Positions 1-64,000 of a DNA stretch of 64,000 nucleotides are shown piece by piece. A model generated the notes under the pieces. That model was not told where the DNA came from, did not search any database, and saw only the letters and a list, made by a program, of their open reading frames with translations. The number at the start of each line of letters is the position of its first letter. Position 1 is the first letter of the stretch. The DNA lies in the NCBI GenBank assembly GCA_025934645.1, contig JAICWY010000009.1, positions 1-64,000 of the forward strand. The letters are read 5' to 3'. The DNA is from Vulcanimicrobiia bacterium. GTDB lineage: Bacteria; Vulcanimicrobiota; Vulcanimicrobiia; Vulcanimicrobiales; Vulcanimicrobiaceae. The position numbers were made by a program, and so were the translations under genes.

Positions 1-1053
1 ATTTGCGAGGAGCGCCTCGATGTGATCCGCGGCGCTCATGTTGTCGGTTTCGCCGGGCTGCGTCATAACGTTGCAAACGTACATCTTCACGGCCGGCGAT
101 GCCGCAACTTCGCGCGCAATGCGGTCCACCAAAAAGTTCGGAAGAATCGACGTGTACAAGCTGCCCGGGCCGAGCACGATCGCGTCGGCTTCGCGGATCG
201 CCGTAAGCACTTCGGCAAGCGGCGCCGCATACGGCGGATCGAAGAAGACTTGCTTGATCGGTTGACCGGATTTCGAGATCGTGCTCTCGCCTTCGACGAC
301 GCTGCCGTCGGCCAAACGCGCGCACAACCGGACGATGCCCAGCGTGGATGGCAGAACGCGTCCTTTGATATTGAGCACGCGGCTCGACTCTTTGATCGCT
401 TTATCGAAATTGCCGGTGATGCCGGTCATCGCCGCGAGAAACAAATTGCCGAACGAATGACCCGTGAGGCCTTCGCCTTCGTGGAAGCGGTAGCGGAAAA
501 GATCCGTCACCATCGCTTCGTCGTCGGCGAGTGCAACCAAACAGTTTCGCACGTCGCCCGGCGGAAGAACGCCCAGCTCTTTTTGCAAGCGTCCCGAGCT
601 GCCGCCGTCATCGCTCACGGTGACGACCGCGGTGAGATTCATCGTCTTGCGTTTCAAGCCGCGCAGCAGCGTGGAGAGCCCGGTTCCCCCGCCGATCGCG
701 ACGATCTTGTACCCGTTGCGCAGACGCATGTCGTATAGCGTGTCGACGATGCGGTCGTTGGTGCCGCGCACTGCGCTCGCGCGCAAAATCGCAAGCAGCC
801 ATTGGCGGATGCCCAGGAAGATCAGCGCGATCCCGATGATGATGAAGATCCACGCCAAATATCCCGGCGAGAAGTAGTCGTCGACGAAACTATCGACGAT
901 CTCATTTGCGTGCAGATCGAACCCGATCGCTACCAAATAGCGATCGAGCCCGTTCACCAACAGCAGAATACCCGCGATCGCCACGAGCAGCCAGCGCTTT
1001 ACGCCCAGGCCCGGGTACGCCCAACGCAAGAAGGGCGGAAGGCGCTGCATCAT
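1..1053 (-). CDS. yvcK: YvcK/CofD-like gluconeogenesis factor, partial (3' end outside window), with N-terminal membrane segment
   Basis: Manual minus-strand translation from 1050: MQRLPPFLRWAYPGLGVKRWLLVAIAGILLL...YLAWIFIIIGIALIFLGIRQWLL...YKIVAIGGGTGLSTLLRGLKRKTMNLTAVVTVSDDGGSSGRLQKELGVLPPGDVRNC; GGGTGLS and SDDGGSSG motifs; adjacent to rapZ. Missing from the ORF track because it runs off the edge. Confidence 0.9.
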   Translation of the reverse strand, partial: MMQRLPPFLRWAYPGLGVKRWLLVAIAGILLLVNGLDRYLVAIGFDLHANEIVDSFVDDYFSPGYLAWIFIIIGIALIFLGIRQWLLAILRASAVRGTNDRIVDTLYDMRLRNGYKIVAIGGGTGLSTLLRGLKRKTMNLTAVVTVSDDGGSSGRLQKELGVLPPGDVRNCLVALADDEAMVTDLFRYRFHEGEGLTGHSFGNLFLAAMTGITGNFDKAIKESSRVLNIKGRVLPSTLGIVRLCARLADGSVVEGESTISKSGQPIKQVFFDPPYAAPLAEVLTAIREADAIVLGPGSLYTSILPNFLVDRIAREVAASPAVKMYVCNVMTQPGETDNMSAADHIEALLAN

Positions 1054-1916
1054 CGGACGGCGTCTCGCGTATCGAGATAGAGATCTGCCTGTCCCTGCCG
1101 GTCCAAATGCTCGTACAATTTGCGAGCGACGTAGACGGAGCGATGGCGGCCGCCGGTGCAGCCGACGCCGATCGTTACCTGGGACTTTCCTTCGGTGAGG
1201 AACCGGGGCATCAGGAAATCCATCATGTCGTATATCTGTTTGAGGAACGGTGCCGTGGACGGGTCTGTTTCAATGTACTGCGCGACTGCCGGATCCGCGC
1301 CGGTGAGCGGCCGCAGCGGTTCGATGTAATTGGGATTGTGGAGAAACCGCACGTCGTACAGCATGTCCAAATCGAGCGGGATGCCGTACTTGAATCCGAA
1401 GGCCACGATGGTCACGGAAAGCTGCCGGTCGGGACTGGAGGGAGCGAACGAGGCCGTGATGCGTTCTTTCAAATCGCCGTGCGTGAGCGTGGTCGTGTCG
1501 AGTACGTGCGAAGCGAGCGCCCGCAACGGGGCGGTCGTGGTGCGTTCCACGGCGATTGCCTCGCGCAGCGAGCCGGCCGAGGCAAACGGATGGCGGCGCC
1601 GCGTTTCGCTATAACGCCGGACGAGCACGTCGTCGCGCGCGTCCAAAAACAGAATTTGCGGGCGTACGCCGTCGCGCGAGAGTTCCTCGAGCAGCGGCAC
1701 GGCTTCGCCGAGCGCGCCGCCGCTGCGCACGTCGAGCGCGATGGCGACCTCACGCACCTGCGCATCGCGCAGGAGTGCGAGCGTTTGCGAAACGAGTTTC
1801 GGCGGAAGGTTATCTACACAGTAGAAACCCAAATCCTCAAGCGTTTTCATTGCCTGACTTTTGCCGGCGCCCGAGAGGCCGGTGACGAAAACCAGCCGGG
1901 AGCGTTCAACCCTCAT
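1050..1916 (-). CDS. rapZ: RNase adapter protein RapZ (P-loop nucleotide-binding)
   Basis: MRVERSRLVFVTGLSGAGKSQAMKTLEDLGFYCVDNLPPKL...; C-terminal GCTGGRHRSVYVA; start chosen at internal M of the 365-aa ORF. Confidence 0.93.
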   Translation of the reverse strand: MRVERSRLVFVTGLSGAGKSQAMKTLEDLGFYCVDNLPPKLVSQTLALLRDAQVREVAIALDVRSGGALGEAVPLLEELSRDGVRPQILFLDARDDVLVRRYSETRRRHPFASAGSLREAIAVERTTTAPLRALASHVLDTTTLTHGDLKERITASFAPSSPDRQLSVTIVAFGFKYGIPLDLDMLYDVRFLHNPNYIEPLRPLTGADPAVAQYIETDPSTAPFLKQIYDMMDFLMPRFLTEGKSQVTIGVGCTGGRHRSVYVARKLYEHLDRQGQADLYLDTRDAVR

Positions 1917-2313
1917 GAAACTGTTTTCGCCCGAAAAGGCCAACGCCCTCATCCCCAAAGTGGCCCCTTTGGTTGAGGAACTTTGGACGAAGCGGCGTGA
2001 CCTCGCGATCCGGCTGCTCGAAACGGACCCGGTGCTGCGCGGCATCGAGCCCGCGCCGCAGCGCCGCATGGCCACGCCCCGCTCGCCGTTCAAGCCCGGG
2101 CGCTTCAGCGAGCAGAAGGCCGAGATCGTGCGGATCATCAACCGCATCGAAGCCTACGGGTGCATCGTGAAAGACATCGATCTGGGGCTGGTCGACTTCC
2201 CGTCCATGCGCGAAGGCCGCGCGATCTATCTTTGCTGGAAAGCCGGCGAAGCGCAGATCACGCATTGGCACGCAATGGACGAGGGGTTTGCGGAACGCAA
2301 ACCCCTCGAGTAA
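1915..2313 (+). CDS. DUF2203-family protein
   Basis: MKLFSPEKANALIPKVAPLVEELW...DIDLGLVDFPSMREGRAIYLCWKAGEAQITHWHAMDEGFAERKPL. Confidence 0.8.
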   Translation: MKLFSPEKANALIPKVAPLVEELWTKRRDLAIRLLETDPVLRGIEPAPQRRMATPRSPFKPGRFSEQKAEIVRIINRIEAYGCIVKDIDLGLVDFPSMREGRAIYLCWKAGEAQITHWHAMDEGFAERKPLE

Positions 2314-2337
2314 CAACAACTGGATCGAAAGCAGCGC

Positions 2338-2742
2338 CTACGGCGTGGTGACCGTGGCCTGAACCGGGATGAAATCTTCGGCCAAACCTTGTAGGCGGAC
2401 CTCGCCGAATTCGGCGGTATAGGCGCCGGCCTCGAGGCTTTTGATCTCGCCGACTTCGGGCACGTTCGCGAGCTGCGGAATCTTCGAACGGATCTCGTCC
2501 GGGATGCGCACCTTATCGCCGACCGACAGCGCGCCCTGATCCCATAGCGCGTTCAGGCTCTCGAGCAGCATGGGCAGCGGAATGCCGTAGTCTTCGCTGA
2601 TGGCGCCGATCGTGTGCGATTCGCTAATCGCGCAGTTCGAGCAACCGCCCAAATGGAACTTCGCGAATACTCGCCGCGCGCCCGCGTGCGCCTTGAATGC
2701 TTGATCGACCGTCATGTCGGGGGTAAACCGTTGCTCGCTCAC
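2338..2742 (-). CDS. DUF1858 / hybrid-cluster-associated redox disulfide domain protein
   Basis: FTPDMTVDQAFKAHAGARRVFAKFHLGGCSNCAISESHTIGAISEDYGI with CSNC motif. Confidence 0.7.
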   Translation of the reverse strand: MSEQRFTPDMTVDQAFKAHAGARRVFAKFHLGGCSNCAISESHTIGAISEDYGIPLPMLLESLNALWDQGALSVGDKVRIPDEIRSKIPQLANVPEVGEIKSLEAGAYTAEFGEVRLQGLAEDFIPVQATVTTP

Positions 2743-2805
2743 TTGAATCTCCTGTATCCTCCGGGGCTTTCCTTCGCCTAGAACGTACCCATCGCCCCTT
2801 GGGTT

Positions 2806-3172
2806 GCGCGGAGTACGCCTGTAAGCCGGATTCTGTACCGCGGCATAACGCCGCGGCGACGGCCATCTCTCTGGGACGCGCGTTGCCGCGCGCCTCGATG
2901 CGACTTGGCTCGTGCGGACGGGCCGTCCGTTTTTATCGAGCGCGTCTTGCTTCAGGTGGGGTTTACCCGAGCGCGCGTCTCCGCGCGGCTCCGGGAGCTC
3001 TTACCTCCCGATTTCACCCTTGCCGAGCTGAGAATGAATCTCAGCTCGGCGGTATGTTTCTGTGGCACTTTCCTTCGGGTCGCCCCGACAGGACGTTATC
3101 CTGCACCTTGCCCTGTGAAGCCCGGACTTTCCTCACCGCAATGCGGCGCGGCCGTCCGGCGTACTCCGCGAG
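2806..3172 (-). ncRNA. rnpB: RNase P RNA (bacterial type A-like)
   Basis: Minus strand contains GAGGAAAGTCCGGGC near the 5' end and ACAGAATCCGGCTTA near the 3' end; P1 arms CGGAGTACGCC / GGCGTACTCCG at about 3158-3170 and 2808-2819. Confidence 0.93.
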
Positions 3173-3188
3173 GCGCAGTATAGCATGT

Positions 3189-4064
3189 TTAGCCGTTCTT
3201 ATCGAATGCGCCGATGAAGAACGCCTTCGTGCTCGCATTGACGCCGGCGGGAAGCGCCGTAACAGGTGAGGTGGATGCGGCCGGCCCGTCAACCAAATAC
3301 AGTGAAAGATTTCCCGTATCACAGGGCAGCGCGTTGCTGCTGCACTGCGTGGAAAATTGACTGGGCGTACCGGTCATGCCGCTCGCGGGACTCACTGCGT
3401 AGAATGCGATCGGCGCGTTGAGCGCGGTGCTTGGCAAACCTTGCGGTGTCGTTTCCGCGCTTAAGGCGACGGGCTGTCCGAGCGGATTGCTCGCCGCGGT
3501 GTTGTTATTGAAATATCCGAACTGAATCGATCCCGGATTGGTGGATTGCACGAACGGTGCGGCGTAATGGAAATTCACCGCCGCTCCGCCGCCCGGCGTG
3601 TTGAACGGCTGTTCTGCCGTCGTGAGCAGTTGCAGTGTCGGCGTACTGCCGTAGCTGGGGTGCAATTCGCCTGCGAGTTCCAAACTGTAACGGAAGCCGC
3701 CGTTAACGGCCAATGCCGCGCTCGGAATCGCAATCTGATTGCCGTTCGCGTCGCGCAGTACGATAGCGTGGTTTCCCGCATTCAAATTGACCGCGTACGT
3801 CGTCGCTTGACCGTACGCAACGGTGCAACTCGAGCCGGTAGATCCGCTGCTGCAAAATTGCTGCTGATTGTCGATGAAGATTTGAACCGGACCCGCATCG
3901 GGAGACCCGTTCACGAAGCGGACTTGCGCGCTGTTTCCGCCCGGACCGAAGCTGCTGATGGGCCCTAGAACGCCGCCGCTGCCGCCGCCGCAAGCGGTGA
4001 GCGCGAGTGCTGCAAGACCCGCCAGTGCCGGCGCAACCGAGCGGGCGCGGAGAGAGAAGTGCAT
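3189..4064 (-). CDS. Lipoprotein with DUF4397-like domain
   Basis: MHFSLRARSVAPALAGLAALALTACGGGSGG lipobox; AQVRFVNGSPDAGPVQIFIDNQQQF repeat-type motif. Confidence 0.7.
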   Translation of the reverse strand: MHFSLRARSVAPALAGLAALALTACGGGSGGVLGPISSFGPGGNSAQVRFVNGSPDAGPVQIFIDNQQQFCSSGSTGSSCTVAYGQATTYAVNLNAGNHAIVLRDANGNQIAIPSAALAVNGGFRYSLELAGELHPSYGSTPTLQLLTTAEQPFNTPGGGAAVNFHYAAPFVQSTNPGSIQFGYFNNNTAASNPLGQPVALSAETTPQGLPSTALNAPIAFYAVSPASGMTGTPSQFSTQCSSNALPCDTGNLSLYLVDGPAASTSPVTALPAGVNASTKAFFIGAFDKNG

Positions 4065-4171
4065 TGTGTGAGTTCCCCCAAATCGTGAAAGAGTGGTTGG
4101 GCGTTGCGGTTTGTACCGCCGCGCCGCGCACGTCACACGCTGCGTCTGTTCGCTTGCCGGACAGAAGAAGA

Positions 4172-4197
4172 AACGGCCCGGCGATTGCCGGACCGTT
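4172..4197 (-). terminator. Intrinsic terminator downstream of tRNA-Ala(GGC)
   Basis: AACGGTCCGGC-AATC-GCCGGGCCGTT stem followed by TCTTCTTC on minus strand. Confidence 0.7.
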
Positions 4198-4201
4198 GAA
4201 C

Positions 4202-4277
4202 TGGTGGAGGCAAGGAGACTCGAACTCCTGACCCTCTGCATGCCATGCAGATGCTCTACCAACTGAGCTATGCCCCC
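4202..4277 (-). tRNA. tRNA-Ala (anticodon GGC), CCA encoded
   Basis: GGGGGCATAGCTCAGTTGGTAGAGCATCTGCATGGCATGCAGAGGGTCAGGAGTTCGAGTCTCCTTGCCTCCACCA; full cloverleaf by eye. Confidence 0.95.
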
Positions 4278-4332
4278 CGGAACGACCGCCTTGATTCCTT
4301 GCGGTTCCGGCGATTCCTACGGAAGAAAAATC

Positions 4333-4405
4333 TGGAGACGACAGGATTCGAACCTGCGACATCCTGCTTGCAAAGCAGGCGCTCTACCAACTGAGCTACG
4401 TCCCC
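4333..4405 (-). tRNA. tRNA-Ala (anticodon TGC), CCA not encoded
   Basis: GGGGACGTAGCTCAGTTGGTAGAGCGCCTGCTTTGCAAGCAGGATGTCGCAGGTTCGAATCCTGTCGTCTCCA. Confidence 0.95.
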
Positions 4406-4515
4406 AAATGCGCTGTCGTTGTTTGAGGGACTTGCCGTCCCAACCTTCATACTCCGTTCATCCCTATCTGCGACACTTATCGGACGCGCATACTGAAGTC
4501 CGGAGGGCGAGTCGC

Positions 4516-5253
4516 ATGTTGGCAGCGCTCGTGTTGGGTCTGGCGGTCAGCGCGCCGCAGTGCTGGGACGTTTACGACGGAGCGCTGCGACACAGCGCCG
4601 CGGCATCCCACCCCGCGTTCGTAAGTTACGACGAACGCATCCGCATCACAGAGGACGAATTTCCGCTGGTCCGAAGCCGCGCGCACATCGATTACCGCGA
4701 CGACGGCATAGCGCGCGTCTTAGACGAACGGTACAACTTCGAGCCGCTCGTGACGCGCCACGCGGAACCGGGGCCGCCCGTGATTGGTCCGTACGGAAGA
4801 AATCGCAACGCATGGTTGCCGCAGGATTCGGATCTGCCGGTCATTGCCGACGTGCGCAGTGAAGGCGCGGTGACCTGCACCCTTGCCGAAACGGTCATGT
4901 ACAAGGGCCGCCTTTCACACCATCTCATTTTCAGCGGCGGACACGTCGACGATCGTCCGGGCGTAAAAGAGATGTGGATCGACGCCAAAACCTCGGACGT
5001 CTGGAAACTCATCGTCAGCGGACCGGTCGTGTTCGCCGACGATCCGGGAAGCAAAACGGAACTAGCCGATTTCGAAGTGGAACTTGGATACGTCGGGCCG
5101 TACTTGCTCGTCAATCACGTCGTGTGGAAATGCCGCCGTCACGAATTCTCGCAGTACGCGACGTATTTCGCGGAGTACACGATGAACGCGTTCTCATTTC
5201 CGGCAGAATTACCGGCATCGTACTTTGCGCAGAAGACGGTCGCGATTCCGTAG
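4516..5253 (+). CDS. Uncharacterised secreted protein
   Basis: MLAALVLGLAVSAPQCWDVYDGALRH... signal-peptide-like start; the upstream part of the 327-aa ORF is tRNA antisense and was trimmed. Confidence 0.6.
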   Translation: MLAALVLGLAVSAPQCWDVYDGALRHSAAASHPAFVSYDERIRITEDEFPLVRSRAHIDYRDDGIARVLDERYNFEPLVTRHAEPGPPVIGPYGRNRNAWLPQDSDLPVIADVRSEGAVTCTLAETVMYKGRLSHHLIFSGGHVDDRPGVKEMWIDAKTSDVWKLIVSGPVVFADDPGSKTELADFEVELGYVGPYLLVNHVVWKCRRHEFSQYATYFAEYTMNAFSFPAELPASYFAQKTVAIP

Positions 5254-5304
5254 ACCGTTTCTGGTGCGGACGCGGCGCGCTCTTTAGACTGCATGTGGGG
5301 GAAA

Positions 5305-5381
5305 TGGTGGGCCACCACGGACTCGAACCGCGGACCCCCGCCTTATCAAGGCGATGCTCTAACCAACTGAGCTAGTGGCCC
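5305..5381 (-). tRNA. tRNA-Ile (anticodon GAT), CCA encoded
   Basis: GGGCCACTAGCTCAGTTGGTTAGAGCATCGCCTTGATAAGGCGGGGGTCCGCGGTTCGAGTCCGTGGTGGCCCACCA. Confidence 0.95.
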
Positions 5382-5480
5382 AAACCGAAGGAGCCTAGTA
5401 CACCGTGGTGCGCGACCACTCCTCTTGAATTTCAACAAAACGTCCCCTCCGACTTATGCAGCAAGATGCGGCGAAAACAT

Positions 5481-5501
5481 GGCCCCGGTGTTACCGGGGC
5501 C
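5481..5501 (-). terminator. Intrinsic terminator after the small helical ORF
   Basis: GGCCCCGG-TAACA-CCGGGGCC then ATGTTTTC on minus strand, immediately after the stop codon of 5506..5718. Confidence 0.7.
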
Positions 5502-5505
5502 GCAT

Positions 5506-5718
5506 CTAAATCATCGCGATGTATTTTTTGAGCGCTTCGTCGTCAGCCTTGAGTTGCGCGAGCATCATGTCGCGCAGCACGTTCGCCTCGCGCTGCAACT
5601 CCGCTTGCGTTTGCATTCGCTCGTCGAACTGCGCCTGCTGCGCGGCCACCTCGTCGCTCGCCGGTTTCGCCGCGGCGCGCGCCGTAGCGCGCACCGCCGT
5701 TCTGCTGCGATCGATCAT
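5506..5718 (-). CDS. Small helical protein, 70 aa, paralogous to the C-terminal tail of the upstream ORF
   Basis: FDERMQTQAELQREANVLRDMMLAQLKADDEALKKYIAMI; start overlaps the upstream stop (ATGA). Confidence 0.7.
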   Translation of the reverse strand: MIDRSRTAVRATARAAAKPASDEVAAQQAQFDERMQTQAELQREANVLRDMMLAQLKADDEALKKYIAMI

Positions 5719-6593
5719 TCGGTGATGGTCTGGATGAATTTCTTGGTGATGGTGTCGTCGGCTTTACGCTGCTGCATCTGCACGTCCCGTAAGGTGTTCA
5801 CTTGGCGCATTTGCTCCGAGCGCTCGTCCATCATCTGGTCGAAAGCCTCCGACTGCATTTGCATCTGCTCCTGATGCCGCATCTGCTCGGCGTACATGGA
5901 AAGCTGGAACGCCTCGTCGGCCGCATTGAGCCCGCCCATCGCGGCGTTCCCCATATTGCCCGCGACGTTGCCCGCGCCGCCGCCGCTGAACGCGCTGATG
6001 GCACCCACACCGGCGGCCACGTAAGGATTGCCGGTTTCCACCAGCGTGGTAAGCCCGGTGGTCAGGCCGCCCAAGAGATTCATGCTTACTCCTTTATTAT
6101 CGTAGAATGACGGCGAGCCGCCGCCGAGGCCCGCATAATGACGGAGAACCGAATCGGCATAGCCCAGCCGCGCGCCGCCGCCCCAAGCCGTGACGGTGCC
6201 GCGAGCGTGCGGGTCGCCCGCGTTATAGGCGCAGAGCGCGGCCCGGGTGTCGCCGTACCGGCGCAGAAGGCCGGCCAGCAAGCCGGCTGCGTAATCCGCG
6301 TTAGCCCCGGGGTCCATCGCGGCCGCGCTGCGGGCAAAGCCGTGATAGCGATCGTCGATCTGGAAGAGGCCGCGCCCGTGGCCGCCGTCGCCGACGATAT
6401 TGCGGCCCGCGTTGCTTGCCGGCCCGCCCGTCTCTTGGGCCGCCACGGCAGCCAGCAGGCGCGGGTTGAGCCCGTGGCGCGCCGCGGCACCGGCGATTTG
6501 GGAGGCATAGGCCACCCCGTGCGACGCCAGGTCGCGTGCGGCGGCAGAGACACTTGAAATGCTCGTCATGGTGCCTATCAATCCCGCCGACAT
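5715..6593 (-). CDS. Lytic transglycosylase-like protein with C-terminal hydrophobic/helical extension
   Basis: YASQIAGAAARHGLNPRLLAAVAAQETGG...GDGGHGRGLFQIDDRYHGF...ALCAYNAGDP: SLT-type lysozyme-fold motifs. Confidence 0.75.
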   Translation of the reverse strand: MSAGLIGTMTSISSVSAAARDLASHGVAYASQIAGAAARHGLNPRLLAAVAAQETGGPASNAGRNIVGDGGHGRGLFQIDDRYHGFARSAAAMDPGANADYAAGLLAGLLRRYGDTRAALCAYNAGDPHARGTVTAWGGGARLGYADSVLRHYAGLGGGSPSFYDNKGVSMNLLGGLTTGLTTLVETGNPYVAAGVGAISAFSGGGAGNVAGNMGNAAMGGLNAADEAFQLSMYAEQMRHQEQMQMQSEAFDQMMDERSEQMRQVNTLRDVQMQQRKADDTITKKFIQTITE

Positions 6594-6677
6594 CCGGGTT
6601 TGACAAGGCGCTCCCGCGGGGTCTACAATGTCTCGAGTTTAGAAGGCCCCCATCGCCGGGCGGCCTTCCTCTATGTT

Positions 6678-7136
6678 ATGGCTTCGTATAAGGTTGATGT
6701 CGGCGGCCTGCTCGCCGGTGGACGGCAACGTCTTGTGGTGGATCAGCAGGTCGAACTCGAGCCGTTCGAGGGGGTAACCTTCGAGCCGGCGCGCGTACAT
6801 CTGGAGATGCACGCGACCGGGGAGGTGCTCGAGATCGCCGGCACGCTCGATACGGAGTTCCATGGCGAGTGCGACAGATGTTTGGGCGAGGTCGCGCGCG
6901 AGATGCACGTCGACGTCGACGAACAGCTCGATACCGGACCGGAAGCTCAAAAGGATCCGTTCGGAGCGAGCAACGTCCTCACGGGCGATCGTTTGGATTT
7001 AAAAGATTTGGCAACGCAGCTCGTGTGCAGCGCCATTCCGCTCGGACTTCTGTGCGGAGAAGACTGCAAGGGCATTTGCCCGGTCTGCGGAGAGAACAAA
7101 AACACGGGCGCGTGCACGTGTGTGACGGAGACTTAA
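6678..7136 (+). CDS. YceD/DUF177-family protein
   Basis: FHGECDRCLGEVAREMHVDVDEQ...GLLCGEDCKGICPVCGENKNTGACTC; directly upstream of rpmF. Confidence 0.9.
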   Translation: MASYKVDVGGLLAGGRQRLVVDQQVELEPFEGVTFEPARVHLEMHATGEVLEIAGTLDTEFHGECDRCLGEVAREMHVDVDEQLDTGPEAQKDPFGASNVLTGDRLDLKDLATQLVCSAIPLGLLCGEDCKGICPVCGENKNTGACTCVTET

Positions 7137-7140
7137 AACA

Positions 7141-7347
7141 GTGGCGAACCTCAAGTGGAAAACCCCGCGCAGCAAAACGCGCAGCCGCCGCGCGGCGAAC
7201 TGGAAACTCAACGCGGTGACGACCGTCGAGTGTCCGCAGTGCCATGCGCCGAAGCGCCCGCATTTCGCATGTCAGCATTGCGGCACGTACGCGGGACGCC
7301 AGGTCATCGACGTTAAGGATGATCACGCGGGCCATTCGCACGGCTAA
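7141..7347 (+). CDS. rpmF: 50S ribosomal protein L32
   Basis: GTG start; WKTPRSKTRSRRAANWKLNAVTTVECPQCHAPKRPHFACQHCGTYAGRQVID. Confidence 0.93.
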   Translation: MANLKWKTPRSKTRSRRAANWKLNAVTTVECPQCHAPKRPHFACQHCGTYAGRQVIDVKDDHAGHSHG

Positions 7348-7350
7348 GCG

Positions 7351-8340
7351 TTGAGCCAAACGGGGGTCAGAATCGCAGCCGTCGGGCACTACGCGCCCGA
7401 AGGGATTTTGACGAACGAGGACTTGGAAAAGGTGCTCGACACGTCCGATGAGTGGATCACCACGCGTACGGGCATGAAGCGCCGCCACGTCTCCTCGGAG
7501 AAACAAGCGACCAGCGATCTGGCAATCGCGGCAGCGCGCATCGCGCTCGCGAAGACTTCGCTCACCCCGGCGGACATCGATTGCTATGTGGTCGCGACCG
7601 TCACGCCGGATTATCCGTTTCCCGCTACCGCCTGCATCGTCGCTGCGCAACTGGGCGCATCGGACAAGGCTGCGTTCGACATCGAAATTGCATGCAGCGG
7701 CTTTATCTACGGCCTCACCGTCGCCTCGAGTTTGATCCGCTCGGGCATCTACAAGCGCATCATGCTGATCGGCGCAGAGACGCTCACGAAGATCGTCGAT
7801 CGAACCGATCGCAGCACGGCCATTCTTTTCGGTGATGGCGCGGGCGCCGTGATTCTGGAAGCGGCCCAATCCGATTGTTTTCTTTCGAGCGAGCTCGGCT
7901 CCGACGGCAGCCGTCCGGAGCTGCTGCGCGTCACCGCGGGCGGTACGCGCTATCCCCTCACGCCGGCAGCGTACGAAGCGCGCGATCAGTTCATTCACAT
8001 GGAAGGCCGCGAAGTTTTTAAATTCGCGGTTACCAAGATGATCAGCGCTACGGACGTGGCGCTGCAGAAGGCGCAGCTGCAGAAAACCGATCTCGATTGG
8101 CTCATTCCGCACCAGGCGAATAAACGCATCATCGATGCGGCTGCCAAATATCTGGACATGCCGGAAGAGAAAGTCATCGTGAACATTCACGAGTACGGCA
8201 ACACGTCGGCCGCGTCCATTCCAATCGCGCTTTCAGAAGCCGTCGAATCGGGCCGCATCAAAAGCGGCGACATCATCGTTTTCGTTGGATTCGGCGGCGG
8301 TCTTTCATGGGGCGCCGTCACGTGGAGATGGGCAGCGTAA
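7351..8340 (+). CDS. fabH: 3-oxoacyl-ACP synthase III
   Basis: TTG start; SDEWITTRTGMKRRH, ACSGFIYGL, WLIPHQANKRIIDAAAK, HEYGNTSAASIPIAL. Confidence 0.95.
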   Translation: MSQTGVRIAAVGHYAPEGILTNEDLEKVLDTSDEWITTRTGMKRRHVSSEKQATSDLAIAAARIALAKTSLTPADIDCYVVATVTPDYPFPATACIVAAQLGASDKAAFDIEIACSGFIYGLTVASSLIRSGIYKRIMLIGAETLTKIVDRTDRSTAILFGDGAGAVILEAAQSDCFLSSELGSDGSRPELLRVTAGGTRYPLTPAAYEARDQFIHMEGREVFKFAVTKMISATDVALQKAQLQKTDLDWLIPHQANKRIIDAAAKYLDMPEEKVIVNIHEYGNTSAASIPIALSEAVESGRIKSGDIIVFVGFGGGLSWGAVTWRWAA

Positions 8341-9287
8341 TGAAGGTCGGCGTGATCTTTCCCGGACAGGGTTCGCAAGTCGTCGGCATGGGCGTCGACG
8401 TCGCGCAGCAGTCGGACGCAGCGCGCCATCTGTTCGCCCGCGCGAACGACGTGCTGGGATACGATTTGCTGGAACTGCAGCGAAACGGGCCGGAAGAAAC
8501 GCTGCGCGAAACGCAGTTCAGCCAGCCCGCGATCTTTGCAACCAACGTTGCGCTGTACGCTGCGGTCGGCGATGCGCTCGCGCCGGTTGCGAGCGCCGGG
8601 CATTCCTTCGGCGAATTCTGCAGTTTGACGGTTTCGAATGCGCTTACGTTCGAAGACGCGCTGCGCGTCGTTGACGAGCGCGGCAAAGCGATGCAGTTCG
8701 CAGCCGAACAGGCCCCGGGCGGCATGTCGGCCGTGATCGGCATGAATGCGGATCGCATCCGCGAGATCGTCGACGGAGTACGTGCGGCCAACGGCGGACG
8801 CGTGCAGCTCGCGAACTTCAATTCGCCCTCGCAGATCGTCATCAGCGGCGACCTGGCGACGGTCCAAGCCGCGGGGGATGCGCTGCTGGAAGGCGGCGCG
8901 AAACGCGTCGTCCCGCTCAACGTCTCGGGCGCCTGGCACAGCGAGTTGATGCGCCCCGCGATCGATCGTTTCGCCGCGTCGGTCAATGCCGCGCCGCTTC
9001 GCATGCCGCAATTCGACGTCGTCTCGAACGTTGACGCGCAGCCTTACCGCGACACGGAGAAGATCCGGCACAATTTGGTGCGTTCGATCACCGATGAAGT
9101 ACGCTGGCACGATACGGCCCTAAAACTTATTTCGTACGGGCTCGATCTGGTCGTCGAATTCGGCGCCTCACCCGTGCTCGCGCCGCTCATGAAACGCCTG
9201 CCCGACGCGCCGCAAGTGATGAACGTTTCCGATTCCGGCGGCGTGCAAAAGCTGCGCGCCGCACTCGAGGGAAAGGTGAACGCATGA
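8340..9287 (+). CDS. fabD: Malonyl-CoA:ACP transacylase
   Basis: MKVGVIFPGQGSQVVGMG; GHSFGEFCSL (variant of GHSLGE); TAATG overlap with fabH. Confidence 0.93.
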   Translation: MKVGVIFPGQGSQVVGMGVDVAQQSDAARHLFARANDVLGYDLLELQRNGPEETLRETQFSQPAIFATNVALYAAVGDALAPVASAGHSFGEFCSLTVSNALTFEDALRVVDERGKAMQFAAEQAPGGMSAVIGMNADRIREIVDGVRAANGGRVQLANFNSPSQIVISGDLATVQAAGDALLEGGAKRVVPLNVSGAWHSELMRPAIDRFAASVNAAPLRMPQFDVVSNVDAQPYRDTEKIRHNLVRSITDEVRWHDTALKLISYGLDLVVEFGASPVLAPLMKRLPDAPQVMNVSDSGGVQKLRAALEGKVNA

Positions 9288-10030
9288 TGCTGCAGGGCAA
9301 GGCCGCGATCGTTACCGGCGCGAGCCGGGGCATCGGGCGCGCTATTGCGGTCGATCTCGTGAAGAACGGCGCAGACGTCGTTCTGGTTGGGCGCGATCGC
9401 GGCGCCCTTGAGGAAACGCTGACCGCGTGTACTGCGGCGCGCGAGGGCGCGAAGGCGCTGGTCGTCACCGGCGACGTCGCCGATCCAGCCGCCGTCGATG
9501 GCTTCGTGAAAGAGGCGCTCGAGGCGTTCGGCCGTATCGACTTCGCGATTGCCAATGCCGGTCAGTCGGTCGACTCCCTCCTGCTGCGTCTCAAGCCCGA
9601 TGTCATCGATCAGATGCTCTCGGTCAATTTGAAGTCGGCGTTCTATCTGTGCGGCGCCGTCGCCAAGCCGATGATGAAGCAGCGCAGCGGCTCCATCGTG
9701 CTGGTCTCCAGCATCGTCGGCCTCACCGGAAATCCCGGGCAAGCCGCATACGCGGCATCCAAGGCGGGGCTGCTTGGGCTGGCCAAGTCCTTAGCGAAGG
9801 AATTGGGGTCGAGGAACATAAGAGTCAACGCCGTCGCGCCGGGCCTGATTGAAACGGCGATGACTGAAAAGATGACCGGCGAGGTACGGGAGTATCTTCT
9901 GAACCAAGCGGCCCTCGGGCGGCCGGGCAAACCCGAAGACGTAAGCGGAGCAGTCACATTTCTCTGCTCGGAAGCTGCCGGATACATCACGGGGCAAACC
10001 CTCGTGGTCGACGGCGGCATTTTGATGTAA
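9284..10030 (+). CDS. fabG: 3-oxoacyl-ACP reductase
   Basis: [53 protein letters not shown]. Confidence 0.93.
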
Positions 10031-10050
10031 CAACCGAAGATAGGAGACCT

Positions 10051-10293
10051 ATGTCCACCACGTTCGATAAAGTCAAGAAAATCATCGTCGAGCAACTCGG
10101 CGTTGACGAGTCGGAAGTGACGCCCGAAGCTTCCATTACCGACGATCTTGGCGCCGACTCGCTCGATCAGGTCGAGCTCGTGATGGCTTTCGAGACCGAG
10201 TTCAACATCGATATTCCCGACGAAGAGGCGGAGAAAATCAAAACCGTCGGCGACGCCGTCAAGCGCGTCGAGGAAGCAACCGCAAAGGAATAG
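10051..10293 (+). CDS. acpP: Acyl carrier protein
   Basis: [40 protein letters not shown]. Confidence 0.96.
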
Positions 10294-10305
10294 CGCCGCA
10301 GCCCC

Positions 10306-11634
10306 GTGTTCGATCAATTATCTGACCGGTTAAATGCGATCTTCTCGCGTTTGACCGGTCGAGGCCGTTTAAGCGAAAGCGACGTTAACGAAGTGATGCG
10401 CGAAGTGCGCATCGCTTTGCTTGAGGCCGACGTTTCGCTTTCCGCGGCAAAAGAGTTCGTCAACAAGATCAAAGAGCAGGCGATTGGCGCCGACGTCCTG
10501 GCGTCGCTCTCGCCCGCGCAGACGATCGTCAAGATCGTTCATGACGAACTGGTGCAGCTGCTCGGCGGCGCGGAAGCGCGGCTGCAGTTTAGCGATGCGC
10601 CGCCGTCGGTCATCATGCTTGTGGGTCTGCAAGGCTCCGGCAAGACCACGCACGCGGGCAAGCTCGCGCTGCGTTTGAAAGAACAAGGGCGCCGCTCCAT
10701 GCTGGTGGCGGCCGACATCTACCGCCCCGCCGCGATCGCACAGTTGCAGACGCTCGGCAAGCAGATCGATCTGCCGGTGTTCGAACGCGGGCAAAGCGAC
10801 CCCGTCAAGACCGCGCGAGAAGCGGTAGGGGAAGCTAAGCGGCTCGGCCTTTCCACGGTAATTATCGACACGGCGGGCCGTCTGCAGATCGACGACGAGC
10901 TCATGGTCGAGCTCGAGCGCATTAAAGCTGCGGTCAATCCCAAAGAGATTCTGCTCGTCGCCGATGCGATGACGGGTCAGGAAGCCACGAACGTCGCGAA
11001 GGGCTTCCACGATAGGCTCGGCATCACCGGCGTCATTCTCACCAAACTCGACGGCGACACGCGCGGCGGCGCGGCGCTCTCGATTCATAAAGTTACCGGC
11101 GCGCCGATCAAGTTCATCGGCGTCGGCGAGAAGCTCTCGGCGATCGAACCGTTCTATCCCGATCGCCTGGCATCGCGCATCCTCGGCATGGGTGACGTGC
11201 TCACGCTCATCGAGCGCACGCAAAATCTCTATAGCGCCGACCAAGCCAAAGAACTCGAGCAGAAGCTGCTCAAGCAGCAATTCACGCTCGACGACTTTTT
11301 GAACCAGATGCGGCAGATCCGCAAGATGGGATCGATGACGGACATCCTAAAGATGATTCCGGGCGTCTCCCGCGCGCTGCCCAAAGATTTCGAGATTCCG
11401 GAAGCCGATCTCAAGCGCATTGAAGCGATCATCTGCTCGATGACCTTGCGCGAGCGTCAGAATCCGGATGTACTTAACGGGTCGCGCCGCAAGCGCATTG
11501 CAAACGGCAGCGGCACGCAGGTAGCCGACGTCAACCGCCTCGTCAAGCGTTTCGAAGAAGCGCGAAAGATGATGAAACAAATGGGTTTCGGCGGAAAGAA
11601 ACGGCCAAAAATTCCCTTCGGCATGAGCCGCTGA
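10306..11634 (+). CDS. ffh: Signal recognition particle protein
   Basis: GLQGSGKTTHAGKLA, DTAGRLQIDDELM, TKLDGDTRGGAALS, C-terminal M domain. Confidence 0.95.
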   Translation: MFDQLSDRLNAIFSRLTGRGRLSESDVNEVMREVRIALLEADVSLSAAKEFVNKIKEQAIGADVLASLSPAQTIVKIVHDELVQLLGGAEARLQFSDAPPSVIMLVGLQGSGKTTHAGKLALRLKEQGRRSMLVAADIYRPAAIAQLQTLGKQIDLPVFERGQSDPVKTAREAVGEAKRLGLSTVIIDTAGRLQIDDELMVELERIKAAVNPKEILLVADAMTGQEATNVAKGFHDRLGITGVILTKLDGDTRGGAALSIHKVTGAPIKFIGVGEKLSAIEPFYPDRLASRILGMGDVLTLIERTQNLYSADQAKELEQKLLKQQFTLDDFLNQMRQIRKMGSMTDILKMIPGVSRALPKDFEIPEADLKRIEAIICSMTLRERQNPDVLNGSRRKRIANGSGTQVADVNRLVKRFEEARKMMKQMGFGGKKRPKIPFGMSR

Positions 11635-11691
11635 GGGGTGCTCTCTACCAAAGCGCGTGGTTTACGCGCACTTTAGCTACGGATAAAGGAC

Positions 11692-11985
11692 ATGGTAAAA
11701 ATTAGACTCCGGCGCATGGGCGCCAAGAAACAGCCGACGTACCGGTTCGTGGTGGCGGATGCCCGCTCACCGCGCGACGGCCGCTTCATCGAAATCCTGG
11801 GCCACTACAATCCGCGCACCGAACCGCGCGAGATCGTCGTGAACGAGGAAAAAGCGAAGTCGTGGCTCGCCAAGGGCGCGCAGCCCTCCGATACGGTGCG
11901 CCGCCTCTTCGCCGAAAAAGGCATCATGGATCGCGGACCGGTTCCCGAGAGCACGCGCAAACCGAAGTCGGAAGGCGCTGAGTAA
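11692..11985 (+). CDS. rpsP: 30S ribosomal protein S16
   Basis: [41 protein letters not shown]. Confidence 0.95.
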
Positions 11986-12515
11986 TGTCGGCGTTCGATG
12001 ACGAATTCGGGCTCTTCGGCGAAGAACAAGGCGAAGAGAACGAGCGTCGTTCGACGCTCGGCGCGCGAAAAATCGCCGGGAACGAAACGATCATCGACGA
12101 CATCGAGCCCGAGGACGATCAGCCTCGCCGCCGCGGTCCGTCGGATCGTTCCGGCCCACGGCAGAAGGGCGGCTTTGGCCGCGGCCGGCGTCAGGACAAG
12201 CCGAACCGCGCGCCGGCCGACCCGGAAGCCTCACGCGTTCGCGCGAGCGAGCTGCTCGTCTTTCTAGCCAAGAAACTCGTCGCCAAACCGGACGCGGTGA
12301 TGGTCGATCACTTCCCGCCGGAAGACGGTTACCAAGCGCAGATCGAACTCGTCGTCGATGCGGAAGATCTCGGCAAAGTGATCGGCCGCAACGGACGCGT
12401 CGCGCAGGCGCTGCGCACGATCGTTCGCGCAACGGCCGAAGGCAAAGTCTCGGTCGAGATCATGGACTCCGAAGAAGCCGCCGATACCGGCGACGAAGGT
12501 GATGCCGGCGAGTAA
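11985..12515 (+). CDS. khpA: KhpA-like KH-domain RNA-binding protein with long disordered N-terminal extension
   Basis: C-terminal IELVVDAEDLGKVIGRNGRVAQALRTIVRA (GxxG KH motif); N-terminal charged segment RRGPSDRSGPRQKGGFGRGRRQDK. Confidence 0.85.
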   Translation: MSAFDDEFGLFGEEQGEENERRSTLGARKIAGNETIIDDIEPEDDQPRRRGPSDRSGPRQKGGFGRGRRQDKPNRAPADPEASRVRASELLVFLAKKLVAKPDAVMVDHFPPEDGYQAQIELVVDAEDLGKVIGRNGRVAQALRTIVRATAEGKVSVEIMDSEEAADTGDEGDAGE

Positions 12516-13008
12516 CGAGATTCCCGTCGGCCGCATCGCGGGCGTGTTCGGGATTCACGGTGAACTCAAGTGCGACCCGTCAAGCGCGGGTCGCACCCTT
12601 TTTTCGCGCGGCCAAACGTTTCGCGTCGAGCGCAAAGACGGCACGAGCGCGGAAGAAACGATTGGCGCAGTGCGCGAGCACAAGAACCGGTTGCTGGTCC
12701 GCTTCAACGGCGTCGACTCCGCGAACGCGGCTGAGGCATACGCGGGCGCGATGTTGTATGCCGACGCGCAGCGCATCGTGCTCGAACCGGGCGAATACTT
12801 AGATCGCGATCTCACCGGCTGCGAGCTGCGCGCGCCGGACGGCACGCTGCTCGGCACGGTCTCGCGCGTAGAGCATTATCCGAGCTCCGACATGCTCGTC
12901 GTCGGCGGCAAACTCGTTCCGATGATCAAAGAATTCATAAAAAAGATCGACATCTCCGCAAAACGCATCGACGCCGATCTTCCGTTGGGCTTGCTGGACG
13001 AGGATTAA
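12499..13008 (+). CDS. rimM: 16S rRNA processing protein RimM
   Basis: IPVGRIAGVFGIHGELKC...VVGGKLVPMIKEFIKKIDISAKRIDADLPLGLL. Confidence 0.92.
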   Translation: MMPASNEIPVGRIAGVFGIHGELKCDPSSAGRTLFSRGQTFRVERKDGTSAEETIGAVREHKNRLLVRFNGVDSANAAEAYAGAMLYADAQRIVLEPGEYLDRDLTGCELRAPDGTLLGTVSRVEHYPSSDMLVVGGKLVPMIKEFIKKIDISAKRIDADLPLGLLDED

Positions 13009-13011
13009 GGC

Positions 13012-14028
13012 TCAGCCGTTCTCCGGACTCGCCTTGGCGTACGCGGCGACCGCGTCGGAGACTGCGCTTGAAAGCGATCCGGACGTCGCGCTGTGTTCGG
13101 CGAGCTTCGCGCCCCAACACGTGTAGACGTCCAGCACGAACGTCCACGTGGTGCGGCTGCCGAAGCCGTGGTGCTGGGAAACCGCCGATGCCGTGCCCGT
13201 TGCGATCGTGTTATTGCGGTCGCTGCCGCAAATGCCGTCGGCTTCCTTCGAGAGATTTTGGCCGGGCGCATTGCTCATGCGCACGTTGTAGTGCGCGTTC
13301 AGCGAAGTGAAGAGCTCGCTTGTCGCTTTGTTGAGATCGTTCTGCGGCAAGTGCCCGCTCACGTGGACGACCAAAATGCCCTTGGCCGGTTTTACGATCG
13401 GACCCGCCGGCGCTGCGGACGTTTCTTTGCCGTGGCGCTTGAAGAGACCGGCGATATCCGAAAAGCTTTTGCTGACTTGGTTGGATTTGGGCGCCGGAGT
13501 CGACGTGGCTTCGGCTTGCGTCGCGGCGTATGCCGCGGACAAGCTCTTTTCGCGCGCCTCGATCGCGTCGTGAATCGTCACGGCTTGCGAGGTGGCATCT
13601 TCGAACGAAGCGATCTGCGCGGTCGCGCCATACGTAATCGTGCCGCTTTGCGTGGACACGACTTGCTCGACCAGCGAAACGCCGTCGCCCAATGGCGTCA
13701 TGTAACCGGCTACGTAATAATCGGCGTTGAGTTTGCGCGCGTTGGTCAAATAATCGGCGCGTTTGACGGTTGGCGGGGAGAGAATGGTGTCGATGCCCCC
13801 CGCCGCGTTCATCTGCTGCACGAAAAGCTGCGCGGCGCGCTGGCCGACGTCGGCTTTAATGTCGCTGCTCGCTTCGAACGGATAGACGATGACGAGCGGC
13901 AAGTGTACCGGCGATGCGGCCGGCGCGGGCGTGGGCGCGGGACTCGGCGTCACCTTCGGGGGCGGCGCGGCGGCCACGAGCGCAACGCTCAAGCAAAGCA
14001 AAAGCAGGGCGGGTAAACGACGCACGGA
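13012..14028 (-). CDS. Uncharacterised secreted protein
   Basis: Probable GTG start (VRRLPALLLLCLSVALVAAAPPPKVTPSPAPTPAP) then VIVYPFEASSDIKADVGQRAAQLF. Confidence 0.6.
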   Translation of the reverse strand, partial: SVRRLPALLLLCLSVALVAAAPPPKVTPSPAPTPAPAASPVHLPLVIVYPFEASSDIKADVGQRAAQLFVQQMNAAGGIDTILSPPTVKRADYLTNARKLNADYYVAGYMTPLGDGVSLVEQVVSTQSGTITYGATAQIASFEDATSQAVTIHDAIEAREKSLSAAYAATQAEATSTPAPKSNQVSKSFSDIAGLFKRHGKETSAAPAGPIVKPAKGILVVHVSGHLPQNDLNKATSELFTSLNAHYNVRMSNAPGQNLSKEADGICGSDRNNTIATGTASAVSQHHGFGSRTTWTFVLDVYTCWGAKLAEHSATSGSLSSAVSDAVAAYAKASPENG

Positions 14029-14044
14029 TGTCCTTTCGAACGTG

Positions 14045-14743
14045 TTAGGGCAGTCCCGAAAGAAACGTGCGGATCTCGGCAATCGTTTCCCCGGGGCGCT
14101 CGACCATCAGCAGGTGACCGGCGCCCGGAACTCTTCTCGCTTGGCCCGCCGGAACCCGGTCCGCCAGCGCCTGCCCGTACTTGGGCGGCGTCATGCGATC
14201 CGTTTCTCCGGTCAGCGCCAGCGCCGGCACGCTGATGCCGCCGAGCCGGTCGAACGCATCGAACGCGTCGCACGCGCGGAAGTCGCGGAGCGTCTGCGCT
14301 TGGCCGACGCGCTCCATGCTCTGCGCGGCCCATTCGACGCGTTCCGGCGTGCTTTCGGCAAAGAAGTACCCGGCGATGGTGCGAGCCGTTGCCGGAAAAT
14401 CCGTTTCGATGCCTGCGAGGAACGCCGGAGCGACGCGCAGTCGCGCTCCCGAGCCCAGCAAGACGAGCCCGCGCAGCGGAAGTCCGTGCGAGAGCGCCGT
14501 CTCCATGGCGATCGCTCCGCCCATCGAATGCCCGCAGAGCACGACATCCGCCAAGGCCTGCTCGCGCGCATACTCAGCGGTAAACGATGCGAACTCCGCG
14601 ATGCTTGCGGGTTCGCCTTCGCGCAAGTGACCGGGAAGATCGGGCGCGTGCGAGCCGGGAAACGCCGCGCGCAGTTCCGCGAACACCTCGCCGGTGAAGC
14701 CGGCACCGTGCAGAAACAGCAGCGTCACGACGCATCCTCGCAT
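14045..14743 (-). CDS. Alpha/beta hydrolase
   Basis: TLLFLHGAGFTGEVF, GHSMGGAIAME, GAGHLLMVERP; start could also be GTG at 14728. Confidence 0.85.
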   Translation of the reverse strand: MRGCVVTLLFLHGAGFTGEVFAELRAAFPGSHAPDLPGHLREGEPASIAEFASFTAEYAREQALADVVLCGHSMGGAIAMETALSHGLPLRGLVLLGSGARLRVAPAFLAGIETDFPATARTIAGYFFAESTPERVEWAAQSMERVGQAQTLRDFRACDAFDAFDRLGGISVPALALTGETDRMTPPKYGQALADRVPAGQARRVPGAGHLLMVERPGETIAEIRTFLSGLP

Positions 14744-15597
14744 TCCGTTTCCAGGAGATGCGGGTCTTCGGTCTTTACCGGATCGACGAGCGGAGCGACC
14801 CGTTCCGTTCCCTTGAGATGCGCCCAGCCTGCGCTCAGTTCCGCGCCGAACAAGAAGATGATGCCGATCAGGTAAAACCAGAGCAGCAAGACCAGCGGCG
14901 CCGAAAGCGCACCGTAAATCCGGGTGAAATCGACGTGCACGGTATAAAACGCGAATGCGTATTGCACGGCCGGCCAGAGCAAGGCAACGCACGAGGCGCC
15001 GGGAACGGCGAACCTCCAGCTCACGCGCCGGTTCGGCAAAAACGTGTACAAGAAAATCGAAACGACGAAGACCATGGCCATCGAGAGTGCGTACGCCATA
15101 ATCTGCGAGAAGTTCGCGGGGTCCGAGATACGCGCGTACGCGAAGACCACGGATACCGCGACAGGCATACCTACCGCGACGATCAACACGACCCCCGTGA
15201 CCGGAAGCATGACGATCGAGATCGCCATGTCGTGCAGCAGCGGCCGGCTCTTCGGAACCGCGAGCGCGCGGTTGAGTGCGTAGGCAAGCCCCATGAACAG
15301 ATTTTTCGATGCCCACACGACGACCACGAACGCAACGGCGCTCGAGACGCCGCGGCCGTATACGTACGTGCGGACGTTCGCGGCGACCGTATCGTGCAAT
15401 GCGGGTGCGAACGTGTCGAAGAATGCAAGAATCTGCTGCTCGCCGTTGGGGAATACCAGCGAAGCGGCGGTCAAGACCAGCACGAGCAGCGGGAAGATCG
15501 CAAAGAGCGCGTTGAATGCGATGGCCTGTGAGAGGAAGGCGCAGCCGTCGCGGGAGAACCGCATGCCGGCTTCCCGGAACGCTAAGATGAGTCGCAT
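14725..15597 (-). CDS. YihY/UPF0761 family inner membrane protein
   Basis: FREAGMRFSRDGCAFLSQAIAFNALFAIFPLLVLVLTAASLVF...multi-TM. Confidence 0.85.
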   Translation of the reverse strand: MRLILAFREAGMRFSRDGCAFLSQAIAFNALFAIFPLLVLVLTAASLVFPNGEQQILAFFDTFAPALHDTVAANVRTYVYGRGVSSAVAFVVVVWASKNLFMGLAYALNRALAVPKSRPLLHDMAISIVMLPVTGVVLIVAVGMPVAVSVVFAYARISDPANFSQIMAYALSMAMVFVVSIFLYTFLPNRRVSWRFAVPGASCVALLWPAVQYAFAFYTVHVDFTRIYGALSAPLVLLLWFYLIGIIFLFGAELSAGWAHLKGTERVAPLVDPVKTEDPHLLETECEDAS

Positions 15598-15627
15598 GTC
15601 CCTGGGCCTTAGTATCGAGGTCGCGGC

Positions 15628-16128
15628 GTGATTTTCCCACTTGCGGCGGCGGTGCTTAGCATCGTGATAGACGGCAATGCCGTGCGCTCGTACAATGCGC
15701 CGTATCTTCGCGCAGGCCACGTGATCGCGCCGATCGATCCGTTCGTCACCGGCGTCGCGGCGAGCATCGGGTACAGCGCGGGGTCGCTTATCGTGACGCG
15801 CGGGGATCGCTTCGCGCAAGTACCGTTCGCCGATCCGCCCGATCCGCAGCACTACCAAAGCACGTACGTCGAACTCGCGCCGCTCCTGCGCACGCTCGGC
15901 GCGCGCGTTTGGTACGACGCCGCGCAGCGCACGCTCTACGTTCGAACGCCGCGCAAGGAGCTCGCGACGCCGACCCCGTTCAATCCCGCCGTTCCACGGG
16001 CGTTTCCGACAGACGTCTTTACGCCATCGCCCGCAACGACGCCGCGGCCCGTGGTGACCGGAACGCCCTCACCTCGCCGCACGCCGCTCCCGGCGCCTGC
16101 GCCTTCGCCGCCGGCGCGCGGCGGTTAG
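15628..16128 (+). CDS. Secreted protein with copper-amine-oxidase-N-like/stalk domain and Pro/Thr-rich tail
   Basis: VYIELAPLLRTLGARVWYDAAQRTLYVRT-type motif; GTG start. Confidence 0.55.
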   Translation: MIFPLAAAVLSIVIDGNAVRSYNAPYLRAGHVIAPIDPFVTGVAASIGYSAGSLIVTRGDRFAQVPFADPPDPQHYQSTYVELAPLLRTLGARVWYDAAQRTLYVRTPRKELATPTPFNPAVPRAFPTDVFTPSPATTPRPVVTGTPSPRRTPLPAPAPSPPARGG

Positions 16129-16148
16129 CGCGCGGCGCGGCTTCTGTT

Positions 16149-17858
16149 TCATACTCCAATCATTGCCGCGGCGCGTTGTGCCGCGCCGCGTAACACGCCG
16201 GCCTCAAAGGGCGATTGTAAACCCGCTGATCGCACGAGCGATTGGAACGGCAGCGTCCCTCCGCGCGCGCACAACTGCTTGTATTCCGTCAGCGCGCCTT
16301 CGTAATCGTCGAGCGAACGGATCCAGAACTGCAGCGCGCAGCACGCCGCGAGCGTGTAATCGATGTAGTAGAACGGCACGATGAAGATGTGCCGCTGCTG
16401 ATGCCAGAACGCGCCGCGCTCCAAATGGGGCACGCCGTCGTAGCGCCGCCACGGCAGATACGCGGCTTCGACTTGGCGCCAAAATCCGTGCCGCTGCTCG
16501 GGGCTTGCTTCCGGATGTTCGTAGACCAGATGCTGAAAATGATCGACGGCGGCGGCGTACGGAAGCACGGCGATCGTGGACGTCAAGTGCTCGATTCGGT
16601 ATTGCTGCGCTTTGTCGCCGAAGAAGCGCTCGAGCTGCGGCCACATGAAGAACTCCATCGACATGGAGTGGATCTCGCAGGCTTCGTACGTCGGCCACAG
16701 ATATTCGAGTGCCGGCTGATTGCGGCTCGAATACGTTTGAAAAGCATGCCCGAACTCGTGTACCAGCACGTTGACGTCGTGCGTCGTGCCGTTGAAGTTC
16801 GCAAACACGTACGGCAATCCGTACTCGGGAAAAGCGGTGCAGAAACCGGCGGAGGCTTTGTTCTTACGCGATTGCAGATCGACCAGTTCGCGATCGAACA
16901 TCATGCCTGCGAACGAGCCGAGTTCCGGACCGAGCGCATTATAGCTTTCGCGTCCCGCCGCGACCATGGCGCCGTACTGCTGCGGCGGCTTGGGCGTGCC
17001 GGTTTTGCTAAAGACTTTTTCATCCCACAGCATCACGCGCTCGATGCCCAGATCGCGAGCCTGCCGCTGCACGATGCGCTCGGCCAGCGGCACGATCTCG
17101 CGTTGAATCTCCTCGCGCCAGAGCGCCACTTCTGCGGCGCCATAATCGGTGCGCGCGAGCCGGCGGTATGCCAGCTCCGTAAAGTTGCTGAAATCTAACT
17201 CGTTGGCCATGCGATCCCGAACGCGCACCAGGCCGTCGAAAATGCGATCGATCTCGCCGGCGCGTTCTTCGAAGAAGCGCCACTTCGCAACGGTCGCTTC
17301 CCGCCGCGTTTCGCGATCGGGATCTTCCATGTATCTTCCGAGCAGCGAAAGATTGAGCGCTTCTCCGCGGAACGGAATCTGCGCTGCGGCGACGAGCGCG
17401 GTGTAGTCGTCTTGAAGGGTCGATTCTTCGACCGCAAACGCTTCGACCACCGGATCGTACGCGGTTACGTCGGTTTCCCAACGAGCGAAGAGATATTCGC
17501 CTAGTGCGCTTTCCAGTGGCTCGCGCAGCGGACTGCGAAGAAAGCGCCGCTTCATCGCCACGTCCAAACCTTCGATCTTAGGACGCAGTTCGTTCAGCAG
17601 ATCCACGCCGGCTTTGTACTCCGCATCCGCGGTGTCGCGCTGAAACTGCAGTTCCGCAAGCGCCGCCCATGTGGCGAAGCCGCGGCGCAAGACGTCCCAT
17701 TCCTCGAAGGCGCGCACGCCCTCGGCCGCGGTTTGAGCGCTTTCCAGCCGGTCCGCGATCGTGTCGTACTGCGCCTGAAGGCGCGCGAAGTCGGGCGGCT
17801 GGGCCGCGATCTCATCGAAATTGGAGGCGGCGATCATCTCGGGGGCGCGTGCAGGCAT
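16149..17858 (-). CDS. M3 family oligoendopeptidase
   Basis: VLVHEFGHAFQTYSS zinc motif; overall M3 architecture. Confidence 0.9.
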   Translation of the reverse strand: MPARAPEMIAASNFDEIAAQPPDFARLQAQYDTIADRLESAQTAAEGVRAFEEWDVLRRGFATWAALAELQFQRDTADAEYKAGVDLLNELRPKIEGLDVAMKRRFLRSPLREPLESALGEYLFARWETDVTAYDPVVEAFAVEESTLQDDYTALVAAAQIPFRGEALNLSLLGRYMEDPDRETRREATVAKWRFFEERAGEIDRIFDGLVRVRDRMANELDFSNFTELAYRRLARTDYGAAEVALWREEIQREIVPLAERIVQRQARDLGIERVMLWDEKVFSKTGTPKPPQQYGAMVAAGRESYNALGPELGSFAGMMFDRELVDLQSRKNKASAGFCTAFPEYGLPYVFANFNGTTHDVNVLVHEFGHAFQTYSSRNQPALEYLWPTYEACEIHSMSMEFFMWPQLERFFGDKAQQYRIEHLTSTIAVLPYAAAVDHFQHLVYEHPEASPEQRHGFWRQVEAAYLPWRRYDGVPHLERGAFWHQQRHIFIVPFYYIDYTLAACCALQFWIRSLDDYEGALTEYKQLCARGGTLPFQSLVRSAGLQSPFEAGVLRGAAQRAAAMIGV

Positions 17859-17899
17859 GGCGCTACGGTACACCCTGCGAGCGGGAAAAACTTGCCGAC

Positions 17900-17918
17900 A
17901 GTACTTACTTATGGTAGC
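17900..17918. promoter_or_regulatory. Candidate HxlR-type operator upstream of the HxlR gene
   Basis: AGTACTTACTTATGGTAGC with TAC...GTA arms in the 68-nt divergent gap. Confidence 0.3.
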
Positions 17919-17926
17919 CTAGAGTC

Positions 17927-18271
17927 ATGGATAGTCATGCGCGGAGCGAGCTCTGCCCGCGTTATCACCGGGCCGTCGAGCTGATCGGCAGGCGCTGGAC
18001 GGGCGCGATCGTTCGCACCCTGATGCACGGTCCCCACCGTTTCAACGAACTGCTGACGGCGATTCCGGGCATTTCCGATCGCCTGCTGACGGAACGTCTG
18101 CGTGAGTTGGAAAATGCGGACATTGTGCGCCGCGAAGTGCGCGCCGAATCTCCGGTGCGCGTTATCTACGAGTTAACAACGTCCGGCATCGAACTCGGGC
18201 CCGCGCTCGATGAGATCGCGCGGTGGGCCGAACGCTGGATCGAGATTCCGCCGGAAGCTGCGAACCAATAA
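17927..18271 (+). CDS. HxlR-family transcriptional regulator
   Basis: CPRYHRAVELIGRRWTGAIVRTLMHGPHRFNELLTAIPGISDRLLTERLRELE. Confidence 0.92.
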   Translation: MDSHARSELCPRYHRAVELIGRRWTGAIVRTLMHGPHRFNELLTAIPGISDRLLTERLRELENADIVRREVRAESPVRVIYELTTSGIELGPALDEIARWAERWIEIPPEAANQ

Positions 18272-18307
18272 AGGTAAGCCTGCCTTTCAGCACGGATTGC
18301 AAGCCGC

Positions 18308-21300
18308 GTGAGACGCTTGCTGTTCGCTATCGTTGTTTGCATCGCACTCGCCGCGCCCGCAAATGCGGCACCTGATTTCGGCGATCTGAAATACCGTTGG
18401 ATCGGCCCGGCCGTTATGGGCGGCCGGTTGGACGTGGTCGCCGGCATTCCCGGCGACGCGCGCACGATCTATCTTGGCCACTCGTCGGGCGGATTATGGA
18501 AATCGTCGGACGGCGGGTTGACCTTTACCGACGTTTTTACGCAAGGCACGAGCAGCGCTATTGGCGCGATCGCCATCGACCCGCGCGATCCAAAGCGCAT
18601 CTACATCGGAACCGGCGAGGCGTTTCCGCGCAATACGGCCGATTACGGCGACGGCTTGTGGGCGTCGTTCGATGCGGGCGTTCACTGGCGCAATCTCGGG
18701 CTCAAAGAAAGCGGCAGCATCGCGAAGATTGCCGTCGATCCGGCGGACGGGCGCGTACTGATCGCCGCGGTGCTCGGGCATGAATTCGCCGGCAGCGAGC
18801 AGCGCGGCATCTACCGCAGCGCCGACGGCGGCGCGCATTGGACGCGCGTGCTGTTCGTGAACGCCACCACGGGCGGTAGCGACGCGGCGTTCGATCCCAA
18901 GCGTCCGAACGTCGTGTACGCGGGCACGTTCGATTTTCTCCGTCAGCCCTGGACGCTGCGCAGCGGCGGTCCCGGAAGCGGATTGTACAAATCTACGGAC
19001 TCGGGGAAAACGTGGAAGCGGTTGACAGACCCCGCCTTGCACAACGGTCTGCCGCAAGGCCCGATCAACCGCGTCGGGTTAAGCATCTGCGCGAGCAATC
19101 CCGATGTGGTGTACGCCTTCGTTCCGGTGAAAAACGGCATGCTGTATCGCACGGCCGACGGCGGCGCGCATTGGCAACTACGAAACGCAAGCCAAGAGAT
19201 CAACTTCCGTCCGTTCTATTTCTCGCAGATCCGGTGCGACCCGCATAACGCGAACAAAGTCTACGCGGTGGCCGGAGCGGTGCTGGTTTCTACCGACGGC
19301 GGCAACAAATTCCATTATGCGGGAGGCGGCGGCGACAACCACGATCTGTGGATCGATCCGCGAAATTCCAACCGCATGTTCAACGGCAGCGACATGGGTT
19401 TTCACTATACGGTCAACGGCGGTAAGACGTGGACGTACGACGACGTCGTACCGTTCGACCAAGTCTACCGCGTCGGATTCGACATGGATCGTCCGTATCA
19501 CGTCATGGGCGGCATGCAAGATCACGAAGTGTGGAGAGGGCCGAGCGAGCTTTTCAGCCGGATCGACGGGCCGAGCGACGGCGATTGGCTGAACATCTCG
19601 GATTGGGGCGACGGCCAATATGCGATGGCCGATCCCCGCGATCCGTCGATCGTTTACGAAGACACCCATTTCGGCGATTTGGTGCGGCTCGATCTGCGCC
19701 GCAACGAGCGGCGGTATATTTCGCCGCAGCCGATCATCGGGTTCGGCACCGGCGCGTCGACGTACAAATACCGCTTCAACTGGAGCGCGCCGCTTCTCGT
19801 TTCGAAATACGATGCGGATACGATATACTTCGGCGGCAACGTGCTGTTCCGGTCCACCGACCGCGGCGATTCGTGGACGGAGTTCAGCCCGGATTTAACG
19901 CACTGCGATCCGGCGCAACTGGGGCCGAGCGGCGGGCCCATCACGAACGACAATACAAACGCGGAATCGTACTGCACGATCTATTCCATCGGCGAGGATG
20001 CCTCGGGGCCGCAAGCCGTCTGGTATGGCACGGACAACGGTCATTTGGAACTCACGCGTGACGGCGGCCGCAGGTGGCAAGACGTTATCCGCAACATTGC
20101 GGGCCTGCCGCTCCCGGCGCGCGTAACCTCGATTTCGCCGTCACCGGCGCAGGCCGGCGTCGCGTACGCCGCATTCGACCGCCATCAATGGAACGATTAC
20201 GCCGCGTACGCGTACGTCACGCGCGACTATGGACGCACGTGGCGCTCGATTGGCGCAGGCTTGAATGGTTACGTGCACGTGCTGCGCGAGGACCCGCGCA
20301 ATTCCAACGTCTTATATGCGGGAACGGAGCGCGGCCTCTCGGCGTCATTCGACGGCGGCACGAGCTGGAGCGATCTGCGGCTGGGCATGCCGCACGTTCC
20401 GGTTTACGATCTGCAGGTTCATCCGCGCGATAACGATTTGATCGTCGGCACCCATGGGCGCGGGTTCTACATTTTGGACGATCTCACTCCGCTGCAGCAG
20501 TGGACGCATACATCATCCGCGGCCTATCTATTCCCGCCGATGCCGGCAGTGCGCTATAGCGACGCGACGTATCGCGAGCATGGGCGCGGCGCTTTCGTTT
20601 CGGGGAATAAGCCGTACGGCGCGCTGCTGAGCTTGTATTTGGCGCAAGCGCCCGCACCCGCGGGCAGAGGCGCGAAGCCCGCGGTGCACGTGCGTGTGCT
20701 CGATGCGAGCGGCGCGCAGATCGACGCTTTCGATACGGAAGTGCATGCGGGGCTCAACCGCTTCGCGTGGGACCTGCGCACCCAGCTGCAGCCGGCGCCT
20801 TCGCAAGATCCGCGCGCGTACTATATTTTCTATCCCATGACGATCGCGGGGCCGCAAGTGCTGCCCGGAACGTACACCGTGGAAGTTCAGGCGGCGGGGC
20901 AAACGCTGCGAGCGCCGGTGCAAGTGCTGCTGGATCCGCACAACGACGCGACCGCCGCGCAACTCCAAGCGCAGTACGAGGCGCTGATGACGCTTGCACG
21001 CGTGCAGGCGAGGGCGGAATTCGACGTCGCGGCCCTGACAAAAACGCGAAAAACGCTCGCGGCGAGCTCGGCGCCCGCGGCTGTGCAGCTCATGTCGCGT
21101 ATCGATGCGGCGCTCGACGACTTGCGTAATCCCGAGCCGAGCGGGTACCGGCGTCCGGCGAAGCTGACGGAACAGGTAGCGTATCTCCGGAGCATCATCG
21201 ATGCCTACGACGGGCCGCCTACCGTGCCGCAGCGCGAGCTGATCGCGCAGTTCATGCAGCAGGGCGCACGCATCGACGGCGAAGTGAGCGCGATAGAGGC

Positions 21301-21331
21301 GGCGTTCAAAGGGATGCAAGGCGCGCGTTAG
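18308..21331 (+). CDS. VPS10/BNR-repeat (WD40/YVTN/BNR-like) glycosyl-hydrolase-type secreted protein
   Basis: Repeated S.DGG..W / DPRDP...YIGTGE motifs; signal peptide. Confidence 0.85.
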   Translation: MRRLLFAIVVCIALAAPANAAPDFGDLKYRWIGPAVMGGRLDVVAGIPGDARTIYLGHSSGGLWKSSDGGLTFTDVFTQGTSSAIGAIAIDPRDPKRIYIGTGEAFPRNTADYGDGLWASFDAGVHWRNLGLKESGSIAKIAVDPADGRVLIAAVLGHEFAGSEQRGIYRSADGGAHWTRVLFVNATTGGSDAAFDPKRPNVVYAGTFDFLRQPWTLRSGGPGSGLYKSTDSGKTWKRLTDPALHNGLPQGPINRVGLSICASNPDVVYAFVPVKNGMLYRTADGGAHWQLRNASQEINFRPFYFSQIRCDPHNANKVYAVAGAVLVSTDGGNKFHYAGGGGDNHDLWIDPRNSNRMFNGSDMGFHYTVNGGKTWTYDDVVPFDQVYRVGFDMDRPYHVMGGMQDHEVWRGPSELFSRIDGPSDGDWLNISDWGDGQYAMADPRDPSIVYEDTHFGDLVRLDLRRNERRYISPQPIIGFGTGASTYKYRFNWSAPLLVSKYDADTIYFGGNVLFRSTDRGDSWTEFSPDLTHCDPAQLGPSGGPITNDNTNAESYCTIYSIGEDASGPQAVWYGTDNGHLELTRDGGRRWQDVIRNIAGLPLPARVTSISPSPAQAGVAYAAFDRHQWNDYAAYAYVTRDYGRTWRSIGAGLNGYVHVLREDPRNSNVLYAGTERGLSASFDGGTSWSDLRLGMPHVPVYDLQVHPRDNDLIVGTHGRGFYILDDLTPLQQWTHTSSAAYLFPPMPAVRYSDATYREHGRGAFVSGNKPYGALLSLYLAQAPAPAGRGAKPAVHVRVLDASGAQIDAFDTEVHAGLNRFAWDLRTQLQPAPSQDPRAYYIFYPMTIAGPQVLPGTYTVEVQAAGQTLRAPVQVLLDPHNDATAAQLQAQYEALMTLARVQARAEFDVAALTKTRKTLAASSAPAAVQLMSRIDAALDDLRNPEPSGYRRPAKLTEQVAYLRSIIDAYDGPPTVPQRELIAQFMQQGARIDGEVSAIEAAFKGMQGAR

Positions 21332-23736
21332 TGGAACGAGATCCGCAGGACAAGTACGGATTCTGGAAATCCGTACTGCTCAACGCTTTTTGGATTCCGC
21401 TGCATTTTCAAGACACGGCGCTCATTACGATCGCCGTGCCTGCGGCGCTGCTGCAGATCGTGCCGGGCGATCACGTGCGCGTGTTCGCCGTTGTCGCCGC
21501 GCTCGTCTCATTCGTCTCGATGATCGTGCCGCCGGTGGCCGGCGCGATCTCGGATACGCTGCGGCGCCGGGGCGTGCCGCGCCGCTGGCCGATTTTGATA
21601 GGCGCCGCAATCGACGCAGCGTGCCTGATTATGTTGGCGCAAGTGCACAGCCTGGGCATGTTCATGACGTTCTTGCTGCTGGCGACGATGGGTGCGAATA
21701 TTAGTTTGGCAGGCTATCAGGCGTTGATTCCGGATATCGTACCGCAACGCGCTTGGGGCATGGTTTCGGGCGTTCGCAGCGTCGCGATGGTCGCCGGCAC
21801 GGTGCTGGGCATCGGCGTAGCCGCCGGAACGATTCCCTCGAGCACGTTCATCGGCATCGGCATCGCGATCGCGCTCGGCGCGCTCACGCTTTTCGGCATC
21901 GCCGAACGCGCGCTGCCCGATCAGCCGCAAGAGCACGCGCACATCAGCGATTGGAACGATTTCACCGTCGTTTTCGTCGCGCGTGGATTTTTGGCGTTCG
22001 GCCTGGCGCTGCTGATGACGTACGTGCTGTATTTCTTCCGCGACATTCTGCACGTCAGTAATCCGTCGGGCGCGACGGGCCTCGTTGCTTTTGCCTCGCT
22101 TTTCGGGGCGATCGCGTCCGGCATCTATCTGGGGTGGCTCTCGGATCGCGTTCCTCGCAAGATCGTCGTGGCGGTTTGCGGCATTCCCATGGTGCTTGCC
22201 GCGGCGGGTTTCGCTATGTTGCCCGAAGCGCATTGGATGTACGGGTTCGGCGTGCTTTTCGGCATCGGGTTCGGCGGCATCATGTCCACCGGCTGGGCGC
22301 TCGCAATCGATTCCGTTCCGAAATTGCGTGACGTCGCCCGCGATCTGGGCATCTGGGGCATCGCGCAGAACTTCCCCGCGGTCATTGCGCCGCTGGCAGG
22401 CGGACTGATTCTGAACGCGTACGGCGGAACGCTGGGCGGTTATCGCGTGCTGTTTTTTGCGGCGGCCGCGAGCTTTGCATTGGGTTCGGTGACGGTTCTG
22501 GGTGTCGGCATGCGGCCGTTCATCCCGTGGTGGGGCGTCCCCTTGCGTCTCGCGGCTGCGGTTGCCGTTCGCGTCTACGTACGCACCGCGTACCGCGTTC
22601 GTTCTTGGGGCCGCATTCCGCGCGTCCGCCCAAGCGCGCTCATCATCGCCAACCACCAGATCGATCTCGATCTGATGGATCCGATCAGCGCGCTCACGTT
22701 CCATGGCGCGTGGCGTGAACCGGTGCTTGCGGCTTCTGCGAAACTCATGTACGAACCGGGTTTTATGGCGATGCGAATTCCGTGGCTGTGGCGCGTTTTT
22801 CACAACGTGAATTTGGGTTGGATGTTCGAAGCGCTTGGAATGCTGCCGCTCGAGAACGAACTGCAGTCGCGTTCGATCGCGCGCTGGGCTTGGAGCACGC
22901 AGCGCCGTCACGGCGTACTGGCGCTGCGCGAAATCTTCAAACCGGCGATCGTGGAGAAGTACGGTTTGGAAGCGTTGACGACAGCCGATCTCTTTACCGC
23001 CGGCCGCTTCCGCTTTGCGCGTGAGACCTACGTCAAACTCTCCGATCTTCAGGTGGCCTACCGGAAAGAGGCCTTTGACGAGATGCGTGAGAGCGTCGAG
23101 CGCGATCTCGGACGGATCGAATCCGATGTGCGCCGGGGTGCTACGTTCATCGTGACGCCGGAGGGTGAGTACACCACGACCGGCGCCATGCTGCGCTTCC
23201 GCGGCATCTGGGACCGGCTCGTCCCCGCGGCAACAGACGTCTATCTTGTTGCAATCAGTTACGATCCATTCCGGGGACGGCGGCTCTCGCAGTTATACCG
23301 CATTACCAAACTGCACGATAAAGCGAGGGCTATCCCCGAATTGCAGGCGGCGCGGCCGGTTACCGTAAGCGCTTTGCTTGCAGCGTGGTTTACAGCGGGG
23401 AACGAGCAGTTCACGGCAGACGATGCGGCGGCCGCAGTGCGCCAACGTCTGGCCGATCTGCCGCGAGAACTTTTCGTCGACCCGGAGTTGCGGAAGCGGC
23501 CGGACGCAGTGACGCGGGAAGCGCTCGAGACGTTGACCCGTCTGCGCATCTTGGCATGCAACGGTGCATCGTACGCGTTGCAGGCCCAGCGGCGCCATCC
23601 CGCATTCCTGGATGTCGCCGACATTGTCGCCTTTCAAGCCGCATTCTTGGCTGAGACCCTTGCGGGATACGACCGCTCGGCTGGGTCTCACGCCTCAACC
23701 GAAGGGACGACACGGGACTCGCCCGCGCCCGCCTGA
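21331..23736 (+). CDS. MFS transporter fused to PlsC-like 1-acylglycerol-phosphate acyltransferase
   Basis: N-terminal about 400 aa multi-TM MFS; C-terminal IIANHQIDLDLMD (HX4D) and FIVTPEGEYTTTG. Confidence 0.8.
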   Translation: MERDPQDKYGFWKSVLLNAFWIPLHFQDTALITIAVPAALLQIVPGDHVRVFAVVAALVSFVSMIVPPVAGAISDTLRRRGVPRRWPILIGAAIDAACLIMLAQVHSLGMFMTFLLLATMGANISLAGYQALIPDIVPQRAWGMVSGVRSVAMVAGTVLGIGVAAGTIPSSTFIGIGIAIALGALTLFGIAERALPDQPQEHAHISDWNDFTVVFVARGFLAFGLALLMTYVLYFFRDILHVSNPSGATGLVAFASLFGAIASGIYLGWLSDRVPRKIVVAVCGIPMVLAAAGFAMLPEAHWMYGFGVLFGIGFGGIMSTGWALAIDSVPKLRDVARDLGIWGIAQNFPAVIAPLAGGLILNAYGGTLGGYRVLFFAAAASFALGSVTVLGVGMRPFIPWWGVPLRLAAAVAVRVYVRTAYRVRSWGRIPRVRPSALIIANHQIDLDLMDPISALTFHGAWREPVLAASAKLMYEPGFMAMRIPWLWRVFHNVNLGWMFEALGMLPLENELQSRSIARWAWSTQRRHGVLALREIFKPAIVEKYGLEALTTADLFTAGRFRFARETYVKLSDLQVAYRKEAFDEMRESVERDLGRIESDVRRGATFIVTPEGEYTTTGAMLRFRGIWDRLVPAATDVYLVAISYDPFRGRRLSQLYRITKLHDKARAIPELQAARPVTVSALLAAWFTAGNEQFTADDAAAAVRQRLADLPRELFVDPELRKRPDAVTREALETLTRLRILACNGASYALQAQRRHPAFLDVADIVAFQAAFLAETLAGYDRSAGSHASTEGTTRDSPAPA

Positions 23737-23754
23737 TCGCGTTACCGTAGTCGC

Positions 23755-24216
23755 ATGCAGCCTTGGATCTGGGCCGTCCTCGCTCTGGCCCTGCTCGCGG
23801 CATTCTACGCCGGTTCGCGCAAATCGCGCCCCCGCGCGCTCGTACCGGCGCCCGTCGAACCGGCCGTCAAACCCGCCGTAACGCCGGTGCCCGCCACGAC
23901 CGGCGCGGTGAGCATTTCACGCCCCAATGCGGGCAGCGTGGAAGGCTTGGAGATCAGCTACGGCGAGAACGGCCTAGTGCGTTCGGTGCGCGTCGGCGCT
24001 ATGAACAGCGAGCACAAAGAGCTGCTGCTCACCATGGATGAAGTCGCGTGGCGCGCGCTGCCCAATTCGCAGAAACAGGAAGTGCTCACCGTCGCGCGCA
24101 GCACGTGGGCGAAGAAGATGTGTCCCGCCGGTCCGGATATCGCGTACGTCGTGCTTCAAACCGAGCGCGGTGAGATCGTGGGCCGCGCCGATCCCCAGCG
24201 CGTCCAGATCCAGTAA
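23755..24216 (+). CDS. Uncharacterised single-TM protein
   Basis: MQPWIWAVLALALLAAFYAGSRKSRPRALVPAP; good coding context. Confidence 0.55.
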   Translation: MQPWIWAVLALALLAAFYAGSRKSRPRALVPAPVEPAVKPAVTPVPATTGAVSISRPNAGSVEGLEISYGENGLVRSVRVGAMNSEHKELLLTMDEVAWRALPNSQKQEVLTVARSTWAKKMCPAGPDIAYVVLQTERGEIVGRADPQRVQIQ

Positions 24217-24223
24217 ACCGCGC

Positions 24224-24826
24224 CTATTTCAGGAGCGAGGGAAAATCCGCGCGCAGATCGCGCAATTTCGGCTTGTCGTTGATAAGCACGTACGGATTGT
24301 ATGGATTGTGCGCGACGAAGTCTTGATGGTAGTCTTCGGCCGGATAAAAACCGCTAAGCTGCGCGATTTGCGTTACGATCGGCCGGGAATACGCGTGCTT
24401 TCCCGTTAGCATGGCGATGTACCGCCGCGCGGCAACCCGCTGCTGCGCCGTCGTGTAGAAAATCTCGGATCGGTACTGCGTGCCGGTGTCGGGACCTTGG
24501 CGGTTTAACTCTGTCGGATCGTGCGCGACTTTGAAATATACGGCGAGCAGATCGCCGAACGAAATTTTTGAAGGATCGTACGAAATGTCTACGGACTCGG
24601 CATGTCCGGTGCCGCCTCCGCTGACGATCTCGTAATGCGCCGTCTCCTTGCTGCCGCCCGCGTAGCCCGCTACGACTTTGTCAACGCCTCGCAATTGTTC
24701 GAAGACTGCCTGCATGCCCCAGAAGCAGCCGCCTGCGAGCACGACATGTTGCTGTGATGCGGCGGAGGCGACGCCGCCGGCCGCGAGCAGCAGCGCGAGC
24801 GTGCATACGATGCTTTTGAATCTCAT
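24224..24826 (-). CDS. msrA: Peptide-methionine (S)-S-oxide reductase, exported
   Basis: MRFKSIVCTLALLLAAGGVASA signal; VVLAGGCFWGMQAVFEQLRGV; GGTGHAESVDISYDPSKISF. Confidence 0.93.
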   Translation of the reverse strand: MRFKSIVCTLALLLAAGGVASAASQQHVVLAGGCFWGMQAVFEQLRGVDKVVAGYAGGSKETAHYEIVSGGGTGHAESVDISYDPSKISFGDLLAVYFKVAHDPTELNRQGPDTGTQYRSEIFYTTAQQRVAARRYIAMLTGKHAYSRPIVTQIAQLSGFYPAEDYHQDFVAHNPYNPYVLINDKPKLRDLRADFPSLLK

Positions 24827-24887
24827 ATAGTAAGAACGCCGCACGGCGCCCGGCGGATGATGCGCCCTTTCCGGGAATGAGGCGCGC

Positions 24888-25958
24888 ATGCGTCTTTTTG
24901 AACCCGTAAGCTTTCGCGGCGTCACCTTGCGTAATCGCATCGCGGTCTCTCCCATGTGTCAGTATTCCAGCGTGGACGGCTTTGCGAACCAGTGGCATTT
25001 GGTGCATCTGGGAAGCCGCGCCGTCGGCGGCGCGGGGTTGATCTTCACGGAAGCGGCGGCGGTTTCGGCGGAAGGCCGCATTTCGCCATCTGATCTGGGG
25101 ATCTACGACGACGCGCACGTGGAAAAGCTCGCGGAGATCGTCGCGTTTTTGCATCAGCAAGGTGCAAGTGCCGGCATGCAGCTCGCGCATGCGGGATTCA
25201 AAGCAAGCACCGCCGCGCCTTGGGATGGCGGCGGCCCCGTACCTCCCGGGCAGGGCGGATGGCTTCCGGTGCTCGCACCGTCGGCAAAGCCGTTCCGTGA
25301 AGGCTGGATGGTTCCGCACGCGATGAGCGCGCAAGAAATTGCGGGCGTCGTTCGCGCGTTCGCGCGTGCGTCGGAACGCGCGGTTGCGGCGGGTTTTCGC
25401 ATGTTGGAAATCCATGCCGCGCACGGGTATCTGCTGCATGAATTCCTATCGCCGCTTACAAACCGCCGCACCGATGCGTACGGCGGCAGCTTCGAGAACC
25501 GTACGCGCGCCCTGCGCGAAGTCGTGAGCGCCGTGCGGGAGGTCGTTCCCGAAGCCATGCCGCTCGCCGTACGCATCTCCGCCTCGGATTGGATGGAAGG
25601 CGGATGGACGGTAGACGATTCGATCGAGCTCGCCCGCGAACTCAAAACGCTGGGCGTCGATCTCGTCGATTGCTCGTCGGGCGGCATCGTGCCCGACGCG
25701 AAGATCGAGATCGGACCCGAATATCAGGTGCCGTTCGCGCGGCGCGTTCGCGCGGAAGCGCAGATTGCGACGGGCGCAGTGGGTCTTATTACCACGGCTG
25801 CCCAGGCGGAAGGCATTGTGGAGCGCGGCGATGCCGATCTGGTGTTGTTCGCTCGCGAGCTGCTGCGTTCGCCGTACTGGCCGCTGGATGCGGCCCATAA
25901 ACTCGGCGCCGATGTGCCGTGGCCGGTTCAGTACGAGCGCGCAAAGCCGCGAAAGTGA
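24888..25958 (+). CDS. NADH:flavin oxidoreductase (old yellow enzyme, YqjM-like)
   Basis: LFEPVSFRGVTLRNRIAVSPMCQYSS; HAAHGYLLHEFLSPLTNRRTDAYGGSFENRTR. Confidence 0.93.
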   Translation: MRLFEPVSFRGVTLRNRIAVSPMCQYSSVDGFANQWHLVHLGSRAVGGAGLIFTEAAAVSAEGRISPSDLGIYDDAHVEKLAEIVAFLHQQGASAGMQLAHAGFKASTAAPWDGGGPVPPGQGGWLPVLAPSAKPFREGWMVPHAMSAQEIAGVVRAFARASERAVAAGFRMLEIHAAHGYLLHEFLSPLTNRRTDAYGGSFENRTRALREVVSAVREVVPEAMPLAVRISASDWMEGGWTVDDSIELARELKTLGVDLVDCSSGGIVPDAKIEIGPEYQVPFARRVRAEAQIATGAVGLITTAAQAEGIVERGDADLVLFARELLRSPYWPLDAAHKLGADVPWPVQYERAKPRK

Positions 25959-25961
25959 CGC

Positions 25962-26060
25962 TCAGAGGCCGAAGCGCGGGCCCCAACCAAGAAAGATCGT
26001 CGGACGGGCTTCGGGTTGGGCTACTGTCGGCCGGGCGGGCCGTTCCGGTTTGCTTTTCAT
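25962..26060 (-). CDS. Candidate small peptide, 32 aa (MKSKPERPARPTVAQPEARPTIFLGWGPRFGL)
   Basis: ATG...TGA ORF below the track length cut-off; AAAGGA Shine-Dalgarno-like sequence 6 nt upstream; divergent from pirin. Confidence 0.4.
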   Translation of the reverse strand: MKSKPERPARPTVAQPEARPTIFLGWGPRFGL

Positions 26061-26075
26061 GACGGGTCCTTTGCG

Positions 26076-26099
26076 AGATAACTAATTTATTAGTAGTCT
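26076..26099. promoter_or_regulatory. 24-bp interrupted palindrome (candidate operator)
   Basis: AGAtaACTAATttATTAGTagTCT between the peptide ORF and pirin. Confidence 0.5.
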
Positions 26100-26121
26100 A
26101 GACCGCCTCATGACGAAAGTC

Positions 26122-26137
26122 AACTAAGAAAATAGTT
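26122..26137. promoter_or_regulatory. Second, related palindrome (candidate operator)
   Basis: AACTAagaaaaTAGTT, centre 42 bp from the first palindrome. Confidence 0.35.
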
Positions 26138-26189
26138 AAAACGCCGAAACCCGAAATGGGGTTTGAACGGTTGTATTGGTTGAGAACTT

Positions 26190-27056
26190 ATGAATAGTAA
26201 GCAAAAAATCAGTGTTGTTCCCGCGCCCCAAGTCGTTGAAGGCGGCGGCTTTGTCGTGCGCCGGCCGTTTCCCGCGCACGGGATCTCGTATGTCGATCCG
26301 TTTCTGCTGATCGACGAGATGGGGCCGGTAGAATACGCGCCCGGCAAAGCGATAGGCGCGCCCGATCATCCGCATCGCGGTTTCGAGACCGTTACGTACA
26401 TCATCGACGGGCAGATGGAACACGAGGATTCGCACGGGCATCGCGGCAGCATTCGTAGCGGCGACGTGCAATGGATGACCGCCGGTGCGGGCGTTATTCA
26501 TTCGGAGATGCCGTCGCAAGAAATGCTGGATCGCGGCGGACGCATGCATGGATTTCAAATCTGGATCAATTTGCCACGCGAGAAAAAGATGTCGCAACCG
26601 CGCTATCAAGAGTACAACGGCGGCGATCTGCCGCTAGTGGAAGATGACGGGCGCTGGATCCGCGTGATCGCAGGTGAGGCGTACGGACGCAAATCGCCGA
26701 TCGAAACAACGGTGCCCGCAACCATGCTGCATGTGAAATTGGGGCCCGGCGCGGAAGCGACGGTTCCCGTAGCGGCCGGTTCCAATGTCATCGCGCACGC
26801 CATATCCGGCGCCGGTTCATTCGAAGAAACGGCGCTCACGGAGCACAACGCCGCAATCTTACAAAATTCGGCCGATGCCGTAACGCTTCGCGCGGACGAC
26901 GCGGGTGGTCTTGAAGTGCTTTTGCTGGCCGGACTACCGTTGGGCGAACCGGTCGCGCGCTACGGACCGTTCGTCATGAACACTATGAACGAATTGGAAC
27001 GAGCCTTCGAAGATTACCGCTCGGGCAACTTCGGGGAGATCGCGCGCGCAAATTAG
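26190..27056 (+). CDS. Pirin family protein
   Basis: PFLLIDEMGPVEYAPGKAIGAPDHPHRGFETVTYIIDGQMEHEDSHGHRGSIRSGDVQWMTAGAGVIHSE. Confidence 0.95.
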   Translation: MNSKQKISVVPAPQVVEGGGFVVRRPFPAHGISYVDPFLLIDEMGPVEYAPGKAIGAPDHPHRGFETVTYIIDGQMEHEDSHGHRGSIRSGDVQWMTAGAGVIHSEMPSQEMLDRGGRMHGFQIWINLPREKKMSQPRYQEYNGGDLPLVEDDGRWIRVIAGEAYGRKSPIETTVPATMLHVKLGPGAEATVPVAAGSNVIAHAISGAGSFEETALTEHNAAILQNSADAVTLRADDAGGLEVLLLAGLPLGEPVARYGPFVMNTMNELERAFEDYRSGNFGEIARAN

Positions 27057-28780
27057 GCCGGCCGGCCGAAGTAGTAGCCTTGTCCCAGATCGCAGCCGAG
27101 GCCGGCTGCCATGCGCAGATGCTCTTCGGTTTCGATGCCTTCGGCGATCACTTCCAGCCCAAGCCGGTGCGCGAGTGCAACCGTCGCTTCGATGATGGCG
27201 CATCGCCGCGCGAGCGGTGCGTCGCCCGAGATGAACGAACGGTCGATCTTGAGCGCGTCGAACGGGAAATGACTTAGGCGGCCAAGGGACGAGAATCCGG
27301 CGCCAAAATCGTCGATCTCGATCCGCACGCCCGCGGCGCGCAGCGCGTTCAAGCTGCCTATGACGGCGGCATCGGAATTCATCATCGTCGTTTCGGTGAT
27401 CTCCAACGTTAGCGCGCGCGGCGAAAGCCCTTCGGCGTCCAGAATGTTGAAGACCGTGTGCTCGAATCCCGCTACGCCGAATTGGCGCGGCGAAATGTTG
27501 ACGCTCAGCCGCCGCGTGGATTGCAGCGATTTGTGCCGTCTGCAGGCCGAACGCAAGATCGCCTCGCCGAGCTGCGGCATTAGGTCGGCGCCTTCTGCGG
27601 CTGCGACCAGCGTTTCAGGCGAAACCGCATTTCCATTTGGACGAATCCAGCGCAGCAGCGCTTCTTCGGAGTGCACTTCGTTCGTGCGCAAGTGCACGAT
27701 GGGTTGATAGACCAGCGGAACGGAGCGCAAAGGCATCGCTGCGCGAAGTTCGCGATACAAAACATAACGATCGCGAAGCGCGCCGTGACGCTGCGGATCG
27801 AAGAAGATGACGTGGCCCGCGCCGTGCTCTTGGGCAACGCGCAACGCCACATTGGCTTGCTGAATGGCGTCGTCGGCGTTTTTGTGCTTTCCGTCGAGCG
27901 CAACCGCGCCCACGCTCAACGGTACGTCCAGCGCGCGGGAAATCTCGCCCGCAACGCCCGGCGCGCGCTCGATGTCGTTGATGACCGCGAAAAACGTGTC
28001 GTCGAAGAGGCGCGTAAGCGTGTCTTGGTCGCGAAGGCACCCCCGCAAACGCGGCGCGAGCGAGGCGATAAGCCGCTCCCATTCCGCCGGTCCGGCGCCG
28101 TCGCGCAAGTATCGCGTCCGGTCTACTTCGATTGCGAGAAGCGCACACGCGGGCATCGCGCCCGTTACGCGAACGGTGCGTTCCAGGCGTTCCAGGAAGA
28201 GTTTGCGCGACGGCAGCCCGGTCGACGTGTCGATATCTCGGCGAGGCGCGGGTGCCGGTTTACGTGTGTCGGCGTCGCGCTGCAGACGCGCTGCGGTGCG
28301 GCGGGCCTCCAAATGCGCACAGAGTTGCTGCGCCAGCATTTCGAGCGGTTCCAGGTCGTCCGGCGTGAACGGCCGCGCCTGCGTGTCGACCACACATAAC
28401 GAGCCAATCGCCAGACCCGCCGGCGTGCGGAGCGGAATCGCCGCATACGCGCGTACGTGCGGTTCGCCGGTGACCAACGGATGCGCCTGAAAGCGATCGT
28501 CCAGATGCGTATCCGGCACGATCATCGTGCGGTTCGGATCCGCGATCACGTACCGGCAGAAGGAGACCTCGCGCGTCGTTTCGCGGTACGGCAGATTGAC
28601 GGCCGCTTTGATCCACTGACGGTCGCGATCCATGAATGAAATCACCGCCACCGGGCAGTTGGTGACGCGCGCGGCGAGACGTACAATCTGTTCGTACAGT
28701 TCTTCCGGGGCGGTGTCGAGGATGGAGTAGGACGCCAACTCACTGAGGCGCCGGCGCTCGCGAGGCTGAACCTTCGTCAT
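27053..28780 (-). CDS. GAF - degenerate GGDEF - EAL domain protein
   Basis: GAF region, FDDTFF in place of GGDEF, EEALLRW and KIDRSFISGDAPL EAL motifs. Confidence 0.9.
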   Translation of the reverse strand: MTKVQPRERRRLSELASYSILDTAPEELYEQIVRLAARVTNCPVAVISFMDRDRQWIKAAVNLPYRETTREVSFCRYVIADPNRTMIVPDTHLDDRFQAHPLVTGEPHVRAYAAIPLRTPAGLAIGSLCVVDTQARPFTPDDLEPLEMLAQQLCAHLEARRTAARLQRDADTRKPAPAPRRDIDTSTGLPSRKLFLERLERTVRVTGAMPACALLAIEVDRTRYLRDGAGPAEWERLIASLAPRLRGCLRDQDTLTRLFDDTFFAVINDIERAPGVAGEISRALDVPLSVGAVALDGKHKNADDAIQQANVALRVAQEHGAGHVIFFDPQRHGALRDRYVLYRELRAAMPLRSVPLVYQPIVHLRTNEVHSEEALLRWIRPNGNAVSPETLVAAAEGADLMPQLGEAILRSACRRHKSLQSTRRLSVNISPRQFGVAGFEHTVFNILDAEGLSPRALTLEITETTMMNSDAAVIGSLNALRAAGVRIEIDDFGAGFSSLGRLSHFPFDALKIDRSFISGDAPLARRCAIIEATVALAHRLGLEVIAEGIETEEHLRMAAGLGCDLGQGYYFGRPA

Positions 28781-28825
28781 TGAATGTTCAGTGTATCGGC
28801 AGTGTATAGGCGAACGTGAAGCTGC

Positions 28826-30169
28826 TTACTCGTCCTCCGAGCCGGCTTGCTTGTCGGTAATGATGCCCCACCCCACGCGCTCCGCGATTTTGGGACGTCC
28901 CGAGAGCGGCAGCGCGTCCACCGACGTGCCGTTCGCAATAATCAGCTTGTTGCCGGCGATGATGGGTGGGCTCGTAGTGAACGGCCGTTTGAACTCGCGG
29001 ATCTCCATCAGCGCGCCGCTGTTCGCGTTGAGTGTATACAGCATGCCCGCAACATCGCCGACGTATAATGCTCCGTTCCGCACCACAGGACTCATCTTTA
29101 CGGGGCCGGCCGTGTGGAACTGCCAGCGGATCTTTCCTGTCGCGTCATCGAACGCGATGATTTCGTCCAGCAGCGGTGCAGGCTGATAATAGAGATTACC
29201 CGAGTGCATGCCCGCGACGGCTACCTCGTCGGAGCCCACGATGCTCCACAGCCCCTGCGCTTTGCCGCGGTACACCCATACGGGTTTGCCGGTGCGCGCA
29301 TCAAGCGCCGTCACGACGGTTTTCTTTTCCAGGGCCATGTTGCCGGGTTGTGCGGAGTTGACGAACACTTTGCCCGAAGCATATGTAGGGCTCGCATCGC
29401 AATGGCCGTATGGCGCGCGCCAAAGCATTTTTCCGGTGGCAGGATCCAGCGCGACCGTGTAGGTGCCGTGGCCCACGGAACACGTAGCGAATACCACGGC
29501 GTTGCCCGCCATTACGGCGTTCGCCATCGTTGCGACGCCGCCGATGTCCGTGATCCAGAGCGGCTTTCCGGTATCCGCGCGAAGGGCGTAGGCATGACGA
29601 TCGCCGTTTGCAAAGATAAGCCGTCCGCGATCGTAGAGTGCCGATGGCATATCCTCACCGGTCGTTTGGAACGTCCAGCGCCGCGCGCCGGTCCGCAAGT
29701 CGAAAGCGGCGATCTCGTCACCGCCGGGAACGCCCCACACATCCTTTCCGCGATAGCGGATGCGTTGCACGAAGTCACGTTTGAGCAAACCGTTGCGTCC
29801 GGTGCCGACGTACACCGTATTGCCCGCGACGATCGGCGTCGACATCGCGATGTTCATGACGGGCGCATGCCACAGGACATTTCCGTTCTGCACGTTGAGC
29901 GCCACGAGCTGATGCGAGAAGGTCATAAACAGCAGCGTGTTGCCGGCGAGCGCGAGTCCGCCGTTGATGTTGCCTTTCGCGTCGTACGACCAGTCCTTCG
30001 GAATCGAGTACTGCGTGAGGACCGCATTGCGATCGGGCGAGTACTGATACGTCGCCCATAATACACGCTGCGGTTTCAGCGGCGGCGCGTTATCGGCGTC
30101 AGAACGCGCTGCGCAGCCGGACAACACTGCGATCGAAGCCAGTACGGAAAAGGCGCGAAGGACAGGCAT
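28826..30169 (-). CDS. PQQ-binding-like beta-propeller lipoprotein
   Basis: MPVLRAFSVLASIAVLSGCAA lipobox; repeated A.D..TGK..W motifs. Confidence 0.85.
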   Translation of the reverse strand: MPVLRAFSVLASIAVLSGCAARSDADNAPPLKPQRVLWATYQYSPDRNAVLTQYSIPKDWSYDAKGNINGGLALAGNTLLFMTFSHQLVALNVQNGNVLWHAPVMNIAMSTPIVAGNTVYVGTGRNGLLKRDFVQRIRYRGKDVWGVPGGDEIAAFDLRTGARRWTFQTTGEDMPSALYDRGRLIFANGDRHAYALRADTGKPLWITDIGGVATMANAVMAGNAVVFATCSVGHGTYTVALDPATGKMLWRAPYGHCDASPTYASGKVFVNSAQPGNMALEKKTVVTALDARTGKPVWVYRGKAQGLWSIVGSDEVAVAGMHSGNLYYQPAPLLDEIIAFDDATGKIRWQFHTAGPVKMSPVVRNGALYVGDVAGMLYTLNANSGALMEIREFKRPFTTSPPIIAGNKLIIANGTSVDALPLSGRPKIAERVGWGIITDKQAGSEDE

Positions 30170-30386
30170 GGTGTGACCTCTCCGGGATCGGTTATCGCGA
30201 TCGTACGCCTGCCGCCTACTCGCATAAATGGGTAAGGCGGTCACGTTCGCCTGTACCAATGGACTAACGGGGCCCGCTTGTCTAACTTTGGTCAATGCTT
30301 CGGGGCCGATCCGGTAGAGAAACTGCGATAATGCATGAAGCCCGGTCAATGTGGGCATAGGGGGCGGAAGGGAGGCGCTTTTGCAC

Positions 30387-32051
30387 ATGATGCCGGCGAA
30401 CCGCGACCAAAAGCGGCTCGATTTGCTCGTGAGGGCCGGCGAAATATTCCACCAATCGCTCGATGTGACCGCGACGCTTAACAACGTTGCCCGTCTTGCG
30501 GTGGATGCGTTCGCCGACCTTTGCTTGTTCGATTTGATCGACGAACGCTCCGAGCGTCTGTTTGTGACCGCGTCGGCCCATCGGGACCGGAATAAAGAAC
30601 AGGCCCTAGCCAGCGTTTCCGACATTCTTTACGTCGAGGAATTCGGATTGCACCCTGTGGTGCAAGTGACGCGCACGGGCGAGCCATTTTTTCTTCCGCA
30701 CATTGACGAACAGGTCATCCGTGGACATGCAGCATCACGGCAGCACGAAAGCTATATGCGGCGCTTCGATTACCGTTCGAAGATCGTTGTCCCCGTGATG
30801 GCCCAAGAGCATATTTTCGGCGCGCTAACGTTCGTGCGAACCGGTGCTACGGCCGTGGAGTTCGATCGAACAGATCTGAGTTTCGCACTGGAGCTCGGGC
30901 GGCGGGCCGGTCTTGCAGTCGCAAATGCCAAGCAGTATCACCGCGAGCAATACGTCGCCGAGACGCTTCAGCGCGCGTTTTTAACCAGCCGTTTCCCTTC
31001 GCGCCAGGGGCTCGAAATTCGCGCGCACTACCGTCCCGGATCCAACGAAGCCCTCATCGGCGGCGACTGGTACGACGCGTTCGAAGACGATCGCGGAAAC
31101 ATTATCGTCACCATAGGTGATGTTACGGGGAAAGGCGTTGAAGCCGCCCGTCTGATGGTGCTCATGCGCCAAACCGTTCGCGTTGCCGCGCTCTATTCAG
31201 CCGATCCGGCCGAGATCGCTCACGCCTGCAACAGAACGCTGCTGCAAGAGGTTGGCGGCCGTCTTGCGAGCGCTTTTATCGGCGTGCTCAAGCCGGAGAC
31301 CCGTACGATGCAGTATGTCTCCGCGGGGCATGCACCGCCACTCTTGCGGCTGCCCGGCAAGCAATGCGTGCGCTTGCAATCGCCATCTCCGCCGCTCGGC
31401 GCTTTTCGTGACGTGCAGCTGGAATCGCATACGGTCCTGTGTCCGGAAAACAGTATGCTCGTTCTCTATACCGACGGCATCATCGAGGTTTCGCGCGATG
31501 TTCTCGAAGGCGAAGAAATGCTCGACCGCGTTCTAGCCTCGGAAGCAGTTCTGCACGTCGTCAACCCGGCCGAATTTATCGAGCGCGCGATTGCCGAGCA
31601 AGCACCGCGGGACGACATCGCCATTCTCGTCGTGAACTTTGGGGCACCGGAGACGCGCTGGCAGTTCGAGGCGGAAGACGCGCGAGCGGCGTACTCGATG
31701 CGTGACCAATTTTTTGGAAAACTGAGCGCCGTCGCCAATTTGGATCAAGAGAGTATGGCGTATTGCGGCGTCATCTTCGCCGAACTCATTGGGAACGCGG
31801 TTCGCCACGCTCCCGGCCCCTTGAGCGTTTCCTTCGAGTTGCGCGGCCGAGATCTGATACTGCATGTCGTCGACAAGGGGCATGGTTTTCTGTACCAGCC
31901 GTCGCTGCCGGCGGACGTGTGGTCCGAAGACGGACGCGGATTATATCTGGTGTCGCAGCTCGCGCGGCACGTCGAGGTCGAGCGCATTCCCGGGCTGGGC
32001 AGCCACGTGACGGTAACGCTTCCGGTCAGACCGTACTCGCGCGCGGCGTAG
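30387..32051 (+). CDS. GAF - SpoIIE/PP2C phosphatase - HATPase_c (RsbU/RsbW-like) regulator
   Basis: IGGDWYDAFEDDRGNIIVTIGDVTGKGVEAARLM; YTDGIIEVSRD; HATPase motifs ELIGNAVRHAPG and DKGHGF. Confidence 0.88.
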   Translation: MMPANRDQKRLDLLVRAGEIFHQSLDVTATLNNVARLAVDAFADLCLFDLIDERSERLFVTASAHRDRNKEQALASVSDILYVEEFGLHPVVQVTRTGEPFFLPHIDEQVIRGHAASRQHESYMRRFDYRSKIVVPVMAQEHIFGALTFVRTGATAVEFDRTDLSFALELGRRAGLAVANAKQYHREQYVAETLQRAFLTSRFPSRQGLEIRAHYRPGSNEALIGGDWYDAFEDDRGNIIVTIGDVTGKGVEAARLMVLMRQTVRVAALYSADPAEIAHACNRTLLQEVGGRLASAFIGVLKPETRTMQYVSAGHAPPLLRLPGKQCVRLQSPSPPLGAFRDVQLESHTVLCPENSMLVLYTDGIIEVSRDVLEGEEMLDRVLASEAVLHVVNPAEFIERAIAEQAPRDDIAILVVNFGAPETRWQFEAEDARAAYSMRDQFFGKLSAVANLDQESMAYCGVIFAELIGNAVRHAPGPLSVSFELRGRDLILHVVDKGHGFLYQPSLPADVWSEDGRGLYLVSQLARHVEVERIPGLGSHVTVTLPVRPYSRAA

Positions 32052-32093
32052 ATTCAAGCGCGCCCAAGCCGCGCCGGGAACCATAGTAGCGAA

Positions 32094-32118
32094 GAAGCCG
32101 GCGATGATCGCCGGCTTC
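32094..32118. terminator. Bidirectional hairpin between convergent genes
   Basis: GAAGCCGGCGA-TGA-TCGCCGGCTTC, 11-bp perfect stem. Confidence 0.6.
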
Positions 32119-32155
32119 TATCGTGCATGGGGTCGAAGGCTACGATTCTACGATT

Positions 32156-35100
32156 CTACGAACATCCGCTCGTCGCTCCGCAGCTGTCGCACTTCTCGCA
32201 CGAGCCGTTGCGGACCATCGTTAGTTGACCGCACTCGCCGCACGCGTTGCCGGTGTAGCCTTTCGCGCGAGCCGCGGTGACTTGCTCGTTGCGCGGCACC
32301 GTTGCCGTGCCGGTGGAAGAAGAGACCGGCGATGGTTCGCGGCGGTCGTGGCGGCGTTCTTCCGCGATCACGTGCGGCGTGTCATTCGAGGCCGGTTTCT
32401 GGCCGGGATGCAGATGCGTGCTGGTAGGATGCAGTTTTTCGATGACTGCCGTAGGCACGTAACGCACCTCGCCTTGCTCCTCCGTAACGAACTCTTCCTC
32501 GGCCGGTCCCATCGCATCCATCTCCATGCTCGGCTGTACGTGCGCGAGCTCGTAGCGTCCGAGATAGCTGACGGCCAGTTCGCGGAAGATGTAGTCGAGG
32601 ATTGAGGTCGCCATCTTGATGTGATCGTGACCGACGACCGGACCATTCGGCTCGAAACGCGTGAACGTGAACGCTTCGACGAACTCCTCGAGCGGAACGC
32701 CGTGCTGTAAGCCCAGCGAGACCGCGATCGCGAAGTTGTTCATCAACGAGCGGAACGCGGCGCCTTCCTTGTGCATGTCGATGAAGATCTCGCCGAGTTG
32801 GCCGCCATCGTATTCGCCCGTGCGCAAGTAGACTTTGTGTCCGCCGACAATTGCCTTTTGCGTGTAGCCGCTCCGGCGCTCCGGCAACCGGCGGCGCTTG
32901 GCGATATAGCGGTAAACGATGCGTTCCGCAACCTGCAGCGGCGTTTGGAACGGCGCCGGCTGCAACGCCTCTTCTTGCGGTATATCCCCGCCCAAATCGT
33001 AGCTTGCGGCCAGCGGCTGCGAAAGCTTCGAACCGTCGCGGTAGAGCGCGACCGCCTTGATCATGCGCTCCCACGAATAGCGGTACGCCTCTTTAACTTC
33101 CGCGATCGTCGCCTGTTGCGGCAGATTGATCGTCTTCGAAATTGCGCCGCTGACGAACGGTTGTGCCGCCGCCATCATTTCGATGTGCGCGATCGGACGG
33201 ATGTAACGCGAACCGTGCTTGCCGCAAGGGTTCGCGCAGTCAAAGACCGGCAGATGCTCGTCTTTGAGGTGCGGTGAGCCTTCCAGCGTCATGCGGCCGC
33301 AAATCACGTCCGATGCTTCTTCGATCTGCTGCTGCGTGAAGCCCAGGCCGTCGCGCAGAATCGAGAAACTCCAATCCGAGAGCTGCTCGTCGGTGAAGCC
33401 GAGTTTCTCTTTGCAGAATTCCTCGGTGAGCGTGTACTTGTTGAACGCAAATTGCAATTCGAACGCGCTCGGCAGCGAGGCGTCGATGCGGTCCAACGTT
33501 TCGTCGTCGAAGCCTTTCGCGCGAAGCGTCGCGCGGTTGACGTGCGGCGCGCCCGCGAGCGTGCCGGTACCCTTCGCAAACGTTTCGATATCGCGAATCT
33601 GCTCTTCGCTATAGCCCAGATGGCGCAGTGCGTGCTCGACCGACTGGTTGACGATCTTGAAGTAGCCGCCGCCCGCGAGTTTCTTGAACTTGACGAGCGC
33701 GAAGTCGGGCTCGATGCCGGTCGTGTCGCAGTCCATCACCAGACCGATGGTGCCGGTCGGCGCAATCACGACTGTCTGGGCGTTACGGAAGCCGGCGACT
33801 TCACCGATGGTGAGCGCTTCGTCCCACATTTGACGCGCCAGCGACCACACGTTCTGCGTGAAGAGCGTCGGCGGATGCGTAACCGGCTTTACGGTTAGAC
33901 CTTCGTACTCGTCTTTCGACGCATCGTACGCGGCACGGCGGTGATTGCGGATGACGCGCAGCATCGGCTCGGCGTTCGCTTCGAAGCGCGCAAACGGCCC
34001 GAGTTGCTGAGCCATCTCGGCCGATGTGCGGTATGCAGTGCCGGTCATGAGCGCCGAGATCGCCGCGCACCATCCGAAGGCTTCTTCGGAGTCGTACGGC
34101 AGGCCAAGGCGCATTAGCAGCGTGCCGAGATTGGCGTAACCTAAGCCGAGCGTGCGGTATCCATGGTTCTTCGCCGCGATCTCTTTCGACGGCATTTGGC
34201 CCATCGCAACGGAGATCTCGAGCGTTGTCGTCCAGATGCGCGACGCTTCCGCGAACTGCTTCTCGTTAAACGTGTCGTCCTCGTCAAGAAACTTGACGAG
34301 ATTCAAACTCGCAAGATTGCACGCGGTATCGTCGATGAAGACATATTCGGAGCAGTTGTGAACGACCATGCCGTTCGCTACGAAATGATGCGTGTCGTAC
34401 TCCGTCAGATCGAAGACCGGACGGATGCCGATCGGCGTCAGCGAGCGGAACGCGTCAGTCAGCCGGTCCTTGTATGAGCCGACCTGCGCGTTCAAAGAAC
34501 GCAGCGACGCGTGCTTGGCGGAAAGCGGGTGGAATCCGATCAATTGCTCAAACCCGAGGCGCGAGCTGCGCGAGATGCGCAGATCGTGAATCTCCTGAAC
34601 CGCATACTCGCTCAGGCCGCCTTTACCATCCGGACAAGATGATACGAGTTTGCCGCCGCGGCGGTTCTCATACAGTTTCGACTTGATCCCGAACGAGAGC
34701 AGCAGGTGCTGGACCTGTTCAAGTAAGCGCAGTGAAGTGGAACCAAGCGAGACGTATTGCGATTTTTCACCGTAATTCGCGACGGTGCCGTCGGCCGTAA
34801 ATAAGCCGCTTAGTAGTGCAGCGATGCTCTTGCGATCGAGTGCATAAATGGCATCCTTGAAGGCCTTCTCCGCGCTCCCTTTGCCAAGTTCGGCGTAGTT
34901 TTTAAACGTATTCAGAAGAGCACGATGGCTCGTCGATATGCGGCTGCCGCCTTTGCTGGGCTTCGTAACGGTGGTCGTGCGCGTTGCACGATAATCGCCG
35001 GCGAACGTGCGGACCTTCTCGGCGTTGAGCGATGCGGCAACCTCTTCGAGAATCGGCGCCTCGGTCTCGCTCATCGTGAGGATCAAGCTTTCGACGCCGT

Positions 35101-36856
35101 TGGGCGCGTGCGCGACACATCCATCGCCGACGGCAACACCTATTGCGAACGCGACGCCTTCATCGATCGATTGTGAGCCAAATCCGGATCCGCACAGGAC
35201 GATTTCGTCGGTTTCCTTCAAGTCTTGTGCGGCTACGTCGCCACGGTTTGCCGTAAAGACTTTATGATCGCCGGTTAATTCAAGTGAATATCCGCTGCGC
35301 GTGCGAAGGGTATAAGCTTCTTTTTCGCCAGTTGGGAAAATCTTATTGACAAAATGCGGCTTGCCATCGGAACCAATGATGAAGGCCGCCTTTCCAACCA
35401 AGTCGCCGATCCGCTGCGGGCCATCGGCGGTGGAAACCAGCGTCTCCGCAGTTACGCACGGATTTGTCGCGTTGATGCGATCGTCGTTCGAGCAGGTGTG
35501 CCACTCTTGGATCGTGTCGTCGTATTGCAAGCCCGGATCGGCGCACTGCCACGCGGCCAGGCCGATTTGATCCCATAAATCGCGTGCCTTAATGGTCTTG
35601 ACCGTTTTGCCGGTCGTGCGCGCGACCAGATTCCAATCGGCGTCCTTGTCGAGCGCTTCGAAGAAGCCGTTCGACAAACGGACGGAATTGTTCGAATTCT
35701 GTCCCGCTACGGTTCCGTACGCGTCGGAATCCCAATTCGTGTCGTACTGCTCGACGTTGAGCGACGTATAACCCTGACGCGCGTAATCTAACGCGGTTTG
35801 CACGGCGCCGGACGGCACGCCCGAGACGAGCGCGCTGCGCAACGCACTCTTGAGATGAGGGTTCAGATACGGATCGAGACGCGCATTTTCAGGCACGCGC
35901 GTGTCATGAGCGGCCGTAATGATGCCGTTCATTTGTTTTTCGAACATGCGCGAGCCGATCACCAAATCGGCAACCTTGCGCTCTTCGCGAACCTTCCAGT
36001 TCACGAACTCTTCGATGTCCGGATGATCAGCGTTCAGCACGACCATCTTTGCGGCGCGGCGCGTGGTACCGCCGGATTTAATCGCGCCGGCGGCGCGATC
36101 GAAGACCTTCAGGAACGACATTAAGCCGGAGCTCGTGCCGCCGCCGCTCAGTTTCTCGCCGGTGCCGCGAATTTTCGAGAAGTTTGCGCCGCTTCCGGAG
36201 CCGCCTTTGAAAATACGCGCTTCGCGCACGACGCCGTCGAAGATGCCGCCTTCGTTCACCAGATCGTCGGCAATCGAAAGAATGAAACACGCCGAGACTT
36301 GCGGATGTTCGTACGTGTTGGCAGACGCTTGCAGTTCGCCGGTCTTGGGATCGACGAAATAATGGCCCTGCGCCGGCCCGGCGATGCCGTAAGCCCAGTG
36401 CAGACCCGTATTGAACCACTGCGGCGAATTGGGCGCGCCGACTTGACGGGCGAGCATGGCGCACATCTCGTCGTAATAGACGCGCGCATCGTCTTCACTA
36501 TCGAAGTAACCGTTTTTGAAGCCCCAGTAGGTCCAGCAGCCCGCGAGGCGGTTGAAGACCTGCCGCGAATCCCGCTCTGCGCCAAAATCGGCTGCTCCGG
36601 CCGGTTCCGAACGCCACAGCCACTCCGGCACGCCCTGTTCGGGGACGCGTGCCAGCGCCGCCGGAACGCCCGCTTTACGGCAATATTTTTGCGCAAGGAC
36701 GTCGACCGCGACCTGGCTCCACCCGGTCGGGACCATGATGTCCTTGGCTTCGAAAATCACCGACCCGTCGGGGTTGACGATGCGCGAGGTTCGCGGTTCG
36801 AACGTGAGGCCGGCGTAGGGGTCGCCGGGGGCCGAGTAGGTGCGGCGGAATTTCAT
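32156..36856 (-). CDS. nrdJ: Adenosylcobalamin-dependent (class II) ribonucleoside-diphosphate reductase containing an intein
   Basis: [26 protein letters not shown]...; [44 protein letters not shown]-terminal CGECG...CEKCDSCG Cys-rich tail. Confidence 0.95.
34355..35458 (-). mobile_element. Intein (368 aa) with HINT splicing blocks and LAGLIDADG homing endonuclease
   Basis: Starts [21 protein letters not shown], ends [20 protein letters not shown] followed by +1 Cys; LAGLIDADG-like [12 protein letters not shown] and [12 protein letters not shown]. Confidence 0.95.
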
Positions 36857-36866
36857 CGAGGCTCCT

Positions 36867-36884
36867 TCCTCCAATGGTGGAGGA
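36867..36884 (-). promoter_or_regulatory. Hairpin overlapping the nrdJ ribosome-binding site
   Basis: TCCTCCA-CCAT-TGGAGGA followed by AGGAGCCTCGATG on minus strand. Confidence 0.45.
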
Positions 36885-36951
36885 CCCGTTCACTTCGAGA
36901 GTGCAGAAACGAACACCTGTTCGATAGTACGTAGGTCCACCGGCGAGAGTG

Positions 36952-36967
36952 TGCCCATAAATTGTAC
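36952..36967. promoter_or_regulatory. Candidate NrdR box (proximal, weak)
   Basis: TGCCCATAAATTGTAC versus consensus acaCwAtATaTwGtgt; centre 32 bp from the second box. Confidence 0.5.
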
Positions 36968-36983
36968 TATCGGGATGTGGGAG

Positions 36984-36999
36984 ATACAAGATATAGTAT
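36984..36999. promoter_or_regulatory. Candidate NrdR box (distal, strong)
   Basis: ATACAAGATATAGTAT matches 13/16 of consensus acaCwAtATaTwGtgt. Confidence 0.65.
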
Positions 37000-37143
37000 T
37001 TCGCTCCTTGTGCGCAAGATGTTGACAACGCCAAAAACTTGTGCACGCGGACGCTCGTTTTGGTGGAAAAGGTGTTCCCTGCGTGAGCGCGCTGTGGAAA
37101 CTTCCGAGGATAGTGGGGAGAAGTCGCGCAATCGCACGACGGC

Positions 37144-37632
37144 ATGCTAGGACCGGATCGCTTCGCACCCCGTCTTCACGACATACCGCTCGCCGAGCTG
37201 GCGGAGATGGGCATCCGGGGACTCATCGTGGACCTCGACAACACGTTGCTCGGTTTCCGCGAGACCGAACTTGCGGCCGAACACCTTGCCTGGGTAGAAG
37301 AGGCGCACCAGCGGGGCTTTGCGATGGTGATGGTCAGCAATAATTTCAGCGACCGCGTTCGCGGCATTGCGCGCCAGCTGCGGATCGAGTGCATCCCCAA
37401 CGCGCTCAAGCCGCTGCCGTTCGGTTTTTGGCGCGCGATGCGGCATCTGCGCTTGCCCCGCAAGCAGATCGCCGTCGTGGGCGATCAGCTCTTTACCGAC
37501 GTGCTCGGCGCCAAACTGAGCGGCAATCTCTATACGATTCTGACCGAGCCGATCGAAAGCAAAGACTTTCCGATAACGATGATGTTCCGTTTCTTCGAAC
37601 GTTTGATGCTCCCGGAGCGCCGCAAGCGGTGA
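37144..37632 (+). CDS. yqeG: YqeG family HAD IIIA-type phosphatase
   Basis: IRGLIVDLDNTLLGF; VVGDQLFTDVLGAKLSG. Confidence 0.9.
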   Translation: MLGPDRFAPRLHDIPLAELAEMGIRGLIVDLDNTLLGFRETELAAEHLAWVEEAHQRGFAMVMVSNNFSDRVRGIARQLRIECIPNALKPLPFGFWRAMRHLRLPRKQIAVVGDQLFTDVLGAKLSGNLYTILTEPIESKDFPITMMFRFFERLMLPERRKR

Positions 37633-38381
37633 AATTGGCGCTGATTGGCGATCCCGTTTCTCACAGCCGCAGCCCGCGTTTGCACAATGCATTTTTGCGC
37701 GAGGCCGGCGTCGCCGGAAGTTACGTCGCGATCCGCGTGCCCCGCGGCAACGGCGTGGACGTCGTGCGCCGGATGCGCATGGACGGATACACCGGCATCA
37801 ATGTTACCACGCCGCTCAAAGAAGAGCTGCTGCGCGTTTGCGACGAGCTCGACGAAGAAGCGCAGCTCGCGCAAGCGGTCAACACCATCTTTTTCGGCCG
37901 CACCGTTTTGGGAGCGAACACCGACGGCATCGGCGCATGCTCGGCGCTCGAGACGGTGCTTGGACAGCCGGTCGCGCTCGAACGCATCGGCGTGCTCGGA
38001 ACAGGAGCGACTGCGCGCGCGATCTTCGCGCATTTACGCATGAGCGATGCGTACGCGTACGTCTGGGGACGAGACGATGCAAAAGTTGCCGCCATCTGCG
38101 AGCGTTTCGAAGCCAAACCGTGGCCGGAGAATCCGCCGGAGGTGGTGATCTCAACGTTACCGAGCGGCGTGAAATTGCCGGAAGATCTGGCGGCGCAGTT
38201 ACTGCACGCCGACGTCGTGATGGACGCGAACTACGGCGAACGCTCGACGCTGGACCATCAAATACACCGCGAGATCGTCAAAGGGGATTTGATGCTGGAG
38301 GCGCAGGCGCGCGCCTCGTTCGATTTCTGGCTCGCGCACGCGCAAGCCACCGTGGAAGAAGAACTCGCGCCGAACGACTAA
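37629..38381 (+). CDS. aroE: Shikimate dehydrogenase
   Basis: GTG start overlapping yqeG stop (GTGA); VKLALIGDPVSHSRSPRLHNAFL; GINVTTPLKEE; VLGTGATARAIFAHL. Confidence 0.93.
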   Translation: MKLALIGDPVSHSRSPRLHNAFLREAGVAGSYVAIRVPRGNGVDVVRRMRMDGYTGINVTTPLKEELLRVCDELDEEAQLAQAVNTIFFGRTVLGANTDGIGACSALETVLGQPVALERIGVLGTGATARAIFAHLRMSDAYAYVWGRDDAKVAAICERFEAKPWPENPPEVVISTLPSGVKLPEDLAAQLLHADVVMDANYGERSTLDHQIHREIVKGDLMLEAQARASFDFWLAHAQATVEEELAPND

Positions 38382-39202
38382 GCGCAGGCGGGCGCGAGCC
38401 AGCGCGCCAGATTTTTAATGTAATCGTTGAACGATTCTTCAATCGCCGCGGGCGCGCCGTCGCGTTGAGCCCAGTCCGGATCGGCAAAGTAGTGAAACGA
38501 GGAAGCCGCAACGGCGCGTCCGCTCGGCTTGCCGTTTCCGCCGATTTCGCCCTCGATCGCTACGGCGAGGTTTTGCGCGCGGCCGGTCGCGGCGTTGGCG
38601 CTCAGCGCGATTACGCGCGCGTGTTTTAGTCCGGCCGGAACCGAGAGCGCGCCTTCGTGCGGCGGCGCCGGAAAGTATTCTACCACGCCGCTCGGCGATT
38701 TGCCGCTGCGCAAAACGTCGTGCACGGGTTCCAGCGGAACGATGCGCCTGAACGCGCGGTGCACCGGTTCGCGATGCATACCGGTGGAATACGACGCCGC
38801 GATGCGCTCGCGCGTAAACCGGCGCCGCTCGCGAAACCGGTTGTACGAGGCGAAATTGTTCACCGCGCCGATGGTGCCCAAATTCAGCAGAGAAGCGCCG
38901 AGATCTTCACGGTCGCGCGCCGTAAGAATGCCGCCGCCGCGTTCGCGGAAGTGCAGAATGCCGCGCACGTCTTCGGGCGAGAGTCCGTTTCCGCGATCGG
39001 CCGCAATCAGCCACAGCTCGTCGAAGTCCGACTCCGCCAAGTGCGAGAGCACGGCGTCGCTGCCGTCGTGCTGCGGCTCGCGGTTGCGTGCCGTGACCGT
39101 ATGGCCATCGGAACGCAACACGTCTGCGAGTTTGGTGAAACGCTGCGCGCACCAAGCGTCTTCAGCGCCCGTAATCGTAGTCTGGATCAAAATCTTCGAC
39201 AT
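38378..39202 (-). CDS. ThuA/glutamine-amidotransferase-like fold protein
   Basis: KILIQTTITGAEDAWCAQRFTKLADVLRSDGHTVTARN...LWLIAADRGNGLSPEDVRGILHFRERGGGILTARDRED. Confidence 0.6.
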   Translation of the reverse strand: MSKILIQTTITGAEDAWCAQRFTKLADVLRSDGHTVTARNREPQHDGSDAVLSHLAESDFDELWLIAADRGNGLSPEDVRGILHFRERGGGILTARDREDLGASLLNLGTIGAVNNFASYNRFRERRRFTRERIAASYSTGMHREPVHRAFRRIVPLEPVHDVLRSGKSPSGVVEYFPAPPHEGALSVPAGLKHARVIALSANAATGRAQNLAVAIEGEIGGNGKPSGRAVAASSFHYFADPDWAQRDGAPAAIEESFNDYIKNLARWLAPACA

Positions 39203-39308
39203 GAACCAACCTGCCAGCGGGCCGTTTTCGTGAGGTATTCTACCGACTTAAAACGCAATAAATCCGGCACAGGTTCTCATATCGGCCTAAATGGCCGCTG
39301 AAAAAAGC

Positions 39309-39331
39309 AAAAACCGCCCTGGGGACGGTCT
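39309..39331 (-). terminator. Intrinsic terminator downstream of tRNA-Ser
   Basis: ACCGTCC-CCA-GGGCGGT followed by TTTTGCTTTTTT on minus strand. Confidence 0.75.
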
Positions 39332-39342
39332 TTGAAGTCCAT

Positions 39343-39429
39343 CGGAGAGGGGGAGATTCGAACTCCCGAGACCCGTGAAGGTCTGCTCGCTTTCCAAGCG
39401 AGTGCATTCGACCACTCTGCCACCTCTCC
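39343..39429 (-). tRNA. tRNA-Ser (anticodon GGA)
   Basis: GGAGAGGTGGCAGAGTGGTCGAATGCACTCGCTTGGAAAGCGAGCAGACCTTCACGGGTCTCGGGAGTTCGAATCTCCCCCTCTCCG; long variable arm. Confidence 0.95.
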
Positions 39430-39472
39430 CGATTTGCAGCCGAAGCCAGTCCCCCGGATTAGCCGGGGACGG

Positions 39473-40117
39473 CTAAAAGGCCTCGTCGTCTTCGGGCGTC
39501 GTGCGCAGCTTCGCGAGATAAAACGCATATGTCGAATCGGAGGAAAGCTGAACGGAACCGTTTCCGAACGCGAACGGCCCGTCGGCCGGCCTGTCTAAGG
39601 GGCCTGAAACATCCAGTACGCTCGTTCGTCCGCCGGCATCCGCTGCCAGCGCGACCACGTAGTAGCCGTCGCCACCAAACGACGGCGTAGGCCCGGGCGA
39701 CGGCGGAAGCGTTGCGACGTTCATCGGCAGCACCGTACTTTGCGCATTGGGCGCGTGACCGGTTTGCGAACATGCCTGGATCGCATCGATCTGCACGCGC
39801 ACCGTGGCGGATCGTGGCGGTTGCAGCGTCGCCGGATCCAGCGGGAAGCCGCGATCGGAAAGGCGCTGGGGAACATGTTCGTTTGCGCAGACCGCGCTCG
39901 CGGACCACAGCAGCACGCCGGTGCGCACGAACTCGGATTCGAGCGGCGAGACAAGCCTGAAATGCCGCCTCACCGCGCGAGCGTCGGATACGCCTTGCCG
40001 GGCCTGCGCCGAGGCTGCGGAAACGTTGGCGGGCGGCGTGCCTACGCTTGCGGAACAGCCGGCCAGCAGCGATGCGCCGAGCGCGAAATACGCGAGTGAA
40101 CGAAGCGGCAAACGCAT
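39473..40117 (-). CDS. Uncharacterised lipoprotein
   Basis: MRLPLRSLAYFALGASLLAGCSASVG lipobox. Confidence 0.6.
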   Translation of the reverse strand: MRLPLRSLAYFALGASLLAGCSASVGTPPANVSAASAQARQGVSDARAVRRHFRLVSPLESEFVRTGVLLWSASAVCANEHVPQRLSDRGFPLDPATLQPPRSATVRVQIDAIQACSQTGHAPNAQSTVLPMNVATLPPSPGPTPSFGGDGYYVVALAADAGGRTSVLDVSGPLDRPADGPFAFGNGSVQLSSDSTYAFYLAKLRTTPEDDEAF

Positions 40118-40133
40118 GGGGTGAACCTCCGTG

Positions 40134-40943
40134 TTAACGGGCTTGCGCGATGGCGGCCGGTTTGCCGGCCTCGCGCGCGAGCAGATCCTGGAACTCCGAT
40201 GCCGGCAGCGGCCGGCCGAAATAGTAGCCTTGCGCGAGTTGCGTGCCGCAATCTCGCAGAAAATGCCACTGGGCGTCGGTTTCCACACCTTCGGCTACGA
40301 CGCGAAGTCCCAACGCGTGCGCCATCGCGATAATCGCCGAAACGATGGCGAGATCGTTTGCGTCCTCGGGAATGTCGCGGACGAACGACTTGTCGATCTT
40401 CAAAACGTCGATCGGAAAGCGCTTCAAATAACTCAGCGAGGAATACCCGGTCCCGAAATCGTCCAGTGATAGCCCGATGCCGAGCGACTTGAGTTGACGC
40501 ATGACGCCGATGCTCTCCTCGGCGTTGTGCATCGCGATCGTCTCGGTGATCTCGAACTCCAAATCGTTCGCATTGAAACCACTCGCCTTGAGCGCTTCTT
40601 CGACTTGTTTGACCAGATTGAAGTGCAAGAACTGCCGCCCGGAAAGATTGACGGCAAGGCGCAAACGACGCTGATAGGTTTGCTGCCAGCGATGCATCTG
40701 TTCGGCGGCTGTGCGTAGTACCCAATCGCCGAGCTGAATGATGAAGCCCGACGTCTCGGCTTGGGCGATGAATGTTTCCGGCATCGCCATCGACTGATCG
40801 CGCTGGGGCCACCGGCAGAGCGCTTCGGCGCCCACAATCTCGGCGGTCGCGACGTTGACGACAGGTTGATAGTAGAGCTGGAATTCTCCATAGCTCAACG
40901 CATTGGCCAGCCGCTGATGAAGTGGGACGAGGCGGTAGCTCAC
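40134..40943 (-). CDS. Stand-alone EAL domain phosphodiesterase
   Basis: FQLYYQPVVNVATAEIVGAEALCRW; DDFGTGYSSLSYLKRFPIDVLKIDKSFV; ETDAQWHFL. Confidence 0.92.
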   Translation of the reverse strand: MSYRLVPLHQRLANALSYGEFQLYYQPVVNVATAEIVGAEALCRWPQRDQSMAMPETFIAQAETSGFIIQLGDWVLRTAAEQMHRWQQTYQRRLRLAVNLSGRQFLHFNLVKQVEEALKASGFNANDLEFEITETIAMHNAEESIGVMRQLKSLGIGLSLDDFGTGYSSLSYLKRFPIDVLKIDKSFVRDIPEDANDLAIVSAIIAMAHALGLRVVAEGVETDAQWHFLRDCGTQLAQGYYFGRPLPASEFQDLLAREAGKPAAIAQAR

Positions 40944-40979
40944 AACGAGACCTAGGTTGGATGCCCTAGGTCGCTCGGC

Positions 40980-41558
40980 CTACCTCTCAGGCAGAAATCG
41001 GCTAAAAAAAGCGATGCGCGCCGCTTCCTCTGCCAAATCCGTGGCAACGTAGGCCTGCTCCAATGTTGAGGCGACCGCTGAAAGACCGTGCCGTTCCATG
41101 AGCACGGTGTCGATGCCGCGAGAAAATTCCGCAGCCGTGACGCGCGCCAGCGCTTGCGATCCCGGCGGTTCGTAAGGGGTCCACGCCACCTCCCCGAGCG
41201 TCTCGCGCGCGCCGACGGTGTCGCGGTCGAAGACAGCTCCGGTCTTCGACCAGACCACGCAGAACGTCGGATGCGTATGAATGATGGCGTGGACGTCCGG
41301 GCGTGCCTGGTACGCCGCTACGTGCAGTGGCAACTCGCTCGTGGGTTGGCCTTGGCCTTGACGCGGGTCCCCGCCGGCGTCGGTGCGCACCAACTGCGAC
41401 GCCGCAACGGCGCGCAGAGAGACTTGCGTGGGAGTAACGATGATGTCGCCGTCCTCCAGCCGCACGCTCACGTTGCCGCTGGTGCCGGTGACGAGCCGGC
41501 GTTCCCAGAGCAGCGCACAGTAGCGCGCGATCTCCTCGCGCGCGCGGCTTTCGGTCAA
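40980..41558 (-). CDS. Class II aldolase/adducin family protein
   Basis: TTG start; GTSGNVSVRLEDGDIIVTPT, HAIIHTHPTFCV, MERHGLSAVAS. Confidence 0.85.
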   Translation of the reverse strand: MTESRAREEIARYCALLWERRLVTGTSGNVSVRLEDGDIIVTPTQVSLRAVAASQLVRTDAGGDPRQGQGQPTSELPLHVAAYQARPDVHAIIHTHPTFCVVWSKTGAVFDRDTVGARETLGEVAWTPYEPPGSQALARVTAAEFSRGIDTVLMERHGLSAVASTLEQAYVATDLAEEAARIAFFSRFLPER

Positions 41559-42406
41559 ATGGCGGCCGGATGCCAGATCGTTTTGATCTCGCTGCATGCG
41601 GCGATGGCATCCAGGGATTGCGCGTGCGGATCGAACCACTCCTCGCGCGAGCGCTGCGGAAAGACCTGAAGACGTTTGACATTTTCGGCGGCCTGCGTTT
41701 GCCAATCGGCCGAACCGGCGCCGCGCGGGTAGGCCAGCGCGTTCACGTCCATGTGTTTTGCAAGCACCGGCGCAAGTTCGGAACGCAAGCCGGTAATGAT
41801 GTTCGCGACGCCGGCGGGGAGATCGCTGGTCGCCAGCGCCTCCGCGAAAACAATCGCGGTACGCGGATCTTTCTCGGACGCGATCAGCACGACGCTGTTG
41901 CCCGCTACCAGCGCCGGCATCAGTACGCTGACAAGTCCCAGCAGCGCCGGCTCGTCGGGCGCGCACATGCCGATGACGCCCATGGGTTCGGGCGTGGAGA
42001 AATTGAAATGCGGACCGCCGACGGGATTGCGCGTAGAGAGCAGCGCGCTGTACTTATCGCACCAGCCCGCATACCAGACGACGCGATCGATGGCCGCGGT
42101 GACTTCCTCATCGCTTCCCGCGTGCTCGGCAAGTTCGGTCCGGCGCGCTTCCATCATCTCGGCCAGGCGGTAGAGAACCAGGCCGCGCGTGCCCGGTGCG
42201 GTTTTGAACCATTTCGGCTGCGCGGCGCGCGCCGCCACGACGGCATCCCGGACGTCCTTGCGCGAGCCGCGCGCGATGTTCGCGCCGAAGTCGCTGCCGT
42301 CCCAAAGCGGATCGCTGCGTCCCGATTCGGATCGCACGAATGCGCCGTTGATGAACAGCTTGTACATTTTACGGACGGTCAGGCGCGGATGCTCTTGTTT
42401 CGACAC
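41555..42406 (-). CDS. Aldehyde dehydrogenase-family protein, NAD-binding half only
   Basis: LFINGAFVRSESGRSDPL...; lacks the C-terminal catalytic half and its Cys. Confidence 0.8.
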   Translation of the reverse strand: MSKQEHPRLTVRKMYKLFINGAFVRSESGRSDPLWDGSDFGANIARGSRKDVRDAVVAARAAQPKWFKTAPGTRGLVLYRLAEMMEARRTELAEHAGSDEEVTAAIDRVVWYAGWCDKYSALLSTRNPVGGPHFNFSTPEPMGVIGMCAPDEPALLGLVSVLMPALVAGNSVVLIASEKDPRTAIVFAEALATSDLPAGVANIITGLRSELAPVLAKHMDVNALAYPRGAGSADWQTQAAENVKRLQVFPQRSREEWFDPHAQSLDAIAACSEIKTIWHPAAI

Positions 42407-42478
42407 AGCGGGCGAAGCTACGACGCCGGACGTGGGCCGCCCTGGGTGGGGCGGCGGCCGGGCGGGTATAAGCCCGCC

Positions 42479-43039
42479 ATGAGTACTTCGACGCCGTTTT
42501 TATCGGACGTTCAGGAACTTCGCCGTCGCGCCCGTGAGAACATGATGCGCGGCCCGATTACCAGCGATTACCGCGGCGACCTCGACCGCGCTGTGGACGT
42601 ACTGAATCAAGCCCTGGCCACGGAACTGGTGTGCGTGCTGCGGTACAAGCGCCACTATTACATGTCTCGCGGCATGTACAAGGATGCCGTGGCGGGTGAG
42701 TTTCTGGAACACGCAACGCAAGAGCAAGAACACGCCGATCGGATCGCCGAGCGCATCACGCAACTCGGCGGCGCGCCCAACTTCAACCCGGAGGGCATGG
42801 CCTCGCGCAGTCATTCCGAGTACAAGGAAGGCGACGGCATGATCGACATGATCAAAGAGAACTTGGTCGCCGAACGTGTCGCGATCGAGTCCTACCGTGA
42901 AATGGTGAAATTCTTCGGCGAGAACGATCCGACGACGCGCCGCATGCTCGAGTCTATTCTCGCGGTCGAAGAAGAGCACGCCAACGACATGGTGGATCTG
43001 CTCGAGCAGCACGAGCCGTCCGTGCGCGGCGAAGCCTAA
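42479..43039 (+). CDS. Ferritin-like/bacterioferritin-type protein
   Basis: LNQALATELVCVLRYKRHYYM...EFLEHATQEQEHADRIAERITQLGG...VEEEHANDMVDLL: diiron ExxH motifs. Confidence 0.9.
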   Translation: MSTSTPFLSDVQELRRRARENMMRGPITSDYRGDLDRAVDVLNQALATELVCVLRYKRHYYMSRGMYKDAVAGEFLEHATQEQEHADRIAERITQLGGAPNFNPEGMASRSHSEYKEGDGMIDMIKENLVAERVAIESYREMVKFFGENDPTTRRMLESILAVEEEHANDMVDLLEQHEPSVRGEA

Positions 43040-43057
43040 CAACGGCTTCACGGCAGT

Positions 43058-44677
43058 ATGGAGCAACGCCGCGAAGATAAACCGCAAAGCAAAAGCGAGC
43101 GTTACCGGGAAATTCTTGCCGTGCTCGCACGGCACGGCATCGGCGCGGTCGGAAACGACGCCGTACGCGCCGAGCACGTGCGCGTTGCGTGCGAAGAACT
43201 CGGCACCACGTTCATCAAACTTGGTCAAGCGCTCGCAACTCGCGGCGACTTATTGCCGGAAACGTACCGCGCCGAACTGCTAAAGCTCCAAGACGACGTG
43301 CCGCCGGTTCCACCGGCCTTCGTGATTCAAGCAATTTCTGAAGATCTCGGCGCGCCGCCCGACGAGCTGTTCGCCTGGTTCGACCGTACGCCGATGGCCA
43401 GCGCGTCCATCGGCCAAGTGCATGCGGCGCGTCTGCGCGACGGACGCGAGGCGATCGTTAAAGTGCGCAAGCCGGGCGTCGAGCATACGATCGAGACGGA
43501 CCTCGAAATCTTGAGCGACCTCGCGCAAACGTGGTCGGAGCGATTGCCGGCGCTTCGGCCCTACGACGTTCCCGCGATGGTGCGGGAATTCGGCGATACG
43601 CTGCGCGCCGAAGTCGATTACCGGCGCGAGGCGGCGAACGCGCGGTATTTCGCAGAGATTTTCGAGAAGCAGCGCGGCTTCGCGATTCCCGACGTGATCG
43701 ATTCGTACACGACCGAGCGCGTCATCGTGTTGACTCGCGTCGAGGGCACGAAGCCGGCTGACGCGGCGGCGCTTCCGCGGCGGCGGCGCAGCGCGGCGGC
43801 GCGGCGAGTGGGACGCTTCGTCCTCGAGCCGGCCTTCTCGCACGGGATTTTCCATGCCGATCCGCACGGCGGCAACTTTTTGATCACCGCTGAAGGTGAA
43901 CTGGCGGTCATGGACTTCGGGATGGTCGGCCGCCTGACGCCCGAGGCACGGCGGCGCGTAGCCGATGTGTTCGTCGCCATGGAACGGCGTGATGCGGTGC
44001 GGCTTGCGGATCGTTTGATCGAGATAACCGCGCCCTCGCATCCGATCGATCGCGCCGCGCTCGCGGCAGAGCTGGATCGTATGCTCGCGCGCTACGTCGC
44101 CTCGACGCTCGACGATCTGCGCTTCGGCGCCGCGCTCGCGGATCTACTGGAACTCATCCGCCGCTTCGGTTTGCGGCTTCCCGGAAGCTTGGCGCTGCTC
44201 TTCAAAGCGCTCGCGATGACCGAAGGTCTGCTGGAAATGCTCGATCCGGATGCGCGGCTCGACGATCATCTCGAACCGCTGGCAAACAAACTGGCTTTGG
44301 GGCGTCTGAACGGCGACGAATGGGTCGATCGCGTGCGCGATTCGGCGTTCGATGCAGCGGAACTGAGCATCGAGCTGCCGCGGCGCATCGATCGCGTACT
44401 CGGCGAAGTCGAGCGCGGCAACGTCCGCGTGTGGACGCGCATCGACGGCGTGGAAGACATCGTTACGCGCTTGGAACACAGCATCGAACGCACGAATGCG
44501 ACGATGCTTGCGTGCGCGTGCATCGTGGGTCTTGCGATCATTATGCTGTTCTACCATCCGCAGGGATGGGAGCGGTGGATCGGCGTGGTGTTCTGGATCG
44601 GGGTGACCGTAGCGTTCCTTGCGGCGCTGCGCACCGTGTGGGGAACGCTACGGAAGAAGACCCCCGACCTGCGTTGA
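43058..44677 (+). CDS. ABC1/UbiB (AarF) family kinase-like protein
   Basis: LGTTFIKLGQALATRGDLLPETYRAELLKLQDDVPP; FHADPHGGNFLI. Confidence 0.93.
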   Translation: MEQRREDKPQSKSERYREILAVLARHGIGAVGNDAVRAEHVRVACEELGTTFIKLGQALATRGDLLPETYRAELLKLQDDVPPVPPAFVIQAISEDLGAPPDELFAWFDRTPMASASIGQVHAARLRDGREAIVKVRKPGVEHTIETDLEILSDLAQTWSERLPALRPYDVPAMVREFGDTLRAEVDYRREAANARYFAEIFEKQRGFAIPDVIDSYTTERVIVLTRVEGTKPADAAALPRRRRSAAARRVGRFVLEPAFSHGIFHADPHGGNFLITAEGELAVMDFGMVGRLTPEARRRVADVFVAMERRDAVRLADRLIEITAPSHPIDRAALAAELDRMLARYVASTLDDLRFGAALADLLELIRRFGLRLPGSLALLFKALAMTEGLLEMLDPDARLDDHLEPLANKLALGRLNGDEWVDRVRDSAFDAAELSIELPRRIDRVLGEVERGNVRVWTRIDGVEDIVTRLEHSIERTNATMLACACIVGLAIIMLFYHPQGWERWIGVVFWIGVTVAFLAALRTVWGTLRKKTPDLR

Positions 44678-46135
44678 TTACTGGCCTTGCGCCAGTGAGA
44701 ATCCGCGCGCGCCGTCGAACGTGTAAAGACCCTCGGTTTTAACGACTTCAAAACCGGCATTCGTTACGGCTTCAATCAACTGCACCACGTGCCCGGTGTT
44801 GAACGTGCCGCCGTCGGCTTCGAACCGGCACGACCAATGGTCGCTCCAGAACGTGTCCGGATTACCGTTGGGCCACACTTTCGTCCCGCGGTTGCTGATG
44901 ACGGTGAGCTTCGTGCCCGGAACGGTGAAGCCGCGCAGCGCGGACGCGATTTCGTCCGGCTCGCCGCTTGGACGATCGATGAAGATATCGACTCCGACAT
45001 GCTCTTTCTTCGCCGCGGCGCCGGAAGCGCGTGCGGAGATGTCCATCTGGCCGCCCTTGGCGTATTCGGCCGCGGGCAGTTTTTCAGGCTTCTGCCCCAA
45101 GCGCGCGATCACGGCATCGCCGAATTCCTTGGTGCCGACTTTCTGTTTGCTCACGCCGTCTTTGTAGATATCGTACGTGTGCACGCCGTCCTCGATCGTC
45201 TTGAGCCAGGCGTTGTGCACTTTCTCGGCGATTTCGCCTTGGCCGATGTGCGAGAGCATCAACAGCGCGCCGTGCAGCAAACCCGACGGATTCGCCATGT
45301 TCTGGCCAGCGCGCCGCGGCGCCGAACCGTGAATCGCTTCGAACATGGAGCAATGGTCGCCGATATTTGCCGAGCCTGCAAGACCTACGGAACCCGTGAT
45401 CTGCGCCGCGACGTCCGAGAGTACGTCGCCGTAGAGATTGGGCATCACCAGCACGTCGAACGCTTCGGGGGTGTCGGCCATCTTCGCGGCGCCGATGTCG
45501 ACGATCCAATGCTCGTTCTCGATGTCCGGGTATTCTTTCGCAATTTCGTCGAAGATCTTGTGGAACAAGCCGTCCGTGATCTTCATGATATTGTCTTTGG
45601 TGAAGCACGTGACTTTTTTACGCCTGTTGGCGCGCGCATATTCGAACGCGTAGCGCACGATGCGCTCGCTGCCCGGACGGGAAATGAGTTTGAGGCACTG
45701 CGTGACCTGATTGGTCTGGCGGTGCTCGATGCCGCCGTAGACGTCTTCCTCGTTCTCGCGGACGATGATGAGGTTCATGTTGGGATGTTTCGTCGCGACG
45801 TAAGGCGCCAGCGATGCGCACGGGCGCACGTTCGCATACATGCCCAAGGTCTTACGTACGGTCACGTTGAGCGATTTAAAACCGCCGCCTTGGGGCGTGG
45901 TGATCGGAGCCTTCAAAAAGACTTTCGTGCGGCGCAGGGATTCCCACGAGCTATCCTCGATGCCGTTGCTCAGACCGCGATTATAGACGCTCTCGCCGAT
46001 CTCGATCTTCTCAATATCCAATCGGGCGCCGGCAGCCGTGATGATGCGCAGCGTGGCATCCATAATCTCCGGCCCGATGCCGTCGCCGTACGCAACGGTA
46101 ATCGGCGTCTTTTTTGCGGTCAGGGTGGTGGTCAC
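44678..46135 (-). CDS. icd: NADP-dependent isocitrate dehydrogenase (Thermus/Rickettsia-like, with C-terminal extension)
   Basis: ITVAYGDGIGPEIMDATLRII; NENEEDVYGG-type motif RENEEDVYGGIEH; MPNLYGDVLSDVAAQITGSVGLAGSANIG; GTG start. Confidence 0.9.
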   Translation of the reverse strand: MTTTLTAKKTPITVAYGDGIGPEIMDATLRIITAAGARLDIEKIEIGESVYNRGLSNGIEDSSWESLRRTKVFLKAPITTPQGGGFKSLNVTVRKTLGMYANVRPCASLAPYVATKHPNMNLIIVRENEEDVYGGIEHRQTNQVTQCLKLISRPGSERIVRYAFEYARANRRKKVTCFTKDNIMKITDGLFHKIFDEIAKEYPDIENEHWIVDIGAAKMADTPEAFDVLVMPNLYGDVLSDVAAQITGSVGLAGSANIGDHCSMFEAIHGSAPRRAGQNMANPSGLLHGALLMLSHIGQGEIAEKVHNAWLKTIEDGVHTYDIYKDGVSKQKVGTKEFGDAVIARLGQKPEKLPAAEYAKGGQMDISARASGAAAKKEHVGVDIFIDRPSGEPDEIASALRGFTVPGTKLTVISNRGTKVWPNGNPDTFWSDHWSCRFEADGGTFNTGHVVQLIEAVTNAGFEVVKTEGLYTFDGARGFSLAQGQ

Positions 46136-46163
46136 CGTGGGTTCTCCTTTGAAAAATGGCGGG

Positions 46164-47804
46164 CTATAGGTTCCACTCGTAGGCGTTCCAGCCTTCGCTC
46201 GGGCCGTTCGGCTTGAAATTCTGCAGATTCGGATTGATCGCGTAGCGCAGCCTGCTGTAGAACTCGAACGCCGCAGGCGCATCCTGCAAGAGCAATCGCT
46301 GAATTTTCGCGTAGGCCTTTTTGCGTTTCGCGCGGTCAACCGTGCTCAGCGCAGCCCGTTCGGCCGCGTCCAGTTGCGGGTTGCAGTAGTGCGCGTTGTT
46401 GTTGCCCGCTGGAGGCGCCATATTGCACATCCACTGCGAAGAATCGTCCGGATCCGCGCCGGCTACCCACGACCACTCGGTTAAATCGAACTTGCCGTTG
46501 TTCAAAATGCCGCCCTGCGCCTTGGTCGCATACAGCATGCTGTAGGTGTACGTCTTGATCGGCACGTCGATGCCGACGGCACGCAGGTCGGATTGGATCT
46601 GCACGCCGATTGCACGCGCCGTTTCGCTGCCCTGACCGTACACGAGCTGCAGAGAGAGTGCCTGCCCGTTTTTGTGCCGGATGCCGCCCGGGCCGGCCGT
46701 CCATCCCGCAGAATCGAGCAAAGCGGCGGCTTTCTGCGGATCGTACGGCGCCGGCGCGAGCGACGGATCGAACGCCCAATAGAAATCCGAGAGATCCGCG
46801 GTCGCAAGGCGCGCCGTTCCATATTCCAGGTTGTCGACGATGCGTTTTTCATCGATCGCGTAGGTGACGGCCTGACGCACGCGCAGATCGTCGAGCGGCG
46901 GATGCTGCATGTTGTAGACGACGGAGCTGTATGAAGGCGCTTTCACGAGCAGCGTTTTGACGTTCGGCGCGTTTTTCAAAATGCGGTAGTTCGCCGCAGT
47001 GAGATCGACGATGAGGTCCGTTCCATTCGAGCGGATCATCGCTGCGGCGGTATTGCCGTCGGGAACGGTCTGTACGAGAATGCGCGCGAGTTTCGGTTTG
47101 CCGCGGAAGTAGTCCGGATTTGCTACGAGCTCCACGTGATCGCCGTGAACCCAGCGCGCCACTTTGAACGGGCCCGTCCCGATGGGCTGCTGGTTGAACG
47201 GCGCTTTGTTGATGTTCGGATACTTCCCGAGAATGTGTTTTGGAACGATGCGGTACGGATCGTCGCTCTCGCCGAAGACGGTGTCGATAAACGGCGCGAA
47301 CGGCTGTTTCAAGTGGAACACAACGGTGTACGGATCGGGCGTGTCGACGGAACGCACTTGATCGTAGCCGCGCCGCTCCACCACGTTGTTGTCGGGATTC
47401 ATCACGGCTTGCCAGCTGAATTTTACGTCCGCGCTGCTGAACGGCTCGCCGTCCTGCCATTTGACGCCGTGCCGGAGCTTGTAAGTGATCGTCAGGCCGT
47501 CTTTGCTGACGCCGCCGTTCTGCGGCGTCGGAACTTGCGCGGCCAAATCCGGAACGTCGTTGCCTTGATCGTCCAGCGTCACGAGCTCATCGAACGCCAG
47601 ACTCATGATGAAGTTCTCCGCCGTGTTCGTGGTCAGCAGCGGATTGAGCGACGTTGGTTCGGCGTAGTTCGCCACGCGCAGCACGCCGTTTCCGGACGGA
47701 ACGTTTGCGGTGCTGCCGGAGGAAGATCCCGCGCCTTGTTTCGAGCAGCCGGCGAGCAGAATGGCAACGGCGGCGGCCGCCGCGAGTGCAGAGCGCGCGC
47801 GCAC
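46164..47804 (-). CDS. ABC transporter solute-binding lipoprotein (SBP_bac_5, peptide/opine type)
   Basis: Lipobox LLAGCSKQ; DGLTITYKLRHGVKWQDGEPFSSADVKFSWQAVMNP. Confidence 0.92.
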   Translation of the reverse strand: MRARSALAAAAAVAILLAGCSKQGAGSSSGSTANVPSGNGVLRVANYAEPTSLNPLLTTNTAENFIMSLAFDELVTLDDQGNDVPDLAAQVPTPQNGGVSKDGLTITYKLRHGVKWQDGEPFSSADVKFSWQAVMNPDNNVVERRGYDQVRSVDTPDPYTVVFHLKQPFAPFIDTVFGESDDPYRIVPKHILGKYPNINKAPFNQQPIGTGPFKVARWVHGDHVELVANPDYFRGKPKLARILVQTVPDGNTAAAMIRSNGTDLIVDLTAANYRILKNAPNVKTLLVKAPSYSSVVYNMQHPPLDDLRVRQAVTYAIDEKRIVDNLEYGTARLATADLSDFYWAFDPSLAPAPYDPQKAAALLDSAGWTAGPGGIRHKNGQALSLQLVYGQGSETARAIGVQIQSDLRAVGIDVPIKTYTYSMLYATKAQGGILNNGKFDLTEWSWVAGADPDDSSQWMCNMAPPAGNNNAHYCNPQLDAAERAALSTVDRAKRKKAYAKIQRLLLQDAPAAFEFYSRLRYAINPNLQNFKPNGPSEGWNAYEWNL

Positions 47805-49079
47805 CTACGGCGCCGCCAGGCGGAACTTTGCGTACATATAGCGGTAATCTCCGTAGAACCAGTTGCGGAATGAGCGGCGGATCAGTTCGTATGCCGTGAC
47901 CGGTGAGGCGCCTTTCAGGACGAAATGCTTGCCGTCGAAGAAATCGATGCTGTATTGCGAGTAACTGGCCATCGGTTCGAATCCTTCGAACGGTGCGAAC
48001 GGCGTGGACGTCCACTCCCACCCGTTGCCGATCAGATCGAAAATATCCCAAGCGCTTGCGCCCGCGGGGTGCGCGTCGACCGGTTCGGGGTCGAAACGCT
48101 GAAAGCCGAAGTTGCCGTGCGCCGGACTTGGGGCCTCCTCTCCCCAGGGAAAAGCGCGTTCGCTGCCCTCGGGCGTGCCGAAGGCCGCGCGGTGATATTC
48201 GGCTTCGGTCATGAGCCGCGCGTTTTTCCACGATGCGTAGGCGCGCGCTTGTTCGTTCGAAACGTACACCGGCCACGAAAGCGGGAGCGGCAGATCCTCG
48301 AACGAGCCGTGCAAGAAATAGTCGCCTCCGCGTTCCAACCAAAACGGCGGCGCAGGGGCGCCGGCTCGCACGAAATCGAGATATTCGCCGTTCGTTACGG
48401 GATAGCGCTGGACGTCAAACGCGTCCACGTGCACGCGTGTTTCGGCGAATTCGTTGTCCCAGGCGAACGCGATTTTTTGCGCATCCGCTCCAAGGGTTGC
48501 AATGCCGGCCGGCACGCGCACGAACTCGTTTCGGGGCTGCGGCGTGTCGTGATGGGTCTGAGCGATGCGGCCTTTTAACTCCTGGGGAAGTTGATGAATG
48601 ATGTACATGAGTGTTTCATGGTGCATCGGCTCGTGCTCGAGTACCGTGTACACCGCTTGTCCGCGCACGAGACTCGCCACGTCCGGATTGACGAGGCGCG
48701 CGCTCGCGATCGCGTCGTACACGCGCTCGTCGCATGCTTTTCCGAACGCCTCGATCTCGGATTTCTCCGGCCACTGCTCCGGCTGCAAGTTACTTGCGGC
48801 GGTCGTGGTGGTGGGATCGATGCCGCGTTCGAAAAGCCGCTCCAGCCGCGCGTCGACGGGCGGTTGGCCCAGCCCGCGCTCGTTCAGAACGAGATAGCTG
48901 AATGCCGGCAAGTGGCCCTCGTAAAACGCGAACGGATGGCGCAGCGGAATCGGACGCGTGTAATACGCAGCGGGATCGATCAATCCGAAGATCTGCGCGG
49001 AACGCTCGCGATTGCGCCGGTACCAGGCCGCCAGGGATTCGCGGTCGAGTGTGCGCTCCGCAGAAGCAAGCGTGCTCAT
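47805..49079 (-). CDS. EgtB/OvoA-like SUMF1 + DinB domain sulfoxide synthase
   Basis: HEPMHHETLMYIIHQLP; FVRVPAGIATLGADAQKIAFAWDNEFAETRVHVDAFDVQRYPVTNGEYLDFV; GNGWEWTSTPF. Confidence 0.82.
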   Translation of the reverse strand: MSTLASAERTLDRESLAAWYRRNRERSAQIFGLIDPAAYYTRPIPLRHPFAFYEGHLPAFSYLVLNERGLGQPPVDARLERLFERGIDPTTTTAASNLQPEQWPEKSEIEAFGKACDERVYDAIASARLVNPDVASLVRGQAVYTVLEHEPMHHETLMYIIHQLPQELKGRIAQTHHDTPQPRNEFVRVPAGIATLGADAQKIAFAWDNEFAETRVHVDAFDVQRYPVTNGEYLDFVRAGAPAPPFWLERGGDYFLHGSFEDLPLPLSWPVYVSNEQARAYASWKNARLMTEAEYHRAAFGTPEGSERAFPWGEEAPSPAHGNFGFQRFDPEPVDAHPAGASAWDIFDLIGNGWEWTSTPFAPFEGFEPMASYSQYSIDFFDGKHFVLKGASPVTAYELIRRSFRNWFYGDYRYMYAKFRLAAP

Positions 49080-49089
49080 AGAGAACTCC

Positions 49090-52000
49090 TTATCCCGGGG
49101 CGGAGTGTACCCCGCGTTCCCGGATCAGCGCTTCCACCACCTCCGCCTCGAGCGGCCGGCCGATGAGATAGCCTTGGGCGTGATCGCACCCGTGCGTCCG
49201 CAGAAAATCGTACTGCTCCCGGGTCTCGACGCCCTCTGCGACAATGGTTAGACCCAGACTGTGCCCCATTGCGATGATCGCTTTCACGATGGTTTCGTCG
49301 CTGCGCTCGGCGCCGATGCCGGCAACGAACGAACGGTCGATTTTAATCTGGTCCACGTCGAAGCGGCGCAGATAGCTCAGGGACGAATGGCCCGTGCCGA
49401 AATCGTCAACCGCAATGCGGAAGCCGATGCTCTTCAATTGGCGCACCGCGTCCAAACCGTGCGCGACGTCCGAAAGCGCCATGCTTTCGGTAATCTCGAG
49501 TTCCAGCATACGCGCCGGAAGGCCGGCGGCCTGCAGCAAATCGAGCAGCCTGTCGCACAGATCGGGTTGATGAAATTGCCTTGCGGAGATGTTCACGGCG
49601 AGCGTGAAATCGCCGAAGCCGTTTTGCCAGCGCCGCATCTGCGCCGCGCCCGACGTGATGACCCACTCGCCGAGATTGACGATGAGGCCGCTCGCTTCGG
49701 CGCTCGGAATGAAATCGTCCGGGTACACGAGTCCGCGCTTGGGATCGTTCCAGCGCACGAGCGCTTCGACAGCCTTTACGCCGCCGCTGTGCATGTCTAC
49801 GATCGGCTGGTAATGCAGCACGAATTGCTGACGTTCGATCGCGCGGCGAAGCGCCTTCTCTTGCGCGAGACGCGTGCGTACCGGCGTCTCCAACGATTTG
49901 CGGTAGAAATAGGCGCCGTTCCCGCCGCGGTCTTTAGCGCGGTACATCGCGATGTCGGCATTTTTAATCAGCGCTTCCGCATCGCGCCCCGCCTCGGGAA
50001 ACAGCGAGACGCCCACGCTGCTCGTAACGTATTGCTCGAATCCGCCGTCGAGGCGGTACGGTTCTTCGATGCGGCGCAGCAGGCGTTCCGCGTACTCGCG
50101 CGCTTCCGTCGCGTCCGCGCAATTCCGGGCGAGCACGATGAACTCATCGCCGCCCATGCGAGCCACTACGTCTTTTTCGGCGGCGGACTCTGCAAGGCGG
50201 TGCGCTACGATTTGCAGCAGCCGGTCGCCCATTGCGTGACCCAGCGTATCGTTGATGTCTTTGAAGCGATCGAGGTCGAAGAACATCACCGCTACCTTCG
50301 GTGCTCCCGCGGTCAGATGATCCGCGAGCGCGTCGCGCAAACGCTCGTTGAAGTACAGCCGGTTCGGCAGTCCGGTGAGTGAATCGTAATATGCCATTCT
50401 GCGCAGCCGTTTGCGCGTGCGGCGGCGTTCCAGAGCGCTCGAAACGAGCGAACTCATCAACGCGAGCGTATCGCGGTCGATCTCTTCGAATTCGCGATCG
50501 CGGGCCGTGTGCGAGAAGAAGAGCAGGACGGATTCAACCGCGCCTCCCACGACCAAGCGCGCGCCCATCCAACTCGTGCAGGCGCCCGAACCGCTTTCGG
50601 CCGCCGCTTCGGAGACGACAGGGTCGCGCTGCGCGAGGACTTGCTGTGCGATCTCGGTCACGTCCCGATCGCCGCCGGCGAAGAGTTCGAGCACATCGTA
50701 CCGCACCTCCACGCGTGGCGTGCCTGACATATCGACGATCGCGCCGCTCTCCATGCCCAGTAATCTGCAGCCGGTTTGCAGCGTGGTCATGACGTGCGCT
50801 TCGGTGTATTCCGGCGTAGTGGCGAGCAGGTAGAGATCGCGTATCCGTTGCGACTGCATTTCGAGGCGCCGCTGATATTGCTTGCGATCCGCGATATCGC
50901 GCATGAGCGCGTAAGCGCCGACGACCAGCCCTTGCGCGTATTTCGGCGTAAGCGTAACTTCCAAGGGAAATTCCGAGCCGTCTGCGCGCGTGGACGAGAT
51001 TTCGAAGTGCACGGACTCGCCATGGAGCGTCCGCCGGAAGAACGACCAACCGCGCTCGAATTCCGGGCCTTGCAAAAACGCACCAAAGTTTTGGCCCAAC
51101 ACTTGCTCGCGCGTGCGGCCGCTCGATTCCAGGATCGCGTCGTTTGCGTCGACTATCGTGCCTTCCGTTGAGAGGAGCACTACGCCGTCAGGATTGCGAT
51201 CGAAGAGCGAGCGGAAATCGTGCTCGAGATCCAAGATCTCTTCGAGCTGCGCGGCCACAGTGCGCTCGGCGCGCATGCGCTCCGTGACGTTTTCGAGCAA
51301 GCCGTACGCGCCGACGATCGCCGCGTTCGACACGATCGGAATGACGGTGGCCTCATATTGCACCAGCCGCCCGTCGGCGGCGTACGCGTCGACCTGCAGC
51401 GTCTCCGTATTGCCGGACAGCGCCCTATCGACGGCGGCGCGCACGCGATCGCGTTGGGAGGGCGGAACGAACTCTACGACATCCTGAGACAACACGTGCT
51501 CGCGGCTGTAGCCGCTGATGCGGATACCCGCGGGATTTATTTCCGTGATACGGTGCGAGCGATCCATCGCGAGCACGACGGAGGGATTGTGTTGAAAGAG
51601 CAGCTCGAATTGCTCGCGCGCTTGTGAAAGCTGTTCCCCATCCGTTTCGGCGGCCGGCGTGACGCTTTGAAACATGCCGTAGGCGCCTGAAACTTCCGCG
51701 CCTTCGCTGCGCGGAATGAACGTTACGTCGTACGCGGTCCAATCGTCGCCGGCATTGCGCACGGAGAGCGTGCAGTGTCCGATCTTTCCGTCCACCGCCT
51801 GCCGGAACGCTTCCATGACCATCGGAACCTGATCTGCATGGCAGAAATCTTGAAGCGCGAGCCCGATCAGATCGCCGCGCGATCGCCCGCTCAGCTCCGC
51901 GGCTGGGGGGTTCACGTCGATGACGCGGCCTTCCCGATCGTAAATGGCCGCCGGCACGGGATTCAAATCGAAAAGCGATCGAAGCCGCTGCTCGGCATCG

Positions 52001-52335
52001 TGGCGGTACGTGGCGTCGTGTACGACCAGAAAGCACCGGACCGGCTCGTCCGGATCGTCGACCGGCACGCTGGCGGATTCGAGGAGCATTCGCGCTCCGC
52101 TCGCCGTGCGGATTTCCGCCGAACGGCGCAACGATTGTCCGCGCGAGGCGGCTTCGAGCGATTCCATGAGGACAGTGGCCAGGCCGTCGGGGACGGTATT
52201 CGCGTAGCCGGTGATCGCCGTCCACGCGGGATTGCAATCGACGATAATGCCGCGCTCATCGACCGCAATGATGCCGTCCGGCGCGGCGCGGAAGAGTGAT
52301 TCGAACGCGCGGCGGTTAGTGAGCCAAGTACTCAT
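49090..52335 (-). CDS. Multi-PAS - GAF - GGDEF - EAL protein
   Basis: Several PAS domains; ARMGGDEFIVLARN; VKAVEALVRW; DDFGTGHSSLSYLRRFDVDQIKIDRSFV. Confidence 0.93.
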   Translation of the reverse strand: MSTWLTNRRAFESLFRAAPDGIIAVDERGIIVDCNPAWTAITGYANTVPDGLATVLMESLEAASRGQSLRRSAEIRTASGARMLLESASVPVDDPDEPVRCFLVVHDATYRHDAEQRLRSLFDLNPVPAAIYDREGRVIDVNPPAAELSGRSRGDLIGLALQDFCHADQVPMVMEAFRQAVDGKIGHCTLSVRNAGDDWTAYDVTFIPRSEGAEVSGAYGMFQSVTPAAETDGEQLSQAREQFELLFQHNPSVVLAMDRSHRITEINPAGIRISGYSREHVLSQDVVEFVPPSQRDRVRAAVDRALSGNTETLQVDAYAADGRLVQYEATVIPIVSNAAIVGAYGLLENVTERMRAERTVAAQLEEILDLEHDFRSLFDRNPDGVVLLSTEGTIVDANDAILESSGRTREQVLGQNFGAFLQGPEFERGWSFFRRTLHGESVHFEISSTRADGSEFPLEVTLTPKYAQGLVVGAYALMRDIADRKQYQRRLEMQSQRIRDLYLLATTPEYTEAHVMTTLQTGCRLLGMESGAIVDMSGTPRVEVRYDVLELFAGGDRDVTEIAQQVLAQRDPVVSEAAAESGSGACTSWMGARLVVGGAVESVLLFFSHTARDREFEEIDRDTLALMSSLVSSALERRRTRKRLRRMAYYDSLTGLPNRLYFNERLRDALADHLTAGAPKVAVMFFDLDRFKDINDTLGHAMGDRLLQIVAHRLAESAAEKDVVARMGGDEFIVLARNCADATEAREYAERLLRRIEEPYRLDGGFEQYVTSSVGVSLFPEAGRDAEALIKNADIAMYRAKDRGGNGAYFYRKSLETPVRTRLAQEKALRRAIERQQFVLHYQPIVDMHSGGVKAVEALVRWNDPKRGLVYPDDFIPSAEASGLIVNLGEWVITSGAAQMRRWQNGFGDFTLAVNISARQFHQPDLCDRLLDLLQAAGLPARMLELEITESMALSDVAHGLDAVRQLKSIGFRIAVDDFGTGHSSLSYLRRFDVDQIKIDRSFVAGIGAERSDETIVKAIIAMGHSLGLTIVAEGVETREQYDFLRTHGCDHAQGYLIGRPLEAEVVEALIRERGVHSAPG

Positions 52336-53755
52336 ATAATCCGTGGACGCCACCCTCGCGCCCAAAGCCGGATTCTTTGTAGCCGCCGAAGGGCGAGCTC
52401 GGATCGAACTGGTTGAACGTGTTGCACCAGACAACGCCCGCGCGCAGGTGTTGTGCGATGTACATGTTCTTACTGCCCTTGTCGGTCCATACGCCGGCTG
52501 AGAGACCGTAGGGTGTGTTGTTGGCTTTTTCCAGCGCTTCGTCGGGCGTGCGGAACGTCAGGATTGAAAGAACCGGTCCGAAGATCTCTTCGCGCGCGAT
52601 GCGGTGCGACATCTGAACGTTGGTAAAGAACGATGCAGGGAAGTAGTACCCTCGATCGGGCAACGTGCACGATTGCTGCACGAGTACCGCTCCTTGATCG
52701 ATGCCGCTCTGGACCAGCTCGGTGATTTTGTCCAGCTGCGCGCGCGAGTTGATCGCGCCGATATCGGTATTTTTGTCGATCGGATTGCCGAGGCGAAGCG
52801 TTTGCAGCCGTTCCGTCAAGCGAACCACGAGTTCATCGTGCACGCTTTCTTGCACCAGCAGACGCGAGCCGGCGCAGCACACGTGGCCTTGATTGAAGTA
52901 GATGCCGTTCACGACGCCTTCGATGGCCTGTTCCATCGGCGCGTCGGCGAAGACGATGTGCGCGGCTTTGCCGCCGAGTTCGAGCGTCAACCGTTTGCGC
53001 GTGCCGGCCAGCGAACGTTGAATCGCTTTGCCGACTTCCGTCGATCCGGTAAACGCGATCTTATCTACGTCATCGTGCGAGACGAGCGCGGCGCCGGTCG
53101 CGCCGTCGCCGGTGACGACGTTGACAACGCCCGGCGGAAGATCGGCTTCTTGAATAATCTGTGCGAGCGCGAGCGCCGTCAGCGGCGTCGTCTCGGCCGG
53201 CTTGAGCACCACGGTGTTACCGCACGCGAGCGCGGGCGCGACTTTCCACGCCGCCATGAGCAGCGGGAAGTTCCACGGCACGATCTGTCCGGCGACGCCT
53301 AGGGGCTCCGGCTCTCGTCCGGCGCGCATTGCCCATTCCAGTTTGTCGGCCCAGCCGGCGTAATAAAAGAAGTGCGCGGCGGCCGTCGGCACGTCGAAGT
53401 CGCGCGATTCTTTGATGGGCTTGCCGCCGTCGAGGGTCTCGAGCACGGCCAGTTCGCGCGAACGCTCGGTGATGGCCCGGGCGATGCGGTAAATGTACTT
53501 CGCGCGGTCCGCCGGCCGCATTTTACGCCAATATTTGTCGTACGCTTTGCGCGCTGCACGGACGGCGCGATCGACATCTTCGGGACTCGCGTACGCTACC
53601 CGCGCGAGCGTTTCTTCCGTCGCCGGATTGACTGTGTCGAAATACTTTCCGCTCTGCGGCGCGACCCACGCGCCGTTGATGAACAGTCCGTACTGCTCGC
53701 GGATGGCGGGCTTCGTCGTCTCGGGAGCCGGAGCGTATTCGAATATGCTGCTCAT
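52316..53755 (-). CDS. Aldehyde dehydrogenase
   Basis: [69 protein letters not shown]. Confidence 0.95.
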
Positions 53756-53764
53756 GCGTTCGCT

Positions 53765-54643
53765 TTAGTCTTTCGGGAAGTAATCCGGTCCGGCGTAATT
53801 GCCGGTCAGCTCTTTTTCGTATTGCATCAGGAGATCGTCGAGCAGCGAACTGGCGCCGATACGGAACAGGTCCGGATTCAGCCACCCCTCGCCGAGAGTC
53901 TCTTTCACTATCACCAGATACGTCAGCGCCTGTTTGGTCGTTCGGCAGCCGCCGGCGACTTTGAGGCCCACGCGGCGTCCGGTGCGGCGCGCGTAGTCGC
54001 GGATCGCCTCGCACATGACGACGGCGACGGGGAAGGTTGCATTCGTGCCGACTTTGCCGGTCGAGGTTTTGATGACGTCGGCGCCCGCGTCCAGCGCGAG
54101 ATCGCTCGCGCGGCGCACGTTATCGTACGTCCCCAGTTCCCCGGTCTCCAGAATGACTTTCAAGTGCACTGGGCCGCAGAGCGCCTTTACGGCGGCGATT
54201 TCATCCGCGATGGCTGCGTAGTGGCCCGAAAGAAACGCCCCGCGATCGATGACCATGTCGATCTCGTCCGCGCCCGACGCGATGGCGGCTTTGGTGTCCG
54301 CCAGTTTGACTTCTAAGGAAGATAGGCCGCTCGGAAAGGCCGTAGCCACCGAGGCGACCTTCACGCCGCTGCCCCGCAGGGCGTCCTTGGCCACGCGGAC
54401 CAGATTCGGATACACGCAAACCGCGGCCACGCTCGGCACATCGGGCAGGTGCGGCGCCGGGCGGACGGCCTTGGCGCAGAGCGAGCGGACGCGGCCCTCG
54501 GAGTCCTTGCCCTCGAGCGTCGTCAAATCCATGCACTCGATGGCCAACCGGATCCCGGCCATCTTCGCGGTGGTCTTGATGGATCGCTTGGAAAGCGCGC
54601 CCGCGCGCGCTTCGAGCATTACGGCGTCCACGGTGGCGGTCAT
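53765..54643 (-). CDS. deoC: Deoxyribose-phosphate aldolase
   Basis: VKVASVATAFPSGLSSLEVKLADTKAAIASGADEIDMVIDRGAFLSG; LKVILETGEL; VIKTSTGKV; GLKVAGGCRT. Confidence 0.95.
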   Translation of the reverse strand: MTATVDAVMLEARAGALSKRSIKTTAKMAGIRLAIECMDLTTLEGKDSEGRVRSLCAKAVRPAPHLPDVPSVAAVCVYPNLVRVAKDALRGSGVKVASVATAFPSGLSSLEVKLADTKAAIASGADEIDMVIDRGAFLSGHYAAIADEIAAVKALCGPVHLKVILETGELGTYDNVRRASDLALDAGADVIKTSTGKVGTNATFPVAVVMCEAIRDYARRTGRRVGLKVAGGCRTTKQALTYLVIVKETLGEGWLNPDLFRIGASSLLDDLLMQYEKELTGNYAGPDYFPKD

Positions 54644-54655
54644 GGGCTTAAAGTA

Positions 54656-55771
54656 CTACAGCGTGCCGCGCTTCTCTTGTTCCTTTTCAATCGAAACAAA
54701 GAGCGCTTTAAAGTTGCCTTTGCCGAAGCTCAAACTGCCCTTGCGCTGGATAATCTCGAAAAACACCGTGGGGCGGTCTTGGAGCGGCTTTGTGAAAATC
54801 TGCAGCATGTAGCCCTGATCGTCCCGGTCGACCAGAATGCGCAGGTCGCGCAGCACTTGGGTCGCTTCGTCGATGTGGCCCACGCGCGCTTCCAAATCGT
54901 CGTAATACGAATCAGGCGTATCGAGAAACTCGACGCCGTTCGCTTTGAGCGCGCGGATGGTCGAGATGATGTCGTCGGTCCGGATCGCGATATGCTGCAC
55001 GCCCGCGCCGTCGTAGAAATCCAGATATTCCTCGATCTGCGATTTCTTTTTGCCTTCGGCCGGTTCGTTGATCGGGAATTTCACGCGGTGCTCCGCGTCG
55101 GTCATCACCTTGGATTTGAGCGCCGTGTACTCCGTTGAAATATCTTTGTCATCGAACGAGATGAGCTGGGAGAAGCCGAACACTCTTGCGTAAAAATCGC
55201 CCCATGTGTCCATCTCGCCCCAGCCGACGTTGCCGACGCAGTGATCGATGAATTGCAATCCCGGCTTTTGTGTGCCGGCGATCGATTTACGCTGCTCCAC
55301 GAACCCGGGAAGAAACGCGCCGGTGTAGCCGTCGCGCTGAATAAAACTGTGCACTGTATCGCCGTACGAGGCGATCGTAGCCTTGATCACCCGTCCGCCC
55401 GCATCGCGGTATTCGGTCGGGGCCAGCACGCTTTTCGCTCCGCCCGCGATCGCAGCGTCGAACGCCGCTTTTACGTCGCGTACCACGATTGCGATATCTT
55501 TGACGCCGTCGCCGTGCGCGGCCACGTGACGCGTGATTTCGTCACCGGCGCGCAAACTGGACGTGAGCACGAACCGCAATTTGTTCTGAACGAGCACGTA
55601 GGACGCGCGATCTTTCACTCCGGTCTCCGGACCGGCATACGCGACCTGGTCGAACCCGAACGCGGAACAGTAGTAATGCGCGGCCTGCTTGGCGTTTCCG
55701 ACGTAGAATTCGATGTAATCCCAGTCGATGTGCGCCAGAGGATTCGCCTTCGGGGAAGTCATCGTGCTCAT
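54656..55771 (-). CDS. hppD: 4-hydroxyphenylpyruvate dioxygenase
   Basis: IDWDYIEFYVGNAKQAAHYYCSAFGF; QFIDHCVGNV; QHIAIRTDDII; QIFTKPLQDRPTVFFEIIQRKG. Confidence 0.95.
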   Translation of the reverse strand: MSTMTSPKANPLAHIDWDYIEFYVGNAKQAAHYYCSAFGFDQVAYAGPETGVKDRASYVLVQNKLRFVLTSSLRAGDEITRHVAAHGDGVKDIAIVVRDVKAAFDAAIAGGAKSVLAPTEYRDAGGRVIKATIASYGDTVHSFIQRDGYTGAFLPGFVEQRKSIAGTQKPGLQFIDHCVGNVGWGEMDTWGDFYARVFGFSQLISFDDKDISTEYTALKSKVMTDAEHRVKFPINEPAEGKKKSQIEEYLDFYDGAGVQHIAIRTDDIISTIRALKANGVEFLDTPDSYYDDLEARVGHIDEATQVLRDLRILVDRDDQGYMLQIFTKPLQDRPTVFFEIIQRKGSLSFGKGNFKALFVSIEKEQEKRGTL

Positions 55772-55824
55772 GTCTCGCACTTGGCGAAGCGGCTAAGGGC
55801 GCCCTCTCGACGAAGGCGCGCAGC

Positions 55825-56973
55825 GTGGACGCCACGACACGGTTCCTCGCCGACGTCACCGCAGCACTCATCGCCGGCAGCATCGCGGGTGCGGCGGCGC
55901 GTGCGCTTCGCATCACGCCGATCGTCGGATATCTGCTGGCCGGGGTCGCTATCGGGCCGTTCACGCCCGGCTATGTCGCACAAGGCGGCAGCCTCTCCGG
56001 ACTTGCGGAACTGGGCCTGATTTTTCTGCTCTTTAGTTTGGGCTTGGGCTTCTCGTTTCAGGATTTGCTCGAGACGGGCGCCGGCGCGCTTCTCGGAAAT
56101 GTTGCCGCTATGGCGGGAATCGCTGCGGCAGTCTGGTTCGTGGCGGGCAAGTTGGGCATGCCGCATCCGGTCACGCTGGGCCTCGCTTTTACCGTCTCGA
56201 GCACCGCGGTCGGCGCTGCACTCTTGCATCTTTTCGGCGGCCGCGCCGCGCGCGCCGGCGTGAGTTTGCTTATCACGCAAGATTTGATCGCGGTCATACT
56301 GCTGATCGTCATAAAAGCGCCGGCCAGCGCGCTCACCGTTGCCGGCATCGCCTTTCCGGTGCTGCGTGCCGTCATTTTCGTCGCAATCGCGCTCGTGCTC
56401 GGCGCGACACTGCTGCACCGGTTGTTCGTTACGGCGTTACAACGCGCCGGATCGGATTTAATCGTTGTAATCTTCAGCGCGGTCGCGCTCGCCGCAGCAT
56501 GGCTAGGGCATCTCGCCGGATTGACGTTCGAATTCGGCGCGTTCGTTGCCGGGGCCGTGACATCGGAAGCTGCGGGCAGCCGCATGGTTGAAAGCGTCGT
56601 GCGTCCGTTCAGGCAGCTTTTCGTGATGGTATTCTTCGTCTCGATGGGCACGTTGCTCGACCTCGCTACGGCCGTGGTGCACTGGCAGGCCATTCTCGCG
56701 ATCGCCGCATCCGCGCTGGCCGTACGATGGCTGCTCTGGAGCACGGCGGCACGCGCGGTCGCAGGCGCAGCAGCGGTAACGAGTTTGGGCCTCGCGATGC
56801 TTCCGATGGGCGAGTTCAACATCGTGCTCGGTAACGCAGGGTACGCCGCCGGCCGGCTCAACCGCGCGGAAATGGCGCTGCTTATCGGCAGCACGGTCCT
56901 TACGGTCGTCATCGCGGCCCTTGCTGCGCGCGCGTTGCGCAAGGATGAGCCCGTAGCGGAGCCGCAACACTAG
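55825..56973 (+). CDS. Cation:proton antiporter (CPA2/KefB-like)
   Basis: ITPIVGYLLAGVAIGPFTPGYV; LGLAFTVSSTAVGAALL; multi-TM. Confidence 0.9.
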   Translation: MDATTRFLADVTAALIAGSIAGAAARALRITPIVGYLLAGVAIGPFTPGYVAQGGSLSGLAELGLIFLLFSLGLGFSFQDLLETGAGALLGNVAAMAGIAAAVWFVAGKLGMPHPVTLGLAFTVSSTAVGAALLHLFGGRAARAGVSLLITQDLIAVILLIVIKAPASALTVAGIAFPVLRAVIFVAIALVLGATLLHRLFVTALQRAGSDLIVVIFSAVALAAAWLGHLAGLTFEFGAFVAGAVTSEAAGSRMVESVVRPFRQLFVMVFFVSMGTLLDLATAVVHWQAILAIAASALAVRWLLWSTAARAVAGAAAVTSLGLAMLPMGEFNIVLGNAGYAAGRLNRAEMALLIGSTVLTVVIAALAARALRKDEPVAEPQH

Positions 56974-56978
56974 CGGCT

Positions 56979-57908
56979 ATGCCTGCCGACACGCACAGCG
57001 CCGCGCGGCGCGCCGCATTTCAAGGGCTCATCGATTACGCCGGGCTGTTTCCGCCTGCGCAACTCGATATTGCCGCTGCGCTCCAAGAATATGAAGAAGC
57101 GCGCGCAGGCCCGTATGCCTGGATGCTGGGGCGCTTCATCGTTCCGGCATCTCGCCTTGAGGATCTGCGCCGCATTGCCGGCGATCGCGTCCCGCCACTC
57201 AGCGTCATTCTCGATGCGGGCGGCGATGCGCGCACGTGGCTTTCGAACACGCAAGCGTTACTCGCGCGGCTCGCGGAATTGCGCGCTGCCGGCGTGCGCG
57301 TGGAGGCGCTCGAGATCGCCTTGCCGCCGCTGCGGACGAAGCGCGAAAGTTACGACGCAACGATCGGGCAATTCGCCGCGTCGCTGCGGCAATCGCCGCT
57401 TGCCGATGTTCCGGCGTTCGTGGAATTGCCGCGCGACGAGCGCTGGGAGAACGAACTGTCCGGCGCGGTCTATGCGCTTGCGCGTCACCGGTTGGGTGCG
57501 AAGGTGCGTTGCGGCGGCGTCGTCGCGCAGGCGTTCCCGGAGCCGCGCGAGATCGCCGCGTTTCTTGCCGCAACGGCGGAGGAACGGGTGCCGTTCAAAG
57601 CTACGGCCGGCTTGCACCATCCGGTGCGGCATTTCAACGAAGCATCCGGTTTCACGATGCACGGCTTTTTGAACGTCCTCGCCGCGGCGGCGTTTGCGCG
57701 CGCGGGCCGAAGCCGCGATGAACTGGAACGCGTGCTGGACGATGAAGAAGCCGCGGACTTCGGAATCGATGGTGAAGCGCTGCGTTGGAACGGCGACGTC
57801 GTTGATGCCGGACGGCTACATGAGCTGCGCGAAGGTGGATTCATCGCTTACGGCAGCTGCAGTTTCACGGAACCCGTTGAGGATTTACGCCATCTCGAAC
57901 TTCTCTAA
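56979..57908 (+). CDS. Uncharacterised protein embedded in tyrosine degradation cluster (TIM-barrel-like pattern)
   Basis: DYAGLFPPAQLDI...VEALEIALPPLR...VPAFVELPRD...FKATAGLHHPVR...YGSCSFTEPVEDLRHLELL. Confidence 0.7.
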   Translation: MPADTHSAARRAAFQGLIDYAGLFPPAQLDIAAALQEYEEARAGPYAWMLGRFIVPASRLEDLRRIAGDRVPPLSVILDAGGDARTWLSNTQALLARLAELRAAGVRVEALEIALPPLRTKRESYDATIGQFAASLRQSPLADVPAFVELPRDERWENELSGAVYALARHRLGAKVRCGGVVAQAFPEPREIAAFLAATAEERVPFKATAGLHHPVRHFNEASGFTMHGFLNVLAAAAFARAGRSRDELERVLDDEEAADFGIDGEALRWNGDVVDAGRLHELREGGFIAYGSCSFTEPVEDLRHLELL

Positions 57909-59175
57909 TACGGCGCGAGCCGAGTCGTGGGTCGCAGTTGCCGCAGACTCCGATTTCCCAATCGAGAATCTTCCGTACGGCGTATTCTCGAAGAATGGCG
58001 CTCCGGGCCGCATCGGCGTCGCGATTGGCGATGCGATTTTCGATGCGCCCGCCGCCGCCGAAGCCGGGCTGTTCGACGGCGTCGTCTCGCGCGCGGTGCT
58101 GGAATCGCATTCGCTCAATCTGCTGCTCGGCGCGGGGCGTGAGGTGTGGAGCGCGTTGCGTACGCGACTGATCGAATTGTTGCGCGCGGACACGCAGCGC
58201 CTCGACGGCATCGATCGTGACCGTCTACTGGTGCGGCAAAGCGAAGCGCGCATGGCGATGCCGTTTCACGTTGGTGATTACGTCGATTTTTATTCCTCGA
58301 TGGAGCACGCGACGAACTTAGGAAAGATCTTCCGGCCGGATAGCGATCCGTTGCTGCCCAATTGGCGCTGGATTCCCATCGGGTATCACGGACGCTCCAG
58401 CACCATCGTGGTGAGTGGAACACCCGTTACGCGTCCGAACGGTCAGCGCAAAGCGCCTGCGGAGAACGCGCCCTCGTTCGGACCATCGAAGTCGCTCGAT
58501 ATCGAATTGGAGGTCGGCTTCGTCACCGGTCCGGGAAACCGCATGGGCGCCGGCATTCCGGTGGGCGCCGCGCGCGATCACATTTTCGGGCTCGTGCTCG
58601 TGAACGATTGGAGTGCGCGCGACATTCAGGCATGGGAGTATCAGCCGCTCGGGCCGTTTCTGGGCAAGTCGTTCGCCACGTCGATATCGCCGTGGGTCGT
58701 TACGCTCGACGCGCTCGAGCCGTACCGCATTGCGGGCCCCGCGCAAGACCCGCCCCCGCTTCCGTATCTGCAATGCGGGGAGGCCTGGAACTACGATATC
58801 GCGCTGGAAGTCGAACTCCAGACCGCGCGTATGAGAGAAGAAGGTTCGCCGGCGGAGATCGTCTCGCGTTCGAGCTTCAGATACATGTACTGGAATATGG
58901 CGCAACAGCTCGCGCACGCTACGGTCAACGGCACCGCCATCCGTCCGGGCGATCTGTACGCGTCCGGAACGATCTCCGGGCCGGACCCGGGCAGCTACGG
59001 AAGTTTCATTGAGATGACGTGGCGAGGCGCGCGCCCGCTGCGTTTAAAGAACGGCGAAACGCGGTCATTTCTGGAAGACGGCGATGCTGTGACCCTTCGC
59101 GGCTATTGCGATGCTGCGGGTAAGCCGCGCATCGGTTTCGGCGGCGTAACCGGAACGATCGTCCCGGCGCAGTAG
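57877..59175 (+). CDS. fahA: Fumarylacetoacetase
   Basis: SDFPIENLPYGVFSKNG; PIGYHGRSSTIVVSGTPVTRPNGQ; LVNDWSARDIQAWEYQPLGPFLGKSFATSISPWVV; start codon uncertain (TTG proposed). Confidence 0.93.
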   Translation: MRIYAISNFSNTARAESWVAVAADSDFPIENLPYGVFSKNGAPGRIGVAIGDAIFDAPAAAEAGLFDGVVSRAVLESHSLNLLLGAGREVWSALRTRLIELLRADTQRLDGIDRDRLLVRQSEARMAMPFHVGDYVDFYSSMEHATNLGKIFRPDSDPLLPNWRWIPIGYHGRSSTIVVSGTPVTRPNGQRKAPAENAPSFGPSKSLDIELEVGFVTGPGNRMGAGIPVGAARDHIFGLVLVNDWSARDIQAWEYQPLGPFLGKSFATSISPWVVTLDALEPYRIAGPAQDPPPLPYLQCGEAWNYDIALEVELQTARMREEGSPAEIVSRSSFRYMYWNMAQQLAHATVNGTAIRPGDLYASGTISGPDPGSYGSFIEMTWRGARPLRLKNGETRSFLEDGDAVTLRGYCDAAGKPRIGFGGVTGTIVPAQ

Positions 59176-59177
59176 CG

Positions 59178-59420
59178 ATGCGGCTTGCGATGCTTGCGCT
59201 CATTTTGCTGCTCGGCCTCACGCTCGCGAACGCGTTCGTGTACCGCAACGGCGTGCGCGTGAATGACGCGCGCGGGTATGCGCCCGTGCAGATTTCGCAG
59301 CAGCGCACCAATCACTACGAGTGGGACGCGTTCGTCTGGCGCGAGATCGGCGCGATCGTATTGACCGCGGTTCTCTATGGCGCCGTCGCTTCGCTCGGGC
59401 GTTCCAACCAACTGCGGTAG
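59178..59420 (+). CDS. Small membrane protein
   Basis: 80 aa with N- and C-terminal hydrophobic segments; directly follows fahA. Confidence 0.5.
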   Translation: MRLAMLALILLLGLTLANAFVYRNGVRVNDARGYAPVQISQQRTNHYEWDAFVWREIGAIVLTAVLYGAVASLGRSNQLR

Positions 59421-60550
59421 TACTGCGCGTCTTCGTTTGCAACCGCAGCCTCCGCGAGTTGCAGCGGTTTGAACGTGTCCACCATGACCGCGATTTCGTC
59501 GGTCGAGGTTTTGCCTAGGCTCGCTTCCACGGCGCCCGGCTGCGGGCCGTGCGGTGCGCCCGCCGCGTGCAGCGTGACCGATCCTTCCTCGACGCCGCGG
59601 CGGCTCATGAAGTTGCCGCTGACGTAGTAGAGCACCTCGTCGCAATCCACGCTGGAATGATTGTAGGGAACCGGAATCGCGAGCGGATGGTAGTCGAATA
59701 GGCGCGGGACGAACGCGCAGAAAGCGGCGCCGGGCGCTTCAAACGTCGCATGCGCCGGCGGCGGCTGATGCAGTTTGCCCGTGATCGGCGCGAATTCTTC
59801 CAAATTGAATGCGTAGGGATAGCAGTACCCGTCCCAGCCGACGACATCGCACGGATGGTTCTGCACCAGATAAATCGCGTGGCGGCCGTTGTTGCTTACG
59901 CGGATTTCGAATTCGCCGCGATCGGCGATCGGCGCGCGTAAAAGCGGAACCCGGAAATCGCGTTCGTAGTATGGAGCGTGTTCTTCCAATTGCCCGTATT
60001 CGTTGCGGTACTTGCGGGGAATGCGGATCGTGCCGGAGCTTTCGTGCACCAGCATGCGCGTCGGCTCGGCGGGAAGTAAGCGGTATGTCGTGCCGGTCGG
60101 AACGACCACGTAATCCTGTGCGCGGTATGCCAGATCGCCGAACGGCGTCTGCAGCGTTCCGGAGCCGTGATGGATGAAGAGCAGTTCGTCTCCGCCCACG
60201 TTGCGGTAGAAATACTCCATCGGATCGCGCGCGTCCGCGATCGAGATGATGATGTCCGAGTTGCCGAGCAGCGGCGTGCGCGACTCAATGGCGTCGCCCG
60301 TAAGTGGTATGCCGGCGGTTTTAAAATGCCGGTTGCGCAGCGGCTCGTTCGTTTCGAACCGGATCGCCGGGCGGTTCCAGGGCCGCACCTCGATCGTCGC
60401 GGTAGGCGGCCGCAGATGGTAGAGCAGCGAGTAAACGCTCTCGAACCCTTTGGTGGAGAAGAGCTCTTCGGCGTACAGCCCTCCGTCGGGGCGGCGGAAT
60501 TGAATGTGCCTTTTAGCTGGAAGTTCGCCGGCTCGAACGTACGATGGCAT
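59375..60550 (-). CDS. hmgA: Homogentisate 1,2-dioxygenase
   Basis: HIQFRRPDGGLYAEELFSTKGFESVYSLLYHLRPPT; YRAQDYVVVPTGTTYRL; YPYAFNLEEFAPITGKLHQPPP. Confidence 0.92.
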   Translation of the reverse strand: MPSYVRAGELPAKRHIQFRRPDGGLYAEELFSTKGFESVYSLLYHLRPPTATIEVRPWNRPAIRFETNEPLRNRHFKTAGIPLTGDAIESRTPLLGNSDIIISIADARDPMEYFYRNVGGDELLFIHHGSGTLQTPFGDLAYRAQDYVVVPTGTTYRLLPAEPTRMLVHESSGTIRIPRKYRNEYGQLEEHAPYYERDFRVPLLRAPIADRGEFEIRVSNNGRHAIYLVQNHPCDVVGWDGYCYPYAFNLEEFAPITGKLHQPPPAHATFEAPGAAFCAFVPRLFDYHPLAIPVPYNHSSVDCDEVLYYVSGNFMSRRGVEEGSVTLHAAGAPHGPQPGAVEASLGKTSTDEIAVMVDTFKPLQLAEAAVANEDAQYYRSWLERPSEATAP

Positions 60551-60553
60551 CGG

Positions 60554-60772
60554 TTACTCCTGTGGAACGGTGACGGCGCGCTCGGTAGCGACGAAGCCGC
60601 AGCGTTTGTGCGTGGCGTCGCAAAAAGGTTTGGTGGAGGACTGCCCGCAGCGGCAGAGCGCGATGTTCTCGCCCTGCACTTCGTACACGTTGCCGTCGCA
60701 GTCGGTCAGCGTTACGGGTCCCGTAACCAAATACGGGCCGTTTTCGCGCACTTTGATCCGGACCTCAGCCAA
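60554..60772 (-). CDS. CDGSH iron-sulfur domain protein
   Basis: IALCRCGQSSTKPFCDATHKRCGF. Confidence 0.92.
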   Translation of the reverse strand: MAEVRIKVRENGPYLVTGPVTLTDCDGNVYEVQGENIALCRCGQSSTKPFCDATHKRCGFVATERAVTVPQE

Positions 60773-60867
60773 CGAAGCCTCCTCGCGTAGTATCTTTGCA
60801 CCCCTTTATGCGAAACCGGCGTCCGCCCCCGCTATGATAGCGGCATGCCGAGCTACCGAGGAGGCTT

Positions 60868-61878
60868 ATGAACTTTTTAAGAGTTTCTGCCGGTGCCGCG
60901 TTCGCGTGCGCGCTCGCGTTTGCCGCGTTTCCCGCCCCGGCCGCGCCGCAGTACGCGGGCCTGCAATACGATGAGATCGTCCGTATGGTCATGCCGCAGG
61001 ACACCCCGCCCCCGCCGGGCTCATTCGCCGACGCCTACAAGCAGATTCTGGCGGACGCTCCGGCAGGCGGTACACAGAACGCGCCGCCCAAGCGCCACGG
61101 CTTGGCCGGGCTTATCGGCAACATCGGGAACATGGAACAGCAAGTCTCGCAGGCCGCCAATCAGATGCAATCGTTTGTGAAGGACGGACACCTGACGCGG
61201 CAAGCGTACTACAACGGTTGGGTGCGCACAGACGACGTCGTCGCGAAGACGGCGGTGATCGAAAAATGCAAAGAGCATCAAGTCATCGATTTGGATCTGG
61301 CGCACAAGACGTACAAGATCGCCGACACGTCCGTGGATGCTAAAGCGGCCTGTCCGGCTCCCGAAATGCCCGGCCCTTCCGGACGGGCGGAAGTGGTCAA
61401 CGAAGCGCCCGGCACCGCAAACCTGAAGATTACCGCGAAGGAAGTAGCCCTTGGTGCTATGACGCTGGAGAACGTGCCGGCGAGCGGATACACGAACACC
61501 GTGCAGATGTCCATGACAGACGCGACGGGATCGTGCAAGAACGGCTCGTTCGGCGTAGAGCAGACGCGCTACGTCTCGCACATCGCCGTGCCGCGCCGCT
61601 ACTGCCCGCTTCCCAAAGTTCGCGCGGTTCCATCGACGCCCGTCGACGTCGTGGTGCGCGGAGGCTGCAAACCGAAGATGTCCGCGAACGCCGCGCACAT
61701 GTACTGGGATGTCTCGAACGGCAAACTGGAGATGTACAGCCGCATGGCGATGATCTCGGGTGATACGGGTTCGGGGGGCCGCTTTACAACGGTGACGCAG
61801 CGCGGGAACGTGAATTGGCTCACGAAAGCGCAAGCGGACGCGCTATTTTCCGTGCCCGCTGATTTTACGAAGCAATAG
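60868..61878 (+). CDS. Uncharacterised secreted protein
   Basis: Signal peptide MNFLRVSAGAAFACALAFAAFPAPAAP. Confidence 0.6.
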   Translation: MNFLRVSAGAAFACALAFAAFPAPAAPQYAGLQYDEIVRMVMPQDTPPPPGSFADAYKQILADAPAGGTQNAPPKRHGLAGLIGNIGNMEQQVSQAANQMQSFVKDGHLTRQAYYNGWVRTDDVVAKTAVIEKCKEHQVIDLDLAHKTYKIADTSVDAKAACPAPEMPGPSGRAEVVNEAPGTANLKITAKEVALGAMTLENVPASGYTNTVQMSMTDATGSCKNGSFGVEQTRYVSHIAVPRRYCPLPKVRAVPSTPVDVVVRGGCKPKMSANAAHMYWDVSNGKLEMYSRMAMISGDTGSGGRFTTVTQRGNVNWLTKAQADALFSVPADFTKQ

Positions 61879-62355
61879 TCAGCGCGCGTAGATCGCCGTT
61901 ATGCTCGTACGGGCGAGCGTGTGATGCGCGGCGGCTTGCTGCAGTTGCTGCGCCGTCAGATGAGCGCCCGCTATGTGCGCAACATCCAGCGCATACAGCG
62001 TGAAGATGTAATGGTGCGCCGGTCCCGGCGGCGGACACGGGCCGCCGTAGCGCGCCTCGTTTCGCGTGGTGGTGCCGAGCTGATCCGGCGCCAGTTGCGC
62101 GTTCGCGGGCAAGCCGTGCGCGCCGGATGGAATGTTGTACGTGACCCAATGAATAAAGCCGCCGGGAACGGGCGCGTCGGGATCGCGCACGATCAGCGCA
62201 AAGCTGCGCGTGCCGCGCGGCGCGCCGCGCCAATGCAATTCCGGCGAAATGTTGCTGCCGCCGCATCCTTGTTTGTCATACGCGGAAACGCGCGGCATCG
62301 GCGCGTCCGGCTTGAACGCCGCCGATGCGAGCACGAACGCGGCGGCCGCGATCAC
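61879..62355 (-). CDS. YbhB/YbcL family (PEBP/Raf kinase inhibitor-like) protein
   Basis: GGSNISPELHWRGAPRGTRSFALIVRDPDAPVPGGFIHWVTYNIP; GPCPPPGPAHHYIFTLYALD. Confidence 0.93.
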   Translation of the reverse strand: MIAAAAFVLASAAFKPDAPMPRVSAYDKQGCGGSNISPELHWRGAPRGTRSFALIVRDPDAPVPGGFIHWVTYNIPSGAHGLPANAQLAPDQLGTTTRNEARYGGPCPPPGPAHHYIFTLYALDVAHIAGAHLTAQQLQQAAAHHTLARTSITAIYAR

Positions 62356-64000
62356 CGCTTCGGCGCAGGCGTTGCCTGCGGCGTGATGCCGAATTCCTGG
62401 TAGAACGCGTTCGGGCTCATCGGCCGGCCCAAGAAGCGCTGCACTTCGATATCGGGATCGTAGGTTTGCGCGGGTTGCAGAATGTCTTCACGGTACCGCA
62501 TGCCGACCTGCGGATTCTCCAGGCCGCCTTGCAAGAACGCGGTGAACATGTCTTGAGCATACACCTTCGACCAGAGGTAGCCGTAGTAGCCGGCATCGTA
62601 GCCGCCCATCAAATGTCCGAAGCTGGCTTGCGGATGCGTGCCCTCCGGGGTGGGCATCGGCGTGAGCTCCTGCGACATCTTATACCAAACTGACGTGGTG
62701 TCCACGTGGGGGCCGCTCGTGTGATAGGCCATATCGACGGACGCGTACAGAATCTGACGCGTCGTGCCGTAGGCGTCGTCAACATAACGCGAACGGATCA
62801 ATGAGTTGATAAGATCGTCCGGCAGCGGCTGCCCGGTTTTCCAGTTCGAACTGATTTGTTTGAGGACGGCCGGCTGCCAGACGAAATTCTCGAGCATCTG
62901 CGAGGGCGCTTCCACGAAATCGCGCACGAAGCCGTTCGAGAGCGTTTCGTACGGTGCTGTTGCAAGCAGCGCGGCCATGTTGTGGCCGAACTCATGGAAG
63001 AAAGTCACGACGTCGTCGTGGCTGAGCAACGCAGGTTTGCCGGCAGCGGGGCGCGGCCAGTTGCCGACAATCGCGGCGATAGGCGCGCGATACGCGCCGT
63101 TCGCTTGCGTGCGCACCGGCAGAAGCGGCCAATTCGCGAAGTGCTCGTATTTGCCCGGACGCGGATAGAGATCGAAGTAGGTCGTGCCGATGAACGCGCC
63201 GGTCTTCGAATCGCTGACCTGATACTCTATGACGTCGGGATTCCAAGCGTCTGCGGGCGAGACTTGCTTGAAGTCTACGCCGAGCAAGGTATGATACACG
63301 TTCAGGACGGCATCGATGGTGTGCTGCACCGGAAAGTACTGGCGGATCTCGTTGTTGTCCACGGAGTACTGCGTTTTGCGCAGCAGGTTATCGTAATAGG
63401 AAAAATCCCAGCTGTTCAGCACGGCGTTCGGATTGCCGGTGTCCTTGGCTTTGAGCGCGGTCAGCGTCGCGACCTCTTCGCGTGCTTTCGGAAGCAGTTT
63501 GACGTCGAGCTGACTTAAAAAATCCGTGACGCGTTCCGGAGATTTCGCCATGCGGTCCGAGAGTTGATAAGCGGCCCAGGACTGGTAGCCGAGCAGATGG
63601 GCGAGGCGATCGCGCACGGCGATGGCCTGTTCCAGCAGCGGCGTGTTTGCCGCCGCTTCGCGATTGTTGTATGCGAGCACGTACGTTTTGCGCGCGTTCT
63701 CGTCGCGTTCGTTGTTCAGAAACCGTGTCACGGTGCTTTCGTTGACCGGCACGACGTAGTTAGAGCCGTTCTTTTTGAACGTCGCGACAAGATCGGCAGG
63801 CAGCGAATCCGCTTGCGCGGGCGAGATCTCGATAGTCGTTTCATCGTTGCCCAGATTCTGCTGGAATTTGTTCTGCAGATCCGTGAGCTGATTGCTGAGT
63901 TTGACGAACTCCATGCGCCGCGGTGCGGGCAGCCCTGCGCCGCTGCGCTTGAACGAGTCGAGCCAAAGATCGGTAAGTTTGCGCTGGTAGATGTCTTTGG
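62352..64000 (-). CDS. M3 family metallopeptidase (thimet oligopeptidase-like), partial (5' end outside window)
   Basis: VVTFFHEFGHNMAALLATAPYETLSNGFVRDFVEAPSQMLENFVW; ORF open to window end. Confidence 0.9.
   Translation of the reverse strand, partial: KDIYQRKLTDLWLDSFKRSGAGLPAPRRMEFVKLSNQLTDLQNKFQQNLGNDETTIEISPAQADSLPADLVATFKKNGSNYVVPVNESTVTRFLNNERDENARKTYVLAYNNREAAANTPLLEQAIAVRDRLAHLLGYQSWAAYQLSDRMAKSPERVTDFLSQLDVKLLPKAREEVATLTALKAKDTGNPNAVLNSWDFSYYDNLLRKTQYSVDNNEIRQYFPVQHTIDAVLNVYHTLLGVDFKQVSPADAWNPDVIEYQVSDSKTGAFIGTTYFDLYPRPGKYEHFANWPLLPVRTQANGAYRAPIAAIVGNWPRPAAGKPALLSHDDVVTFFHEFGHNMAALLATAPYETLSNGFVRDFVEAPSQMLENFVWQPAVLKQISSNWKTGQPLPDDLINSLIRSRYVDDAYGTTRQILYASVDMAYHTSGPHVDTTSVWYKMSQELTPMPTPEGTHPQASFGHLMGGYDAGYYGYLWSKVYAQDMFTAFLQGGLENPQVGMRYREDILQPAQTYDPDIEVQRFLGRPMSPNAFYQEFGITPQATPAPKR

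Follow-up and report, generated by a model that had tools for sequence, protein, structure and literature searches.

Flagellar muramidases are exported through the flagellar export apparatus, and paralogous helical ends packing in series are the norm among flagellar axial proteins as well as SctF/SctI. The systems closest to the locus described here are the flagellum (axial proteins FliE and FlgB/C/F/G/E, with FlgJ as rod cap and muramidase), the injectisome and the needleless Myxococcus T3SS*, whose T3SS-type export apparatus has neither flagellin nor needle (PMC12075869, PMC3459982). The rod genes flgC and fliE are flagellum-specific markers in Abby and Rocha (PMC3459982), and the Myxo systems are without FlgBCDEK, FliE and FliG (PMC3459982). 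Within a 64,000-nucleotide stretch of DNA (the window, meaning the whole stretch that was analysed), we studied a locus encoding a lytic transglycosylase (SLT) and two small proteins, B and C, which we compare with a flagellum-like gene cluster (FLS) encoded elsewhere on the chromosome. Like the flagellum, the locus and FLS together would combine paralogous helical-ended proteins with an exported muramidase, and FLS carries FlgC, FliE, an FlgE/F-like protein, FliF, FliH, FliI, FliM/N, FliPQR and FlhA/B. Unlike in the flagellum, family f3 and several f1 genomes are without flagellin, the FliG of FLS is a middle domain fused to FliF, and no flagellar family matched B or C. Like the injectisome, the locus pairs a transglycosylase with two small helical proteins whose C-terminal ends are conserved, and its SLT is weakly similar to IagB (E 8.8e-6), whereas FLS FlhA scores as flagellar, flgC and fliE are present, and B and C found no match among the SctF/SctI needle and rod families or solved chains. 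FLS resembles the Myxococcus T3SS* in its flagellin-free export apparatus and differs from it in having FlgC, FliE and the FlgE/F-like protein and in coming with SLT-B-C. We found no description of such an FLS/SLT-B-C system in Eremiobacterota in the literature.

Gene layout and the related tails of B and C

On the minus strand of the window, upstream of tRNA-Ile and divergent from yceD-rpmF-fabH, a 292-aa ORF (6593-5715) is followed by a 70-aa ORF (5718-5506), both lying where a sequence-only reading of the region had placed them and coupled, as it had noted, by an ATGA overlap at 5715-5718. That reading took the longer ORF for a single lytic transglycosylase with a tail, which needs correction: nearly all f1 relatives encode SLT and B in separate genes, frequently with an overlap or a gap of a few bases. 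As judged from these gene boundaries, the 292-aa ORF unites in one reading frame two genes that most relatives keep apart; it is a local fusion and not an ancestral protein, and the tail belongs to gene B. The same in-frame join in G110 is real, and a third one, in G104, was rejected as evidence of fusion on account of an unread base at the junction. The transglycosylase part (6084..6593, minus strand), a separate gene in most relatives, holds the Pfam SLT match (PF01464, at 6207-6497; 34.5 bits against a cut-off of 21.3, E 1.7e-8, and 36.1 bits in another search) and an AAQETGG catalytic-type motif, in agreement with the peptidoglycan-cleaving neighbour that had been proposed. Inside the joined ORF, the ribosome-binding site of gene B, AAAGGAG (6089..6095, minus strand), precedes the B start; the window and nearly all of the 18 loci compared have a purine-rich site at this place. 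Gene B (5715..6083, minus strand, ATG at 6083) encodes 122 aa with a Gly/Ala-rich, variable N-terminal half and a long C-terminal helix, and gene C (5506..5718, minus strand) 70 aa with a variable N-terminus and a tail module. Since SLT and B are separate in most relatives, the unit to be explained is SLT plus B plus C, and since some B-C pairs (G005, G028, G022 and family f2) are without a recognisable adjoining SLT, B-C forms its core. The terminator claimed downstream of C is represented by a terminator-like hairpin of nine pairs followed by ATGTTTT (5481..5501, minus strand; pattern scan), whose role as a terminator is suggestive only, two hairpins of this type occurring in the region against 1.2 expected.

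The 40-aa tails of B and C align without gaps at 18/40 identities, exactly as the sequence-only reading had reported. Both tails are charged helices, and a likeness produced by generic coiled-coil composition alone would be conceivable, but 18/40 was reached by none of 200,000 tail shuffles, the maxima being 14 with composition kept and 15 with the hydrophobic/polar pattern kept. Both tail families conserve the same residues in register, namely F1, E10, R13, E14, K27, D29/D30, I37 and I40, and hhalign of the B family (40 members) against the C family (31 members) gave a probability of 99.1 and E 7.8e-19, with 36% identity over 53 columns. The compositional explanation is thus refuted and has next to no chance of being right; as judged from these alignments the tails of B and C are homologous and make up a new family pair. 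In addition, B finds C in its own genome at E 1.7e-5 in a protein search, and mean tail identity amounts to 16.3/40 for B-C within a genome, 24.4 for B-B and 19.2 for C-C. The likeness links B with C and does not involve the SLT domain. The tail module of B (5724..5843, minus strand; F..M.DE.SE.MRE.NTLRD..M.QRKAD..I.KKFI..I) was defined by column conservation over 40 genomes, that of C (5509..5628, minus strand; FD....R.E..RE.N.LRD....Q.K.DDE..KK[WY]I..I) by hhalign against B together with column conservation. AlphaFold2 predicts C as a single helix with pLDDT of ~98 over the last 40 residues and B with a long helix at 40-121, with pLDDT of ~75 there in a low-confidence model (whole-model mean 65), for which Foldseek returned one meaningless PDB match (E 8.1). 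The earlier reading could not name a family for the tails, and neither could we: searches of B and C against Pfam, NCBIfam, PHROGs and PDB sequences gave no convincing known family.

Elsewhere in the window, positions 2806-3167 (minus strand) correspond to RNase P RNA, class A, and a conserved overlapping "ORF" at 2799-3269 was rejected as a spurious misreading of this RNA.

Distribution of the cassette and the flagellin-free cluster FLS

B is present in 97 of 117 genomes of one Eremiobacterota class (profile E 3.6e-51), and the profile search did not find it in any of 32 genomes taken as a sample of the remaining phylum. C is confined to the order of the window, where it adjoins B in families f1 and f2, so that orthologues retaining both copies, which had been called for, do exist. 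In the sister family f3, one B-like gene stands without a C. With this single copy, a tandem duplication on the f1+f2 stem, in line with the tandem helical module proposed earlier, would be the simplest history, but the same pattern would result if f3 had lost C. The cassette is flanked by the fab operon in f1 (often) and by prfA/prmC/rpmE and pyrG in f3, and because all these neighbours are housekeeping genes, the gene neighbourhood is uninformative as a functional clue. In G012, a second near-identical C preceded by a B-tail fragment was found ~1.4 kb downstream of the first C (L029:8927-9218).

Secretion genes elsewhere in the genome had been suggested as something to look for, and a second flagellum-derived export cluster, FLS, was found. 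A search for FliP turned up a second type beside the first in many genomes, and f3 has the second alone. In G000 (contig 151, L095:2958-19842) the FLS cluster encodes FlgC, FliE, FliF fused to a FliG middle domain (26.8 bits against a cut-off of 25, with no other FliG part), FliH, FliI, an SLT, an aspartyl-protease-like protein, an FlgE/F-like and a FliM-like protein, FliN, FliP, FliQ, FliR, FlhB and FlhA, and SecD-SecF directly follow FLS FlhA in f1 and f3. FlgC and FliE scored above the Pfam cut-off, and FlgB was assigned by position only, without a Pfam match. Since FLS FlhA scores 625 bits as flagellar against 484 as SctV and rod genes are present, FLS is flagellar and not injectisome-like, and the profile matches of a flagellar-type FlhA, FliP, FlgC and FliE identify it as a flagellum-derived export apparatus. 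Two other assignments were rejected, those of a canonical motile flagellum, there being no Flagellin_N match where FLS occurs alone (the FLS-only f3 genomes and G008), and of a non-flagellar T3SS, which is recognised by the absence of flgB/flgC/fliE (PMC3459982), FlgC and FliE being present here. FLS FlhA was found in most genomes of the class, and FLS is nearly universal there, beside any true flagellum. None of the FLS clusters examined contained SLT-B-C. As to other genes of the cluster, the aspartyl-protease-like protein (547 aa, L095:13731-15374) is absent from genus g36 and some other genomes, and a metF-like gene lies between FLS fliP and fliQ (L095:9799-10692) and also adjoins FLS genes in G061, G075 and G012.

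Integrity of the cassette in genomes with damaged FLS

As B and FLS are each present almost throughout the class and B survives in some genomes without FLS, presence and absence say little, and gene integrity was examined instead. In G061, FLS is deleted from FlgC through mid-FliP and carries a stop in FlhA, and the cassette has lost the last residues (the tail) of B and all of C; in its relative G077 (68% complete) FLS was not found, and B and C are broken in the same way. No FLS FlhA, FliF or FliP was found in G103, in which the B tail is replaced and C lost. In G075, FLS carries frameshifts in FliF, FlgE and FlhB, the SLT is cut at residue 112, B is gone and an inverted C relic (KTEDEITKKWISLV) remains, the fab operon staying open. 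G097 and G025, which belong to the same genus, likewise yielded no FLS FlhA, FliF or FliP and retain intact B and C, G097 with a nonsense mutation in SLT and G025 with Leu98Pro at a nearly invariant position of B. Intact cassettes and FLS were seen in close relatives of the same genera (G012, G066, G100, G102), which makes the B/C losses separate.

Among 55 genomes in which FLS FlhA is full-length and the locus is assembled, B and C are intact in all 55 and broken in none (hand tally, G061 and G075 set aside), whereas B/C breakage accompanies FLS damage in three of the four lineages with FLS deleted or frameshifted and an assembled locus. The association of FLS with B/C integrity gave a Fisher P of 2.9e-5 when genomes are counted and of 1.2e-4 when events are counted, values from a hand tally that ignores phylogeny, and the FLS lesions of G061 and G075 were sought because their cassettes were already known to be broken. 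FLS frameshifts occurred in none of 25 control FLS clusters, some of them only partly covered. In FLS-positive genomes without detected B, the locus lies at a contig end or is unassembled. G098, G004 and G064, in which the contig ends before the cassette, and G049 (B damaged, FliP not found), in which FLS is split between contigs, were left out as evidence. Loss of B/C tracks FLS loss, with moderate support, and the destruction of B/C in most FLS-less genomes means that the pair probably works with FLS, though encoded elsewhere on the chromosome; the link to an envelope-spanning machine that the sequence-only reading had drawn thereby gains support from the joint decay with a flagellum-like cluster. 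Against the link speaks one control, G099, in which FLS FliR has an internal stop (L196:5305-6222) and the cassette is intact, possibly reflecting early decay or an assembly error.

Proposed role and alternative explanations

From the homology, conservation, helical prediction, common class-level distribution and joint decay, we infer an export route, an axial or tip role and a membrane contact: SLT-B-C may be a dispersed cassette of the flagellin-free, flagellum-derived exporter FLS, which would export B and C as helical axial or tip proteins. We put our confidence in this at about one half, because B and C persist in G025 and G097, which lack FLS. SLT, B and C would leave through the FLS channel, like flagellar rod-cap and muramidase proteins; simple hydropathy gave no evident Sec-type signal in the SLT N-termini viewed, in the SLT of the FLS cluster, in B or in C, which makes FLS export the natural route. 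The transglycosylase would open the peptidoglycan, the common C-terminal helix of the paralogues B and C would pack against like helices, and the two proteins would add in series at the far end of FLS as a rod, needle or tip that is either periplasmic or external. The Gly/Ala-rich half of B would possibly lie at or in a membrane. For B and C themselves we hypothesise a structural role as axial or tip proteins; they look like an axial-type pair in design and not in sequence. A more tentative proposal, which we consider possible and yet doubtful, is that B and C follow one another as axial or tip subunits in a flagellum that has no flagellin. They would then form a filament or translocation device that has gone unrecognised, with short single-helix paralogues taking the place of hook and flagellin in an export machine found across this class of Eremiobacterota.

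SLT-B-C might instead be an envelope or cell-wall module independent of FLS, its joint loss reflecting general gene decay in a few lineages. The retention of B and C in G025 and G097, the constant location of the cassette away from FLS, often by the fab operon, and the near-universality of B and FLS, which makes their common distribution say little, all fit this explanation, but breakage of B/C coincides with that of FLS in three separate lineages and is absent from the 55 FLS-positive genomes, and the fab genes near the G075 cassette stay open; we regard it as rather improbable. The pair could also be unexported cytoplasmic partners of FLS, acting on the transglycosylase or some other substrate as its chaperone, export gate or regulator. 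A small, helical, charged protein encoded right after its putative substrate is a usual arrangement for chaperones, and C is without a hydrophobic stretch by hydropathy, but the N-terminal half of B is partly hydrophobic as well as Gly/Ala-rich, which is not chaperone-like, and no chaperone family matched B or C, which leaves this explanation unlikely.

Least convincing of the functional alternatives is a domesticated phage ejection module, with a virion transglycosylase and pilot or internal virion proteins. The SLT matches a phage transglycosylase family at E 3.3e-8 and B weakly hits T7 gp14 (E 0.011; 16 bits, below the curated cut-off of 27 bits), as do two of the 40 B family members at E<0.1 (best 0.0084). 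However, such hits are scattered over unrelated families and mostly fall below curated cut-offs, conservation of the cassette is vertical and syntenic across the class, and no phage structural gene occurs among its annotated neighbours, so that we consider this origin very improbable.

If the FLS reading is true, a second flagellum-type exporter, without flagellin or a complete FliG, persists in one class of a phylum that has received little study, and its missing outer parts come from SLT-B-C. This would also bear on the path from flagella to secretion machines, a question for which injectisomes and the Myxococcus system have so far supplied most of the arguments. G008, which has no flagellin, carries an FLS cluster and an intact SLT-B-C cassette; this genome is probably that of Vulcanimicrobium alpinus, for which no flagellin and no flagella were reported (PMC9758169), and in that case the idea would be testable in a cultured, non-flagellated organism.
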